Origin: an uncultured Oscillospiraceae bacterium
Lineage (GTDB): Bacteria; Bacillota; Clostridia; Oscillospirales; Oscillospiraceae
Assembly (NCBI GenBank): GCA_947591105.1
Contig: CANQDL010000005.1
Location: 1-43,279, forward strand
Direction of reading: 5' to 3'
DNA: 43,279 nucleotides
In this document: positions 1 through 43,279 of the stretch, piece after piece
Position numbering within the stretch: the stretch's first letter is position 1
How the letters are laid out: the number at the start of each line of letters is the position of its first letter
Notes under the pieces: model-generated
The model's input: the letters and a program-made list of their open reading frames with translations, nothing else
Told to the model about the DNA's origin: nothing
Database searches by the model: none
Position numbers and translations under genes: made by a program

Positions 1-1
1 C

Positions 2-70
2 TACAGCTTCGGCTTTGAGTTGGCAAAACACGGCTGGCTGCCGTGCTACTTGCCACAATCTTTATTGTAG
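2..70 (+). other. Possible C-terminal end of a gene cut by the window edge
   Basis: The frame is open from the first base and ends at TAG (68-70), giving 22 residues ending in CYLPQSLL. It is in the same frame as the ORF at 92-538 and only seven codons separate the stop from that ORF's ATG. Either this is the end of an upstream gene, or both pieces are one gene broken by a nonsense codon. The window does not hold enough of the upstream part to decide. Confidence 0.25.
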
Positions 71-91
71 GAGAACATTGATGATTTTGAC

Positions 92-538
92 ATGGTTTCT
101 CGCATTCGAAATGATACGATATTGATTTTTTATTTGCTGCTTGGTGGGTATAAATTGACCGGAGATTATCAGAACGATATGGATGAATTGGGGATCAATG
201 TTGAATTGGGTATCAATGATGACTCCTTTGACAGAATGTATAAGAAGATCCAGGAACTGCCAAGAAGCATAAAGAAATTCATTTTATATTTTGACGGGCA
301 AAAGCCTCTTAAGGCATATCGTCATTTCACGCAGGAGCCAACAGTTTATGATAATAATGGTTCTGTCGCTGCATCAGAAATCATATTTGTAGCCGTTGAT
401 GAGTTTAGCAGAGATGAATTTGATCGTGCAATGCAGGGGAGATATCGAGAAAAAGAATTTGCTTTGAGAAAGGATAATATACCAGCAAATATCAGCTATC
501 TTAATGATCGACACGAAGAAGTTTTTCTTGTTTGGTAA
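92..538 (+). CDS. Hypothetical protein, AT-rich, possibly 5'-truncated
   Basis: A 148-residue soluble, acidic protein that I do not recognise. It has no signal peptide or membrane segment; the C-terminal half has alternating charged and hydrophobic stretches (KKFILYFDGQKP, EIIFVAVDEFSRDEFD) typical of an alpha/beta fold. The ATG at 92 has no ribosome site at a usable distance: the only AGGAG (69-73) overlaps the preceding TAG and lies 18 bases away. The frame is also open upstream of the ATG until that TAG, so the real protein could be longer and interrupted. Base composition is clearly lower in GC than the genes from 973 on, which suggests a different origin. Small immunity or accessory proteins look like this, but nothing in the sequence proves such a role. 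Confidence 0.5.
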   Translation: MVSRIRNDTILIFYLLLGGYKLTGDYQNDMDELGINVELGINDDSFDRMYKKIQELPRSIKKFILYFDGQKPLKAYRHFTQEPTVYDNNGSVAASEIIFVAVDEFSRDEFDRAMQGRYREKEFALRKDNIPANISYLNDRHEEVFLVW

Positions 539-568
539 GCTTCCGCGGCGTTTTAAGCATTATTTGAG

Positions 569-597
569 TTGAAGTTTCAGGCAAAATGTGATAAAAT
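569..597 (+). promoter_or_regulatory. Sigma-A-type promoter for the 55-residue miniprotein
   Basis: TTGAAG (569-574), a 17-base spacer and TAAAAT (592-597) preceded by TGTGA. It should start transcription near 604, just before the folded leader at 606-670. Confidence 0.65.
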
Positions 598-605
598 ATC
601 TCTCG

Positions 606-670
606 ACGTTGGGCAACGTAGGCTACCATTTTGAGTCTCGGGACGAAAGTTCCGGAAAGGAGGTAGTCCT
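606..670 (+). promoter_or_regulatory. Folded 5' leader that pairs with the ribosome site region
   Basis: Three nested or adjacent helices can be drawn by hand. ACGTT (606-610) pairs with AACGT (615-619). AGGCTACC (620-627) pairs with GGTAGTCCT (662-670) with one bulged T. Inside the latter, CGGGAC (639-644) pairs with GTTCCG (649-654) closed by a GAAA tetraloop. The outer helix takes up the last two bases of the GGAGG ribosome site (659-663) and ends directly at the ATG (671). This geometry would let the RNA fold control translation. It matches no riboswitch class I can name with confidence. Confidence 0.5.
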
Positions 671-838
671 ATGAACTGTACGGTCGTTTTTGACTGGAGG
701 TTTGCTGTTGCCCTTGGCGCGGCAACTGTAGGCATCATCTTCGCTGCGAAGATGAACGCTGCAGATGCTAAAGAGGTGTCAATCCATGCGATTGATGCTT
801 GCAAGGAATATGCAGTTGCCATAACTGGTGGCTGCTAA
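671..838 (+). CDS. 55-residue single-helix membrane miniprotein
   Basis: Starts at ATG 671 behind a strong AAAGGAGG ribosome site (656-663). The product has a short N-terminus (MNCTVVFDWR), one hydrophobic helix at about residues 11-26 (FAVALGAATVGIIFAA), then a mixed region with cysteines at 44 and 55, the last being the C-terminal residue (ITGGC). The cysteine at position 3 precedes the helix. It sits alone between its own promoter (569-597) and a perfect terminator (854-890), so it is expressed as a separate unit. I know no family for it. Possible roles are a small membrane regulator, a toxin-like or signalling peptide, or a modified peptide precursor; none can be chosen from sequence. The ribosome site, promoter, leader fold and terminator together make it very likely a real gene despite its size. 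Confidence 0.7.
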   Translation: MNCTVVFDWRFAVALGAATVGIIFAAKMNAADAKEVSIHAIDACKEYAVAITGGC

Positions 839-853
839 TCCTTCCCAGACGTC

Positions 854-890
854 AGGGCATGCAGTCTTCGGATTGCGTGCCCTCTTTATA
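854..890 (+). terminator. Rho-independent terminator of the miniprotein unit
   Basis: A 13-pair stem (854-866 with 871-883, two or three of them G-T pairs), closed by a TTCG tetraloop and followed by CTTTATA. Confidence 0.85.
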
Positions 891-972
891 TAAAATGCTT
901 TACTATACTTCAAATGAGGCTGAACGGTATTCTTGGGAAATGATACGGAGAGAATAAAAGAAGGAGGCTGCT

Positions 973-2064
973 ATGCAATATCGCACACTGCCCCACGGCG
1001 GGGAACAGATCGGCATCATCGGCATGGGCTCGGCGGTGGTGGGCCAGCAGAAGGAAAAGGACATCATTGAAACGGTGCGCACGGCGGTGGAGCTGGGCGT
1101 GAACTACTTTGATCTGGCGGCAGGCCACGCTGCCTGCTTCCCGGCCTACGGGAAGGCCCTGGCCGATTGCCGCAAAAACGTGTACTTACAGATCCACTTC
1201 GGCGCCAACTACACCACCGGCGAGTACGGCTGGACCACCGACCTGGATGCCATCAAGCGTTCCATCGGCTGGCAGCTGGACAACCTGAAAACGGACACTA
1301 TCGACTTTGGCTTCATCCACTGTCTGGACGAGCGGACAGACGTGGAGGCATACGAAAAGAGCGGGGCGCTGCAATACGTGCTGGACATGAAGGAGCAGGG
1401 CGTGGTGCGGCACATCGGCCTATCCTCCCACAACCCGGACACGGTCCATCATGTGCTGGACAAGGGCATCGTGGACATGCTCATGTTCTCCATCAACCCC
1501 ATGTACGACTACGGCCAGGGGGAGTACGCCATCGGCTCCGACGGGGAGCGGCAGGCCCTCTACCGCCGATGCGAGGCGGAGGGCGTGGGCATTGCGGTGA
1601 TGAAGCCCTTCAACGCGGGCCAGCTGCTGGACGCGAAGCAATCCCCCTTCAAGCGGGCCCTGACTCCGGCCCAGTGCATCCAATACGCACTGGATAAGCC
1701 CGGCGTGCTCACGGTGCTGCCCGGGGCGGCCAATGTGGACGAGTTGAAGCGGAACCTCGCTTATTTTGATACGTCCGACGAGGAGCGGGACTATTCCGTC
1801 ATCGCCAGTCTCACCCCGGAGGAGTCCCGCGGCCGGTGCGTGTACTGCAACCACTGCGCGCCCTGCCCGGCGGGCCTGAACGTGGGCCTCATCAACAAGT
1901 ATTATGACTTGGCCAAAGCGGGGGACCCGCTGGCGGCGGAGCACTATCACACTCTTGCCAAGACCGCCGCAGACTGCGTGGGCTGCGGGCATTGCGACAG
2001 CCGCTGCCCCTTCCATGTGGAGCAATCGGCCCGGATGAAAGAGATCGCGGCGTATTTCAAATAA
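973..2064 (+). CDS. Aldo/keto reductase with C-terminal 4Fe-4S ferredoxin domain
   Basis: A 363-residue cytosolic oxidoreductase. Residues 1 to about 270 form an AKR-type TIM barrel (GMGSAVVG, NYFDLAAG, IDFGFIHCLDE, HIGLSSHN, MKPFNAGQ). Residues 285 on carry two cysteine clusters, CVYCNHCAPCP and CVGCGHCDSRCP, of the 4Fe-4S type that close this AKR subfamily. The tail suggests electron transfer between an iron-sulphur donor and the barrel site. The catalytic Asp, Tyr (FPAYG) and His are visible, but the usual catalytic Lys position (VYLQIH) looks like Gln. Start is ATG 973 with AAGGAGG nine bases upstream. It is monocistronic, ending in a hairpin at 2086-2114. Substrate unknown. Confidence 0.9.
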   Translation: MQYRTLPHGGEQIGIIGMGSAVVGQQKEKDIIETVRTAVELGVNYFDLAAGHAACFPAYGKALADCRKNVYLQIHFGANYTTGEYGWTTDLDAIKRSIGWQLDNLKTDTIDFGFIHCLDERTDVEAYEKSGALQYVLDMKEQGVVRHIGLSSHNPDTVHHVLDKGIVDMLMFSINPMYDYGQGEYAIGSDGERQALYRRCEAEGVGIAVMKPFNAGQLLDAKQSPFKRALTPAQCIQYALDKPGVLTVLPGAANVDELKRNLAYFDTSDEERDYSVIASLTPEESRGRCVYCNHCAPCPAGLNVGLINKYYDLAKAGDPLAAEHYHTLAKTAADCVGCGHCDSRCPFHVEQSARMKEIAAYFK

Positions 2065-2085
2065 AATGCTCCATAAAGAGCAGAC

Positions 2086-2114
2086 AACAGCCCCATCATC
2101 CCGATGGGGCTGTT
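2086..2114 (+). terminator. Hairpin terminator after the aldo/keto reductase
   Basis: Perfect 12-pair stem (AACAGCCCCATC with GATGGGGCTGTT) and a 5-base loop. The following T-tract is poor, so termination may be partial. Confidence 0.6.
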
Positions 2115-2178
2115 ACCGTCGTTGGGTAGTTTATGGGACAGCAATGCGCGTAGGATGGGGATACCGGGAGGTGTTTTT

Positions 2179-2370
2179 ATGAAACACAAGGTCAGAGCGC
2201 TGGTCCAAGTGGAGAAATACGGTCTGTTCGGCAAGAAAAAGGTCTTTGAGGAGCGCATCATCACGGTGGACGGCGCGACGTACAGGAAGATGAAAAAGGC
2301 CGAGCGAGACCGCCCCTTCAGCATCGGGGAGATGATGTTTTACGACCTTTTGTGGGATGACGAGGATTGA
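2179..2370 (+). CDS. Small basic hypothetical protein (63 residues)
   Basis: Begins MKHKVRALVQVEKY and ends FYDLLWDDED. It is rich in Lys and Arg in the middle and acidic at the end, with no membrane segment. The ATG at 2179 has a GGGAGG site (2166-2171) at good distance. An upstream in-frame start (2104) lies inside the preceding terminator hairpin and was rejected. It is not a family I recognise. It is followed at 42 bases by another small unknown gene and then by tag, possibly in one transcript. Confidence 0.65.
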   Translation: MKHKVRALVQVEKYGLFGKKKVFEERIITVDGATYRKMKKAERDRPFSIGEMMFYDLLWDDED

Positions 2371-2412
2371 AGGCGGCGCGGCTTTGCGGTAAAATAGGAA
2401 GGAGGACGGCAA

Positions 2413-2691
2413 ATGAGCATCATTTTGAGAAGCTATCGTGAGGTGTGGCGGGACGTGCTGCGGGCGAAGGCCGGGCCGGATCAGGTGACGCGCATGCCTC
2501 TGCGCCGGATCGGGGCCAGGGACGGCGTGTATGTTATCACCGGCGCCCGGCATGAGGAAGTGGCCCGGTACATGGCGGAGCAGCTGGAGGTTGTCCCCGG
2601 TTTGCCGGCGGAGATCGTCCTTGCCGGCCAGGTGGAGGATATGTTCGGCGTTGCTGTGGACATAGAGTACCCCGACATGAGAGCCGGATAA
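2413..2691 (+). CDS. Small hypothetical protein (92 residues)
   Basis: Starts at ATG 2413 after AAGGAGG (2399-2405). The product is soluble, with a central segment (DGVYVITGARHEEVARYMAEQL) that reads like a beta-alpha unit and a C-terminal EDMFGVAVDIEYPDM strand region. No known motif was recognised. It ends 11 bases before tag, so co-transcription and perhaps translational coupling with the DNA-repair gene are likely. Confidence 0.65.
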   Translation: MSIILRSYREVWRDVLRAKAGPDQVTRMPLRRIGARDGVYVITGARHEEVARYMAEQLEVVPGLPAEIVLAGQVEDMFGVAVDIEYPDMRAG

Positions 2692-2702
2692 GGAGAACGA
2701 CT

Positions 2703-3293
2703 ATGCAGAGATGCCCCTGGTGCCTGATGAACGAGCGGCAGACGCGCTACCACGACGAGGAGTGGGGCGTGCCGGTCCATGACGACCGCAAGCAGTTTGA
2801 GTTTCTCATGCTGGAGGCCATGCAGTGCGGCCTCAGCTGGGACACGGTGCTGCGGAAGCGGGAGATATTCCGCGGCTGCTTTGATGGGTTTGACTTCGAC
2901 AAGGTGGCGGCCTATACCGACGAGGATGTGGACCGCATCATGGCCGCGCCCGGCATGATCCGCTCCCGGCGGAAGATCGAGGCAGTCATCAACAATGCCC
3001 GGTGCGTACAGCGCATCCGGGCGGAGTTCGGTTCCTTTTCTAATTATCTCTGGGGCTGGACGAATGGGAAGACGATGCTCTATAAGGGCCATGAGCTGGG
3101 CCACATCCCGGCGTCCAACGATCTCTCCGATCGCATTGCCAAGGACCTGAAAAAGCGGGGCATGAAGTACATCGGCAGCGTGACCGTCTACGCCCACCTG
3201 CAGGCCTGCGGGATCATCAACGACCATGTGAAGGAGTGCTTTCGGTATCGGGAGTTGGTGGAGAGCACGGATACGGAATGGGTGGAGGAATGA
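2703..3293 (+). CDS. tag: DNA-3-methyladenine glycosylase I
   Basis: Removes 3-methyladenine from alkylated DNA as the first step of base-excision repair. The 196-residue length is typical. The family's opening is present: RCPWC, YHDEEWGVPVHDD, QFEFLMLEAMQCGLSW. The zinc-binding residues known from E. coli Tag are visible as Cys4, His17 and the C-terminal His and Cys of NDHVKEC. The helix-turn region KKRGMKYIGSVTVYAHLQACG matches the family C-terminal block. Start ATG 2703 has AAGGAG six bases upstream. A second alkylation-repair gene (ogt) lies at 19725-20222, far away in another operon. Confidence 0.95.
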   Translation: MQRCPWCLMNERQTRYHDEEWGVPVHDDRKQFEFLMLEAMQCGLSWDTVLRKREIFRGCFDGFDFDKVAAYTDEDVDRIMAAPGMIRSRRKIEAVINNARCVQRIRAEFGSFSNYLWGWTNGKTMLYKGHELGHIPASNDLSDRIAKDLKKRGMKYIGSVTVYAHLQACGIINDHVKECFRYRELVESTDTEWVEE

Positions 3294-3304
3294 TTATGAT
3301 AAAG

Positions 3305-3335
3305 CACGGCGCCGGGGGGACCGGCACCGTGTTTT
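3305..3335 (+). terminator. Terminator after tag
   Basis: CACGGCGCCGG (3305-3315, one mismatch) pairs with CCGGCACCGTG (3321-3331), followed by TTTT. It separates tag from the convergent accessory operon. Confidence 0.75.
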
Positions 3336-3376
3336 AACAGTATTTTTCAGTAAATGGAGAAATAAGCAGGCTGATA

Positions 3377-4612
3377 TTAATCCATAAAGGCACTGAATAT
3401 GCTTTCCAGAAGTATAATCATTTCGGACCACTGCTCTGCATCAAATGTATTGCTTTCTGTGGCCACATTCAATTTTTGCCTGAACCGTTCTTGGATTTGC
3501 CCCTTGTGTATGATCTCGCCTTGATATGTTTGCGTTTTATCCACAAAGCCTTTCCATTGGATAGGAACATAATTGCCATTTTCTTGTAATATATCACGGC
3601 CTAAATACAATTCAATAGAGCAAGCTTTACCATTAATATTCGTTTTTTCGTTCCTGATGGGGCCCAAAGTGGGATAGTCATTTGCCAGCTCCAGATCTGG
3701 CAAATGCATTGCCCGGAAATTATTGGGCAGCGCTATCTTGTTCAGTTCTGTCAGTTCCGCTAATCCGGCGGCATCATTATCATACAGAGCAATAACCCGA
3801 TTTTGTATACCGGAAGCGATGAATAATTTGAAATAATGCGTTAAGAAACTTGTGCTACCTTGTATCTTGTAGTCAGAGAAATTGACAAAAGAGTAGCACT
3901 TTTCCAAATGGGGATAGAGAAGATGCATTGCGCATGATATAACGTTTGCGTCAAATTTACCTTCTGTCAATATAATCGTTTTTGGAACGAGAAAATCTTC
4001 TGGCTGAGGAAGACCATCACACCATCCCCCGTCATAGAGATAGGTATAATCAAGAGTTACTTCATCCTCGGGATTAAATGCGTCCAAAAGTATACGAAAA
4101 ATACTCCAGTGGTCGATGTAATCGCGTTCCAGACCAAAAAAGTCCTCATCAAAAGGTAGACTGTCTAATACTGTTTTCTCTGCAAACGTTGTCGCTTGAT
4201 TTCGTGCGACCTCCAGATGCTTATAGCTGTTGGTATCATGATCATATTCATCATCCGATAAAATTTTCGCATATTTTTTAGCTGCTTCGCTCCATTCCTG
4301 AAAGCTAAAATGATACAGGAGATTATTCTCTTGCTCTTTGTCTCCAACATCCTGCGCGTATTCAAGTTTTGACTGTTTAGCCCGCTCAAAGTCTTCTTTA
4401 GCGTTAGCAATGGTATGTCCTAGACAGTCCAGACATTTTTTTGCTCGTGCAACAGATGTTTGAAAATATCGTTTTTCAAAGAATTCATCATCTTCTGTTT
4501 CTTGGCAGACCTTCAGATCATCTGGTGAGAATATTAGCAATAGCGGTCCGAAGGAATTTTTCCATGACAAGTAATCATACCCACCAATAGTGATAGACAC
4601 CCATTCACCCAT
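3377..4612 (-). CDS. HEPN/Toprim-type protein, candidate phage-defence component
   Basis: A 411-residue soluble protein. The N-terminus (MGEWVSITIGGYDYLSWKNS) resembles the HEPN/Toprim N-terminal domain, in which a short beta start precedes a helical domain (about 50-150, coiled-coil-like with many Lys and Glu). A Toprim core follows at about 210-290: IILTEGKFDANVIS with Glu217, then VIALYDNDAAG with Asp278 and Asp280, the acidic triad used for metal-dependent nuclease or topoisomerase-primase chemistry. The canonical HEPN RNase R-x4-6-H motif was not seen clearly. Such proteins occur as defence or abortive-infection genes; that role is inferred here. It lies 92 bases downstream of a membrane-protein gene on the same strand and near a serine recombinase. 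Its composition is far lower in GC than the flanking chromosome, which suggests transfer. Confidence 0.75.
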   Translation of the reverse strand: MGEWVSITIGGYDYLSWKNSFGPLLLIFSPDDLKVCQETEDDEFFEKRYFQTSVARAKKCLDCLGHTIANAKEDFERAKQSKLEYAQDVGDKEQENNLLYHFSFQEWSEAAKKYAKILSDDEYDHDTNSYKHLEVARNQATTFAEKTVLDSLPFDEDFFGLERDYIDHWSIFRILLDAFNPEDEVTLDYTYLYDGGWCDGLPQPEDFLVPKTIILTEGKFDANVISCAMHLLYPHLEKCYSFVNFSDYKIQGSTSFLTHYFKLFIASGIQNRVIALYDNDAAGLAELTELNKIALPNNFRAMHLPDLELANDYPTLGPIRNEKTNINGKACSIELYLGRDILQENGNYVPIQWKGFVDKTQTYQGEIIHKGQIQERFRQKLNVATESNTFDAEQWSEMIILLESIFSAFMD

Positions 4613-4704
4613 ACTTAATTCCTCGTGTATTTATAATATATTAATGCTTTATTTAAGCGTTAATTCACCCCAGCAGAGGCTGTAGGGATCATTAGGTTTG
4701 TTAT

Positions 4705-5571
4705 TTATATTACATTGTATATTGCTGATTGTAGCTTTTTAACGTCAAGTACTTCTCTTTTATACTTCCCGGACATAAGAGAAAAGTCATCTTTGAGTTT
4801 TTCCTGTACATAGTTTGAAGCATCGATGACCAATCCTTTTCCGCTATGTTCGTTCAAGTATTCCACAGTCAGTTTCTTTACTCGCTCCGTATAGTTTTCC
4901 TGAAAGAAAGACTCAAAGGCAATGAAACTCTTATCCGCTTTCCAAGAGGAGAGTTCTTTTTTCCCGTCGGCGAAGATTCCAAGGTTTATCATGGTTGAAA
5001 AAATATCAAAATCATCTCGGCTGCTTATAATGCTATATCTTCTTGCCTCTAACAGCGCCTTGGCGCTGACGTCATCCTTTTTTGCTATACAGTTATTGAG
5101 CATGTCGACTAGTGAAAACTCGTTCAAAAGATATTTTGTATAGTTGTATTTTAAATAAGGCGAGCATTGTTTATATAAATTGAACCAATTGTTTGGGTAA
5201 ATGATAGAAGGCATGTATTTATGTGATAAGCCATTGTTCAATGCTGAAATTTGCTGATTGACAGCATATATGATATCATGAAGCATACTTGCACATTTTT
5301 TGGCTTCAGAGTAATTTCGCCTGTTTTCGTTATTTATTGTCAACAGCACAATTACAATCGATATACCGGTCGAACCAGCTATTCCAAGAAATGTAACTTG
5401 ATTCAGTGATAGATAATCTGCGAGATGTAGCGAGGCGAGTAGAATAAGAACAATTGCAAGTACTCCAAGCCATACGCATATACCCCCAAGAGGCTTTTTA
5501 AATCTTTGCATGTTATAACTGGTAATGCCATCTACAGTGGTGTAAGTGAATGACTTCTTTTTGCAGTTCAT
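4705..5571 (-). CDS. Two-helix membrane protein, partner of the HEPN/Toprim gene
   Basis: A 288-residue protein with an approximately 28-residue basic N-terminus, two hydrophobic segments at about 29-51 (GGICVWLGVLAIVLILLASL) and 59-80 (VTFLGIAGSTGISIVIVLL), then about 200 residues of soluble, mostly helical sequence (from NNENRRNYSEAKKCASML on). With a short loop between the helices, both ends should face the cytoplasm. I do not recognise the soluble domain. It is the first gene of an AT-rich two-gene minus-strand operon with a clear promoter (5609-5637) and an AAAGGAA ribosome site nine bases before the ATG. Pairing with a Toprim protein beside a recombinase suggests a membrane effector in a defence pair, which is inference only. 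Confidence 0.7.
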   Translation of the reverse strand: MNCKKKSFTYTTVDGITSYNMQRFKKPLGGICVWLGVLAIVLILLASLHLADYLSLNQVTFLGIAGSTGISIVIVLLTINNENRRNYSEAKKCASMLHDIIYAVNQQISALNNGLSHKYMPSIIYPNNWFNLYKQCSPYLKYNYTKYLLNEFSLVDMLNNCIAKKDDVSAKALLEARRYSIISSRDDFDIFSTMINLGIFADGKKELSSWKADKSFIAFESFFQENYTERVKKLTVEYLNEHSGKGLVIDASNYVQEKLKDDFSLMSGKYKREVLDVKKLQSAIYNVI

Positions 5572-5608
5572 TGTTATATGTTCCTTTCAACTATTATCTA
5601 ACTATAGA

Positions 5609-5637
5609 ATTATACCATTGATAAATCGTATCCACAA
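5609..5637 (-). promoter_or_regulatory. Promoter of the membrane protein-HEPN/Toprim operon
   Basis: Reading the minus strand: TTGTGG (5637-5632), 17-base spacer, perfect TATAAT (5614-5609). Transcription should start near 5602, giving a leader of about 30 bases. Confidence 0.8.
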
Positions 5638-5639
5638 TA

Positions 5640-5849
5640 GAGATTTGGTAGCACATAATAAGTTGCTCCCATGTTTATCTAAAATTAGATGAACCTCCTC
5701 GTGTTAGGAACTTGTTGATGTCTGTATATGTCAGCGTGTGCTTTTTGATTATGAACACAAAAATGTATTTATACCAACGTCGGAAGCGTAGGAAGCGAGA
5801 TAAACCTGATTATATTTCAGAGAACACCAATTCACCTCCCTCCATCCCC
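5640..5849. other. AT-rich intergenic stretch without a recognised gene
   Basis: Lies between the divergent promoters at 5609-5637 and 5850-5878. A 60-codon frame can be read from 5712, but it runs through the recombinase promoter and has no ribosome site. I see no repeat, hairpin or attachment-site match here. Confidence 0.5.
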
Positions 5850-5878
5850 TTGCCAACGGGCGGGAAATGTGATACAAT
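5850..5878 (+). promoter_or_regulatory. Promoter of the serine recombinase
   Basis: TTGCCA (5850-5855), 17-base spacer, TACAAT (5873-5878). The start point is expected near 5885, about 17-30 bases before the candidate start codons. Confidence 0.75.
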
Positions 5879-5901
5879 GATAAACAATCAATAACGAAAA
5901 T

Positions 5902-7854
5902 TTGGTGATAACATTGATAGAACATCATGACATCGCGGGGTACTGCCGGATATCGGTGGACGAGGACGTGGGGCGGGAGAATGTGTCCATCGAGAACCAG
6001 AAGGCCATCATCGAGGACTTCGTAAAGCGCCGGTTTCCGGGAAGCACCCTCACCATGTACGAGGACCGGGACCGGTCCGGGTACAGCTTCACCCAGCGGG
6101 AGGGCTACCAGGCCATGCGGCCCAAGCTGCTCTGCCATCAGTATGACATCCTGATCGTCAAGGACTTCTCCCGATTCTCCCGGCGAACCAGCCGGGGGCT
6201 GGTGGAGCTGGAGGATCTGCGGGACGCGGGGGCGCGGATCATCGCCATTGACGACAACATCGACTTCCCCCAGTCGGATCAGTGGGAGAACATCATCCTC
6301 CGGTTTTTCCTCAACGAGATGCCGGTGACGGACAGTTCCCGAAAGGTGCGGTCGGTCATCACCCGCCGGCAGCAGGACGGGGAGTGGATCTGCGCCGCGC
6401 CCTACGGGTACATCCTCAAGGGCAAGGGGTTCGAGGTGGTGCCTGTGGAGGCGGACGTGATCCGGCAGATATTCCGGCTCTATCTGGACGGCTGGGGCTA
6501 CAAGAAGATCGCAAACCACCTCACTGACCAGCACATCCCCACGCCCCGGATGGCGGAGCGGGAGCGCAAGGAGGCGGAGGGGGCCGACTACCGCCGGACG
6601 GTGAAGCCGGAGTGGAGCATCGCCACCGTCCAGACCATCCTGGACAACGACTTTTACATCGGCACCCTCCGGCAGGGCAAATTCACCCGCCGCTCCATCA
6701 ATGGCCGGGATATGCGCCGGGACCAGACGGCCCAGCTGGTCTTTGAAAACCACCACCAGCCCATCATCGACTACCGCACCTTCGCCGCGGCCCGGGAGGC
6801 CCGGCAGCGCCGCTCCGTCAGCTGCTACCGGGGCAATAAGAAGTACGACAATATGTACTCCGGCTTTCTCTGGTGCGGGGACTGCGGCAGCCCCATGTTC
6901 GCCATGAGCACGCCCCGCCTCCGGGAGGCCTACCGCTGCGGGCTCTATCACCGCCGGGGGTTGAAGGGCTGCACCAGCCACCACATCCGGGCCGACAGGC
7001 TGGACGAGGTGTTGAAGCAGTACATCCAAAAGGTGATGGAGAGCTCCGCCGCCATGCTGGCCCGGCTGAACGCGGACCTGAAAAACGAGGACCGGGACGT
7101 ATCTCAGACGGAGACGGCCATGGAGAACCTGGAGAAGGTCCGGGAGCAGCTCCAGGAGGAACTGAAGGCCACCAAGCGCCAGCGGATACGGGACATCATG
7201 AAACACCCGGAGAACGAGGCGCTGCTGGAGGAGACCTACGACGAGATGGAGACGGACCTGACAGGCCGCATCGAGGCCATCCAGACCCAGATCGAGATGA
7301 CCGCCCACCGGCGCAACACCATCATCCGGGTGGACCGGGCGGCCAAGACGGCCATGGACATCTTCGACGACATCCTCCACAAGCCCAGGCTGGACAAGAA
7401 CGACCTGGCCCTCATCGTGGAGCGGATCACGGTCTGGGAGGACCACATCGACGTGCAGCTGAAACCCGACGTGGACAGCATCCTCCGCACGGGGATGCTC
7501 CCGGAGGAGGAAGCGGCAAATTTTAAGTCCGGCACCGTGGATAACTTACAGACCCAGGTCGTCCAGACGTCCTCCAGGCGGGCGGACAAGGTCTACGGTG
7601 TCAACCTTATCAGTGTCGGGTCACCCTCGCGGATGCGCATGGTGCGGCGGATCTCCTTTGGGATGACCACCCGGCCCAGGTCGTCGATGCGCCGCACGAT
7701 CCCTGTTGCTTTCATCTTTATCCTCCTGTCATCTTTTTGTCGGACAGGATTTATTATCCGCAAAAGTCTCAAACCTATACTGCCTGCCGAAAATTGGCAG
7801 AACCGGGCCGAAACCCGCGCCGGCGCTTGCGCCCGGTCATGGGGTATGGTATAA
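5902..7854 (+). CDS. Large serine recombinase whose frame runs through an attachment junction
   Basis: Site-specific integrase/excisionase of the large serine recombinase family. The N-terminal resolvase domain (about 10-150) has the catalytic Ser in AGYCRIS and the VKDFSRFSRR active-site block. A recombinase domain follows (about 165-285, APYGYILKGKGFEVV, WSIATVQTILDNDFYIG), then a zinc ribbon (about 318-365, CGDCGSP and CGLYHRRGLKGC) and a coiled coil (about 375-470). Start is a non-ATG codon: TTG 5902, GTG 5905 or TTG 5914; GGTGAT at 5904-5909 could serve the last. The family-like part ends near residue 572 (VYGVNLISVGS). From there to 7854 the frame is only the antisense of a spoVT fragment and its upstream region, so the last 78 or so residues come from host DNA after integration. 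In the excised circle the C-terminus would differ. Confidence 0.9.
   Translation: MVITLIEHHDIAGYCRISVDEDVGRENVSIENQKAIIEDFVKRRFPGSTLTMYEDRDRSGYSFTQREGYQAMRPKLLCHQYDILIVKDFSRFSRRTSRGLVELEDLRDAGARIIAIDDNIDFPQSDQWENIILRFFLNEMPVTDSSRKVRSVITRRQQDGEWICAAPYGYILKGKGFEVVPVEADVIRQIFRLYLDGWGYKKIANHLTDQHIPTPRMAERERKEAEGADYRRTVKPEWSIATVQTILDNDFYIGTLRQGKFTRRSINGRDMRRDQTAQLVFENHHQPIIDYRTFAAAREARQRRSVSCYRGNKKYDNMYSGFLWCGDCGSPMFAMSTPRLREAYRCGLYHRRGLKGCTSHHIRADRLDEVLKQYIQKVMESSAAMLARLNADLKNEDRDVSQTETAMENLEKVREQLQEELKATKRQRIRDIMKHPENEALLEETYDEMETDLTGRIEAIQTQIEMTAHRRNTIIRVDRAAKTAMDIFDDILHKPRLDKNDLALIVERITVWEDHIDVQLKPDVDSILRTGMLPEEEAANFKSGTVDNLQTQVVQTSSRRADKVYGVNLISVGSPSRMRMVRRISFGMTTRPRSSMRRTIPVAFIFILLSSFCRTGFIIRKSLKPILPAENWQNRAETRAGACARSWGMV
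7593..7715 (-). pseudogene. spoVT: 5' fragment of a spoVT/AbrB-family gene cut by integration
   Basis: SpoVT is a sporulation transcription factor with an N-terminal AbrB swapped-hairpin DNA-binding domain and a C-terminal GAF domain, about 180 residues. Here the ATG (7715-7713) has GGAGG at good distance and the first 33 residues (MKATGIVRRIDDLGRVVIPK, then EIRRTMRIREGDP) agree almost completely with the well-known SpoVT start. Right after GDP the family sequence stops; seven unrelated residues and TAG follow, made of recombinase-gene DNA. The rest of the gene is not in the window. On the minus strand upstream, GTATA (7780-7776), 17 bases and GATAATA (7758-7752) loosely resemble a sigma-G promoter, which would fit spoVT but is weak evidence. 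The intact 5' end and ribosome site suggest a split gene, not old decay. Confidence 0.85.
7611..7622. other. Probable attachment-site junction (right end of the element)
   Basis: This is where spoVT homology (Gly-Asp-Pro codons at 7625-7617, minus strand) gives way to recombinase-gene sequence. The crossover dinucleotide lies in or beside these bases. No second copy of this junction was found elsewhere in the window, so the left end is probably outside it. Confidence 0.55.
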
Positions 7855-7855
7855 T
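7827..7855 (+). promoter_or_regulatory. Promoter upstream of the NlpC/P60 gene (distal)
   Basis: TTGCGC (7827-7832), 17-base spacer, TATAAT (7850-7855) with TATGG just before it. It would give a leader of about 170 bases. Confidence 0.6.
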
Positions 7856-7939
7856 GACGCCGTCGTCCGCCTGCGACGGACACAGCACGGAGAGGATCTT
7901 CCGGACGGTATTCGGCCCGCCAGCGGACGGAGCGGAATC

Positions 7940-7969
7940 TTAAGAATGAATTAAGCTTTGGTCTATAAT
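7940..7969 (+). promoter_or_regulatory. Promoter upstream of the NlpC/P60 gene (proximal)
   Basis: TTAAGA (7940-7945), 18-base spacer, TATAAT (7964-7969). The expected start point (about 7976) puts the hairpin at 7985-8023 at the very 5' end of the message. Confidence 0.5.
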
Positions 7970-7984
7970 TTGGCCACATGTTTG

Positions 7985-8023
7985 CCTCCTGTCCGTGTTA
8001 TGCTGGATAAAACGGACGGGAGG
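7985..8023 (+). promoter_or_regulatory. Hairpin that hides the ribosome site of the NlpC/P60 gene
   Basis: CCTCCTGTCCGT (7985-7996) pairs over 12 bases, one of them a G-T pair, with ACGGACGGGAGG (8012-8023) around a 15-base loop. The GGGAGG ribosome site (8018-8023) is entirely within the stem. The 7-12 bases upstream also read AGGAGG on the minus strand, but no minus-strand gene starts here. Confidence 0.6.
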
Positions 8024-8032
8024 CGATGGACT

Positions 8033-8767
8033 GTGCAGACGGAAAAGACCGTCAAAAGGCGGGTGCGGGCGGAGCTGGCCGCGGCGGCGCTGCTGGCGCT
8101 GATCGCGCTGCTGCTGGCGCTGGCCAGGTGCGGCTGCAGGCCGGGGGACATCCTGTCCGTGCTGACCGGCCGGGGCGCGATCCTCCAGTGGCAGAGGGGA
8201 AGATTCGTCTATGTGGAGCGGGGCGAGAACCGCTCCAACGACATCGACCAGAGCCGCCTGGCCGACCTGGACGCAAAGACTGCCCGGGGACTGGCGTCCT
8301 GGGCGGAGATGGCCTGGGACAACCGGTGGGGCTATGTGTGGGGCACCTTCGGGGACGTGCTGGACGAGGATCTGCTGGAATACAAGCTGGAGCAGTTCGG
8401 CCAGAAGGTGCAGGAGCACGAGTCCGTGATCCGCAAGAAGTGGATGGATCGGCGCACCGTGGACTGCGCCGGGCTGATCAAGAGCTACTGCTGGTACGAC
8501 CCCGGCGCCAACCAGATCCGCTACGGGGGCGGGGACATGCCCGACGTGGGCACCGACGGGTTCTATGACCTGGCGCCGGAGAAGGGGCCCATCGACACCC
8601 TGCCGGAGACGCCGGGTCTGCTGGTGTACGCCCCGGGCCACATAGGGGTGTACGTAGGCGGCGGGTGGGCCGTGGAGGCCATCTCCCACGCCGGCGGCGT
8701 GGTCAAGACCCGGGTGGCCGACCGCACCTGGACGCACTGGCTCCAATGCCCGTACATCCAATATTGA
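8033..8767 (+). CDS. Membrane-anchored NlpC/P60-type peptidoglycan hydrolase
   Basis: A 244-residue protein. A basic N-terminus (KTVKRRVR) precedes one strong hydrophobic helix (about 15-32, AAAALLALIALLLALA), followed by the extracellular domain. NlpC/P60 features are the WGYVWGTFGDV block, the nucleophile Cys in VDCAGLI (about residue 145) and the catalytic His in APGHIGVYVG (about 203). The family cleaves peptide bonds in peptidoglycan stems. I chose GTG 8033 as the start because GGGAGG lies nine bases before it; an ATG at 8000 is in frame but sits in the hairpin loop without a ribosome site. The asnS promoter overlaps the last codons. Confidence 0.8.
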   Translation: MQTEKTVKRRVRAELAAAALLALIALLLALARCGCRPGDILSVLTGRGAILQWQRGRFVYVERGENRSNDIDQSRLADLDAKTARGLASWAEMAWDNRWGYVWGTFGDVLDEDLLEYKLEQFGQKVQEHESVIRKKWMDRRTVDCAGLIKSYCWYDPGANQIRYGGGDMPDVGTDGFYDLAPEKGPIDTLPETPGLLVYAPGHIGVYVGGGWAVEAISHAGGVVKTRVADRTWTHWLQCPYIQY

Positions 8768-8792
8768 AAAATGGAAATAATGCGTATATAAT
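8764..8792 (+). promoter_or_regulatory. Promoter of asnS
   Basis: TTGAAA (8764-8769) overlapping the stop of the preceding gene, 17-base spacer, TATAAT (8787-8792). Confidence 0.8.
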
Positions 8793-8828
8793 GGCGGCAT
8801 ACTGATTTGGCGATAGGGAGGCAGAGGC

Positions 8829-10223
8829 ATGACCAGAACAAAGATCGCCCGGCTTTGGCAGGACGCTTCTTCATATGCGGACGCGGACGTCACCGTCTGC
8901 GGCTGGGCGCGGACCATACGGGATCAGAAGAATTTCGGCTTTATCGACTTAAACGACGGCAGCGCCTTCAAGGGCGTGCAGATCGTGTTCGAGCGGGCCG
9001 TTTTGGACAATTATGACGAGATCGCCCGGCTCAACGTGGGCGCGGCGCTGATCGTGACCGGCAAGCTGGTGCTGACCCCCCAGGCCAAGCAGCCCTTTGA
9101 GATCAAGGCGAAGAGCATCGCCGTGGAGGGCGTGTCCGCCCCGGACTACCCCCTGCAGAAAAAGCGCCACACGGTGGAGTATCTGCGCACCATACAGCAT
9201 CTGCGGCCCAGGACGAACCTATTCTCCGCGGCCTTCCGGGTGCGCTCCGTGGCGGCCCAGGCCGTCCACGAGTTCTTCCAGAGCCGGGGATTCGTGTACG
9301 TGCACACCCCCATCATCACCGGCTCCGACTGCGAGGGCGCCGGGGAGATGTTCCGGGTCACCACCATTGATCCGGACAACCCGCCCCGGAAAGAGGACGG
9401 CTCCGTGGACTTCTCCCAGGACTTCTTCGGAAAGGCTACCAATCTGACCGTGTCCGGCCAGCTGAACGCAGAGAACTTCGCCATGGCCTTCGGGGACGTG
9501 TACACCTTCGGCCCCACCTTCCGGGCGGAAAATTCCAACACCCAGCGCCACGCGGCGGAGTTCTGGATGATTGAGCCGGAGATGGCCTTCTGCGATCTGG
9601 AGGGCGATTTGGAGTGCATGGAGGCCATGGTGAAGCACATCATCAACACCGTGCTGGAAAAGTGCCCCCAGGAGATGGAGTTTTTCAACGCCTTTGTGGA
9701 CAAGGGCCTGCTGGAGCGGCTGCGCCATGTGGCGGGCAGCGACTTTGCCCGGGTCACGTATACCGAGGCGGTGGCGCTTTTGGAAAAGTCCGGCGCGGAC
9801 TTTAAGTACCCGGTGTCCTGGGGCATGGATCTGCAGACCGAGCATGAGCGGTATCTGACCGAGCAGATCTACAAACGGCCGGTGTTCGTCACCGACTATC
9901 CCAAGCAGATCAAGGCCTTTTACATGCGCCTGAACGACGACGGCAAGACCGTGGCCGCGGCGGACTGCCTGGTGCCGGGCATTGGGGAGATCATCGGCGG
10001 CAGCCAGCGCGAGGAACGGCTGGACGTGCTTACCGCCCGGATGGCCGAGCTGGGCCTCAAGCAGGAGGACTACTGGTGGTATCTGGATCTGCGCCGCTAC
10101 GGCTCCTGCCGCCACGCGGGCTTTGGCCTGGGCTTTGAGCGGATGGTGATGTATCTGACCGGCATCTCCAACATCCGGGACGTGGAGCTGCACCCCCGCA
10201 CGGTGGGCAACGCGGAGTTCTGA
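8829..10223 (+). CDS. asnS: Asparagine--tRNA ligase
   Basis: Charges tRNA-Asn with asparagine in the cytoplasm. The 464-residue class IIb synthetase has an N-terminal OB-fold anticodon-binding domain (about 15-105, [20 protein letters not shown]), then a catalytic domain with motif 1 ([20 protein letters not shown]), motif 2 ([20 protein letters not shown]) and motif 3 ([15 protein letters not shown]). The pattern GEMFRVTT and the EFWMIEPEM block identify AsnRS and not AspRS. Start ATG 8829 has GGGAGG ten bases upstream. It is transcribed alone from 8764-8792 and ends at a bidirectional terminator shared with cls. No T-box leader is visible; the leader is too short. Confidence 0.96.
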
Positions 10224-10241
10224 TCCCGGTTTGAAAACATG

Positions 10242-10278
10242 AAAAAGCGCCGCCCCGGGTGGGGCGGCGCCGCTTTTT
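10242..10278. terminator. Bidirectional terminator between asnS and cls
   Basis: A long GC stem around CCGCCCC and GGGGCGG, flanked by AAAAAGCG on the left and CGCTTTTT on the right, so it has a T-tract in both reading directions between two convergent genes. Confidence 0.9.
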
Positions 10279-10280
10279 GT

Positions 10281-11861
10281 TCACATCAGGGGGGCGGCCA
10301 GCTTCAGGATGGCGGCGCCCAGGCGGGTGACGAGCTTCTGGGCGCGCACCTGCTCTTCGGTGATCTGCCGGCACTGGGGGAAGGTCTGGCGGAAGTCCCG
10401 GAGGATGTCCGGGATGACCGGGGACTTGTACAGATACGCCGCGCACTCAAAGTGCAGGTACAGACTCCGGTAATCCAGGTTGATGGTGCCCACCACCGCC
10501 TTGGCGTCGTCGCTGACGAATACCTTGGAGTGGATGAAGCCGGGGGCGTACTCGTATATCTTCACCCCTGCCGACACGAGGGACTTGTAGTGGCCCTTTG
10601 CCAGAAGGTTGGCGTATTTCTTGTCCGGGATGCCCGGCAGGATGAGCCGCACGTCTACCCCCCGGCGGGCGGCAAAGGTGAGGGCGGTGAGCATCTCGTT
10701 GTCCAGAATGAGGTAGGGCGTCATGATGTACACATAGTCCCGGGCGGTGTTGAGGATGTCCAGATAGACCATCTCCCCGGTGAGCTCCTCGTCAAGGGGG
10801 CTGTCCCCGAAGGGGATCACATAGCCGTCCTGTCCGCTCCGGGAGCCGTCAGAGGCGGGCTCTATCAGATAGGGAACGTAATCCCGCTGCTTGTCCCCGG
10901 CGTTCCAAAGCCGCAGGAACATGAGGGTCAGCGAGCACACCGCGTCCCCCTGGAGCATGATGGCCGCGTCCTTCCAGTGGCCGAACTTCTCCCGGCGGTT
11001 GATGTACTCGTCCGCCAGGTTCACCCCGCCGGTGAAGCCCACCTTGCCATCGATCACCAGGATCTTCCGGTGATCCCGGTTGTTGTAGGAGGTGGAGATA
11101 AAGGGCCGGATGGGGGCGAACACCTTGCAGCGGATGCCCAGCTGGCGCAGATGCTTGGGGTAGCTGGCGGGCAGGCGCAGCAGGGAGCAGGTGCCGTCGT
11201 AAAGCACCCGCACGTCCACGCCCTGGCGGGCCTTCCGGGCCAGGATGTCCAGCACCCCGTCCCACATCTCCCCCTCTTCCACGATGAAGTACTCCAGAAA
11301 GATGAACTTCTCCGCCTTCTCCAGCTGCTGGAGCATGGCCTCGTACTTCGTCTCGCCCTGGGGGAAGTAGACGGCTTTGGTGTTCTCATAGACCGGATAG
11401 CCGTTGCTCCGGGCGGTGTAGACCGCCAGGGGGTACAGCTCCGGCTCCTGGCTCTTGAGCCGCTCCATCAGCGCCGTCTGCTCCGGCATGAAGCAGGCGC
11501 TCTCCTGCTCCACCTGCTGGATCACCCGCTGCTCATTCCGGTGGCCCACGTCAAAGGAGATGAACAGGTACAGCAGCACCCCGAACACCGGCACCAGCGC
11601 GATGATGGCGCACCAGGTCAGCTTTACGCTGGGGTTGGAGGGCGTGCTCAGCAGGTATACCAGAAAGGCCGCCGTGAGCAGGGTGACGACGCCGGACAGG
11701 TAGATGCTGTACTGCTGCAGCCGGCCGAAGATCACAAACAGCACCGCTATCTGTGCCAGCAGCATCAGCATTGCCACGGCGCCGCGCCCAAAGACCACGC
11801 TCAACAGCCCACGCCGGGGCCGCGTGTTCCGGTCTGGCGCGGTTTTCTGCTGCTCTGCCAT
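10281..11861 (-). CDS. cls: Cardiolipin synthase
   Basis: Phospholipase-D-superfamily enzyme that joins two phosphatidylglycerols into cardiolipin at the membrane. The 526-residue protein has two N-terminal hydrophobic segments (GAVAMLMLLAQIAVLFVIFG and VVTLLTAAFLVYLL, plus a third around LTWCAIIALVPVFGVLLYLF), then two HKD motifs: HRKILVIDGKVGFTGG and HSKVFVSDDAKAVVGT. Both have the H-x-K-x4-D pattern. I place the start at 11861 (MAEQQKTAP), because GGAGG precedes it at nine bases; an ATG 45 bases further upstream has no such site. A TATAAT-like -10 lies at 11897-11892 (minus), with a poor -35. It ends at the shared terminator. Confidence 0.93.
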   Translation of the reverse strand: MAEQQKTAPDRNTRPRRGLLSVVFGRGAVAMLMLLAQIAVLFVIFGRLQQYSIYLSGVVTLLTAAFLVYLLSTPSNPSVKLTWCAIIALVPVFGVLLYLFISFDVGHRNEQRVIQQVEQESACFMPEQTALMERLKSQEPELYPLAVYTARSNGYPVYENTKAVYFPQGETKYEAMLQQLEKAEKFIFLEYFIVEEGEMWDGVLDILARKARQGVDVRVLYDGTCSLLRLPASYPKHLRQLGIRCKVFAPIRPFISTSYNNRDHRKILVIDGKVGFTGGVNLADEYINRREKFGHWKDAAIMLQGDAVCSLTLMFLRLWNAGDKQRDYVPYLIEPASDGSRSGQDGYVIPFGDSPLDEELTGEMVYLDILNTARDYVYIMTPYLILDNEMLTALTFAARRGVDVRLILPGIPDKKYANLLAKGHYKSLVSAGVKIYEYAPGFIHSKVFVSDDAKAVVGTINLDYRSLYLHFECAAYLYKSPVIPDILRDFRQTFPQCRQITEEQVRAQKLVTRLGAAILKLAAPLM

Positions 11862-11976
11862 GGGAAACGACCTCCTTTGGGAAAACGACTTATTATATAG
11901 TGCCATTTTTTATGCGAAAAATCAAGTGGGGGACGCCGCCGGCCCGTTTTGCGAAAAAAGATAAAAAAAAAACACC

Positions 11977-12026
11977 TTGACAAGGGCGGAAGCATATGAT
12001 AACATATGAACAATCAATCATATGTT
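11977..12026 (+). promoter_or_regulatory. Promoter and operator of the metal-resistance operon
   Basis: TTGACA (11977-11982), 17-base spacer, TAACAT (12000-12005). A perfect inverted repeat AACATATGA (12001-12009), 8-base gap, TCATATGTT (12018-12026) covers the -10 and the start point; a third related half-site GCATATGAT is at 11992-12000. This is the layout of an ArsR/CadC-type operator, where the repressor blocks RNA polymerase until metal is bound. Confidence 0.8.
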
Positions 12027-12046
12027 TGTTTGAAGGGAGGATCGCC

Positions 12047-12406
12047 ATGGACAGTGTTGAGATCGAACGGTGCGGTTTTCTGTGCGTGCATGAGCAGACC
12101 GTGGAGCGGGTGCTGGAGCAGATGCCGGACGACGAGAAGCTGTATGATCTGGCGGAGCTGTTCAAGGTGTTCGGGGATTCCACCCGGGTGAAGATCCTGT
12201 ACGCGCTGTTTGAGGCGGAGCTGTGCGTGTGCGACATCGCCCAGCTGCTGGGTCTGACCCAGTCCGCCGTCAGCCACCAGCTGCGGGTGCTGAAGGCCAG
12301 CCGTCTGGTCAAACCACGGAAGGACGGAAAGACGGTGTTCTACTCCCTGGCGGACGACCATGTGCGCACGCTGATCGCCCAGGGGATGGAGCATATCAAC
12401 GAGTAA
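12047..12406 (+). CDS. ArsR/SmtB-family metal-sensing repressor, CadC-like
   Basis: A 119-residue winged-helix repressor that should release DNA when it binds a soft metal ion (Cd, Pb or Zn). The DNA-recognition segment is LTQSAVSHQLRVLKASRLV. Metal-site candidates are the ELCVCDIA motif (the alpha-3 CxC pair of CadC) together with Cys9 and Cys13 in the N-terminal arm, the four-cysteine layout known from CadC. I use ATG 12047, with GGGAGG seven bases before it; the upstream in-frame ATG (11996) lies inside the promoter. It autoregulates the operon through the palindrome at 12001-12026 and is followed, after a repeat-filled gap, by the HMA and P-type ATPase genes. Confidence 0.9.
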   Translation: MDSVEIERCGFLCVHEQTVERVLEQMPDDEKLYDLAELFKVFGDSTRVKILYALFEAELCVCDIAQLLGLTQSAVSHQLRVLKASRLVKPRKDGKTVFYSLADDHVRTLIAQGMEHINE

Positions 12407-12410
12407 AGCC

Positions 12411-12611
12411 TCCAAAGCCTCCCCTGTGTAAGGGGAGGTGGCCGCCAAAGGCGGCCGGAGGGGTTGTCCCCGGAGAACAATCCCCCAGTCTCCGGCTGAC
12501 GCCGGAGCCAGCCCCCTTTGCACAAGGGGGCCAATAAAGAGGCAGACCAACAGACAATCCCTCAGTCAGCGCTGCGCGCTGCCAGCCCCCTTTGCACAAG
12601 GGGGCCAATAA
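12411..12611. repeat. Palindromic repeat cluster between repressor and metallochaperone
   Basis: A chain of short GC-rich palindromes (CCTCCCC/GGGGAGG, GGCCGCC/GGCGGCC, CTCCGGC/GCCGGAG). A 29-base unit starting CAGCCCCCTTTGCACAAG and ending CCAATAA occurs twice as a direct repeat, at 12509-12537 and 12583-12611. Related units lie at 40940-41040 and 43080-43279. It resembles REP/MITE-like dispersed intergenic repeats. In the operon message it would form stable hairpins that could tune expression of the downstream genes. Confidence 0.75.
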
Positions 12612-12644
12612 GGAAGAAATTTAATTTGAGAGGAGATATATACC

Positions 12645-12866
12645 ATGAAAAAGACCTATAAGCTCATCGACCTGGACTGCGCCAACTGCGCCCGGAAGAT
12701 GGAGGACGCCATCAAGAAGCTGGACGGGGTCACCGACGCCAACGTCAGCTTCCTCACCCAGAAGATGACCGTGGAGGCAGAGGACGGCCGCTTTGACCAG
12801 ATCATGCAGCAGGTGGTCAAGTGCTGCAAGCGGGTGGAGCCTGACTGCCAGATCGTACTGAAATGA
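12645..12866 (+). CDS. Free-standing HMA heavy-metal-binding domain protein
   Basis: A 73-residue metallochaperone-like protein with the ferredoxin-like HMA fold. The metal-binding loop DCANCARKM gives Cys12 and Cys15 (C-x2-C). Two further cysteines (KCCKR) and one (DCQIVLK) near the C-terminus are unusual additional ligand candidates. Start ATG 12645 has GAGGAG upstream. The gene overlaps the ATPase by four bases (ATGA), so the two are translationally coupled. The ATPase lacks its own N-terminal HMA domain, so this protein probably supplies that domain in trans. Confidence 0.9.
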   Translation: MKKTYKLIDLDCANCARKMEDAIKKLDGVTDANVSFLTQKMTVEAEDGRFDQIMQQVVKCCKRVEPDCQIVLK

Positions 12867-14710
12867 CGCGCAAGGAGAAAAAGGCCCTGGGCCGCATCCT
12901 GATCGCCGGGGCCCTTCTTATCGGCCTGTCCCTGCTGCGGCCGAAGGGGTACTGGGCCCTGGCGGCCTCTCTCGTGCCCTACGCCATCGTGGGCTGGGAT
13001 GTGCTGTGGAAGGCGGTGCGGAACATCGCCCACGGTCAGGTGTTCGACGAAAACTTCCTCATGGCCCTGGCCACCGTGGGCGCGCTGGTGCTGGGGGAGT
13101 ATTCCGAGGCGGTGGGCGTCATGCTCTTCTACCAGGTGGGGGAGCTGTTCCAGACCCACGCCGTGGGCAAGAGCCGCCAGTCCATCGCCCAGCTGATGGA
13201 CATCCGCCCGGACACGGCCAGCGTGCAGCGGGACGGGGTCTTTGTGGAGGCCGACCCGGAGGACGTGGCCGTGGGCGACGTGATCCAGATCAAGCCCGGC
13301 GAGAAGGTGCCTCTGGACGGCCAGGTGCTCACCGGCACCTCCACCCTGGACACCGCCGCTCTCACCGGCGAGAGCGTGCCCCGGTCTGTGGCCGTGGGCG
13401 ACGAGCTGGTGTCCGGGTGCGTGAATCTGACCGGTGTGCTCACCGCCCGGGTGACAAAGCCCTTCGGGGAGAGCACGGTCTCCAAGATCCTGGAGCTGGT
13501 GGAGAACGCCGCCTCCAAAAAGGCGGAGGCGGAGAATTTCATCACCCGCTTTGCCCGCTGGTATACCCCCGCCGTGGTCATCGGCGCGGTGTGTCTGGCG
13601 CTGATCCCGCCGCTGTTTCTGGGCGGGTGGGCCAGCTGGGTGCACCGGGCGCTGATCTTCCTGGTCATCAGCTGCCCCTGCGCGCTGGTGATCTCCATCC
13701 CCCTGGCCTTCTTCGGGGGCATCGGCGGGGCATCCCGCCGGGGCATCCTGGTCAAGGGCGGCAACTACCTGGAGCAGCTGGCCCATGTGCAGGTGGCGGT
13801 GTTCGACAAGACGGGCACCCTCACCCGGGGGGTGTTTGAGCTGGAGCGCCTGTACCCCGCGAAGGGGGTGTCGGAGGCGGAGCTGCTGGAGAGCGCCGCC
13901 CTAGCGGAGGCCTACTCCAACCACCCCATCGCCCAATCCATCCGCCGGGCATATGGCCGGGACATCGACCCGGCCCGGGTGACGGACGTGAAGGATACCG
14001 CCGGCCAGGGCGTCACAGCCCTGGCGGACGGCGCGGCCGTGGCCGCCGGCAACGAGAAGCTCATGGCGGCGCTGGGACTTAAGGCCGCCTCCGGCGACGA
14101 CGTGGGCACGGTGGTGCACGTGGCGAAGGACGGAAAATATCTGGGCCGGGCGGTGATCGCCGACCAGGTGAAGGACTCCGCCCCCGCCGCCATCGCCGCG
14201 CTCAAGGCCCAGGGCATCCGCACGGTGATGCTCACCGGCGACGCCCAGGCCGTTGGGCAGGCCGTGGGCGCGCGGCTGGGACTGGACGAGGTGCACGCCC
14301 AGCTGCTGCCGGCCGATAAGGTGGCCGCGGTGGAGCGGCTTTTGGAACAGAAAGCGCCCAAGAGCGCGCTGGCCTACGTGGGCGACGGCGTCAACGACGC
14401 GCCGGTGCTCAGCCGGGCGGACGTGGGCGTGGCCATGGGGGCCATGGGCTCCGACGCGGCCCTGGAGGCGGCGGACGTGGTGCTCATGGACGACGATCTG
14501 GGAAAACTGGCCGAGGCCATGGACGTGGCGAAAAAGTGCGGCCGGATCGTGACGGAGAACATCGTGTTTGCCCTGGGGATCAAGGGACTGTTCCTCATCC
14601 TGGGGGCGCTGGGCCTGGCCTCCATGTGGGAGGCGGTGTTTGCCGACGTGGGCGTGGCGGTGATCGCCATTCTGAACGCCGGGCGGATGCTGTCCGTCAA
14701 AAAAGAATAA
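12863..14710 (+). CDS. cadA: Heavy-metal P1B-type ATPase (Cd/Zn/Pb exporter, CadA/ZntA-like)
   Basis: A 615-residue membrane pump that exports soft metal cations using ATP. It starts directly in the membrane helices (about 10-45), without the usual cytosolic HMA domain. Visible landmarks are LTGESVP (actuator, about 168), the metal-selective CPC at 271-273 in a transmembrane helix, DKTGTLT with the phosphorylated Asp at 315, SNHPIA (the HP motif), MLTGD and GDGVNDAPVL. Regulation by the CadC-like repressor and the free HMA protein fit Cd, Zn or Pb as cargo, and CPC alone would also allow copper. It overlaps the HMA gene by four bases and ends at a strong terminator. Confidence 0.93.
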   Translation: MTRKEKKALGRILIAGALLIGLSLLRPKGYWALAASLVPYAIVGWDVLWKAVRNIAHGQVFDENFLMALATVGALVLGEYSEAVGVMLFYQVGELFQTHAVGKSRQSIAQLMDIRPDTASVQRDGVFVEADPEDVAVGDVIQIKPGEKVPLDGQVLTGTSTLDTAALTGESVPRSVAVGDELVSGCVNLTGVLTARVTKPFGESTVSKILELVENAASKKAEAENFITRFARWYTPAVVIGAVCLALIPPLFLGGWASWVHRALIFLVISCPCALVISIPLAFFGGIGGASRRGILVKGGNYLEQLAHVQVAVFDKTGTLTRGVFELERLYPAKGVSEAELLESAALAEAYSNHPIAQSIRRAYGRDIDPARVTDVKDTAGQGVTALADGAAVAAGNEKLMAALGLKAASGDDVGTVVHVAKDGKYLGRAVIADQVKDSAPAAIAALKAQGIRTVMLTGDAQAVGQAVGARLGLDEVHAQLLPADKVAAVERLLEQKAPKSALAYVGDGVNDAPVLSRADVGVAMGAMGSDAALEAADVVLMDDDLGKLAEAMDVAKKCGRIVTENIVFALGIKGLFLILGALGLASMWEAVFADVGVAVIAILNAGRMLSVKKE

Positions 14711-14732
14711 GCGACATGCGCAGATCCTGCTG

Positions 14733-14771
14733 CCGCGTGACAGAGCCGGAGGCTCTGTCACGCGGTTTTTC
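14733..14771 (+). terminator. Terminator of the metal-resistance operon
   Basis: Perfect 15-pair stem (CCGCGTGACAGAGCC with its complement), a GGA loop and TTTTTC. The next promoter begins inside its tail. Confidence 0.95.
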
Positions 14772-14801
14772 TTGACAAAAATGGTTCGGGGGGGGTATGA
14801 T
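14772..14801 (+). promoter_or_regulatory. Promoter of the BspA/FnIII secreted protein
   Basis: TTGACA (14772-14777), an 18-base spacer with a run of eight G, TATGAT (14796-14801). Confidence 0.75.
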
Positions 14802-14851
14802 GGAGCAAACCCCAAGGAAATTGCCAAAAACAAGAATGGGAGGAAAGAACT

Positions 14852-17503
14852 ATGGTCAAGCGTGCGTTGTCCCTGCTCCTGGCGGCGTTGATGCTGCTGG
14901 GGATGCTGCCCATGGCCTTTGCCGAGGGCGAACCGGAGCAGATCGCCGCCGCCGAGGAGCCCGCTGCGGCGGAGGAGCCCGCTGCGGCGGAAGAGCCCGT
15001 CGTGGCGGAAGAGCCCGTCGAGGCGGAAGAGCCCGTCGCGGCGGAGGGGCCCGCTGCGGCGGAGGAACCCGTCGAGGCGGAAGAGCCCGCTGCGGCGGAG
15101 GAGCCCGTTGCGGTGGAGGAGCCCGTTGCGGCGGAAGAGCCTGTTGTGATCGAAGAGCCTTCCCCGGCGGAAGAGCCGGCGGAGCCGGAGACCGCTCCGG
15201 AGCCGGAAGCGCCTGCGGCGCCCGTTGAGGAACCGGCGGCGGAGGAAGTGACCGCCGGGGCAGAGGCGGAGGTCAGGGACGCGAACTCCGGCACCTGCGG
15301 CAAAGATGTGACCTGGTCGCTGTCGGCCGACGGCACGATGACCATCTCCGGCCAGGGGAAAATGGACGACTACGCAGACGCCGAAAACGTTCCCTGGAGA
15401 GCTGTCCGGAGCAGCATCAAAAAGCTCGTCGTCGAGTCCGGCGTGACCAGCATCGGCAGCATGGCGTTCTATATGTGCGAAAACCTGACCAGTGTCAGCC
15501 TGCCCAAGGGGCTGACCAGCATCGGCAATGTGGCGTTTTGCTATAATTACGCGCTGTCGGCCATAGAGCTTCCCGACGGCCTGGTCAGCATTGGCCGTGA
15601 GGCCATTTCCCACACCAGCATCAAGAGCATCACGATCCCCGGCAGCGTGACCAATATGGAGGACGCCTTCTTCGAGAATACCGTGCTGACGACCGTGGTC
15701 ATCAAATCCGGCGTGACCGTCATCAGCAAGGGCGCGTTCGACTACTGCTACAGTCTGGTCAACGTGACCATTCCCGACACGGTGACCGAGATCTGCTCGT
15801 TCGCCTTGTCTCGCAACGGCTTTACCAGCATCAAGATCCCCGACAGCGTTACCAAAATCGGGGAGATGGCGTTTATTGAGTCCAATCTGACCAGCGTGGA
15901 TATCCCCTACAGTGTGACCAGCATTGGCATGGGAGCGTTTGGTATGGGCCGCCTGACCAAGATCACCGTCAACAATCCCAATTGCAAGATCGAGGACGAC
16001 AAAACAGAGGGCGACACGACGATCCGCACCCTGGGCGATGACGCGACCATCTATGGCTACGCGGGCTCCACGGCCCAGGATTATGCCAAAAAGTACGACC
16101 GGAAGTTCGTGGCGCTGGGGGGCCTGCCCGCGCCCAAGCTGAGCAAGGTGAGCAACACCAGCACCGGCGTGAAGATCACCTGGGGCAAGGTGACCGGCGC
16201 GGCCAAGTACCGGGTATACTACAAAGGCGGCGGCAAGACCAGCTGGACGAAGATCAAGGACGTGACCGGCACCTCCTATACCTGGACGGGGGCCAAGGTG
16301 AATACCAAGTATTCCTTCACGGTGAAGGCCTTCGACAAGAACAAAGTGGGCGGCGATTACGACAAGACCGGCAAGTCCATCACCTTCTACAAGCTGAAGA
16401 CCCCTGCCGCGCCCAAGGTGAGCAACGCCGCCACCGGCGTGAAGATCACCTGGGAAAAAATCTCCGGCGCGGCCAAATACCGGGTGTATTACAAGGTCGG
16501 CTCCGGCAAGTGGACGAAGATCGGCGACACCGCCAAGACCAGCTACACCTGGCCGAGAGGCGAGAGCGGCACCAAGTACAGCTTCACTATCCGGTGCGTG
16601 ACGAGTAACGGCAAGAGCTACACCAGCGACTATGACGCCAAGGGCAGCAGCATCACCTACATCGCCGCGCCCAAGATCAGCAAGGTGCAGAACACCGCCA
16701 CCGGCGTGCAGATCACCTGGGGCGCGGTGAACGGCGCAGGCTGCTACCGGGTGTTCTATAAGGTCGGCACCGGCAAGTGGACGAAGATCGCCAACACCAC
16801 CAAGACCAGCTACACCTGGACGAAGGCCAAGAGCGGCACCAAGTACAGCTTCACCATCCGGTGTATGAACAAGGACGGGGAGAAGTACACCAGCTCCTAC
16901 GACGGCACCGGCAAGTCCATCACCTATATTGCCCCGCCCAAGCTGAGCAAGGTGAAAAACGCCGCCACCGGCGTGCAGATCACCTGGGGCGCGGTGAAGG
17001 GCGCCGCCAAGTATCGGGTATTTTATAAAAACGGCGGCGGCAAGTGGACGAAGGCCGGCGATACCACCGACACCAGCTACATCTGGACGAAGGCCAAGAG
17101 CGGCATGACCTACAGCTTCACCGTCCGGTGCCTGAACGGGGCGGGCAAGAGCTACACCAGCGATTACGATCACGAGGGCAAGTCGATCCAGTACTATGCA
17201 GCGCCAAAGATCGAGTACTCGTTCATGGACGGCGAGGCCTTCATGATGTCCTGGCTGGCGGTGCCCGGCGTGAGCGATTATCAGGTATTCTACCGCACCA
17301 GGAATACCGGCTGGAAGAAGCTGGACGTGGATTATACCAACCCCTACGGCGAGGGCGTCTATTACGCCAGCTGGGGCGGCACGGACGGAGTGGATTACGC
17401 CTTCACCGTCCGGTGCGTGGACAGCAACGGCAAGTACCTCAGCGGCTACTATGACATCGGCCAGGGCTATGTGGAATGGCAGACCTGCGACTATCATGAA
17501 TAA
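14852..17503 (+). CDS. Secreted BspA-type leucine-rich-repeat and fibronectin-III protein
   Basis: An 883-residue exported protein, likely for surface contact or adhesion. A Sec signal peptide (MVKRALSLLLAALMLLGMLP, cleavage after AFA) is followed by a low-complexity acidic spacer (about 32-113) made of roughly 16 degenerate copies of EEPxxA. From about 145 there is the BspA lead-in (GTCGKDVTWSLSADGTMTIS), then LRR_5-type repeats to about 400 (LTSIGxxAF and SVxLPxGLTSIG patterns). Five FnIII-like modules of about 90 residues fill 424-880; the first four share GVxITWxxxxGAAKYRVYYK and SYTWTxAKxGTKYSFTxR, while the last is diverged. There is no LPxTG or other anchor, so it is probably released or held by wall interactions. 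The repeats make copy number prone to change. Ribosome site GGGAGG precedes the ATG. Confidence 0.9.
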   Translation: MVKRALSLLLAALMLLGMLPMAFAEGEPEQIAAAEEPAAAEEPAAAEEPVVAEEPVEAEEPVAAEGPAAAEEPVEAEEPAAAEEPVAVEEPVAAEEPVVIEEPSPAEEPAEPETAPEPEAPAAPVEEPAAEEVTAGAEAEVRDANSGTCGKDVTWSLSADGTMTISGQGKMDDYADAENVPWRAVRSSIKKLVVESGVTSIGSMAFYMCENLTSVSLPKGLTSIGNVAFCYNYALSAIELPDGLVSIGREAISHTSIKSITIPGSVTNMEDAFFENTVLTTVVIKSGVTVISKGAFDYCYSLVNVTIPDTVTEICSFALSRNGFTSIKIPDSVTKIGEMAFIESNLTSVDIPYSVTSIGMGAFGMGRLTKITVNNPNCKIEDDKTEGDTTIRTLGDDATIYGYAGSTAQDYAKKYDRKFVALGGLPAPKLSKVSNTSTGVKITWGKVTGAAKYRVYYKGGGKTSWTKIKDVTGTSYTWTGAKVNTKYSFTVKAFDKNKVGGDYDKTGKSITFYKLKTPAAPKVSNAATGVKITWEKISGAAKYRVYYKVGSGKWTKIGDTAKTSYTWPRGESGTKYSFTIRCVTSNGKSYTSDYDAKGSSITYIAAPKISKVQNTATGVQITWGAVNGAGCYRVFYKVGTGKWTKIANTTKTSYTWTKAKSGTKYSFTIRCMNKDGEKYTSSYDGTGKSITYIAPPKLSKVKNAATGVQITWGAVKGAAKYRVFYKNGGGKWTKAGDTTDTSYIWTKAKSGMTYSFTVRCLNGAGKSYTSDYDHEGKSIQYYAAPKIEYSFMDGEAFMMSWLAVPGVSDYQVFYRTRNTGWKKLDVDYTNPYGEGVYYASWGGTDGVDYAFTVRCVDSNGKYLSGYYDIGQGYVEWQTCDYHE

Positions 17504-17515
17504 AGAATAAGTTAA

Positions 17516-17552
17516 GCCCCTCCGGCACCACAGTGCCGGAGGGGCGTTTTTT
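17516..17552 (+). terminator. Terminator of the BspA/FnIII gene
   Basis: Perfect 13-pair stem (GCCCCTCCGGCAC with its complement), 4-base loop, then GTTTTTT. Confidence 0.95.
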
Positions 17553-17559
17553 GTCTCGG

Positions 17560-18780
17560 TCAGGCCCGGCGCAGGGAGCGCAGCACCGATCCCAGCTTGG
17601 GCGTGGTGCCGTAGAGCAGCACGCCGACCCGGTATATCTTCGCCGACAGGATGCCCGTCAGGACGACGGAGCACACCAGCACGGCGGAGGAAATGGCGAT
17701 CTCGTACCAGGGTACCACGCTCATGGCGATGCGGGTGAACATGGCCATGGGGGCGGTGAAGGGCACATAGGAGCACACCTTCATCAGCGTGTTGTCGATG
17801 CTGCCGCTGGACATGGAGAACACCACCAGCATGAAGCCGGCCACGAACAGCAGGATCACCGGCATGGTGGAGGTGTTCAGATCCTCCACCTTGTTGGCCA
17901 GGGAGCCCACCGCGCCGAACAGGAACGCGTACAGGAAAAAGCCCAGCAGGAAGAACAGCAGCATATACCCCAGCAGCGCCGGGGGCATGTCGAAAAACAG
18001 GTCGATTATGCCGCCGCCCCAGTGGGCCCGGTTGATCCGGTAAAACAGCAGCGCCGAGCCGAACACGGCCACAAGCTGCACAAGCCCCGCCGTGCACGCC
18101 GCCAGCACCTTCCCGAACATCATGGCTGTGGGCCGGGCGCTGGTGACGAGCACCTCCATGGCCCGTGAGCTCTTCTCCGTGGCCACGCCGGTGGAGACCA
18201 TCTGGCCGTAGAGAAGGATCACCATGTACAGGGCGAAGATCATGATGTAGGTATAAAAGAAGTTCTCGCCCTGATCCGTGCCCAGGGCCTGGAGGCTGTG
18301 CTCCACCTGCAGGGACAGGATGTCCGCGGCCTGTTCCGGGGAGAGGCCGCTGTCCGTCATGGCGGCCAGACGGCAGAGATCCCCCAGCACCTCGTCGGCC
18401 ACCTCGGTGTTGGTGTCGTAGAGGGACAGGTCGTTCACATAGTAGGTGTAGCGGGCAAGACCGTCCAGCACGAAGGCGCACTCCGCCTGGCCGGCGGTGA
18501 TCCGCTCCTGTACATCGTCGGGGGAGGCCGGACGCACCTCATAGTCCGGGAAGGCCGCGGCAAAGGCGTTTTGCACGTCCTGCCCCTGGCCCGCCAGCAG
18601 CATCACCGGCCGATCCTCGTCCGCCGGGGCGTCCCCGTCCCCGGAGAAGAGGCCGGCGATGCGGGGGAAGAACAGCAGCACCCCCAGCGCCAGCACCAGA
18701 AACAGGGTGACGCCCACGAAGATCTTGTTTTTCATATAGCCCTTCAGTTCAAACCGATAAATGACGCCAAACTGTCTCAT
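17560..18780 (-). CDS. ABC-2-type transporter permease (NatB-like)
   Basis: A 406-residue membrane subunit. One N-terminal helix (FVGVTLFLVLALGVLLFF) precedes a large extracytoplasmic loop (about 45-190), then five or so helices in the C-terminal half. GVATEKSSRAMEVLVTSARP is the conserved ABC-2 coupling segment seen in NatB/YhaP-type permeases. The start overlaps the stop of the ATPase gene by four bases (ATGA), so the two subunits are coupled. NatAB-type systems export Na+ or antimicrobial compounds; the cargo here is unknown. The opening MRQFGVIYRFELKGYMKNK is similar to that of the other permease in this operon (20278-21558). Confidence 0.9.
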   Translation of the reverse strand: MRQFGVIYRFELKGYMKNKIFVGVTLFLVLALGVLLFFPRIAGLFSGDGDAPADEDRPVMLLAGQGQDVQNAFAAAFPDYEVRPASPDDVQERITAGQAECAFVLDGLARYTYYVNDLSLYDTNTEVADEVLGDLCRLAAMTDSGLSPEQAADILSLQVEHSLQALGTDQGENFFYTYIMIFALYMVILLYGQMVSTGVATEKSSRAMEVLVTSARPTAMMFGKVLAACTAGLVQLVAVFGSALLFYRINRAHWGGGIIDLFFDMPPALLGYMLLFFLLGFFLYAFLFGAVGSLANKVEDLNTSTMPVILLFVAGFMLVVFSMSSGSIDNTLMKVCSYVPFTAPMAMFTRIAMSVVPWYEIAISSAVLVCSVVLTGILSAKIYRVGVLLYGTTPKLGSVLRSLRRA

Positions 18781-19685
18781 AGGCCGCTTGCCTCCTTCTC
18801 GCCGTCCCCGGCGTACTGGACGAAGATGTCGCCCAGGGTGGGCTCAAACACCCGCACCTCGTCGATGTCGTACCGCTCCGTCAGCGTGCGCATGATCTCC
18901 CCCTTGGCCTCCGGCGACGGCAGCTGCAGCAGAAGCTCTCCGCTCTCCAGCGGGGCGCAGGCGTCCCCGTACCGGGCGGCGATGGCGGCGGCCTGCTCCG
19001 AGCGGATCACCAGCCTGTCCCGGGGATAGTCCCGCTTGATGGCGCGCAGGTCGCCCTCCAGCACCACGCGCCCATCCCGGAGGATGGCGATGCTGTCGCA
19101 AAATTCCTCGATGTAGCTCATCTGGTGGCTGGAGAACAGCACCGTCTTGCCCCGGGCGATCTGCTCCTTCACCACGTCCTTGAGCAGCATGGCGTTGACC
19201 GGGTCAAGGCCGGAGAAGGGCTCGTCCAGGATGATGATCTGGGGGTCGTGGGCCAGGGCGGTGATCAGCTGGATCTTCTGCTGGTTGCCCTTGGAGAGGG
19301 TGTCCAGACGCTTGTCCCGGTACCGGGCCATGTCCAGCCGCTCCAGCCAGTGATCCACGGCGGCCCGGGCCGGGCCGGCGTCCATGCCCTTGAGCTGGGC
19401 GAAGTAGACCAGCTGCTCGAAGATCTTCTTTTTGGGATAGAGCCCCCGCTCCTCCGGCAGATAACCCAGCGTCACCCGGCTGTGATCAATGGGCGCGCCG
19501 TCGACGAGCACCCGGCCGCTGTCCGGGGGGAACACCCCCATCAGGATGCGCAGGGCCGTGGTCTTGCCCGCGCCGTTGCGGCCCAGAAGGCCGAAGGCCC
19601 GGCCGCCCTGGGCCTGGAAACCCACCCCTGTGAGCACCTTTTTTGGCCCGAAGCTCTTGTGGATATCCTCCAGTGAAAGGATCAT
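18777..19685 (-). CDS. ABC transporter ATP-binding protein (NatA-like)
   Basis: A 302-residue cytosolic ATPase that drives the adjacent permease. Walker A is GRNGAGKTT, the signature is LSKGNQQK, Walker B is IIILDEPFSGLDP and the switch His is in FSSHQ. The LSKGNQQK form and the C-terminal extension of about 80 residues (FEPTLGDIFVQY) are typical of NatA/YhaQ-type exporters. I place the start at 19685 (third codon of the open frame) since GGGGG then sits seven bases upstream; the earlier ATG at 19691 is too close to it. Confidence 0.9.
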   Translation of the reverse strand: MILSLEDIHKSFGPKKVLTGVGFQAQGGRAFGLLGRNGAGKTTALRILMGVFPPDSGRVLVDGAPIDHSRVTLGYLPEERGLYPKKKIFEQLVYFAQLKGMDAGPARAAVDHWLERLDMARYRDKRLDTLSKGNQQKIQLITALAHDPQIIILDEPFSGLDPVNAMLLKDVVKEQIARGKTVLFSSHQMSYIEEFCDSIAILRDGRVVLEGDLRAIKRDYPRDRLVIRSEQAAAIAARYGDACAPLESGELLLQLPSPEAKGEIMRTLTERYDIDEVRVFEPTLGDIFVQYAGDGEKEASGL

Positions 19686-19724
19686 GTACATTCCCCCTCA
19701 AACAAAAATAGCAAGCCGGGGCGG

Positions 19725-20222
19725 TCACCGGAACCGGACGCCCTCGTGGGTCAGAAGCCAGCGCTTTCTCTCCAGACCGCCCGCGTAGCCGGTGAGAGCG
19801 CCGTCTGCCCCCAGCACCCGGTGGCAGGGGATGACGACGGAGATGGGGTTGTGCCCCACCGCGCCGCCCACCGCCTGGGCGGACATGGACGCAAGACCCA
19901 TCCGCCGGGCGGCCCTTTCCGCCAGAGCGCCGTAGGTGGCCGCCTCCCCGTAGGGGATGTCCAGCAGAAGCTGCCAGATGAGCCGGCGAAAGCCGCTCCC
20001 CGCCGGAGCCAGAGGCAGGGATCGGGGATCGGGCCGGCCGCCGGCAAAATAGCCGTCCAGCCACGTCCGGACGGCGGCGAACAGGGCCAGCTCGTCCCGC
20101 CGCTCCATGTGGCCGGCGGGAAAGTACTTCTGCCCCTGAAACCACAGCCCGGTCAGGGCCCGGCCGTCGGAGCCCAGCACGATCTGCCCGATGGGGGAGG
20201 TGTAGCCGGTGAAAAAGAGCAT
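19725..20222 (-). CDS. ogt: Methylated-DNA--[protein]-cysteine S-methyltransferase
   Basis: Suicide repair protein that transfers methyl groups from O6-methylguanine to its own cysteine. The 165-residue length fits Ogt/MGMT. The active site IPCHRV is at 131-136 with acceptor Cys133. The helix-turn-helix with the arginine finger region (YGEAATYGALAERA) and GHNPISVV are in place. AGGGGG lies nine bases before the ATG. It is embedded between two ABC transporter gene pairs, with small gaps of 39 and 55 bases, so it is probably co-transcribed from the sigma-factor operon. Confidence 0.95.
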   Translation of the reverse strand: MLFFTGYTSPIGQIVLGSDGRALTGLWFQGQKYFPAGHMERRDELALFAAVRTWLDGYFAGGRPDPRSLPLAPAGSGFRRLIWQLLLDIPYGEAATYGALAERAARRMGLASMSAQAVGGAVGHNPISVVIPCHRVLGADGALTGYAGGLERKRWLLTHEGVRFR

Positions 20223-20277
20223 AAAAACGCGCCCCCTTTAGGATGAAGATAACACATTCCCAGAGGGGGCGCAAGGA

Positions 20278-21558
20278 TTATTTGCCGGGCGTCCGCCGGT
20301 ACAGCCCCAGACCCAGCCCCGCCAGAACCAGGGTCATGGCCAGCCACGGGATCGGCGCGGCCTGGTAGTTGGTCAGATACCCGCCCAGATGTACCAGCCG
20401 TGGGTCGTAGACGACGCCGTTGCTGCCGAACACCGCCGGCAGCAGGCCCCAGGCCTGACTCAGACCGGGGTGGGAGAGGGGGATGACCGGAACCATGACG
20501 AACAGCAGCATCGCCCCGAAGCACACCGCCATGGCGGCCGTGCCGCCCTTCGTGCACAGACTGACCGCCATCACGAAGGCGGCGTGGATCACACTGGCGG
20601 CCAAATACACGGCGCAGACGGTGAGGGCCAGCCGCCGCACGGTCATGGGCTCGCCGTAGATGGGGTTTATCAGCTGCTGCACGGCGGTGGCGGCGTCCTC
20701 CGGCCCCAGCAGGATGAGGCTTGACGCGGCCATGGCGGCCATCATGAGGACTGCCCCGGCGAAGCAGACCGTCAGTCCTGCCAGAAGCTTGGCGGCATAC
20801 AGGGGCGTTCCGCCGTTTCGGGCGCATCGGACAAGCGGGTCGGTGCGCCGCTGGCGCTCCATGGGAAACAGGCCCCCCAGGGCGATGATGGCGAACAGGA
20901 AGATGAAAAGGTTCACCACATAGGCCGACTCGGCCAGGTATGTCCAGCCGCCGTCAGGGTGGCCGGTGAGCGTCAGGGGCGTTTCTATCTTCTCCGTCCG
21001 CGCCGCCCACCAGGCGGCCTCGACCTCCGTCAGGCCCCAGGAATCATAGGCCCTAGCCCGCTCCTCGTCCACGGCGGCGTAGTAGTCTCCAGCGGTCAGA
21101 TCCTCTGTCATCTTCTCCGTCGTGACCATGGATTCCAGCGCGTTCCAGATGTTCCAGTACTCTCCCTGGATGACGTAGCCGTCCAGCGTCCAGGCCGTCT
21201 CGTCCTGGCCGGCCTGCCGGACGGTGACGGAGGACTCCGCGCTGCTGCTGCCGATGACCGGTGTGGTGGTTCGGCTTATGATGGCAAGCTTTGCGATGGT
21301 TTCCTGTATGAGATCCGTGTCCAGCTCGCGGCCGGCCAGCTCCGCCGGATCATCCCGCTGGCGCTGGACGATCTCATAAAGGGAGCAGAACTGATCCTCG
21401 CCGCCGGCCGCGTCGGCGGAGATATACATCTTCCCCGTGACCTGGGGGGCGGGCAGAAGAGCCGCGGCCGCCGTCAGAACCGCCAGGGCGATCCAGATCA
21501 TCTTCCGCTGGCAGAGCTTTTTCAGCTCAAACCGGTAAAGGGTGCCAAAATTACCCAT
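20278..21558 (-). CDS. ABC transporter permease, ABC-2 family
   Basis: A 426-residue membrane protein. The opening GTLYRFELKKLCQRKMIW plus first helix (IALAVLTAAAALLP) resembles the other permease in the operon. A long extracytoplasmic region (about 45-205) follows, then six hydrophobic segments from SAYVVNLFIFLFAIIALGGL to the end, with the cytosolic coupling segment FPMERQRRTDPLVRCARNG. It overlaps the ATPase gene 21551-22255 by eight bases. I chose the second ATG of an ATGATG pair (21558) because the GGGAGG site is then at a sensible distance. Cargo unknown. Confidence 0.85.
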   Translation of the reverse strand: MGNFGTLYRFELKKLCQRKMIWIALAVLTAAAALLPAPQVTGKMYISADAAGGEDQFCSLYEIVQRQRDDPAELAGRELDTDLIQETIAKLAIISRTTTPVIGSSSAESSVTVRQAGQDETAWTLDGYVIQGEYWNIWNALESMVTTEKMTEDLTAGDYYAAVDEERARAYDSWGLTEVEAAWWAARTEKIETPLTLTGHPDGGWTYLAESAYVVNLFIFLFAIIALGGLFPMERQRRTDPLVRCARNGGTPLYAAKLLAGLTVCFAGAVLMMAAMAASSLILLGPEDAATAVQQLINPIYGEPMTVRRLALTVCAVYLAASVIHAAFVMAVSLCTKGGTAAMAVCFGAMLLFVMVPVIPLSHPGLSQAWGLLPAVFGSNGVVYDPRLVHLGGYLTNYQAAPIPWLAMTLVLAGLGLGLYRRTPGK

Positions 21559-22255
21559 CATATCCTCCCTCCCCAACCTGTGCCAGATAGAATCTCTCCA
21601 GATCCTCGTGCTTATCCCAGGCCCCGTCGTGGACGATCTGGCCGGCGCTCATGATGAGAACCCGGCCGGCGATGTGCTCCACGTCGGAGACGATGTGGGT
21701 GCTCAGCAGCACCACGCTGTCCCGGCCCAGGGAGGCGATCAGCTCCCGGAACCGAACCCGCTCTTTGGGATCGAGGCCGGCGGTGGGCTCGTCCAGAACC
21801 AGCAGCTTTGGGTCGTTCAGAAGGGCCTGGGCGATGCCGAGGCGCTGGCGCATGCCGCCGGAGTAGGTCTTGACCTTCTTTTTGCATTCGTCCGCCAGAC
21901 CCACCAGATCCATCAGCTCCCTGCTCCGCCGCCGGGCATGGGCCTTTTCCAGACCCTTCAGGGCAGACATGTACAGCAGAAAATCCAGGCCCGTGAAGTC
22001 CGGGTAGTAGCCAAAGTCCTGGGGCAGATAGCCCAGCACGGCCCGGTATTCCTCTGCGGACACGTCCGTGCCATCGAGAGACACGGAGCCGGCTGTGGGC
22101 TTTAATATACCGCACACCAGGCGCATGAGGGTGGTCTTGCCCGCCCCGTTGGGGCCCAGAAGGCCCGTGACCCCGGGAGAGAGGCGCAGGCTCACCCGAT
22201 CCACGGCGATCTTATTTTGAAATTGCTTGGAAAGCCTGTCGATCGTTAATTCCAT
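21551..22255 (-). CDS. ABC transporter ATP-binding protein
   Basis: A 234-residue ATPase with Walker A GPNGAGKTT, Q-loop LPQDFGYYP, signature YSGGMRQRLG, Walker B LLVLDEPTAGLDP and switch His in STHIV. The YLPQDFGYYPDFTG block is typical of ATPases in lantibiotic-immunity-like or antibiotic exporters such as BcrA-type. The frame stays open for 156 codons further upstream, but only ATG 22255 (MELTIDRLSKQF) has a GGAGG site and matches family length. It overlaps the genes on both sides (10 and 8 bases), showing tight translational coupling. Confidence 0.93.
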   Translation of the reverse strand: MELTIDRLSKQFQNKIAVDRVSLRLSPGVTGLLGPNGAGKTTLMRLVCGILKPTAGSVSLDGTDVSAEEYRAVLGYLPQDFGYYPDFTGLDFLLYMSALKGLEKAHARRRSRELMDLVGLADECKKKVKTYSGGMRQRLGIAQALLNDPKLLVLDEPTAGLDPKERVRFRELIASLGRDSVVLLSTHIVSDVEHIAGRVLIMSAGQIVHDGAWDKHEDLERFYLAQVGEGGYDG

Positions 22256-22944
22256 GACAGTTCCTCCGTTCTTTTTATGGTTTTCCAATACTCCCGCCCG
22301 GTCAGGCCGGCGGCGAGGAGCAAAACCGGCGGCCACCAGCGGAAGCGGGCCGGGGCGTAGGCGTCCAGACCCACGTGCAGAAGAAGGGCAGACCCGGCCA
22401 CCAGCACCGCCACGGCCGCCGCGGCGTACACGGCCTCCCTGCCCCGGAGACGCCGCAGGGCGGCCATGCCCAGCAGGGCGGTGAGCAGATAGGGCGTCAG
22501 CAGATACACCCCCGTCCGGACGAGCCCCGCCGATCCCAGGGGGGCCAGGATGGCCAGCAGTATGAGATGGGCCAGCCCCATCGCCCCCAGCCGGGCCATG
22601 GCCACGCTCTTCAGCCCGAACCGGGCGGCCAGCTCCAGCTCCTGCATACCGTACAGCGCCGAGCGGGCGCCTTCCGTCACCGCCGTCATGGCCGCGAAGG
22701 GCGTCAGAGCCGCCGCGGCCCACACCCCGGCCTGGGGGGCCAGCCGACCCAGAGCCAGGGCCAGGGCGAACACCGCCAGGGACGCGGCCCAGGCGCTCTT
22801 GCGGATGTAGCCTGCCTGGCCCAGCAGAAAGCGGATGTGGCTGGCCGGGGCGGGGGGCAGGGAGCGGACAAACGCCCTTCTCGCCGCCGGTTCCGGGTCG
22901 GGAAAGGCCCGGATCAGACTTTTTTTCAGCGTACTCTTCCTCAT
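22246..22944 (-). CDS. Six-helix membrane protein, possible sigma-factor partner
   Basis: A 232-residue protein with a basic, soluble N-terminus of about 50 residues (KSLIRAFPDPEPAARRAFVR) and about six Ala/Leu-rich membrane segments. It overlaps the sigma gene by four bases (ATGA) and the ABC ATPase by ten. The N-terminus has no zinc-finger His/Cys motif. Its position directly after a sigma-70-like gene suggests a membrane anti-sigma factor or a sensor subunit, which is inferred from context. It could equally be an accessory membrane subunit of the ABC transporter. I do not recognise a named family. Confidence 0.75.
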   Translation of the reverse strand: MRKSTLKKSLIRAFPDPEPAARRAFVRSLPPAPASHIRFLLGQAGYIRKSAWAASLAVFALALALGRLAPQAGVWAAAALTPFAAMTAVTEGARSALYGMQELELAARFGLKSVAMARLGAMGLAHLILLAILAPLGSAGLVRTGVYLLTPYLLTALLGMAALRRLRGREAVYAAAAVAVLVAGSALLLHVGLDAYAPARFRWWPPVLLLAAGLTGREYWKTIKRTEELSWN

Positions 22945-23387
22945 GACTCCTCCTCCAGGGCCCGCCGGAGCTTCTCCAGGGCGGCGGCCGTGCGCCGGTA
23001 CACCGCGAAGCGGCTCATGCCGAAAAAAGACGCGATGAGCGACACCGGCTCTTGGTTAACATAACGCATCAAGACCAGCTCCTGTTCCTCCGCCGACAGG
23101 CTGTCCAGGGCCTGGCGCAGGGCCAGGGCGGTCAGCGGGCCGTCCCGCCCCTCCGGGGCGGGCAGATCCGGGGGAAGGGACTGGGGCTTTGGCCGCCGGT
23201 ACTCGTCTGTGCACAGGTTTCTGGCCACGGCGTACAGGTACCGCAGATCCCTTTTTCCGCCGCCGTCTGCACCGGCGGCAAGCGTGCGGGCGAAGGTCTC
23301 CTGGGCGGCGTCCTCCGCCAGGTGCCTGTCCCGCAGCCGCTGCCAGCAATAGCGGTATATCTTGTCATAGGCTTGCTCTATATCCAT
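22941..23387 (-). CDS. ECF-type RNA polymerase sigma factor
   Basis: A 148-residue sigma-70-family protein with region 2 (YDKIYRYCWQRLRDRHLAEDAAQETFARTL) and region 4 (LDSLSAEEQELVLMRYVNQEPVSLIASFFGMS, helix-turn-helix). It lacks regions 1 and 3, as ECF factors do. It heads a seven-gene minus-strand operon reaching to 17560 and overlaps the next gene by four bases. The ribosome site is weak (GGAG 13 bases before the ATG), so expression may be low or the start slightly different. It probably turns on its own ABC transporter genes in response to an envelope or drug signal. Confidence 0.88.
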   Translation of the reverse strand: MDIEQAYDKIYRYCWQRLRDRHLAEDAAQETFARTLAAGADGGGKRDLRYLYAVARNLCTDEYRRPKPQSLPPDLPAPEGRDGPLTALALRQALDSLSAEEQELVLMRYVNQEPVSLIASFFGMSRFAVYRRTAAALEKLRRALEEES

Positions 23388-23477
23388 GGATCTTGGAAGG
23401 CTCCTTCACCCTGTATAACGAATGGCAAGGGAAAATGTGCGGTGTTCGCATAAATTCTAGCATATTTTTCCCCGGTG

Positions 23478-23486
23478 TGATACAAT
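23478..23486 (+). promoter_or_regulatory. Extended -10 promoter element of the PAP2-GDPD gene
   Basis: TGATACAAT with no good -35. A start point near 23493 excludes the upstream ATG at 23485 and supports ATG 23518. Confidence 0.5.
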
Positions 23487-23517
23487 GATGGTCAACTATA
23501 ATAGAGAGGTATACGCT

Positions 23518-25425
23518 ATGGGCTTTCTGTACGTTTTGGAGGGGCTGCGCACGCCGATCCTGGACAAGCTCTTCTCCGCCATTACCTTCCTGGGCGGCGA
23601 GGTGGTGTTCGTGGTGGTGGCCATCATCGTGTTCTGGTGCGTCAGCAAAAGGGACGGCTATTACATCATCGCCGCCGGAGTGGGCGGCACGGTGGTCAGC
23701 CAGACCATGAAGATCGCCTGCCGGGTGCCCCGGCCCTGGGTGCGGGACGGGAACTTCACCATCGTGGAGAGCGCCCGGGCGGACGCGGGAGGCTACTCCT
23801 TCCCCAGCGGCCACAGCCAGAACTGCATCGTGTCCCTGGGGGGCGCGGCCCGGTCGGTGAAAAAGACCTGGCTGCGGGCTCTGCTGTGGATCCTGGCGGG
23901 GCTGGTGTGCTTTTCCCGGATGTACGTGGGCGTACATACCCCGGCGGACGTGTCCGTGGGGGCGGCGCTGGGCCTGGCGCTGGTGTTCGGACTGTACCCG
24001 CTGTTCAAAAAGAGCGATGAAAAGCCCTGGATCGTGCCGGCGGTGTACGCGGTGGTGGCGGCCCTGGCGGTGGGAGCGGTGCTCTGCGCCGAGCTGTGGC
24101 CCTGGCCGGCGGATACGGACGGGGAGAATCTGGCGGAATTCCGCAAGAACAGCTACACCATGCTGGGTCTGGCGCTGGCGGTGCTGACGGCCTGCCCCAT
24201 CGAGCAGAAATACATCCGCTTTGAGACGAAGGCCCCCTGGTGGGCGCAGATCCTCAAGTGCGTGCTGGGGCTGGGACTGATCCTGTGCGTGCGCGTGGGA
24301 CTGAAGGGACCGCTCAACGCCCTGTTCCGGGGGCATCTGGCGGCCAACGCGGTGCGGTATTATATCATGGTGCTGGCGGCGGCGCTGCTGTGGCCGCTGA
24401 CGTTCAAATGGTTTGCCAAGGGGTGTCCCCTGGGAAGGAGGGCGAAGAAGGCGCTGATGACGGTGGGTATCATACTGTTGGTGCTGGCGGTGCTGGCGGG
24501 GGCGCTGTGCTGGGCGGTGACGAAGGACTCCTCCATGGAGCCCCGGGATTTCCCCGAGGCAGAAAATCCCCTGATCACCCCCCTGGGAACCACCATGCTC
24601 TCCGGCCACCGGGCCGGGGGCGGCGTGGCCCCGGAGAACACCCTGCGGGCGCTTCGAACCAGCGCCGAGAACCCCAGCTACACGCTGGATGTTTTTGAGT
24701 TCGACGTGCACCTGACCGCCGACGGGGTGCTGGTGCTGCTCCACGACCAGACCCTTGACCGCACCAGCGACGCGGCAGAGGTGTTCGGCCAGGAGAACGT
24801 GGACGTGGGCGCAAAGACGCTTTCGGAGCTGAAAAAGCTCAATATGGGGGCCCAATTCACAGCCGAGGACGGCTCCATGCCCTTCTCCGCCCTGCACGGG
24901 GACGAGGTGCCGGACGACCTGCGGATCACCACGCTGGACGAGGCGCTGGAGTATCTGGAGAGCGCGGGGGATTTCCGCTATATCATCGAGATCAAAAACG
25001 GCGGGGAGAGGGGCTTTGAGGCGGCGGACAAGCTGTACGCCTCCCTGAAGCAGTTCGGCGCCCTGGAGCGCACCGTGGTGGGCACCTTCCACAACGAGGT
25101 CACCGCGTATATGGACGGGCAGTACCCCGATATGCCCCGCAGCGCCGGGGTCAACGAGGTGATACGGTTCTATTTTTCCGCCCTGCTGGGACTGAAGCTG
25201 GACGGGGACAGCCTGCACTACAAGGCCCTGCAGATCCCCACCACCGACTATTTCGTCAATCTGGGCACCAGCCGGGTGGTCAATTACGCCCATGAGCGGG
25301 ATATTGCGGTGCAGTACTGGACGATCAACGACCCAGCGGAGATGGCCCGGCTGCAGTCCATCGGCGCGGACGCCGTCATGACCGACCTGCCGGACGTGGG
25401 GGTCACGGTGCTCAACCAGCCGTAA
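23518..25425 (+). CDS. Fusion of PAP2 phosphatase and glycerophosphodiester phosphodiesterase
   Basis: A 635-residue membrane protein joining two lipid enzymes. The N-terminal half is PAP2-type: motif 1 KIACRVPRP, motif 2 FPSGHS, motif 3 SRMYVGVHTPADV, set among helices, with further helices up to about 345. The C-terminal half (about 360-635) is GDPD-type: SGHRAGGGVAPENT, the metal site EFDVHL, LLHDQTLDRT and a final QYWTINDPAEM and AVMTDLPD. One part would dephosphorylate lipid phosphates and the other cleave glycerophosphodiesters, so a role in membrane-lipid or lipoteichoic-acid turnover outside the cell is plausible. Both sets of catalytic residues look complete. GAGAGG precedes ATG 23518. 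It is transcribed alone and divergently from the sigma operon. Confidence 0.9.
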   Translation: MGFLYVLEGLRTPILDKLFSAITFLGGEVVFVVVAIIVFWCVSKRDGYYIIAAGVGGTVVSQTMKIACRVPRPWVRDGNFTIVESARADAGGYSFPSGHSQNCIVSLGGAARSVKKTWLRALLWILAGLVCFSRMYVGVHTPADVSVGAALGLALVFGLYPLFKKSDEKPWIVPAVYAVVAALAVGAVLCAELWPWPADTDGENLAEFRKNSYTMLGLALAVLTACPIEQKYIRFETKAPWWAQILKCVLGLGLILCVRVGLKGPLNALFRGHLAANAVRYYIMVLAAALLWPLTFKWFAKGCPLGRRAKKALMTVGIILLVLAVLAGALCWAVTKDSSMEPRDFPEAENPLITPLGTTMLSGHRAGGGVAPENTLRALRTSAENPSYTLDVFEFDVHLTADGVLVLLHDQTLDRTSDAAEVFGQENVDVGAKTLSELKKLNMGAQFTAEDGSMPFSALHGDEVPDDLRITTLDEALEYLESAGDFRYIIEIKNGGERGFEAADKLYASLKQFGALERTVVGTFHNEVTAYMDGQYPDMPRSAGVNEVIRFYFSALLGLKLDGDSLHYKALQIPTTDYFVNLGTSRVVNYAHERDIAVQYWTINDPAEMARLQSIGADAVMTDLPDVGVTVLNQP

Positions 25426-25470
25426 GGTGCCCACAGGCGGCGCGCGGGACAAAAATTTTTTCCTTTCTTT

Positions 25471-25498
25471 TGTAACGAACGGGCGGGAAAAACGTCTA
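25471..25498 (+). promoter_or_regulatory. ECF-sigma-type promoter of the sigma/anti-sigma/alr operon
   Basis: TGTAAC (25471-25476), exactly 16 bases, CGTCTA (25493-25498). This matches the general TGAAAC-N16-CGTC/CGTA pattern of Firmicute ECF promoters with one change, and no good sigma-A boxes are nearby. It suggests the sigma factor activates its own operon. The start point would be about 25504-25507. Confidence 0.65.
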
Positions 25499-25499
25499 A

Positions 25500-26012
25500 A
25501 TGAAAGCACGGGAGGTGGGTGCGCTGGATTATGAGGGGCTGTATGACGCCTGTTATATGCAGGTGTACTCCTTCCTGTTGACCCTGTCCAGAGACCGGAA
25601 CCTGGCCGAGGAACTGACGGCCCAGACCTTTTATAAAGCCATGACCGCCAAGAGCGCGTTCCGGGGCGAGGCGGACGAGCTGACATGGCTGTGCGCCATC
25701 GCCAAGAACCTCTACGCCGACGAGCAGCGCCGCCGTGCCCGGCAGAGCGCGATGGAGCCGGAACAGGCGCCCGTCCAGGCGGCCGCCATGGAGGAGGGCG
25801 CGCTGGATCGGGACATGGCGTTTCGCATCCACATGGTGCTGCACGATATGCCCGAACCCTACAAGGAGGTATTCCAGCTGCGGGTGTTCGGGGAGCTGGC
25901 CTTTCGCCAGATCGGGGAGATCTTCGGAAAGACGGAGACCTGGGCCCGGGTCACCTACCACCGGGCCCGGCTGAAGATCCAGGAGAGAATGGAGGCGGAG
26001 GAGAATGAATAA
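25500..26012 (+). CDS. ECF-type RNA polymerase sigma factor (first gene of operon)
   Basis: A sigma-70-family protein of up to 170 residues. Region 2 is YDACYMQVYSFLLTLSRDRN followed by LAEELTAQTFYKAM and DELTWLCAIAKNLYADEQRR; region 4 is MPEPYKEVFQLRVFGELAFRQIGEIFGKTETWARV. It has the ECF size and lacks region 3. The ATG at 25500 lies right behind the -10 box, upstream of the expected start point, and has no ribosome site. Translation may instead begin at a non-ATG codon such as CTG 25524, eight bases after GGGAGG (25510-25515). It overlaps the anti-sigma gene by eight bases, the usual arrangement for a pair made in fixed ratio. Confidence 0.88.
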   Translation: MKAREVGALDYEGLYDACYMQVYSFLLTLSRDRNLAEELTAQTFYKAMTAKSAFRGEADELTWLCAIAKNLYADEQRRRARQSAMEPEQAPVQAAAMEEGALDRDMAFRIHMVLHDMPEPYKEVFQLRVFGELAFRQIGEIFGKTETWARVTYHRARLKIQERMEAEENE

Positions 26013-26961
26013 GGACTGCGATATCGTCCGGGATCTGCTGCCGCTGTATGTGGACGGCGTGTGCAGCGAGGGCAGCCGCCGTCTGGTGGACGGCCACGTG
26101 GCCGTCTGTCCCGCCTGCGCAAAGACGCTCTCCCGCCTGCGGGACAGCGCCTGTGAGGACAGTCTGCGCCGGGAGACGGCCGTGGTGCTGGCCCCCCGGA
26201 AGTGGCGCAACCGGGCCTTTGCGGTCAGCTGCGCGCTGGCGGCCTTTCTGTGCGTGCCGGCATGTCTGCTGGCGGCGCTGGGGGCGGGCCGGACGCCGGA
26301 CTGGCTCTACCTTCTCTCCCCGTCGCTGCTGGTGGTCATGGCGGCCACCATGCTGCCCCTGCGCTCCCGGCGGTACACTGGCCGGTGGACGATGCTGGGC
26401 TATACGGCCAGCCTGTTGCTGCTGCTTCTGGCCTGCTGGGTCTACACGGCGGAGGGCGGCGTGGAGCGGCATCTGTTCGCGGCGGGCACGGTGATCCTGT
26501 ATGTCCTCAGCGCCGCGCTCATCCTGCCCTGGGCGGTGAAGGAGCTTCCCCTCCCCGGGCGGTTTGGGGAAAACCGGCGGCTGGCCCACGTGGCCTGGGA
26601 TGGATTTTTCGCGCTGCTGATCGGCGTGGCGCTGTGCCTGACGGCCCCGGCGAGCGCGCCTGCGGCGCTGGTGCTGGGAGGCGTGCTGCTGCTGGCGCTG
26701 ACGGCGGCGGCAGCGGTGTGCCTGTGGCGGCGGCTGCCCATGGCAAAGCCCGCCCGGGCGGGCCTTTGCGTCACGCTGGTGGGAAACGCCCTGTGCTGGC
26801 TGGAGCGGCCTGTGCTGCGCCTTGCGGGGGCGCAGGCGGCCACGGCGGCCAAGTGCCATACGGCGGCGCTGATTTTGCTGACGCTGTCCATGGCGGCGGG
26901 GCTGGCCCTGGTGGCGGCGGGGGTCTGGCGGGCCTACAGCCGGGTGAAGAAAACCCCTTGA
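26005..26961 (+). CDS. Zinc-finger (zf-HC2) transmembrane anti-sigma factor
   Basis: A 318-residue protein that should hold the sigma factor at the membrane until a signal frees it. The N-terminal anti-sigma domain (1-45) has the zf-HC2 pattern: Cys5 in KDCDIVRDLLPLYVDG, then His31, Cys35 and Cys38 in DGHVAVCPACAK. About eight hydrophobic segments follow from residue 70 on, far more than the single helix of many anti-sigmas, so the membrane part may itself sense a signal in the lipid bilayer. It overlaps the sigma gene by eight bases and precedes alr by ten. Confidence 0.88.
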   Translation: MNKDCDIVRDLLPLYVDGVCSEGSRRLVDGHVAVCPACAKTLSRLRDSACEDSLRRETAVVLAPRKWRNRAFAVSCALAAFLCVPACLLAALGAGRTPDWLYLLSPSLLVVMAATMLPLRSRRYTGRWTMLGYTASLLLLLLACWVYTAEGGVERHLFAAGTVILYVLSAALILPWAVKELPLPGRFGENRRLAHVAWDGFFALLIGVALCLTAPASAPAALVLGGVLLLALTAAAAVCLWRRLPMAKPARAGLCVTLVGNALCWLERPVLRLAGAQAATAAKCHTAALILLTLSMAAGLALVAAGVWRAYSRVKKTP

Positions 26962-26971
26962 GAGGTCGGAT

Positions 26972-28108
26972 ATGGGATTGACACAGAGAACGGCGGCCAT
27001 CATCCATCTTGATCGGCTGGCCGCAAATCTACAGAACATCCGCGCCCGGGTGGGCCCGGAGCGGGAGATCATCGCCGTGGTGAAGGCGGACGCCTACGGC
27101 CACGGCGCGGCGGGCGTGTACCCCACCCTGCAAAAGCAGGGGATCAGATCCTACGCGGTGGCCTTCTGGCAGGAGGGCGCCGCCCTGCGTGAGGCGGGGG
27201 CGAGGACGGAGAGCATCCTGCTGCTGGCGGACACCCCGGACGGGGAGCTGGATCGGCTTTTGGAATACGATCTGACCCCCACTATATTCACGGTGGAGAC
27301 GGCCTTGAAGCTCAACGCCCTGGCGGCCGCGGCGGGCACGGTGCGTCCGGTGCAGATCAAGATCGACACGGGGATGCACCGGCTGGGCTTTCCCGCGGGC
27401 CAGGGGGCGGTGGAGCCGGTAAAGCGCATCGCCGCCATGGAGAATCTGCGTATCACAGGGGCGTTCACCCACTTCTCCCGGGCGGACGAGCCGGCGTGCG
27501 GCGCCACGGAGCGGGAGCTGGCCGCCCTGCTGGACACGGTCGCGCTGCTGCGCGGGGCGGGCGTGGACATCCCGTCGGTGCACGCCTGCAACAGTCCGGG
27601 GCTGCTGCTGTGGCCGGAGAGTTATCTGGACGCGGTGCGGCCAGGGGACGTGCTCTACGGGCTGTGTCCGGTGGAGGAGCGGTACTGGCGCGGCCAGGGA
27701 CTGCGGCAGGTGATGGAGTGGGTCAGCCGGGTGGCCATGGTCAAGACCCTGGGCCCGGGAGAACCGGTGGGCTACGGCGCCACCTTCGTCACGGAGCGCG
27801 TCACCCGCCTGGCCACGGTGCCGGTGGGCTTTGCCGACGGCTACAGCCGGGGGCTGTCCAACCGGGGAAAGGTGCGCATCCGGGGCAGGTACGCCCCCAT
27901 CGTGGGCCGGATCTGCATGGATCAGTTCATGGCGGACGTGACCGACATCCCGGGAGTGGAGCGGGGCGACACCGTGACGCTGCTGGACGAGGATCTGCCT
28001 GCCTGGGAGATGGCGGAGATGCTGGGCACCAATGTGGATGAGATCGCCTGCTGCGTGGGCAAGCGGGTGCCGAGAATATACACAGAAGAGGAGACGGAGA
28101 CGACATGA
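26972..28108 (+). CDS. alr: Alanine racemase
   Basis: PLP enzyme interconverting L- and D-alanine for peptidoglycan and, in spore formers, for control of germination. The 378-residue protein has the PLP lysine in AVVKADAYGHG (Lys38), the KIDTGMHRLGF block and the second catalytic Tyr in VGYGATF (usually GYGxTF). The C-terminal beta domain carries IVGRICMDQFMADVTD. The ribosome site is GAGAGG. It follows the anti-sigma gene at ten bases and overlaps the ATP-grasp gene by four (ATGA). Placement behind an ECF promoter suggests D-alanine supply rises under envelope stress. It may be a second alr; this cannot be told from the window. Confidence 0.95.
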   Translation: MGLTQRTAAIIHLDRLAANLQNIRARVGPEREIIAVVKADAYGHGAAGVYPTLQKQGIRSYAVAFWQEGAALREAGARTESILLLADTPDGELDRLLEYDLTPTIFTVETALKLNALAAAAGTVRPVQIKIDTGMHRLGFPAGQGAVEPVKRIAAMENLRITGAFTHFSRADEPACGATERELAALLDTVALLRGAGVDIPSVHACNSPGLLLWPESYLDAVRPGDVLYGLCPVEERYWRGQGLRQVMEWVSRVAMVKTLGPGEPVGYGATFVTERVTRLATVPVGFADGYSRGLSNRGKVRIRGRYAPIVGRICMDQFMADVTDIPGVERGDTVTLLDEDLPAWEMAEMLGTNVDEIACCVGKRVPRIYTEEETETT

Positions 28109-29133
28109 ACAAGGTGGGATATTACGCCCGGGTGCTGACTGGGATGCGGCTCAAGCGGTTTTTGCCCATTCTGGAGCACGCCAGCCAGCTGAGCGGCAGG
28201 AGCAAGGCGTGGGTGGCGGCGGACATGATCCGCTGCGCCAGAAAATATGGCGCGGGGTACCACGACTACATCCAGTTCGGGATGTACGATCTGACCGAGG
28301 AGCAGAAGGCCACCATGGTCACCCGGGTGGTGAACCGGGAGCTGCTGGAGATCCTCAACGACAAGAGCCTGGGGCAGATCATGGACGACAAGGGGCTGTT
28401 CGCCCGGAAGTACGCCCAGTTCATGAAGCGGGACGTGCTGGATCTGAAGCGGGCCGGCCCGGAGGAAGTGGACGGCTTTCTGGCCAAGCACAAGCGGATC
28501 TTCTGCAAGCCCTCCGCCGGAGACAGCGGCAAGGGGTGCTTCATCTTCGAGGCGCCCGAGGACATGGGCCGGGAGGCGTTTTTGGCGGAGATGGCCGAAA
28601 AGGGCGTGGGCGTGTGCGAGCAGATCCTGCCCCAGCACCCCCAGCAGGCGGCGGTCAACCCCCACAGCCTCAACTGTATGCGCATCGTCACCCTCATCGA
28701 CTCCGGCGGGACGCCCCACGTGATCTACGCGGTGCAGAAGTTCGGCGTCAAGGCCGTGGTGGTGGACAACTACGGCCCCGGCGGCATCGGCTGCCGGGTG
28801 GATCTGGACACGGGCGTGGTGCGCTGGCCCGGGGTGCTGGGCGAGGGATATATGCGCCAGGTGTTCACAGAGCACCCGGTGTCCCATGTGAAGTTCGAGG
28901 GCTATCAGGTGCCCTTTTTCAAGGAGGCCTGCCAGATGGTGTGCCAGGCGGCCATGGTCACCCCCGGGCTGCGGTACGTGGGCTGGGACGTGGGCATCAC
29001 CCCCGACGGCCCCGCCATCGTGGAGGGCAACAACTTCAACGATTACCTCTTCTTCCAGCACGTGCCCCAGACCCCGGACAAGATCGGTATGCTGCCGGTA
29101 TTTGAAAAGTACGTTCCCGAATTCAAGCGGTGA
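28105..29133 (+). CDS. ATP-grasp protein (sugar-transfer-associated type)
   Basis: A 342-residue cytosolic enzyme. It resembles the ATP-grasp family found with sugar-transfer and capsule genes: HKRIFCKPSAGDSGKGCFIF (nucleotide-binding lysine and glycine loop), ICEQ-like VCEQILPQHP, NCMRIVTLID, and the terminal GWDVGITPDGPAIVEGNNFN metal-binding block with Glu and Asn. ATP-grasp enzymes form carboxylate-amine or similar bonds through acyl phosphates. Overlap with alr suggests it uses or supplies a wall-related amino acid, perhaps D-alanine ligation to a surface polymer, which is inference. The substrate cannot be read from sequence. Confidence 0.85.
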   Translation: MNKVGYYARVLTGMRLKRFLPILEHASQLSGRSKAWVAADMIRCARKYGAGYHDYIQFGMYDLTEEQKATMVTRVVNRELLEILNDKSLGQIMDDKGLFARKYAQFMKRDVLDLKRAGPEEVDGFLAKHKRIFCKPSAGDSGKGCFIFEAPEDMGREAFLAEMAEKGVGVCEQILPQHPQQAAVNPHSLNCMRIVTLIDSGGTPHVIYAVQKFGVKAVVVDNYGPGGIGCRVDLDTGVVRWPGVLGEGYMRQVFTEHPVSHVKFEGYQVPFFKEACQMVCQAAMVTPGLRYVGWDVGITPDGPAIVEGNNFNDYLFFQHVPQTPDKIGMLPVFEKYVPEFKR

Positions 29134-29170
29134 CCGATATAAGAAAGCAAGACGAGGAGGACAAACGACA

Positions 29171-30544
29171 ATGTGGGAAAAGATCTACGATTTCTTTGAC
29201 ACCCTGTGGGGCTATCCCATGCTGATCCTGCTGGTGGGCGGGGGACTGTATTACGGCGTGCGCACGGGCTTCTTCCAGATCCGGTGCCTGCCGCTGATCT
29301 TCCGCAAGACCTTCGGGGAGATGTTCAAAAAGGACAAGGACGCGGAGAAGCTGGAGGGCAGCATGACCCCCTTCCAGGCCCTGTCCACCGTCCTGGCGGG
29401 CACGGTGGGCTCCGGCAACATCGCCGGCGTGGCCAGCGCCATCGCCGTGGGCGGCCCCGGCGCCCTTTTCTGGATGTGGGTCACCGCCATCTTCGGCATG
29501 ATGACCAAGCTGGCCGAGGTGGCCCTCACCATCCGCTACCGGAAGAAGGGCGAGGACGGGGAGTACTACGGCGGCCCCATGCACTATATGCGCAAGGGCC
29601 TGGGCCCCAAGTGGAGCTGGCTGGCGGCGATCTACGCCGTGGCGCTGCTGTGCCTGGTGCTGACGGACGCCTCCTTCGTGCAGGTCAACACCGCCGCCAC
29701 CGCCCTGGATGACGCCTTTGGCGTGCCCCTGCTGGCCACCGGTATCGTCATCGTGGCGGTGAGTCTGCTGGTGGTCATCGGCGGCACCAAGCGGATCGGC
29801 CAGTTCTGCGCCAAGATCGTGCCTCCCATGTGCGGGCTTTACATCATCGGCTGCCTGGTGGTCATCCTGACCCATATCGGCAACCTGGGCAATGCCCTGG
29901 GCATGGTGTTCAAGTACGCCTTCACCCCCATGGGCGCCACCGGCGGCTTCGTGGGCTCCACGGTGCTGCTGACCATGACGAAGGGCGGTTTCCGGGGCAT
30001 CTTCTCCAACGAGGCCGGCGAGGGCACCGCCGCCACCGTCCACGCCACCGCCAAGACCGACCACCCCATCCACCAGGGCTTTTACGGCGTGGTGGAGGTG
30101 TTCATCGACACCATCGTCATCTGCACCCTGACCGGCCTGGCCATCCTGTCCGTGGGCGATCTGTGGAGCAGCGGCCAGGAGGGCGTGTATCTGACCTTCG
30201 CCGCCTTCCGGGAGACCTTCGGCAACGTGGGCGTGGGCGTGGCCGGCATCTGCGTGTGCCTGTTCGCCTATTCCTCCTATCTGGGCTTCTTCGTGGAGTT
30301 CCGCACCAGCCTGGAGTACATATTCCACGAAAAGCTGACCCGGTATCTCAAGTGGCTGTTCTTCGTGCCGCCCATCATCTCCTGCGTGCTGCCGGTGAGC
30401 GTGATCTGGGATCTGGCGGACATGGTGGTGGGCTTCATCTTCATCCCCAACATGATCGCCATCCTGGCCCTCAGCCCCCAGGTGCTGGAGATGCTCAAGG
30501 AGTATACCGCCAAGTGCAAGGCGGAAAAACAGCTGAAAAAATAA
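29171..30544 (+). CDS. Alanine/glycine:Na+ symporter (AGCS family)
   Basis: A 457-residue membrane transporter with about ten helices. The family blocks are clear: GGGLYYGVRTGFFQIR, LSTVLAGTVGSGNIAGVASA (ion and substrate site), MHYMRKGLG, GGFVGSTVLLTMTKGGFRGI and IFSNEAGEGTAATVHATAKT. It takes up alanine or glycine with sodium. The frame is open from 29102, but GAGGAGG sits nine bases before ATG 29171, where family homology begins (MWEKIYDFFDTLWGYP). Its position after alr and the ATP-grasp gene makes an alanine import and racemisation unit. A terminator follows. Confidence 0.94.
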   Translation: MWEKIYDFFDTLWGYPMLILLVGGGLYYGVRTGFFQIRCLPLIFRKTFGEMFKKDKDAEKLEGSMTPFQALSTVLAGTVGSGNIAGVASAIAVGGPGALFWMWVTAIFGMMTKLAEVALTIRYRKKGEDGEYYGGPMHYMRKGLGPKWSWLAAIYAVALLCLVLTDASFVQVNTAATALDDAFGVPLLATGIVIVAVSLLVVIGGTKRIGQFCAKIVPPMCGLYIIGCLVVILTHIGNLGNALGMVFKYAFTPMGATGGFVGSTVLLTMTKGGFRGIFSNEAGEGTAATVHATAKTDHPIHQGFYGVVEVFIDTIVICTLTGLAILSVGDLWSSGQEGVYLTFAAFRETFGNVGVGVAGICVCLFAYSSYLGFFVEFRTSLEYIFHEKLTRYLKWLFFVPPIISCVLPVSVIWDLADMVVGFIFIPNMIAILALSPQVLEMLKEYTAKCKAEKQLKK

Positions 30545-30559
30545 GCGGGAATAAAATGA

Positions 30560-30605
30560 AAAATGGTCATTTCGGCGGGAAGCTGAAATGACCATTTTGC
30601 TTTTG
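30560..30605 (+). terminator. Terminator of the sigma/alr/symporter operon
   Basis: Perfect 14-pair stem (AAAATGGTCATTTC with GAAATGACCATTTT), an 11-base loop, then GCTTTTG. Its A-run before the stem also gives a T-run on the minus strand. Confidence 0.85.
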
Positions 30606-30675
30606 ATCGTCCAGGGGAGCGGCAAGGGGCTTTTGACAGAGATCCCGCCCCGGCGGCAGACTGTTGGAAAAATAC

Positions 30676-30704
30676 TTGCACCCAAGAAAACAACGCGCTA
30701 TAAT
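30676..30704 (+). promoter_or_regulatory. Strong promoter upstream of the folded RNA region
   Basis: TTGCAC (30676-30681), 17-base spacer, perfect TATAAT (30699-30704). Confidence 0.8.
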
Positions 30705-30710
30705 AGCGGT

Positions 30711-30835
30711 GTCGGAATGACAAAGGCGGGCCGCAAGGTGATAGCAGCACCTCACGGCCCTATGCAGGAGCTAGTCCCTCCTACACAGCAATGAATGCGC
30801 CCAAGGTTCATTATACCTGTTCCCTTGGCTTTTTA
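30711..30835 (+). ncRNA. Candidate structured RNA, 3 hairpins plus possible pseudoknot
   Basis: Downstream of a strong promoter there is no ORF with a ribosome site, but dense secondary structure. Hairpin 1: GGGCCG (30728-30733) with CGGCCC (30755-30760), inner GGTG/CACC. Hairpin 2: AGGAG (30766-30770) with CTCCT (30778-30782). Hairpin 3: AATGAA (30790-30795) with TTCATT (30807-30812). CCAAGG in its loop (30801-30806) can pair with CCTTGG (30823-30828), followed by CTTTTTA, which gives either a pseudoknot or an alternative terminator. It is also folded on the minus strand and has a promoter there. It could be a regulatory RNA, a leader of the secreted-protein operon or a palindromic mobile repeat. 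I cannot name a family. Confidence 0.45.
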
Positions 30836-30838
30836 CAA
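30810..30838 (-). promoter_or_regulatory. Opposing promoter reading the same RNA region
   Basis: On the minus strand TTGTAA (30838-30833), 17-base spacer, TATAAT (30815-30810). A transcript from here would end at the hairpin 30728-30760 followed by GCCTTTG. Confidence 0.5.
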
Positions 30839-30839
30839 G

Positions 30840-31052
30840 GGCGGGTTGTGCGGCTTTGTGTTGTGTTGTGCGCGGTGTGGGGTATTGCCCTGCGCCGCCT
30901 TTGTTGTTTCGGCGGGAAAGTTCACGGGGCAGGGCGAGCCCCTGTTCCGTGGGCGAGTACCGTTGAGACAGCGCAGCGCAACACCGCCGGGATAGATGCG
31001 TTTCCTTTCTGACGGTGGCTGTAGATTTAGATCGAGAAAGGAAAATACGAAC
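30840..31052 (+). other. Leader region of the secreted-protein operon
   Basis: A stretch of 213 bases without a credible gene. It holds one strong hairpin around 30922-30950 (CACGGGGCAGGG with CCCCTGTTCCGTG, imperfect) and ends with the ribosome site GAAAGGAA for the gene at 31053. No clear extra promoter was found, so the gene below is probably read from 30676-30704 by read-through of the CTTTTTA site. Confidence 0.4.
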
Positions 31053-32042
31053 ATGAAGAAAAGAATATTGGCCATGCTGCTTGCCCTGTGCATGATCCTG
31101 GCTCTGGGGGCAATTGCCCTCGCGGAGGGGGAGGAACTGGAGGAGCCGGAGGGGCTGCCTGACGGGATGTGGGAAGAGATGTCAGACGAACAGAAAGCGA
31201 AGTATGAAGAATACCTGGAGTTTAAGGAGGCCAAAGACGGACAATCAGGCGAGGCAGGCGAGGCAGGGACAGCGGAGGTAAACGAGTATGGACTGACGGA
31301 CGCCGCTGCCCAGGCGCTGGCCGGCAGGATCAGGGCCCATCTGCGGGAGGATTATCTGAACGTCTACGGCGTCGCCGCGGCGGATTTTTCCTGGGCGGAG
31401 GTGCCGGCCGATGTTTGGAACGCCGTGGGGACTGTGCCGGCCATGGCCTATTCGGCGGGACAGAGCTTGACGAGCGCCCCGGAAGAGCTGGGCATGACCC
31501 TTGCGGACGAGTCGCTGGACGCGCTGGCGGGCGCCGTGGGGGCCGCTCTGCGGGAATGGGTGCTCGCGGAGGGCGACGACAGCTTCCAGGCCCTGTGGGG
31601 CTCGCTGACCGATGGACGGACGTTTTCCCAGTTCGTCACGGAGTACGCGGCGTTCCGGCCCGCAAAGGGAGCGGAAGATCCCATTTTTGATGAGGACACG
31701 CAGGAGATCATGTCCAGTATCGCCAGGTCGATCTCCGAGGAATATCTCGTTCCGAATGGGATCGGCGGGGCGGATTTTGCCTGGCCCGCCGATCAGGCCG
31801 CCTGGGATTACTACAATGCCCTGCTGGACAGCATTTATGACGAGATAGCAACAGGCGCAGACAATCCGGTGGATGGATCTCTCGCGCCCGCGTCCCCGGA
31901 CAAGGAGATCATGGACGCGGCCGCCCAGGGGGTCGCGGACTGGCTCTACGCGTTTGAGAGCGTCGCATCCGCATATCTGGATCATTTGTATCCGCTGCTG
32001 AAAGACGCCCAGTATATCATGGACAACGTGACCGTTGCGTAA
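31053..32042 (+). CDS. Secreted protein of unknown function with an internal duplication
   Basis: A 329-residue exported protein. The Sec signal peptide is MKKRILAMLLALCMILALGA with cleavage after ALA. The mature part is very acidic and has no transmembrane anchor, sortase motif or cysteines. After a spacer (about 25-85) a segment of about 110 residues occurs twice: HLREDYLNVYGVAAADFSWA (about 113-132) matches SISEEYLVPNGIGGADFAWP (about 231-250), and both are followed by a helical half. I know no family. The frame is open upstream to 30996, but GAAAGGAA and the signal peptide fix the start at 31053. It is followed at 43 bases by another secreted protein with a similar signal peptide. Confidence 0.75.
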   Translation: MKKRILAMLLALCMILALGAIALAEGEELEEPEGLPDGMWEEMSDEQKAKYEEYLEFKEAKDGQSGEAGEAGTAEVNEYGLTDAAAQALAGRIRAHLREDYLNVYGVAAADFSWAEVPADVWNAVGTVPAMAYSAGQSLTSAPEELGMTLADESLDALAGAVGAALREWVLAEGDDSFQALWGSLTDGRTFSQFVTEYAAFRPAKGAEDPIFDEDTQEIMSSIARSISEEYLVPNGIGGADFAWPADQAAWDYYNALLDSIYDEIATGADNPVDGSLAPASPDKEIMDAAAQGVADWLYAFESVASAYLDHLYPLLKDAQYIMDNVTVA

Positions 32043-32085
32043 GACGGGGCTTTGGCGCCCGCAAAATGGAAAGGAAAGTACGGAT

Positions 32086-33717
32086 ATGAAAAAACTGTTG
32101 GCGCTTCTCCTGGCCCTGTGCATGAGCCTGTCCCTGGGGGCCGGGGCTCTGGCGGAGGGAGAAGAGGACGGCACGATCTGGTTCGCCACGGAGGACGGGC
32201 AGACCAAATTTGCGTCGGAGACGCCCGCGTCCGTGACTATGACCGCCACGGCGCCCCAGGACGGCACATACCTCATCACCACCATGCCCAAGGGGCCGGA
32301 CGGCGGGAAGGAGGGATTCTCCGTCACCTCGGAGGATCAGGCCCTCGCCTTTCTGGCGGAACAGGAGCCGCAGGATCTGTGGAACGGCGGCTACTGGACC
32401 GTGGAGCTGACCGCCGGGGACTACGCCGTCACCGCGGAGAACGTCACCTCCATGCGCATGAGCCTGTTTCTGGTGGACGATACCGGTATGCCCGACGACA
32501 TCCCGCCCGCCGCAGAGCGGGTCAGCGCCCGCTTCTGGTTCACAGAGGACGGCAAGCGCACCTCCCGCTTCCGGGCGGAGGAGCCCTCCGCCGCCGCCAT
32601 GACCGCCACGGTGGAGCAGGACGGGCTCTACCTGGTGACGGTGGACGCCGAGGGGAGCGAGGCGCTGTCGCTGACCGTGGACGGCGACGCCTTTGCCTTC
32701 ATGGGCCAGCTGCAGCCGGCGGCCTCTGACGACGGGGAAGTGTACCAGATCCAGAAAACGGCTCTCGTGGAGCTGACCGCCGGGGAGTATACCCTCCAGA
32801 TCGAAAACGGCACCTCCTGCAGCGTGGATGTGGAGCTGACCCACCCCCTGGACGCTTTGGACGGCGTCATCGGCGAGGGGCTTTACGTCTGCCAGCTGGA
32901 CGAGGCCGCGACGGTGAGCTACACGGTCATGGGCGTGGGCGCGGAGGCGGACTTTTACGCCGGCCCGGCCGATTCGCTGTCCGAGGCCGGAAGCGTGTGG
33001 GCCCATAAGAAAAACAGCGACCAGGCGGTGGTGACGTTTGAGCCGGGCCCGGCGGTCATCGACTTTGAGGGCGGCTATGTGACCAGCGCGCTGGTGGGGG
33101 CGTCGGAGGGCGCGCACGCCGCCCTGTCCGCGGAGCCCATCGCGTTTGACGTAGACCCCTTGAATATGGACGAAAACGGGGCCGTCCTTGGTACGGCCAG
33201 CGTCCCGGCGGACGGGTATTACCTCTTTGCCGCGTCCCTCTCGTCGATGGACGAGGCCGCCGAGTTCACCTTCAGCACCGACCTGCCCATCCAGACGGAC
33301 GGGGCCGCGATCGCCTTCGACGCGCTCCCGACCGGCGTCCTTCGCAAGAACATCGGCGCGGCGGTGGAGCTGGCCGCGGGGGACTATACCGTGGCCGTGG
33401 GCAGCGCCTATTACGACGCCAAGCTCATCCCCCCGCAGACGGTGGACTCTCTGGAGGGAGCGTTTGCCCCGGGCAGCGCGTATGTGTGTACGCTGGCGGA
33501 GCCGGTAACGGTGAGCTTTACCATGGATGCCGTCGACGCAAGGGAGATCCATTTCTACGGCGGGGACGCCGGCGCGCTTCTCCAGGATCTGGCCCCGGCG
33601 CTGGACGCCCAGGCGGGCCAGGACGTGACCTTTATGGTGGATTTCCCCGCGGGGGTCGCGGTCATTGACGTGAGCAGCGACCTTGTCAGCGGCTCCGTCA
33701 CCGGTACGGTGTCCTGA
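32086..33717 (+). CDS. Secreted beta-rich repeat protein of unknown function
   Basis: A 543-residue exported protein with signal peptide MKKLLALLLALCMSLSLGAG and cleavage after ALA. The mature part is acidic, predicted beta-rich and built from about five related modules of roughly 100-125 residues. Recurrent elements are MTATxxQDGxYLxT, VELTAGDYxVxxEN and LYVCxLxExxTVSxTM. Such repeats resemble bacterial pre-peptidase or carbohydrate-binding-like sandwich domains, but no active-site motif is visible. No wall anchor is present. Ribosome site GAAAGGAAAG and the signal peptide set the start. It is probably co-transcribed with 31053-32042 and ends at a terminator. Confidence 0.75.
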   Translation: MKKLLALLLALCMSLSLGAGALAEGEEDGTIWFATEDGQTKFASETPASVTMTATAPQDGTYLITTMPKGPDGGKEGFSVTSEDQALAFLAEQEPQDLWNGGYWTVELTAGDYAVTAENVTSMRMSLFLVDDTGMPDDIPPAAERVSARFWFTEDGKRTSRFRAEEPSAAAMTATVEQDGLYLVTVDAEGSEALSLTVDGDAFAFMGQLQPAASDDGEVYQIQKTALVELTAGEYTLQIENGTSCSVDVELTHPLDALDGVIGEGLYVCQLDEAATVSYTVMGVGAEADFYAGPADSLSEAGSVWAHKKNSDQAVVTFEPGPAVIDFEGGYVTSALVGASEGAHAALSAEPIAFDVDPLNMDENGAVLGTASVPADGYYLFAASLSSMDEAAEFTFSTDLPIQTDGAAIAFDALPTGVLRKNIGAAVELAAGDYTVAVGSAYYDAKLIPPQTVDSLEGAFAPGSAYVCTLAEPVTVSFTMDAVDAREIHFYGGDAGALLQDLAPALDAQAGQDVTFMVDFPAGVAVIDVSSDLVSGSVTGTVS

Positions 33718-33744
33718 CCTGGATCTGCGATTTGTACGCCATGG

Positions 33745-33784
33745 GAGGCGTGACAGCCAGCTGTGCTGTCACGCCTCTCTTTTC
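33745..33784 (+). terminator. Terminator of the secreted-protein operon
   Basis: Perfect 12-pair stem (GAGGCGTGACAG with CTGTCACGCCTC), 9-base loop, then TCTTTTC. Confidence 0.9.
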
Positions 33785-33798
33785 CTATAGATGCGTAC

Positions 33799-33853
33799 TT
33801 GACAAACGGCTGGGATATGATATAATCGAACCATATTTAGGAATTATTCCTAA
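33799..33853 (+). promoter_or_regulatory. Promoter with perfect palindrome upstream of rubrerythrin
   Basis: TTGACA (33799-33804), 16-base spacer, TATAAT (33821-33826). Around the start point lies TTAGGAAT-T-ATTCCTAA (33837-33853), an 8-1-8 perfect inverted repeat. Its outline TTAxxAATxATTxxTAA recalls Fur/PerR-type boxes; PerR control of reverse rubrerythrin is known in Clostridium. The regulator here is inferred. Confidence 0.75.
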
Positions 33854-33877
33854 TAACTATCAGGAGGTACATACGAT

Positions 33878-34423
33878 ATGGCAAAATGGGTTTGCACGGT
33901 CTGCGGTTACGTTCATGAGGGGGATCAGCCCCCCGAGTCCTGCCCGGTCTGCAAGCAGCCGGCGGAGAAGTTCGTCAAGCAGGAAGAGGAAATGACCTGG
34001 GCCGCCGAGCACGTGGTGGGCGTTGCCAAGGGCGTGGACGAGGAGATTCTGGAGGGTCTGCGCGCCAACTTCAACGGCGAGTGCTGCGAGGTGGGCATGT
34101 ATCTGGCGATGGCCCGCGTGGCGCACCGGGAGGGCTATCCCGAGATCGGCCTGTACTGGGAGAAGGCCGCCTGGGAGGAGGCCGAGCACGCGGCTAAGTT
34201 CGCCGAGCTGCTGGGCGAGGTGGTCACCGATTCCACCGAGAAGAACCTGAAGATGCGCGTGGAGGCCGAGAACGGCGCCACCGCCGGCAAGTTCGAGCTG
34301 GCCAAGAAGGCCAAGGCCCTGAACCTGGACGCGATCCACGACACCGTCCATGAGATGGCCCGGGACGAGGCCCGACACGGAAAGGCATTTGAGGGGTTAC
34401 TCAAGCGCTACTTCGGTAAGTGA
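33878..34423 (+). CDS. Reverse rubrerythrin (rubredoxin domain first)
   Basis: A 181-residue non-haem iron peroxidase that reduces hydrogen peroxide in anaerobes. The rubredoxin iron centre is at the N-terminus ([10 protein letters not shown] and CPVCKQ; Cys6, 9, 22, 25), and the four-helix ferritin-like domain follows with diiron ligands in [30 protein letters not shown] and [11 protein letters not shown]. This order is the reverse of classical rubrerythrin and matches the clostridial revRbr proteins. CAGGAGG precedes the ATG. A palindrome at the promoter suggests control by a peroxide- or metal-sensing repressor. It is the first of three genes that pass electrons to peroxide or oxygen. Confidence 0.93.
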
Positions 34424-34435
34424 GAGGGAAGAGAT

Positions 34436-34591
34436 ATGGCGAAATATGTCTGCCCCTGCGGGTATGAGTACGACCCGGCCAAGGGCGATCCCGAGCACGG
34501 CATAGCTCCCGGCACCGCCTGGGAGGATCTGCCCGCCGACTGGGAGTGCCCCATCTGCGGCCTGAGCAAGGATTCCTTCGAGCAAGCGTGA
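34436..34591 (+). CDS. Rubredoxin with a shortened first cysteine knuckle
   Basis: A 51-residue electron carrier. The sequence follows rubredoxin throughout ([38 protein letters not shown]). The second iron-binding knuckle is normal, CPICG (C-x2-C). The first reads VCPCGY, that is Cys6-Pro-Cys8, one residue shorter than the usual C-x2-C; the reading frame is intact, so this is not a frameshift. Start ATG 34436 comes 12 bases after the rubrerythrin stop with GAGGGAAGAG as ribosome site. It likely carries electrons between the Hrb-like protein and reverse rubrerythrin. Confidence 0.92.
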
Positions 34592-34599
34592 CAACGGAA

Positions 34600-34628
34600 A
34601 GAGAGGACAGCGCCCCGCTGTCCTCTCT
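34600..34628 (+). terminator. Hairpin after rubredoxin
   Basis: Perfect 12-pair stem (AGAGAGGACAGC with GCTGTCCTCTCT), 5-base loop, then TGTT. The weak T-tract suggests partial termination before the next gene. Confidence 0.65.
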
Positions 34629-34674
34629 TGTTCCACAAAAATGTGCGGCGTACGAGCGCCGGGAAGGAGAACGT

Positions 34675-35409
34675 ATGAACAAAAAAGCCATGTATAAGCT
34701 GTCCTACGGCCTGTATCTGCTCACCGCCAGAGAGGGGGAGCGGGACAACGGCTGTATCGTCAACACCGCTGTACAGGTGGCCAACAACCCGGCGCGGATC
34801 TCCGTGGCGGTCATCAAGGAAAACCTCACCTGCGACATGATCGTGAATACGGGCCGCTGCTGCCTGTCCGTGCTCACCCAAGACGCGCCCTTCTCCCTGT
34901 TTGAGCGCTTTGGGATGCAGTCGGGCCGGACGGCGGACAAGTTCGCGGACATGGACGGGGTGGCCCGGAGCGAGAGCGGGCTGTGCTATCTCACCAAGCA
35001 CGCCAACGCCTATCTGGCGCTGGAGGTGACGGCCAGCTATGATCTGGGCAGCCACATGCTCTTCATCTGCCAGGCGGCGGAGGGAGAGGTGCTGTCCGAC
35101 GAGCCCAGCTGCACCTACGCCTACTACCAGTCGGTCATCAAAAACAGCGCCGCCGCTCCGACGCCGAAAAAGGGCTGGCGCTGCACGGTGTGCGGCTATG
35201 TCTACGAGGGGGAGAATCTGCCCCCGGACTTTGTGTGCCCTCTGTGCAAGCACGGGCCAGAGGACTTTGAACCCATCGGCGGCGAGGCGCCGGCGCCGCA
35301 GCCGGTCAAGTGGGTCTGCTCCGTGTGCGGGTATGTGCACGAGGGCCCCGAGCCCCCGGAGGAGTGCCCGGTGTGCGGCCTGGGCAAGGACGTATTTGAG
35401 CGGGCATAA
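34675..35409 (+). CDS. Flavin reductase-like protein with two C-terminal rubredoxin domains (Hrb-like)
   Basis: A 244-residue flavoprotein. Residues 1-155 form a flavin-reductase split-barrel domain (YGLYLLTAREGERDNGCIVN, VANNPARISVAVIKENLTCD). Two short rubredoxin modules follow: CTVCGYVYEG/CPLCKHG (about 168-200) and [17 protein letters not shown] (about 212-242). High-molecular-weight rubredoxin (Hrb) of acetogens has one rubredoxin after a flavin domain and feeds electrons from NADH to flavodiiron oxygen reductase; here the rubredoxin is doubled. Neighbours support an oxygen and peroxide defence role. The start is fixed by GGAAGGAG eight bases before ATG 34675. Confidence 0.9.
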   Translation: MNKKAMYKLSYGLYLLTAREGERDNGCIVNTAVQVANNPARISVAVIKENLTCDMIVNTGRCCLSVLTQDAPFSLFERFGMQSGRTADKFADMDGVARSESGLCYLTKHANAYLALEVTASYDLGSHMLFICQAAEGEVLSDEPSCTYAYYQSVIKNSAAAPTPKKGWRCTVCGYVYEGENLPPDFVCPLCKHGPEDFEPIGGEAPAPQPVKWVCSVCGYVHEGPEPPEECPVCGLGKDVFERA

Positions 35410-35428
35410 GGCCGCCGGAACAAGTGCA

Positions 35429-35464
35429 AACCGCGCCCTTTCAGGAAGAAAGGGCGCGGTTTTT
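35429..35464 (+). terminator. Terminator of the oxidative-defence operon
   Basis: Perfect 14-pair stem (AACCGCGCCCTTTC with its complement), 5-base loop, then TTT. It lies between convergent genes. Confidence 0.9.
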
Positions 35465-35481
35465 GGGTCTTATAAGGCCGT

Positions 35482-36210
35482 TCACTTCACCCGGGCGCGG
35501 AGCTCCCGGAGGGTGACGGCGTAGGCGTCCTGCTCGTGGGGCAGCACGGGAAGCTGCTCCGGCAGATCCCAGCCCTTGGCCCCGGCCAGACGGCGGATGA
35601 CAAGGTCGATGAAGGCGGGGTTTTTCACCAGCACCGGGCCGGTGATGTGGGTGGCGAATATGTTCCCGTCCACATAGCCCTCCGGGCCCAGCTGGCTCTC
35701 GTTTCCAAGGCCCAGCAGCAGCCGGGAAAACAGGGGCGTTTTCACCCCCTGGGTGAGGGAGCACTTGTTCATAAAGCCCACCACGGGGGTCGGCAGCAGC
35801 TCTGTCTGGGCGATCACGTCCCCGGGATTGCGCTGGTCGGTCTCCCGGGTGGTATAGTCCCCCAGACCGAGAGCGGGGTACTCCCGGCCGGCCGCGTCGG
35901 TGACGCTCCGGCCCAGGATCTCCATGGCGCTGCCGGTGAAGAGGATCACCGCGCCCCGATCCGCGGCCTGGCGCAGGGCGTCGCCCTGGCCGGACAGGCG
36001 CTCCAGCACGAACTTTTGCATACGCTCCATGCCCGCGCCCATATAGATGAGGTCTGCCCCCTCAAAGCTGGGCCGGTCGTCCCCGTGCAGGGCGCGCACC
36101 GTCACCGACGCGCCCAGCGCCTGCAGATGCCGGCGCAGCACGGCCAGGTTGGCGTACTCCCCGTACAGGTTCATGATGTCCGGATAGAGATGCAGAATGG
36201 TCAGTTCCAT
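35482..36210 (-). CDS. gatD: GatD-like glutamine amidotransferase, lipid II amidation, nucleophile missing
   Basis: Partner of MurT; the MurT/GatD pair amidates glutamate in lipid II, GatD releasing ammonia from glutamine. The 242-residue protein follows the GatD fold (LTILHLYPDIMNLYGEYANL, DLIYMGAG, VGFMNK, FATHITGPVLVKNP with His188). At the nucleophile elbow, where the family has CGGYQ, residues 91-100 read FTGSAMEILG: no cysteine is present. The only Cys (150) is elsewhere. Either the protein is inactive and acts as a structural or ammonia-using partner, or another residue serves. It starts one base after the murT stop, so they are coupled. Confidence 0.85.
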   Translation of the reverse strand: MELTILHLYPDIMNLYGEYANLAVLRRHLQALGASVTVRALHGDDRPSFEGADLIYMGAGMERMQKFVLERLSGQGDALRQAADRGAVILFTGSAMEILGRSVTDAAGREYPALGLGDYTTRETDQRNPGDVIAQTELLPTPVVGFMNKCSLTQGVKTPLFSRLLLGLGNESQLGPEGYVDGNIFATHITGPVLVKNPAFIDLVIRRLAGAKGWDLPEQLPVLPHEQDAYAVTLRELRARVK

Positions 36211-36211
36211 G

Positions 36212-37567
36212 TCAGTCGCCTCCTTGCTCCAGCTGCACCAGGTTCAGCAGCTTGTCCCTGTCGGAGAAGCAGGTCATCACGTACAGGGGCAGATCCCCGC
36301 TGGCCTTCAGTTCCTCCACCGCCTGGGGGATGCTCTGGCGGAACTGGAGCCTGTCGGGACTCACCTGGGTGTAGTCAAAACGCAGGGCCAGGTCGTTCTC
36401 ATAGGTGCCGCACAGCCAGATGCGCCGCACGTGGGGCGCATTGAGCCGGTCGAAGTCGATGTCCCACAGCCAGCTGGTCTCCCCGGTGAAGTACCGGCGG
36501 CTCACCGCGTCCACGATGATCATCACCTCGCAGGGCTCGTCCAGGGACTGGATGTAGCCCAGATTCGTGTCGTAGGCCACGGAATTTTCGTGCTTGGATA
36601 TGAGAAGCGCGCCCCTGTGCGCGCCCAGGGTGAACCGGACGATCCGGCCGTTTTTCAGCATATAGTTGTTCAGCACCTGGGCCATGGTCTGGGGGGAGAC
36701 CCCGGCCAGGGAGCACACCGACCAGGCGGCCAGGATGTTGTAGATGTTGTAGATACTGCGGAAGGCGAGATGGATCTGGGTCTGGCCGTTGATGGTGAGC
36801 TGGCCCTGCTCCAGATCCAGGGCGGTGCCGGCAAAATCGGGGGCGGGCCGGCTGTAGCCGCAGACGGTGCATCTGTAGTGGCCGATGTGGGCGAAGTGGT
36901 AGCAGGAATACTCCATCCGGCCCTGGCAGAGGGGGCAGCGGGCGCCGTCGTCGTATATGCCCTGGTGCTCCTTCGTGCTGGAGGGGTTCTCCTCCAGGCC
37001 GAACCACTTTACTTTTTCCGGATCATGGCCCTGGGCAAAGCTGGCGACCAGCGGGTCGTCCCCATTGAGGATCAGGGTGGTCTCCGGGTGGATGGAGGGG
37101 AGGATGGCGTCGTATACCCACTGCTGGTGGCCGTTGCGGGTCAGCTGATCCCGGTACAGGTTGGTGATCACGTAATGGGTGGGATGGAACCAGCGGAAGG
37201 TGAATTTGGCATACCGCTCGTCGCTCTCCAGCAGCAGCACGTCCCCCCGCACCCGGCCGGTGAGGGAGCAGTTATACAGCAGCAGCGCCGTCACGCCCTC
37301 GATCTGGTTGGAGCCCTCTTTGTTGTATACCACCTGCCGGCCGTCGGCGGCGAGCATGGCGGCGATCATCTCCACGGAGGAGGTCTTGCCGTTGCTGCCG
37401 GTGACGGCGATCACCTGCTCCGGCATATGCACGTACTGCAAAAAGGACGGGCAGAGCCGCAGCGCCAGCTCCCCGGGAAAGGTGGTGGCCTTGTGCCGGG
37501 TCAGCTTCAGCACCGGACGGCACAGCTTGCCCGCCCACAGCGCGATGTAAAATCTCAATTTACCCAT
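36212..37567 (-). CDS. murT: Lipid II isoglutaminyl synthase subunit MurT
   Basis: Mur-ligase-family ATPase that activates the D-glutamate carboxylate of lipid II. The 451-residue protein has the ATP loop VIAVTGSNGKTSSVEM, the LLLESDERYAKF acidic block, NGDDPL, and the four-cysteine zinc ribbon specific for MurT (CPLCQG and CTVCGYSRP). The C-terminal DUF1727-type domain begins after IYNIYNILAAWSVC. A short hydrophobic start (LRFYIALWAGKL) may touch the membrane. A clear promoter lies at 37644-37672. Downstream gatD is adjacent. Confidence 0.95.
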   Translation of the reverse strand: MGKLRFYIALWAGKLCRPVLKLTRHKATTFPGELALRLCPSFLQYVHMPEQVIAVTGSNGKTSSVEMIAAMLAADGRQVVYNKEGSNQIEGVTALLLYNCSLTGRVRGDVLLLESDERYAKFTFRWFHPTHYVITNLYRDQLTRNGHQQWVYDAILPSIHPETTLILNGDDPLVASFAQGHDPEKVKWFGLEENPSSTKEHQGIYDDGARCPLCQGRMEYSCYHFAHIGHYRCTVCGYSRPAPDFAGTALDLEQGQLTINGQTQIHLAFRSIYNIYNILAAWSVCSLAGVSPQTMAQVLNNYMLKNGRIVRFTLGAHRGALLISKHENSVAYDTNLGYIQSLDEPCEVMIIVDAVSRRYFTGETSWLWDIDFDRLNAPHVRRIWLCGTYENDLALRFDYTQVSPDRLQFRQSIPQAVEELKASGDLPLYVMTCFSDRDKLLNLVQLEQGGD

Positions 37568-37643
37568 CTGGTGTACCCTATGCTTCCTCGCCTGGCGGCG
37601 TTTTATCTATCATATCCATTTCGCGGTATTATGACAACAAAAA

Positions 37644-37672
37644 AGTATAATACAGCGCCGATGTAAAGTCAA
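37644..37672 (-). promoter_or_regulatory. Promoter of murT-gatD
   Basis: Minus strand TTGACT (37672-37667), 17-base spacer, TATACT (37649-37644). Confidence 0.8.
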
Positions 37673-37688
37673 ACCATTTTGCAGGCGC

Positions 37689-37723
37689 AAAAAGCCGGGG
37701 CGCGGACAGGCCGCGTCCCGGCT
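37689..37723 (-). terminator. Terminator of the DUF4015 gene
   Basis: Minus-strand stem AGCCGGGACGCGG with CCGCGCCCCGGCT (one mismatch) and a 5-base loop, followed by TTTTT. Confidence 0.85.
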
Positions 37724-37738
37724 GGGGGAAGGTTTTTG

Positions 37739-39556
37739 TCAGTCGCGGGATATGCCCATATACTCGCCCAGGGTCTTGCCCTCGGCCTGGGCCTTCTGGT
37801 AGAGGTCGTAGTAATCCACCGCGATGACCCCGTCCATGGCCTCCTTCACGTGCAGGGAGCCGAAGCTGTACCAGGGCATGTACCCCTGGGGCAGGCCCGC
37901 GTCGTACAGGGCAACGATCTGCTTCTGGATGGCGAGGGTGTCATATTTGACGCGCCCCGCGTCCCAGGTCTGGAGCCATGTGCGCACCACCGCCGGGGAG
38001 GAACACTCCTGCTGGCGCCGGGCCGCCACGATGCCCCAATCGTACAGGGTGGAATAGGGGTGCTCATAGTAGCGGTAATAGCCGCCCGGTACCCGGTAGG
38101 AGGAGAAGTGGTCGGGATAGGGCATGCCGCTGATCACGTCCACCACCGTGCTGATGGCGGGCCAGTACTGGCCGTAGGGGGCCACGTAGTCGTTGGCTAC
38201 CTCGCCGAACACGTCCGCGCCCACGTATACGTTGTGGGCGTGCAGCACGTCGCAGGCGTAGGTGAGGAAGCGCTGCACCGCCTGGGCCTTGGACTCGCCC
38301 AGATCGTTTTTCAGGTCGGAGCCGTCGGGGATGAAGTCGGGGAAACGGACGTAGTCGAACTGCACCTCGTCAAAGCCGAACATCTCCACCGCCTCCAGCG
38401 CCAGACCCACCTTCAGCTGCCACACCTCCCGGTTGTACGCGCTGGGCCAGTAGGCGCCGTTCAGCTCCAGCAGGGAGCCGTTGGCCAGGGTGATGGCCCA
38501 CTCGGGATGGACTTTGGCCAGCATGGTGTCCTCAAAGGTGCATATACGCGCCACGGTGTAGTAGCCCGCGTCCTTGACCATCTTGACGAGCCGGGCGTAT
38601 TCCTCCGCGGTGTTTCCGATCTCGTACGAATCGCCCAGGCCGTAGCTCTCCAGCAGGGGGGAGGGATAGGCCACCTCGCCGTCCTCGAACACGGAGAACA
38701 CGAAGGTGTTCACAGTCGTGCCCTCGGCCATCTCCAGGTTCCGCTGGACGTAGCTCTCGTCGGAGCGGGTGGCGGCCAGATACAGGCTGTAGCAGTTCTG
38801 GGGCATCTCGTTGCCCTCGTCGGCAAAGTCGCCCTTCTCGTGGGGGAAATAGTCCAGGTCGGCCGCGTTGCCGCCGCCGTAGTTGTCGCCCCGGTCGATA
38901 TGCAGGTTATAGCTGCCGTTGTCGCTGGTCCAGTTGCTCATGGCCTCGTCGAAGGTGAAGGCCACATAGTCGGACTTGATCCAGCCCATCTCGTCGCCCA
39001 GCTTCACCTGATACATGTTCACCGTGCCGTCATCCCGGAAGTAGTCATAGCCCATCAGACGCAGCAGCGTGCCCTTCTCCACCAGGCTCCCCAGGGCGAC
39101 CTCCCCCGGGTTTTGCAGAAGGTTGACGGAGGACTGGACGTAGATACGATCCTCCTGGAGGATCTCGATCCGGTCGTCGGTGACGTTCTCGCAGCGTATG
39201 TAGCCGAACTGGCCGTCCAGGTAGACGTGGTAGTATTCGTCGTTGCTCTCCGTGACGAAGGGCTCCCAGCTCTCCAGCTCGATCTCCATGCCCCGGGGGC
39301 ACTGGCGCACGACGGCAAAGCCGTCGTTATAGAAGGGAGCGGTGGTGCCGCCCTCCGAGGCGATGACATAGGCCATCACCGAGTCCTCCCAGCCGGAGCC
39401 CTCCGCGGGGGGTTGCTCCAGCTGATCCATGCGCGCCAGATCCAGGAACACGGTGCTGCTGACGGCAAAGAGGATCACAAGCACCACCACCAGCAGAAGC
39501 TTCTTGCCGGGGGAGAGGTAGCGGGGCTTTCTTTTCCTTTGCGCGATTCGGGACAT
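37739..39556 (-). CDS. Membrane-anchored DUF4015 glycoside-hydrolase-like protein
   Basis: A 605-residue protein with a basic N-terminus, one transmembrane helix (about 18-40, LLLVVVLVILFAVSSTVFL) and an outside region. Residues about 60-200 look SH3-like (YLDGQFGYIRCENV, MGWIKSDYV). The C-terminal 350 residues form the DUF4015 TIM-barrel (VNTFVFSVFEDGEVAY, WPSAYNREVWQLKVGLALEA, GFDEVQFDYVRFPDF, VYVGADVFGEVAN, WLQTW). The acidic residues in FDEVQFDYVRFP fit a catalytic strand end. Likely acts on a surface or wall polysaccharide; the substrate is unknown. Start 39556 is chosen for its GGAGG and because the promoter -10 covers the upstream in-frame ATG (39592). Confidence 0.88.
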   Translation of the reverse strand: MSRIAQRKRKPRYLSPGKKLLLVVVLVILFAVSSTVFLDLARMDQLEQPPAEGSGWEDSVMAYVIASEGGTTAPFYNDGFAVVRQCPRGMEIELESWEPFVTESNDEYYHVYLDGQFGYIRCENVTDDRIEILQEDRIYVQSSVNLLQNPGEVALGSLVEKGTLLRLMGYDYFRDDGTVNMYQVKLGDEMGWIKSDYVAFTFDEAMSNWTSDNGSYNLHIDRGDNYGGGNAADLDYFPHEKGDFADEGNEMPQNCYSLYLAATRSDESYVQRNLEMAEGTTVNTFVFSVFEDGEVAYPSPLLESYGLGDSYEIGNTAEEYARLVKMVKDAGYYTVARICTFEDTMLAKVHPEWAITLANGSLLELNGAYWPSAYNREVWQLKVGLALEAVEMFGFDEVQFDYVRFPDFIPDGSDLKNDLGESKAQAVQRFLTYACDVLHAHNVYVGADVFGEVANDYVAPYGQYWPAISTVVDVISGMPYPDHFSSYRVPGGYYRYYEHPYSTLYDWGIVAARRQQECSSPAVVRTWLQTWDAGRVKYDTLAIQKQIVALYDAGLPQGYMPWYSFGSLHVKEAMDGVIAVDYYDLYQKAQAEGKTLGEYMGISRD

Positions 39557-39587
39557 AGTGTGCCTCCTGGGGATCAAATCCCACAAA

Positions 39588-39616
39588 ATCATACCACAAA
39601 TGGCCTAAAAATGCAA
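39588..39616 (-). promoter_or_regulatory. Promoter of the DUF4015 gene
   Basis: Minus strand TTGCAT (39616-39611), 17-base spacer, TATGAT (39593-39588). Confidence 0.75.
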
Positions 39617-39659
39617 CCTGGTGGGGCGTGAGGGCCCTTTGCGCCGGCCGCAGGGGCGG

Positions 39660-39692
39660 AAAAACGCCGCCGGACAGACCCGTCCGGCGGCG
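39660..39692 (-). terminator. Terminator of dpaA-dpaB
   Basis: Minus-strand perfect 11-pair stem CGCCGCCGGAC with GTCCGGCGGCG, 6-base loop, followed by TTTTT. Confidence 0.9.
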
Positions 39693-39706
39693 CTGATATG
39701 TGCTTG

Positions 39707-40273
39707 TTACGCCAGAATGGGCTGCAGCTGGCGGCCCTCATAGGCGGCGCGGACGGCGGGGATGAGCTTTTCGTACACGCAGCTGAGGGAGGTGGGCTTC
39801 TGGACGGGGTCGTCCTGGCCGAAGGGCACGAAGTAGACGTTCTTGCGCACCAGAAGCCGCCCTATGTTCTCCGCGGAGGCGCCCAGGCCGTCGTTGGTGG
39901 ACACGCCGATGAGAAGGGGCTTTGCGTTGCGCAGGTGGCCCTTGGCGGCCATGGTGACGGCGGTGTCCGTCACGCCCCGGGACAGCTTTGCCAGAGTGTT
40001 GCCCGTGCAGGGGACGATGGCCAGCACGTCGATCAGTCCCCGGGGCCCCAGGGGCTCCGCCCCGGCGACAGTGGTGACGGGCTTTGCCCCCGTCAGCCGC
40101 TCCAGCAGAGCCATCCACTCCTGGCCCGTACCGAAACGGCTGTCCTTCTGGGCGTTTTCGCTGAATATGGGCAGCACGTCAAACTCCCGGCACACCTCCG
40201 GCAGCACCGCCGCCAGCTTGCCAAAGGAGCAGTAGGAGCCGGTCAGAGCCAGCCCCAAACGCAGTTTACTCAC
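39707..40273 (-). CDS. dpaB: Dipicolinate synthase subunit B
   Basis: Flavoprotein-like subunit of the enzyme that makes dipicolinic acid in the mother cell during sporulation (SpoVFB). The 188-residue protein follows the family throughout: GLALTGSYCSFGK, PIFSENAQ, PCTGNTLAKLSRGVTDTAVT, PLLIGVSTNDGLGASAENIG, YFVPFGQDDPVQKPTSL. The start is GTG 40273 with GGAGGAAG upstream; the longer open frame further up is antisense to nothing recognisable and lies inside dpaA. It overlaps dpaA by eight bases. This gene marks the host as an endospore former. Confidence 0.95.
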   Translation of the reverse strand: MSKLRLGLALTGSYCSFGKLAAVLPEVCREFDVLPIFSENAQKDSRFGTGQEWMALLERLTGAKPVTTVAGAEPLGPRGLIDVLAIVPCTGNTLAKLSRGVTDTAVTMAAKGHLRNAKPLLIGVSTNDGLGASAENIGRLLVRKNVYFVPFGQDDPVQKPTSLSCVYEKLIPAVRAAYEGRQLQPILA

Positions 40274-40880
40274 GGTTTTCTTCCTCCTCCATAACACGGT
40301 ATATGGCCTCGGCCATGACCCCGGCCGCCGCCCGGGGGGCGTACAGGCCCGGCAGGCCCGGCGCCTTGAGCACCGGCGTGTCCGTGGCCCAGCCGCCGGG
40401 CGCGCTGGCAAGATCGATGCACAGCGCCCCGCCGTAATCTCCCTCCAGCACCGGGGCGGGGATGGTGTTCACCACCCCGTCGAAAAGAGACGGTATATTT
40501 GTTATGTCAACCGCCTCATACCCTCGGGCCCGGGCCTCCGCCCGGGCGGCGGCGCTGCGGGCGGCCACGGTCACGCGGGCGCCCAGGCTGGAGAGCATCC
40601 CGGCCAGGAACCGGCCGATCCGCCCAAAGCCCGCCACCAGCACGTCCATGCCCGCAATCGCCCGGTTTGACCGGCGCATGAGCAGCTCCAGGGCCCCCTC
40701 GGCGGTGAGGGCCGCGTTCTCGATGACGTATATCTCGTCTCTGTAGTAGGGGATCCCCTGCCGCCAGGCCGGCGGCGCGATCTTGTTGGGACTGTCGGGC
40801 GTGAGCCGGTGGCCGTCCAGCTCCAGGCGCCTTTTCAGGTACATGAACCGGGGATCGGCCCCCAGCAGCGTGAAATCCAT
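40266..40880 (-). CDS. dpaA: Dipicolinate synthase subunit A, short form
   Basis: NAD(P)-dependent subunit of dipicolinate synthase (SpoVFA). The Rossmann part is intact: DVLVAGFGRIGRFLAGMLSS, DGVVNTIPAPVL, CIDLASAPGG and APGLPGLYAPRAAAGVMAEA. The protein is about 204 residues against nearly 300 in Bacillus. The gap is in the N-terminal domain: FTLLGADPRFMYLKRRLELD is followed after about 30 residues by DEIYVIENAALTAEGALELL, so roughly 80-90 residues are missing, without frameshift. Start 40880 has AGAGGT eight or so bases upstream. The two subunits overlap, which suggests a functional pair. Confidence 0.9.
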   Translation of the reverse strand: MDFTLLGADPRFMYLKRRLELDGHRLTPDSPNKIAPPAWRQGIPYYRDEIYVIENAALTAEGALELLMRRSNRAIAGMDVLVAGFGRIGRFLAGMLSSLGARVTVAARSAAARAEARARGYEAVDITNIPSLFDGVVNTIPAPVLEGDYGGALCIDLASAPGGWATDTPVLKAPGLPGLYAPRAAAGVMAEAIYRVMEEEENRE

Positions 40881-40939
40881 TTCCACATCACCTCTTGCCA
40901 TGGTATGCCGGATGTTGTAAAATTGATAAAAAGAACGGA

Positions 40940-41040
40940 AAAGCCCCCTGTGCAAGGGGAGGCGCCGCCTGCGGCGCTCGGGGGGGTTGTGACAATCCCC
41001 CAGTCAGCGCTTCGCGCTGCCAGCCCCCTTTGCACAAGAG
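40940..41040. repeat. Palindromic repeat unit between dpaA and the DUF1015 gene
   Basis: It contains GCCCCCTGTGCAAGGGGAGG, GCGCCGCCTGCGGCGC, the motif ACAATCCCCCAGTCAGCGC, and CAGCCCCCTTTGCACAAG (41021-41038). The last two are shared with the cluster at 12411-12611. It looks like a dispersed intergenic repeat family of this genome. Confidence 0.75.
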
Positions 41041-41061
41041 TGCCTGAGAGGAGGAGTTTGA

Positions 41062-42177
41062 ATGAAAGACATCTTTACGCCTGCGGATATCCTGCTGCCC
41101 CGGGAGGGGACGGACATGACCAGGTGGGCGGCGGTAGCCTGCGACCAGTTCTCCGCCCGGCCCGACTACTGGCAGGGCATGAGCGAATATGCGGGCCAGG
41201 CCCCCTCCGCCCTGCGGCTGATGCTGCCGGAGGCCTATCTGAACGCACCGGACGTCCAGGCGCGCAAAGAGGATATGTGCCGCGCCATGGAGGACTATCT
41301 GGTGGGGGATGTGTTCCGGGAGATCCCGGATTCCTATATCTATGTGGAGCGGACGCTTCCAAATGGGAAGATAAGGCGCGGTTTGGTGGGGAAGCTTGAC
41401 CTGGAGGCCTACGACTGGACGGAGGGCTCCGCCTCCCCGGTGCGCTCCACGGAGGCCACGGTGCCCCAGCGGCTGCCCACCCGGGTGGAGCTGCGGCGGC
41501 AGGCGGCGCTGGAGATGCCCCACATCGTGCTGTTCATGGACGATCCCGGCGACAGGGTGCTGGGGGCGGCCGCGCCGGGGGAGGTGCTCTATGACTTTGA
41601 CCTGTATGCCGGAGGCGGGCACATCCGGGGCCGGCGGCTGACCGGCCGGGCCGGGTCGGCGGTGCGGGAGGCCGTCGACGGGCTGCCCGGGCCGCTGGTG
41701 TTCGCCATGGGGGACGGGAACCACTCTCTTGCCGCGGCGAAAAATCGCTGGGAGGAGCTGAAGGCCGAGGGCGCGCCCGCAGATCACCCGGCCCGATACG
41801 CCCTGGCGGAGCTGGAAAACCTCCGGGACGAGGCGGTGGAGTTTTACCCCATCCACCGGGTGGCGTTCGACACGGACGAGGGGGGCTTTGTGCGCCGGCT
41901 TGCCGGGGACGACACGGGAACGCTGGTGGCCCGGGCCGACGCCCAGGCCCAGGCGTACGTGGCGGAGCACGGGGGCTATGTGGACTATATCCACGGGGAG
42001 GATGAGGCCCTGGCCCTGGCCTCCCGGCCCGGCTGCGGGGCCTGGCTGCTGCCGGCGCTGGACAAGGCGGAGCTGTTCCCCCATATCCTCAAATATGGCA
42101 ATTACCCCAAAAAGAGCTTTTCCGTGGGGGAGACCCTGGACAAGCGCTGGTATGTGGAGTGCAGAAAGATCCGGTGA
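41062..42177 (+). CDS. DUF1015 family protein
   Basis: A 371-residue cytosolic protein of unknown function that matches DUF1015 (SerC-neighbour family): YWQGMSEYAGQAPSALRLML, PHIVLFMDDPGDRVL, YDFDLYAGGGHIRGRRL, VFAMGDGNHSLAAAKNRWEE and KYALAELENLRDEAVEFYPIHR-like segment. The GDGNHSLA block with conserved Asp, Asn and His is the best candidate active site. In many genomes this gene lies next to serC/serA, but not here. GAGGAGG precedes the ATG by eight bases. The methyltransferase gene starts 26 bases downstream. Confidence 0.9.
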   Translation: MKDIFTPADILLPREGTDMTRWAAVACDQFSARPDYWQGMSEYAGQAPSALRLMLPEAYLNAPDVQARKEDMCRAMEDYLVGDVFREIPDSYIYVERTLPNGKIRRGLVGKLDLEAYDWTEGSASPVRSTEATVPQRLPTRVELRRQAALEMPHIVLFMDDPGDRVLGAAAPGEVLYDFDLYAGGGHIRGRRLTGRAGSAVREAVDGLPGPLVFAMGDGNHSLAAAKNRWEELKAEGAPADHPARYALAELENLRDEAVEFYPIHRVAFDTDEGGFVRRLAGDDTGTLVARADAQAQAYVAEHGGYVDYIHGEDEALALASRPGCGAWLLPALDKAELFPHILKYGNYPKKSFSVGETLDKRWYVECRKIR

Positions 42178-42203
42178 GCGCAGGCAGCGATAGGGAGGAT
42201 GGG

Positions 42204-43055
42204 ATGAACAACATCTGGTCGGAAAACGTGCAAGGCGTCATGACGCTGTACCTCAGCCGGAAGCTGCGGTTTGACGACGCGTTCTTCGGGCAGTACAGGC
42301 GATGGTTCCAGATCAATGAAAACGCCGGGCTGAAGATACTGGAGATCGGATGCGGCCCTGGGGCGCTTGCGGAGTCGCTGCACAGGTGGTATCCCAGGGC
42401 GCAGATCACCGCCATAGACCGGGACAGCAATTTCATCTCCTTTGCCAGAGCGCACATCCCAGGGATCGACTTTCGGGAGGGCGACGCCACGGCGCTCCCG
42501 TTCGGGGACGGAACCTTTGACGTCACGATCTCCAATACGGTGCAGGAGCATATCGAGCCCACAGCCTTTTGGGGCGAGCAGCTGCGGGTGCTGAAACCGG
42601 GCGGTGCATGCCTTTGCCTCTCCGCGAGAAGGGGCCTGCAGTGCGTCGCGCCCTGTCTGGAACCGACGGCGGCGGAAAATGCGTTCTGGCGGAGCGTCTC
42701 CCAGGAAGAGGACGAGCGGGAGAGGTACGGCGTCGGCAAATACGCGATGACCGAGGCGGAGCTTCCCGCGTCCATGGAGAAAAACGGGTTTTCAGACGTG
42801 ACCACCGGATACGCGGTCATTGATCTGACGCCGGACGCGCCAAAGTATTCGGCGCAGATGGCGGAATCGATGATCGAGGCGGAACGGCAGGGCGAGCTGG
42901 AGGCCATTATGTCCGTCCATTCAGAGAGCGGGGAAAAAGCCGTCTCGGCCGTGAACGCGAAATATGACGAGCGGCTTCGTCTGTACCGTGCGGGCGTAAA
43001 GCAGTGGGACACGTTGGTTTCCGTGACGATGATCCTCCGGGGGATAAAAAGATGA
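42204..43055 (+). CDS. Class I SAM-dependent methyltransferase
   Basis: A 283-residue protein with a Rossmann methyltransferase domain (about 40-150). Motif I is ILEIGCGPGALAESL, the acidic loop ITAIDRDSNFI, motif II-like DATALPFGDGTFDVTISNTV and motif III LRVLKPGGACLCLSARRG. The C-terminal 130 residues form a helical cap (YGVGKYAMTEAELPASME) that probably binds substrate. The target could be a small molecule; it cannot be told. Start 42204 is chosen for GGGAGG just upstream. It may be co-transcribed with the DUF1015 gene. Confidence 0.85.
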   Translation: MNNIWSENVQGVMTLYLSRKLRFDDAFFGQYRRWFQINENAGLKILEIGCGPGALAESLHRWYPRAQITAIDRDSNFISFARAHIPGIDFREGDATALPFGDGTFDVTISNTVQEHIEPTAFWGEQLRVLKPGGACLCLSARRGLQCVAPCLEPTAAENAFWRSVSQEEDERERYGVGKYAMTEAELPASMEKNGFSDVTTGYAVIDLTPDAPKYSAQMAESMIEAERQGELEAIMSVHSESGEKAVSAVNAKYDERLRLYRAGVKQWDTLVSVTMILRGIKR

Positions 43056-43079
43056 CGTTCCCCTTTGCCGCCCCGCAGG

Positions 43080-43279
43080 CGCACGTTATCGGAGGCTCCC
43101 TTGTGCAAAGGGAGCTGTCGAGCGAAGCGAGACTGAGGGATTGTCATGTTGATTCTACTGCTCCGTAACAACCCCTCCGCGTCGTCGGAGCACGCGCAGC
43201 CAGGTCTCCCCATGCCGCCAGCGGCATGGCTCGAATGGCTCGCGGCTCCTCCTCTCCCCAAAAGGCAAGCGTGCCTTTT
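43080..43279. repeat. Palindromic repeat region at the window end
   Basis: It holds CTCCCTTGTGCAAAGGGAG (43096-43114), followed by GACTGAGGGATTGTC and further palindromes (CCGCCAGCGGC, TCGCGGC). These are the same elements as in the other two repeat loci, mostly in the opposite orientation. No gene is visible. Confidence 0.65.

Follow-up and report, generated by a model that had tools for sequence, protein, structure and literature searches.

A recombinase-encoding element that splits the forespore gene spoVT in gut Clostridia and may leave and re-enter it around sporulation

Sporulation genes in several species are split by DNA elements, and, as far as the available excerpts of the literature go, almost all published elements of this kind lie in mother-cell genes (PMC6957869). 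In Bacillus subtilis and Clostridioides difficile, the skin element, with its own serine recombinase, splits sigK, whose rejoining is needed for sporulation, and a recombination directionality factor (RDF) sets the direction of the reaction (PMC6957869, PMC5025042, both available in part). Similarly, SP-beta in spsM, vfbin in spoVFB and vrin in spoVR carry recombinases that rejoin the sporulation gene, and SP-beta is an active phage whose excision is shown only in the mother cell in the excerpts available (PMC4191935, PMC6957869). The gin element in gerE of Bacillus cereus ATCC10987 splits a sporulation DNA-binding regulator with a 9-bp overlap, serine recombinases and, in the excerpted account, no phage genes (PMC5595907), and the prophage-like yin lies within yabG of Clostridium botulinum, according to a partly available source. 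Outside sporulation, the closest analogue of cutting and return is the Listeria comK prophage, for which excerpted reports describe excision in a non-terminal cell (PMC6957869, PMC5025042).

The usual rule for split sporulation genes is that loss of the element is confined to the mother cell, a cell doomed in any case. The spoVT element described here resembles these systems in splitting a sporulation gene, but breaks that rule because the forespore requires the product of spoVT and passes its chromosome on to the spore. In contrast, sigK functions in the mother cell, where the genome perishes, and the targets of SP-beta, vfbin, vrin and gin are mother-cell genes as well. Moreover, gin has three recombinase genes and is described in one strain in the excerpt available, whereas the spoVT family occurs in dozens of species. 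The yin element interrupts a different gene, and the Listeria prophage is a phage that responds to the phagosome and occupies a non-sporulation gene. No report of spoVT interrupted by an element appeared among the literature matches listed, which included few subscription papers and no preprints.

The window analysed here is the whole of contig C5 (43,279 nucleotides), starting at the contig end, from a metagenome assembly of an uncultured Oscillospiraceae bacterium (165 contigs, 78% complete) in which the spoVT halves lie on two contigs. Because the window begins at a contig end, the readable part of the element is limited to its left 7.6 kb, adjoining the spoVT 5′ half (Table 1). Residues 2-36 of the minus-strand ORF 7593-7715 (MKATGIVRRIDDLGRVVIPKEIRRTMRIREGDPTLIRLTP, then a stop) match NCBIfam TIGR02851 spore_V_T with an E value of 4.1e-18. 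The SpoVT sequence is kept through codon 33 (P), after which the DNA belongs to the element and encodes seven further residues, TLIRLTP, before the stop at 7593. This profile match, together with our reading of the junction, confirms the proposal of a first-pass annotation that a spoVT start breaks off into recombinase-gene DNA, and the ribosome site and upstream region that it described as intact are both present. Beyond the junction, we take the first chromosomal ORF to be NlpC, and the second is presumably asparaginyl-tRNA synthetase-like.

Table 1. Features of the element, the spoVT junction and the chromosomal flank in the window.
Feature	Position	Strand or codons	Basis or remark
Cargo: aldo/keto reductase with 4Fe-4S domain	973..2064	+	shared with the element of other type A genomes
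Cargo: DNA-3-methyladenine glycosylase I (Tag)	2703..3293	+	shared with the element of other type A genomes
Cargo: HEPN/Toprim N-terminal domain protein	3377..4612	-	PF18871, E 4.4e-16; no PADLOC match
Cargo: protein without Pfam, NCBIfam or PADLOC family	4705..5571	-	profile searches
Sigma-A-like promoter upstream of recombinase, TTGCCA-N17-TACAAT	5850..5878	+	putative, read from sequence
Large serine recombinase, integrated form, 650 codons open	5902..7854	+	start codon uncertain; Resolvase, Recombinase, Zn_ribbon_recom
P-type arm TTATCAGTG, recombinase side of core	7607..7615	+	inverted partner across core at C45
attL core, 9 bp: CGGGTCACC on +, GGTGACCCG on spoVT strand	7617..7625	codons 31-33	identical at attR on G000:C45
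spoVT 5′ piece, codons 1-33	7617..7715	-	profile match and 3′ half elsewhere in genome
spoVT ribosome site AGGAGGA	7721..7727	-	read from sequence, intact
spoVT forespore (sigma-F/G) type promoter, GTATA-N17-GATAATA	7752..7780	-	pattern match, intact
Chromosomal flank ORF, no Pfam match	7958..8767	+	beside spoVT in split and intact relatives
Chromosomal flank, asparaginyl-tRNA synthetase-like ORF	8829..10223	+	same position in split and intact relatives

The remainder of the gene is present in the window's own genome. At G000:C45:13388-13843(-), a 3′ half matches TIGR02851 positions 27-180 (E 5.8e-43), and the 9-bp core GGTGACCCG recurs ahead of it. Residues 34-180 and the matching core, which the first-pass annotation expected beyond the window, are thus both found, at the element's other end; with the 3′ half behind the same core and the split recurring in other genomes, the interruption it proposed is real. 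Joining the window halves at the core gives an open 180-aa SpoVT, in agreement with its claim that excision would rebuild the gene. Neither a second intact spoVT nor the lack of a 3′ half, which that annotation held would speak against it, was found in this genome; only the two halves were detected, although the absence of an intact copy is not final given that the assembly is only 78% complete. All 13 elements joined in the same way rebuild SpoVT (177-181 aa), and their recombinase continues through the core into a tail, the set being the 15 one-contig or window cases less G086 (core pattern not found) and G062 (codons 1-9 missing). The locus therefore has the makings of an intervening element: a split sporulation gene with both parts, a recombinase encoded at the element's end and a shared core that restores the frame.

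The central dinucleotide of the window core is TC on the plus strand and GA on the spoVT strand (7621-7622), the core centre being placed by arm symmetry and, in the window, by reading the sequence. Across the core at C45, the inverted partner arm is CACTGATGA, and relatives have CACTGATAA; inverted arms about a central dinucleotide are what is expected of a serine-integrase attP. On the recombinase strand, the centre is GA in 11 type B elements and TC in the type A element of G030. These opposite centres match the opposite insertion of the two types, following the rule, taken from a partly available source, that the dinucleotide sets orientation for serine integrases (PMC3556126).

With its Resolvase, Recombinase and zinc ribbon domains, the window protein is a large serine recombinase, and it also matches the PHROG 95 integrase. 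Its best NCBIfam matches are the staphylococcal CcrB (105.7 bits) and CcrC (83.8) and XisF of the fdxN element (81.3), systems with a different target gene; because the curated cut-offs are much higher (900, 900 and 375, respectively), the recombinase is not a member of these families and the locus does not qualify as SCC. The recombinase family part ends near 7616, and the open frame crosses the core and runs antisense over the spoVT piece. Judged from the sequence, attP sits within the recombinase gene, so that integration would cut both spoVT and the recombinase gene. We know of no attP within the recombinase gene of skin. Sigma-A-like boxes similar to that of the window recombinase were seen in several relatives, a visual impression from the part of the 80 loci in which the recombinase start was located.

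Purifying selection acts on the spoVT 3′ half and on the severed recombinase tail, and hence on both rejoined frames. In 7 type A tails, pN/pS is 0.30 in frame versus 1.23 and 1.38 out of frame, and in 15 type B tails it is 0.42 versus 1.07 and 1.05 (G012, whose core was not matched by the pattern, is outside the set). Tail and attR are kept in G010 and G026, where the recombinase was not found. Median dN/dS is 0.19 for split spoVT 3′ halves (21 pairs), 0.137 for intact spoVT (55 pairs) and 0.15 for the recombinase (10 pairs). Expression signals are also maintained, as 17 of 19 upstream regions of split spoVT and 16 of 21 of intact spoVT contain a forespore-type promoter (plain letter shuffles, mean 0.1 of 40), a descriptive count since the pattern was modelled on these same sequences. 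We take the window promoter to belong to the sigma-F/G class, which agrees with C. difficile data. In that organism, spoVT is under sigma-F/sigma-G control and the mutant lacks heat-resistant spores, according to the available part of the report (PMC3789822). The TIGR02851 match and this promoter thus bear out the forespore regulator spoVT as the target, and the mother-cell-specific target usual in published elements is lacking here. Of the analogy to sigK and spoVFB drawn in the first-pass annotation, the split sporulation gene stands, but the mother-cell model does not: because spoVT is a forespore gene, loss in a dying mother cell is not transferable unchanged.

Members of the recombinase family occupy the same spoVT codon in numerous genomes of Oscillospiraceae type, as well as in Chakrabartyella piscis (complete genome, 34 kb). 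Cultured commensals carrying the split include Agathobaculum butyriciproducens DSM 100391, C. piscis BP5G and Flavonifractor sp. An100. Among 80 recombinase loci, 72 are fused in frame to the SpoVT 3′ half, four run antisense to the 5′ half and one (L137) sits at another target. Both halves lie in order on a single contig in G030 and in 13 of 30 further genomes chosen because they carry the recombinase, including a complete chromosome (CP092441.1); none of these 30 has an intact spoVT, the 5′ piece was not found in four, and the halves of G068 are in the wrong order on one contig. Within the genus, full-length recombinase is present in 7 of 35 genomes and intact spoVT in 15 of 35, none of the 15 with full-length recombinase, and relatives with a clean empty site have the same flanks. 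A mixture of excised and integrated forms in Flavonifractor An10 was considered and rejected, as contigs end near the core and the letters differ right after it. The G022 contig ends exactly at the core and that of L112 within a few bases, which is suggestive.

The cargo varies between elements. Ten cargo proteins from G072 and G060 include no structural-category PHROG, and most have metabolic or transport Pfam names. The inspected cargo, a small sample, is metabolic or defence-related rather than phage structural, a point of difference from the prophage-like elements with which the first-pass annotation compared this locus. An ordinary prophage also seems unlikely, as both related IMG/VR contigs are themselves fused to SpoVT; of the unverified 'Bacteriophage sp.' GenBank clones, MT836658 is SpoVT-fused and MT839487 stops before the core. 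A plasmid origin fared no better, with 205 matching plasmid records all below 60% identity and the ten listed below 30%. A small gene accompanies the recombinase in all 14 complete elements, at 64 of the 80 loci and, within the genus, in the identical 7 of 35 genomes; in the window genome it is on contig C81 beside a different recombinase, and in G004 it is frameshifted. Its product gave no Pfam or PHROG match (3 members), only weak and scattered NCBIfam matches (48 members), a best E of 0.033 against PDB sequences and nothing at E <= 0.001 in a Foldseek search of PDB and BFVD. We regard this small protein as the best candidate RDF.

Collectively, these data support the interpretation of a rearranging spoVT element, and we consider it probable that the element at codon 32 is removed by its own recombinase, leaving before or in the forespore and returning at outgrowth. 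The large serine recombinase at the element's end would cut at the GA dinucleotide common to both ends and rejoin the spoVT halves. In the circle, the recombinase would read through the core into its own conserved tail of 25-30 residues; upon integration, this tail would be swapped in most relatives for SpoVT residues 34-180, in frame, and in the window, where the element is reversed, for an antisense spoVT frame. Since the forespore promoter of spoVT is retained, rejoined spoVT would be required in the forespore or in the cell from which it arises, hence in the germ line, from which we infer excision before or in the forespore. While the spore is not dividing, the excised element may persist as a circle, to reinsert at outgrowth, with the small protein giving directionality. 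Counterpoints are the sigma-A-like promoter of the recombinase, the absent or truncated 5′ pieces of some genomes, the wrong order of the halves in G068, the other target of L137, the frameshift of the small gene in G004 and its place on C81 in the window genome, the attR and tail without a detected recombinase in G010 and G026, and the contig ends of Flavonifractor An10, which do not align as a mixture of excised and integrated forms.

Alternatively, excision could be rare, occur in growing cells and lack developmental control, with only excised cells finishing spores, their progeny losing the element and horizontal re-entry maintaining it. The apparently vegetative recombinase promoter and the varied cargo fit this account, as does the mixed tree of the genus, in which split G021 stands beside intact G020, G010 (attR present) beside intact G002, and the type A split rows need seven parsimony changes, two of them forced by strong branches. 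We nevertheless think it unlikely, as selection on the 3′ half is nearly as strong in split as in intact genomes, which needs frequent use of rejoined spoVT, and all 30 sampled genomes, from many genera, are integrated, although they were picked for the recombinase.

Plain disruption, with SpoVT or sporulation dispensable in these lineages and the halves decaying, is much less probable. The 5′ pieces of G062 and G064 (2 of 26 genomes with this piece) lack codons 1-9 and could be defective or depend on a further event, and several genomes of the genus, most of them incomplete, have no detected spoVT. However, a decaying gene is difficult to reconcile with purifying selection on the 3′ half and recombinase, open frames at 13 of 13 joins, a kept spoVT promoter and spoIVA in 38 of 38 split genomes. 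The pieces might instead function unexcised, as a SpoVT(1-33)-tail protein of 58-60 residues and a recombinase-SpoVT(34-180) fusion that act jointly or as new regulators. In its favour are the conservation of the short ORF among type B elements and a fusion frame that stays open at 72 of 80 loci, but the cut falls within the AbrB-type DNA-binding domain (residues 7-33, profile 1-27 of 48), the type A tail is conserved in its frame although it is not attached to SpoVT, and the type A recombinase has no fusion to the 3′ half, leaving this account very improbable. Finally, an assembly or binning artefact, for which a 165-contig metagenome with halves on two contigs gives some grounds, is scarcely credible when independently assembled genomes show the same junctions, some of them on one contig and, in CP092441.1, on a complete chromosome.

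Returning to developmental excision and return, a more specific version, doubtful but plausible, is that the reciprocal gene swap is itself the direction switch in the germ line, each DNA state encoding the enzyme for the opposite step. While integrated, the element would encode the excising form, a recombinase joined to the SpoVT sensor domain or, as in the window, to a foreign tail. Excision would heal SpoVT for the forespore and restore the native tail, giving an integrating form that returns the element from the circle at germination, so that spoVT would go through one round of cutting and healing in every spore generation. In phage serine integrases, fusing a directionality factor to the C-terminus reverses their direction, according to the available part of the report (PMC5737554).

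An attP within the recombinase gene makes this a natural integrase whose C-terminus would change with each reaction. If spoVT is rejoined in the forespore, then either the element returns, which would constitute a programmed reversible germ-line rearrangement, or it must keep re-entering populations. These possibilities are testable now, since the recombinase family spans many gut Clostridia genera and is represented in cultured isolates as well as in one complete genome.

The window genome is a metagenome assembly of 165 contigs, 78% complete, in which the window makes up all 43,279 bases of contig C5. The minus-strand ORF begins as SpoVT (NCBIfam E 4.1e-18 over residues 2-36), with codon 33 as the last SpoVT codon and the seven codons after it derived from element DNA. 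The reading frame of the large serine recombinase crosses this spoVT junction. With a cutoff of E <= 1, TIGR02851 identifies exactly two loci in this genome: the 5′ piece, and a 3′ half on contig C45. Both contain GGTGACCCG, which encodes G31, D32 and P33. Joining them at this core yields an uninterrupted SpoVT of 180 aa, and no intact spoVT was seen by the TIGR02851 search of this 78% complete assembly. The first-pass annotation had proposed that a serine recombinase element splits spoVT and had predicted a separate 3′ half with a matching core; this structural prediction is borne out by C45 and describes a widespread family.

Coordinates of spoVT, recombinase and spoIVA features
Feature	Location	Strand	Remarks
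SpoVT 5′ piece	window 7715-7593	minus	translates to MKATGIVRRIDDLGRVVIPKEIRRTMRIREGDPTLIRLTP*
Large serine recombinase	window 5902-7854	plus	
SpoVT 3′ half	C45:13388-13843	minus	TIGR02851 positions 27-180; 1.9 kb short of end of 15.7-kb contig
Split spoIVA (L263, L264)	G065:C13:22670-23881 and 70213-70494		G064 and G069 likewise
Divergent spoVT 5′ piece (L066)	G017:C8:4150-4248		type B tail

Within the genus, we surveyed 35 genomes, including that of the window. Nine contain both spoVT halves (G000, the window genome, and G004, G012, G015, G021, G027, G029, G030 and G033), 15 contain an intact gene, and the remainder have a single piece, a spoVT that runs off its contig, or no spoVT hit. The two halves in G030 share a contig and strand and are separated by 40.5 kb, and the empty site in intact G001, G002 and G020 has the same flanks as split G012, G021 and G029. 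A full-length recombinase is present in seven of the 35 genomes, all of them split, and in 0 of the 15 with intact spoVT; in G013, G027 and G029 the recombinase is truncated by a contig end. Split and intact states are intermixed on the 3′-half tree, indicating that switches between them take place over short times. In G026, an intact spoVT is followed by element cargo (tag, an aldo/keto reductase and an HD-type gene) and, 15 kb beyond, by a relic attR (an element-chromosome junction) and a second 3′ half. G006 has an intact spoVT adjoining cargo of this kind without a recombinase, while G010 has attR and a 3′ half together with a 5′ piece intact to codon 55, where the contig ends. The recombinase was not found in G026 or G010. 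We infer that these three genomes carry elements locked in place after spoVT was healed by other means.

The window recombinase was used to scan 84,980 named species genomes; this gave 197 related stretches, and the 80 best were analysed. The SpoVT 3′ half is fused in frame to the recombinase at 72 of these 80 loci (71 by rule and L117 by eye), and at L184 the in-frame fusion runs up to the contig end. Four loci from rabbit-gut Oscillospiraceae MAGs (L107-L110) are of the window's type, antisense to the spoVT 5′ half. The contig stops at the core at L112, and L131 is truncated by a contig end and has a different C-terminus. One of the best 80, L137, occupies a non-spoVT target, with an altered core, GCGATTCG. 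Whole-genome spoVT searches of 30 of the 80 genomes identified the 3′ half in all 30 and an intact spoVT in none. In 29, the recombinase and the 3′ half form one open frame, 719-816 codons long, and in G065 the 3′-half frame is truncated by a contig end. The 5′ piece is present in 26 of the 30, beginning at residue 1 in 24 and at residue 8-9 in G062 and G064. In 13 of the 30 genomes one contig carries the 5′ piece first, then the element, then the recombinase-3′ half; in G068 the two halves also share a contig, in reverse order. These 13 include the complete Chakrabartyella piscis chromosome (CP092441.1, placed in Lachnospirales by NCBI), which rules out a binning artefact as the source of the split. 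In a sample of 245 genomes drawn evenly across the window's order, the recombinase occurs at E <= 1e-150 in 19 genomes (window genome included) and in 15 of 127 genera. A search of IMG/VR yielded only two recombinase relatives, both SpoVT-fused.

Twelve measurable elements range from 14.5 to 56.3 kb. The attL and attR sites share 4 to 17 bp that always include GACC (9 bp in the window), and the joined element ends (attP) have imperfect inverted-repeat arms, TTATCAGTG and its mirror, flanking a central GA. Joins at this GA were computed for 13 cases (11 named type B elements, G030 and window/C45), and every one restores a SpoVT of 177-181 aa; G086 (core missed by the pattern) and G062 (5′ piece without codons 1-9) were left out. 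In type B, found in most genomes, the recombinase adjoins the 3′ half and reads in the same direction as spoVT, whereas in type A, the window's group, it adjoins the 5′ half and reads in the opposite direction. Passages of PMC3556126 give as a known rule that orientation is set by the central dinucleotide. On the recombinase strand, the 11 type B elements have GA at the attP centre and type A has TC (G030; the window by reading), as this rule predicts.

In all 13 cases with the element ends joined, the recombinase frame continues past the core and ends in a tail of 25-30 residues. In the integrated state this tail is fused to SpoVT 1-33 in type B (a 58-60 residue ORF) and lies antisense at the far element end in type A. 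For seven type A tails, including those of G010 and the G026 relic (no recombinase found in either genome), pN/pS is 0.30 in the tail's own frame versus 1.23 and 1.38 in the other frames; for 15 type B tails it is 0.42 versus 1.07 and 1.05. Without the arm, the values are 0.24 (others 1.43 and 0.73) for type A and 0.32 (others 1.03 and 1.15) for type B, indicating that the tail is conserved as protein. Median dN/dS is 0.19 for the SpoVT 3′ half of seven type A split genomes (21 pairs), 0.137 for that of intact genomes (55 pairs) and 0.15 for the recombinase (10 pairs). Selection on the tail, the 3′ half and the recombinase therefore indicates that both genes, each in two pieces on the chromosome, are kept as whole frames. 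Of the indirect signs of an excised state that exists and is of consequence, this upkeep is the strongest.

Several type B elements (L052, L221, L231, L230 and L219) contain a sequence, CGTGCGTATCCGAGAGGG or a variant of it, that resembles the left attB half and lies ~55 bases past the tail stop codon; it may be a remnant of successive insertions or an additional site for the recombinase. Upstream of the recombinase at several type B loci, a promoter-like TACAATGTTATCTGC resembles, by eye, the attP arm AATGTTATCAGTG, possibly allowing the recombinase to bind at its own promoter. The divergent 5′ piece of G017, which also has an intact spoVT on its contig C60, may point to two lineages in the bin or to acquisition of the fragment. 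The spoVT 5′ pieces of G062 (L223), G064 (L235) and G004:C22 (L074) start at about codon 10, and the conserved CTTGACAYAWTRGGACGAT precedes them; it looks as though another element had a second site in spoVT, leaving the gene in three parts. The core sporulation gene spoIVA is split near residue 400 in three of 38 genomes (Flavonifractor An10, Flavonifractor An306 and Candidatus Intestinimonas stercoravium); in all three, the 3′ fragment is adjoined by a different serine recombinase.

Cargo varies between elements. The window element carries HEPN/Toprim and tag, G030 a BREX-like set (matches to DndA, BrxC, BrxP and PglZ), and G072 and C. piscis transporters, a CoA-transferase, a glycyl radical enzyme and an aldolase; four of the 10 cargo proteins tested match PHROG families, all of unknown function. 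When all ORF families were compared across 14 one-contig elements (left borders of G062 and G086 placed by hand), just two were common to all 14: the recombinase and a small protein, about 70-110 residues long. The other families present in at least four elements all overlap the recombinase gene in a different frame. The small gene lies near 64 of the best 80 recombinases, and several of the 16 loci lacking it stop within about 1.5 kb upstream. Within the genus, the small gene and the full-length recombinase occur in the same seven of 35 genomes; the small gene is frameshifted in G004 and, in the window genome, located on contig C81. This contig (L262) also encodes another serine recombinase, 27% identical to that of the window, and could represent the absent central part of the window element. 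The small protein has no match in Pfam or PHROG, and its AlphaFold model (strand-strand-helix-strand-helix, pLDDT 84) gave no significant match in a structural search. We consider it a candidate directionality factor.

Of 19 distinct regions upstream of split 5′ pieces, 17 keep a GYATA-N16/18-(G/A)AYAMTA box, as do 16 of 21 upstream of intact spoVT; plain shuffles average 0.1 in 40. In C. difficile, spoVT is described in parts of PMC3789822 as sigma-F- and sigma-G-dependent, and its mutant as forming zero heat-resistant spores. Our literature search found no description of a forespore target, an attP within the recombinase gene, or a recombinase-SpoVT fusion. The spoVT element belongs with the skin-type intervening elements. 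According to portions of PMC6957869, almost all intervening elements lie in mother-cell genes. Their survival is explained, in sections of PMC6957869 and PMC4191935, by the untouched spore genome, an explanation that does not work for spoVT. An excised circle would remain undiluted in the non-dividing spore, so that a return of the element at outgrowth would be the simplest way for it to be kept.
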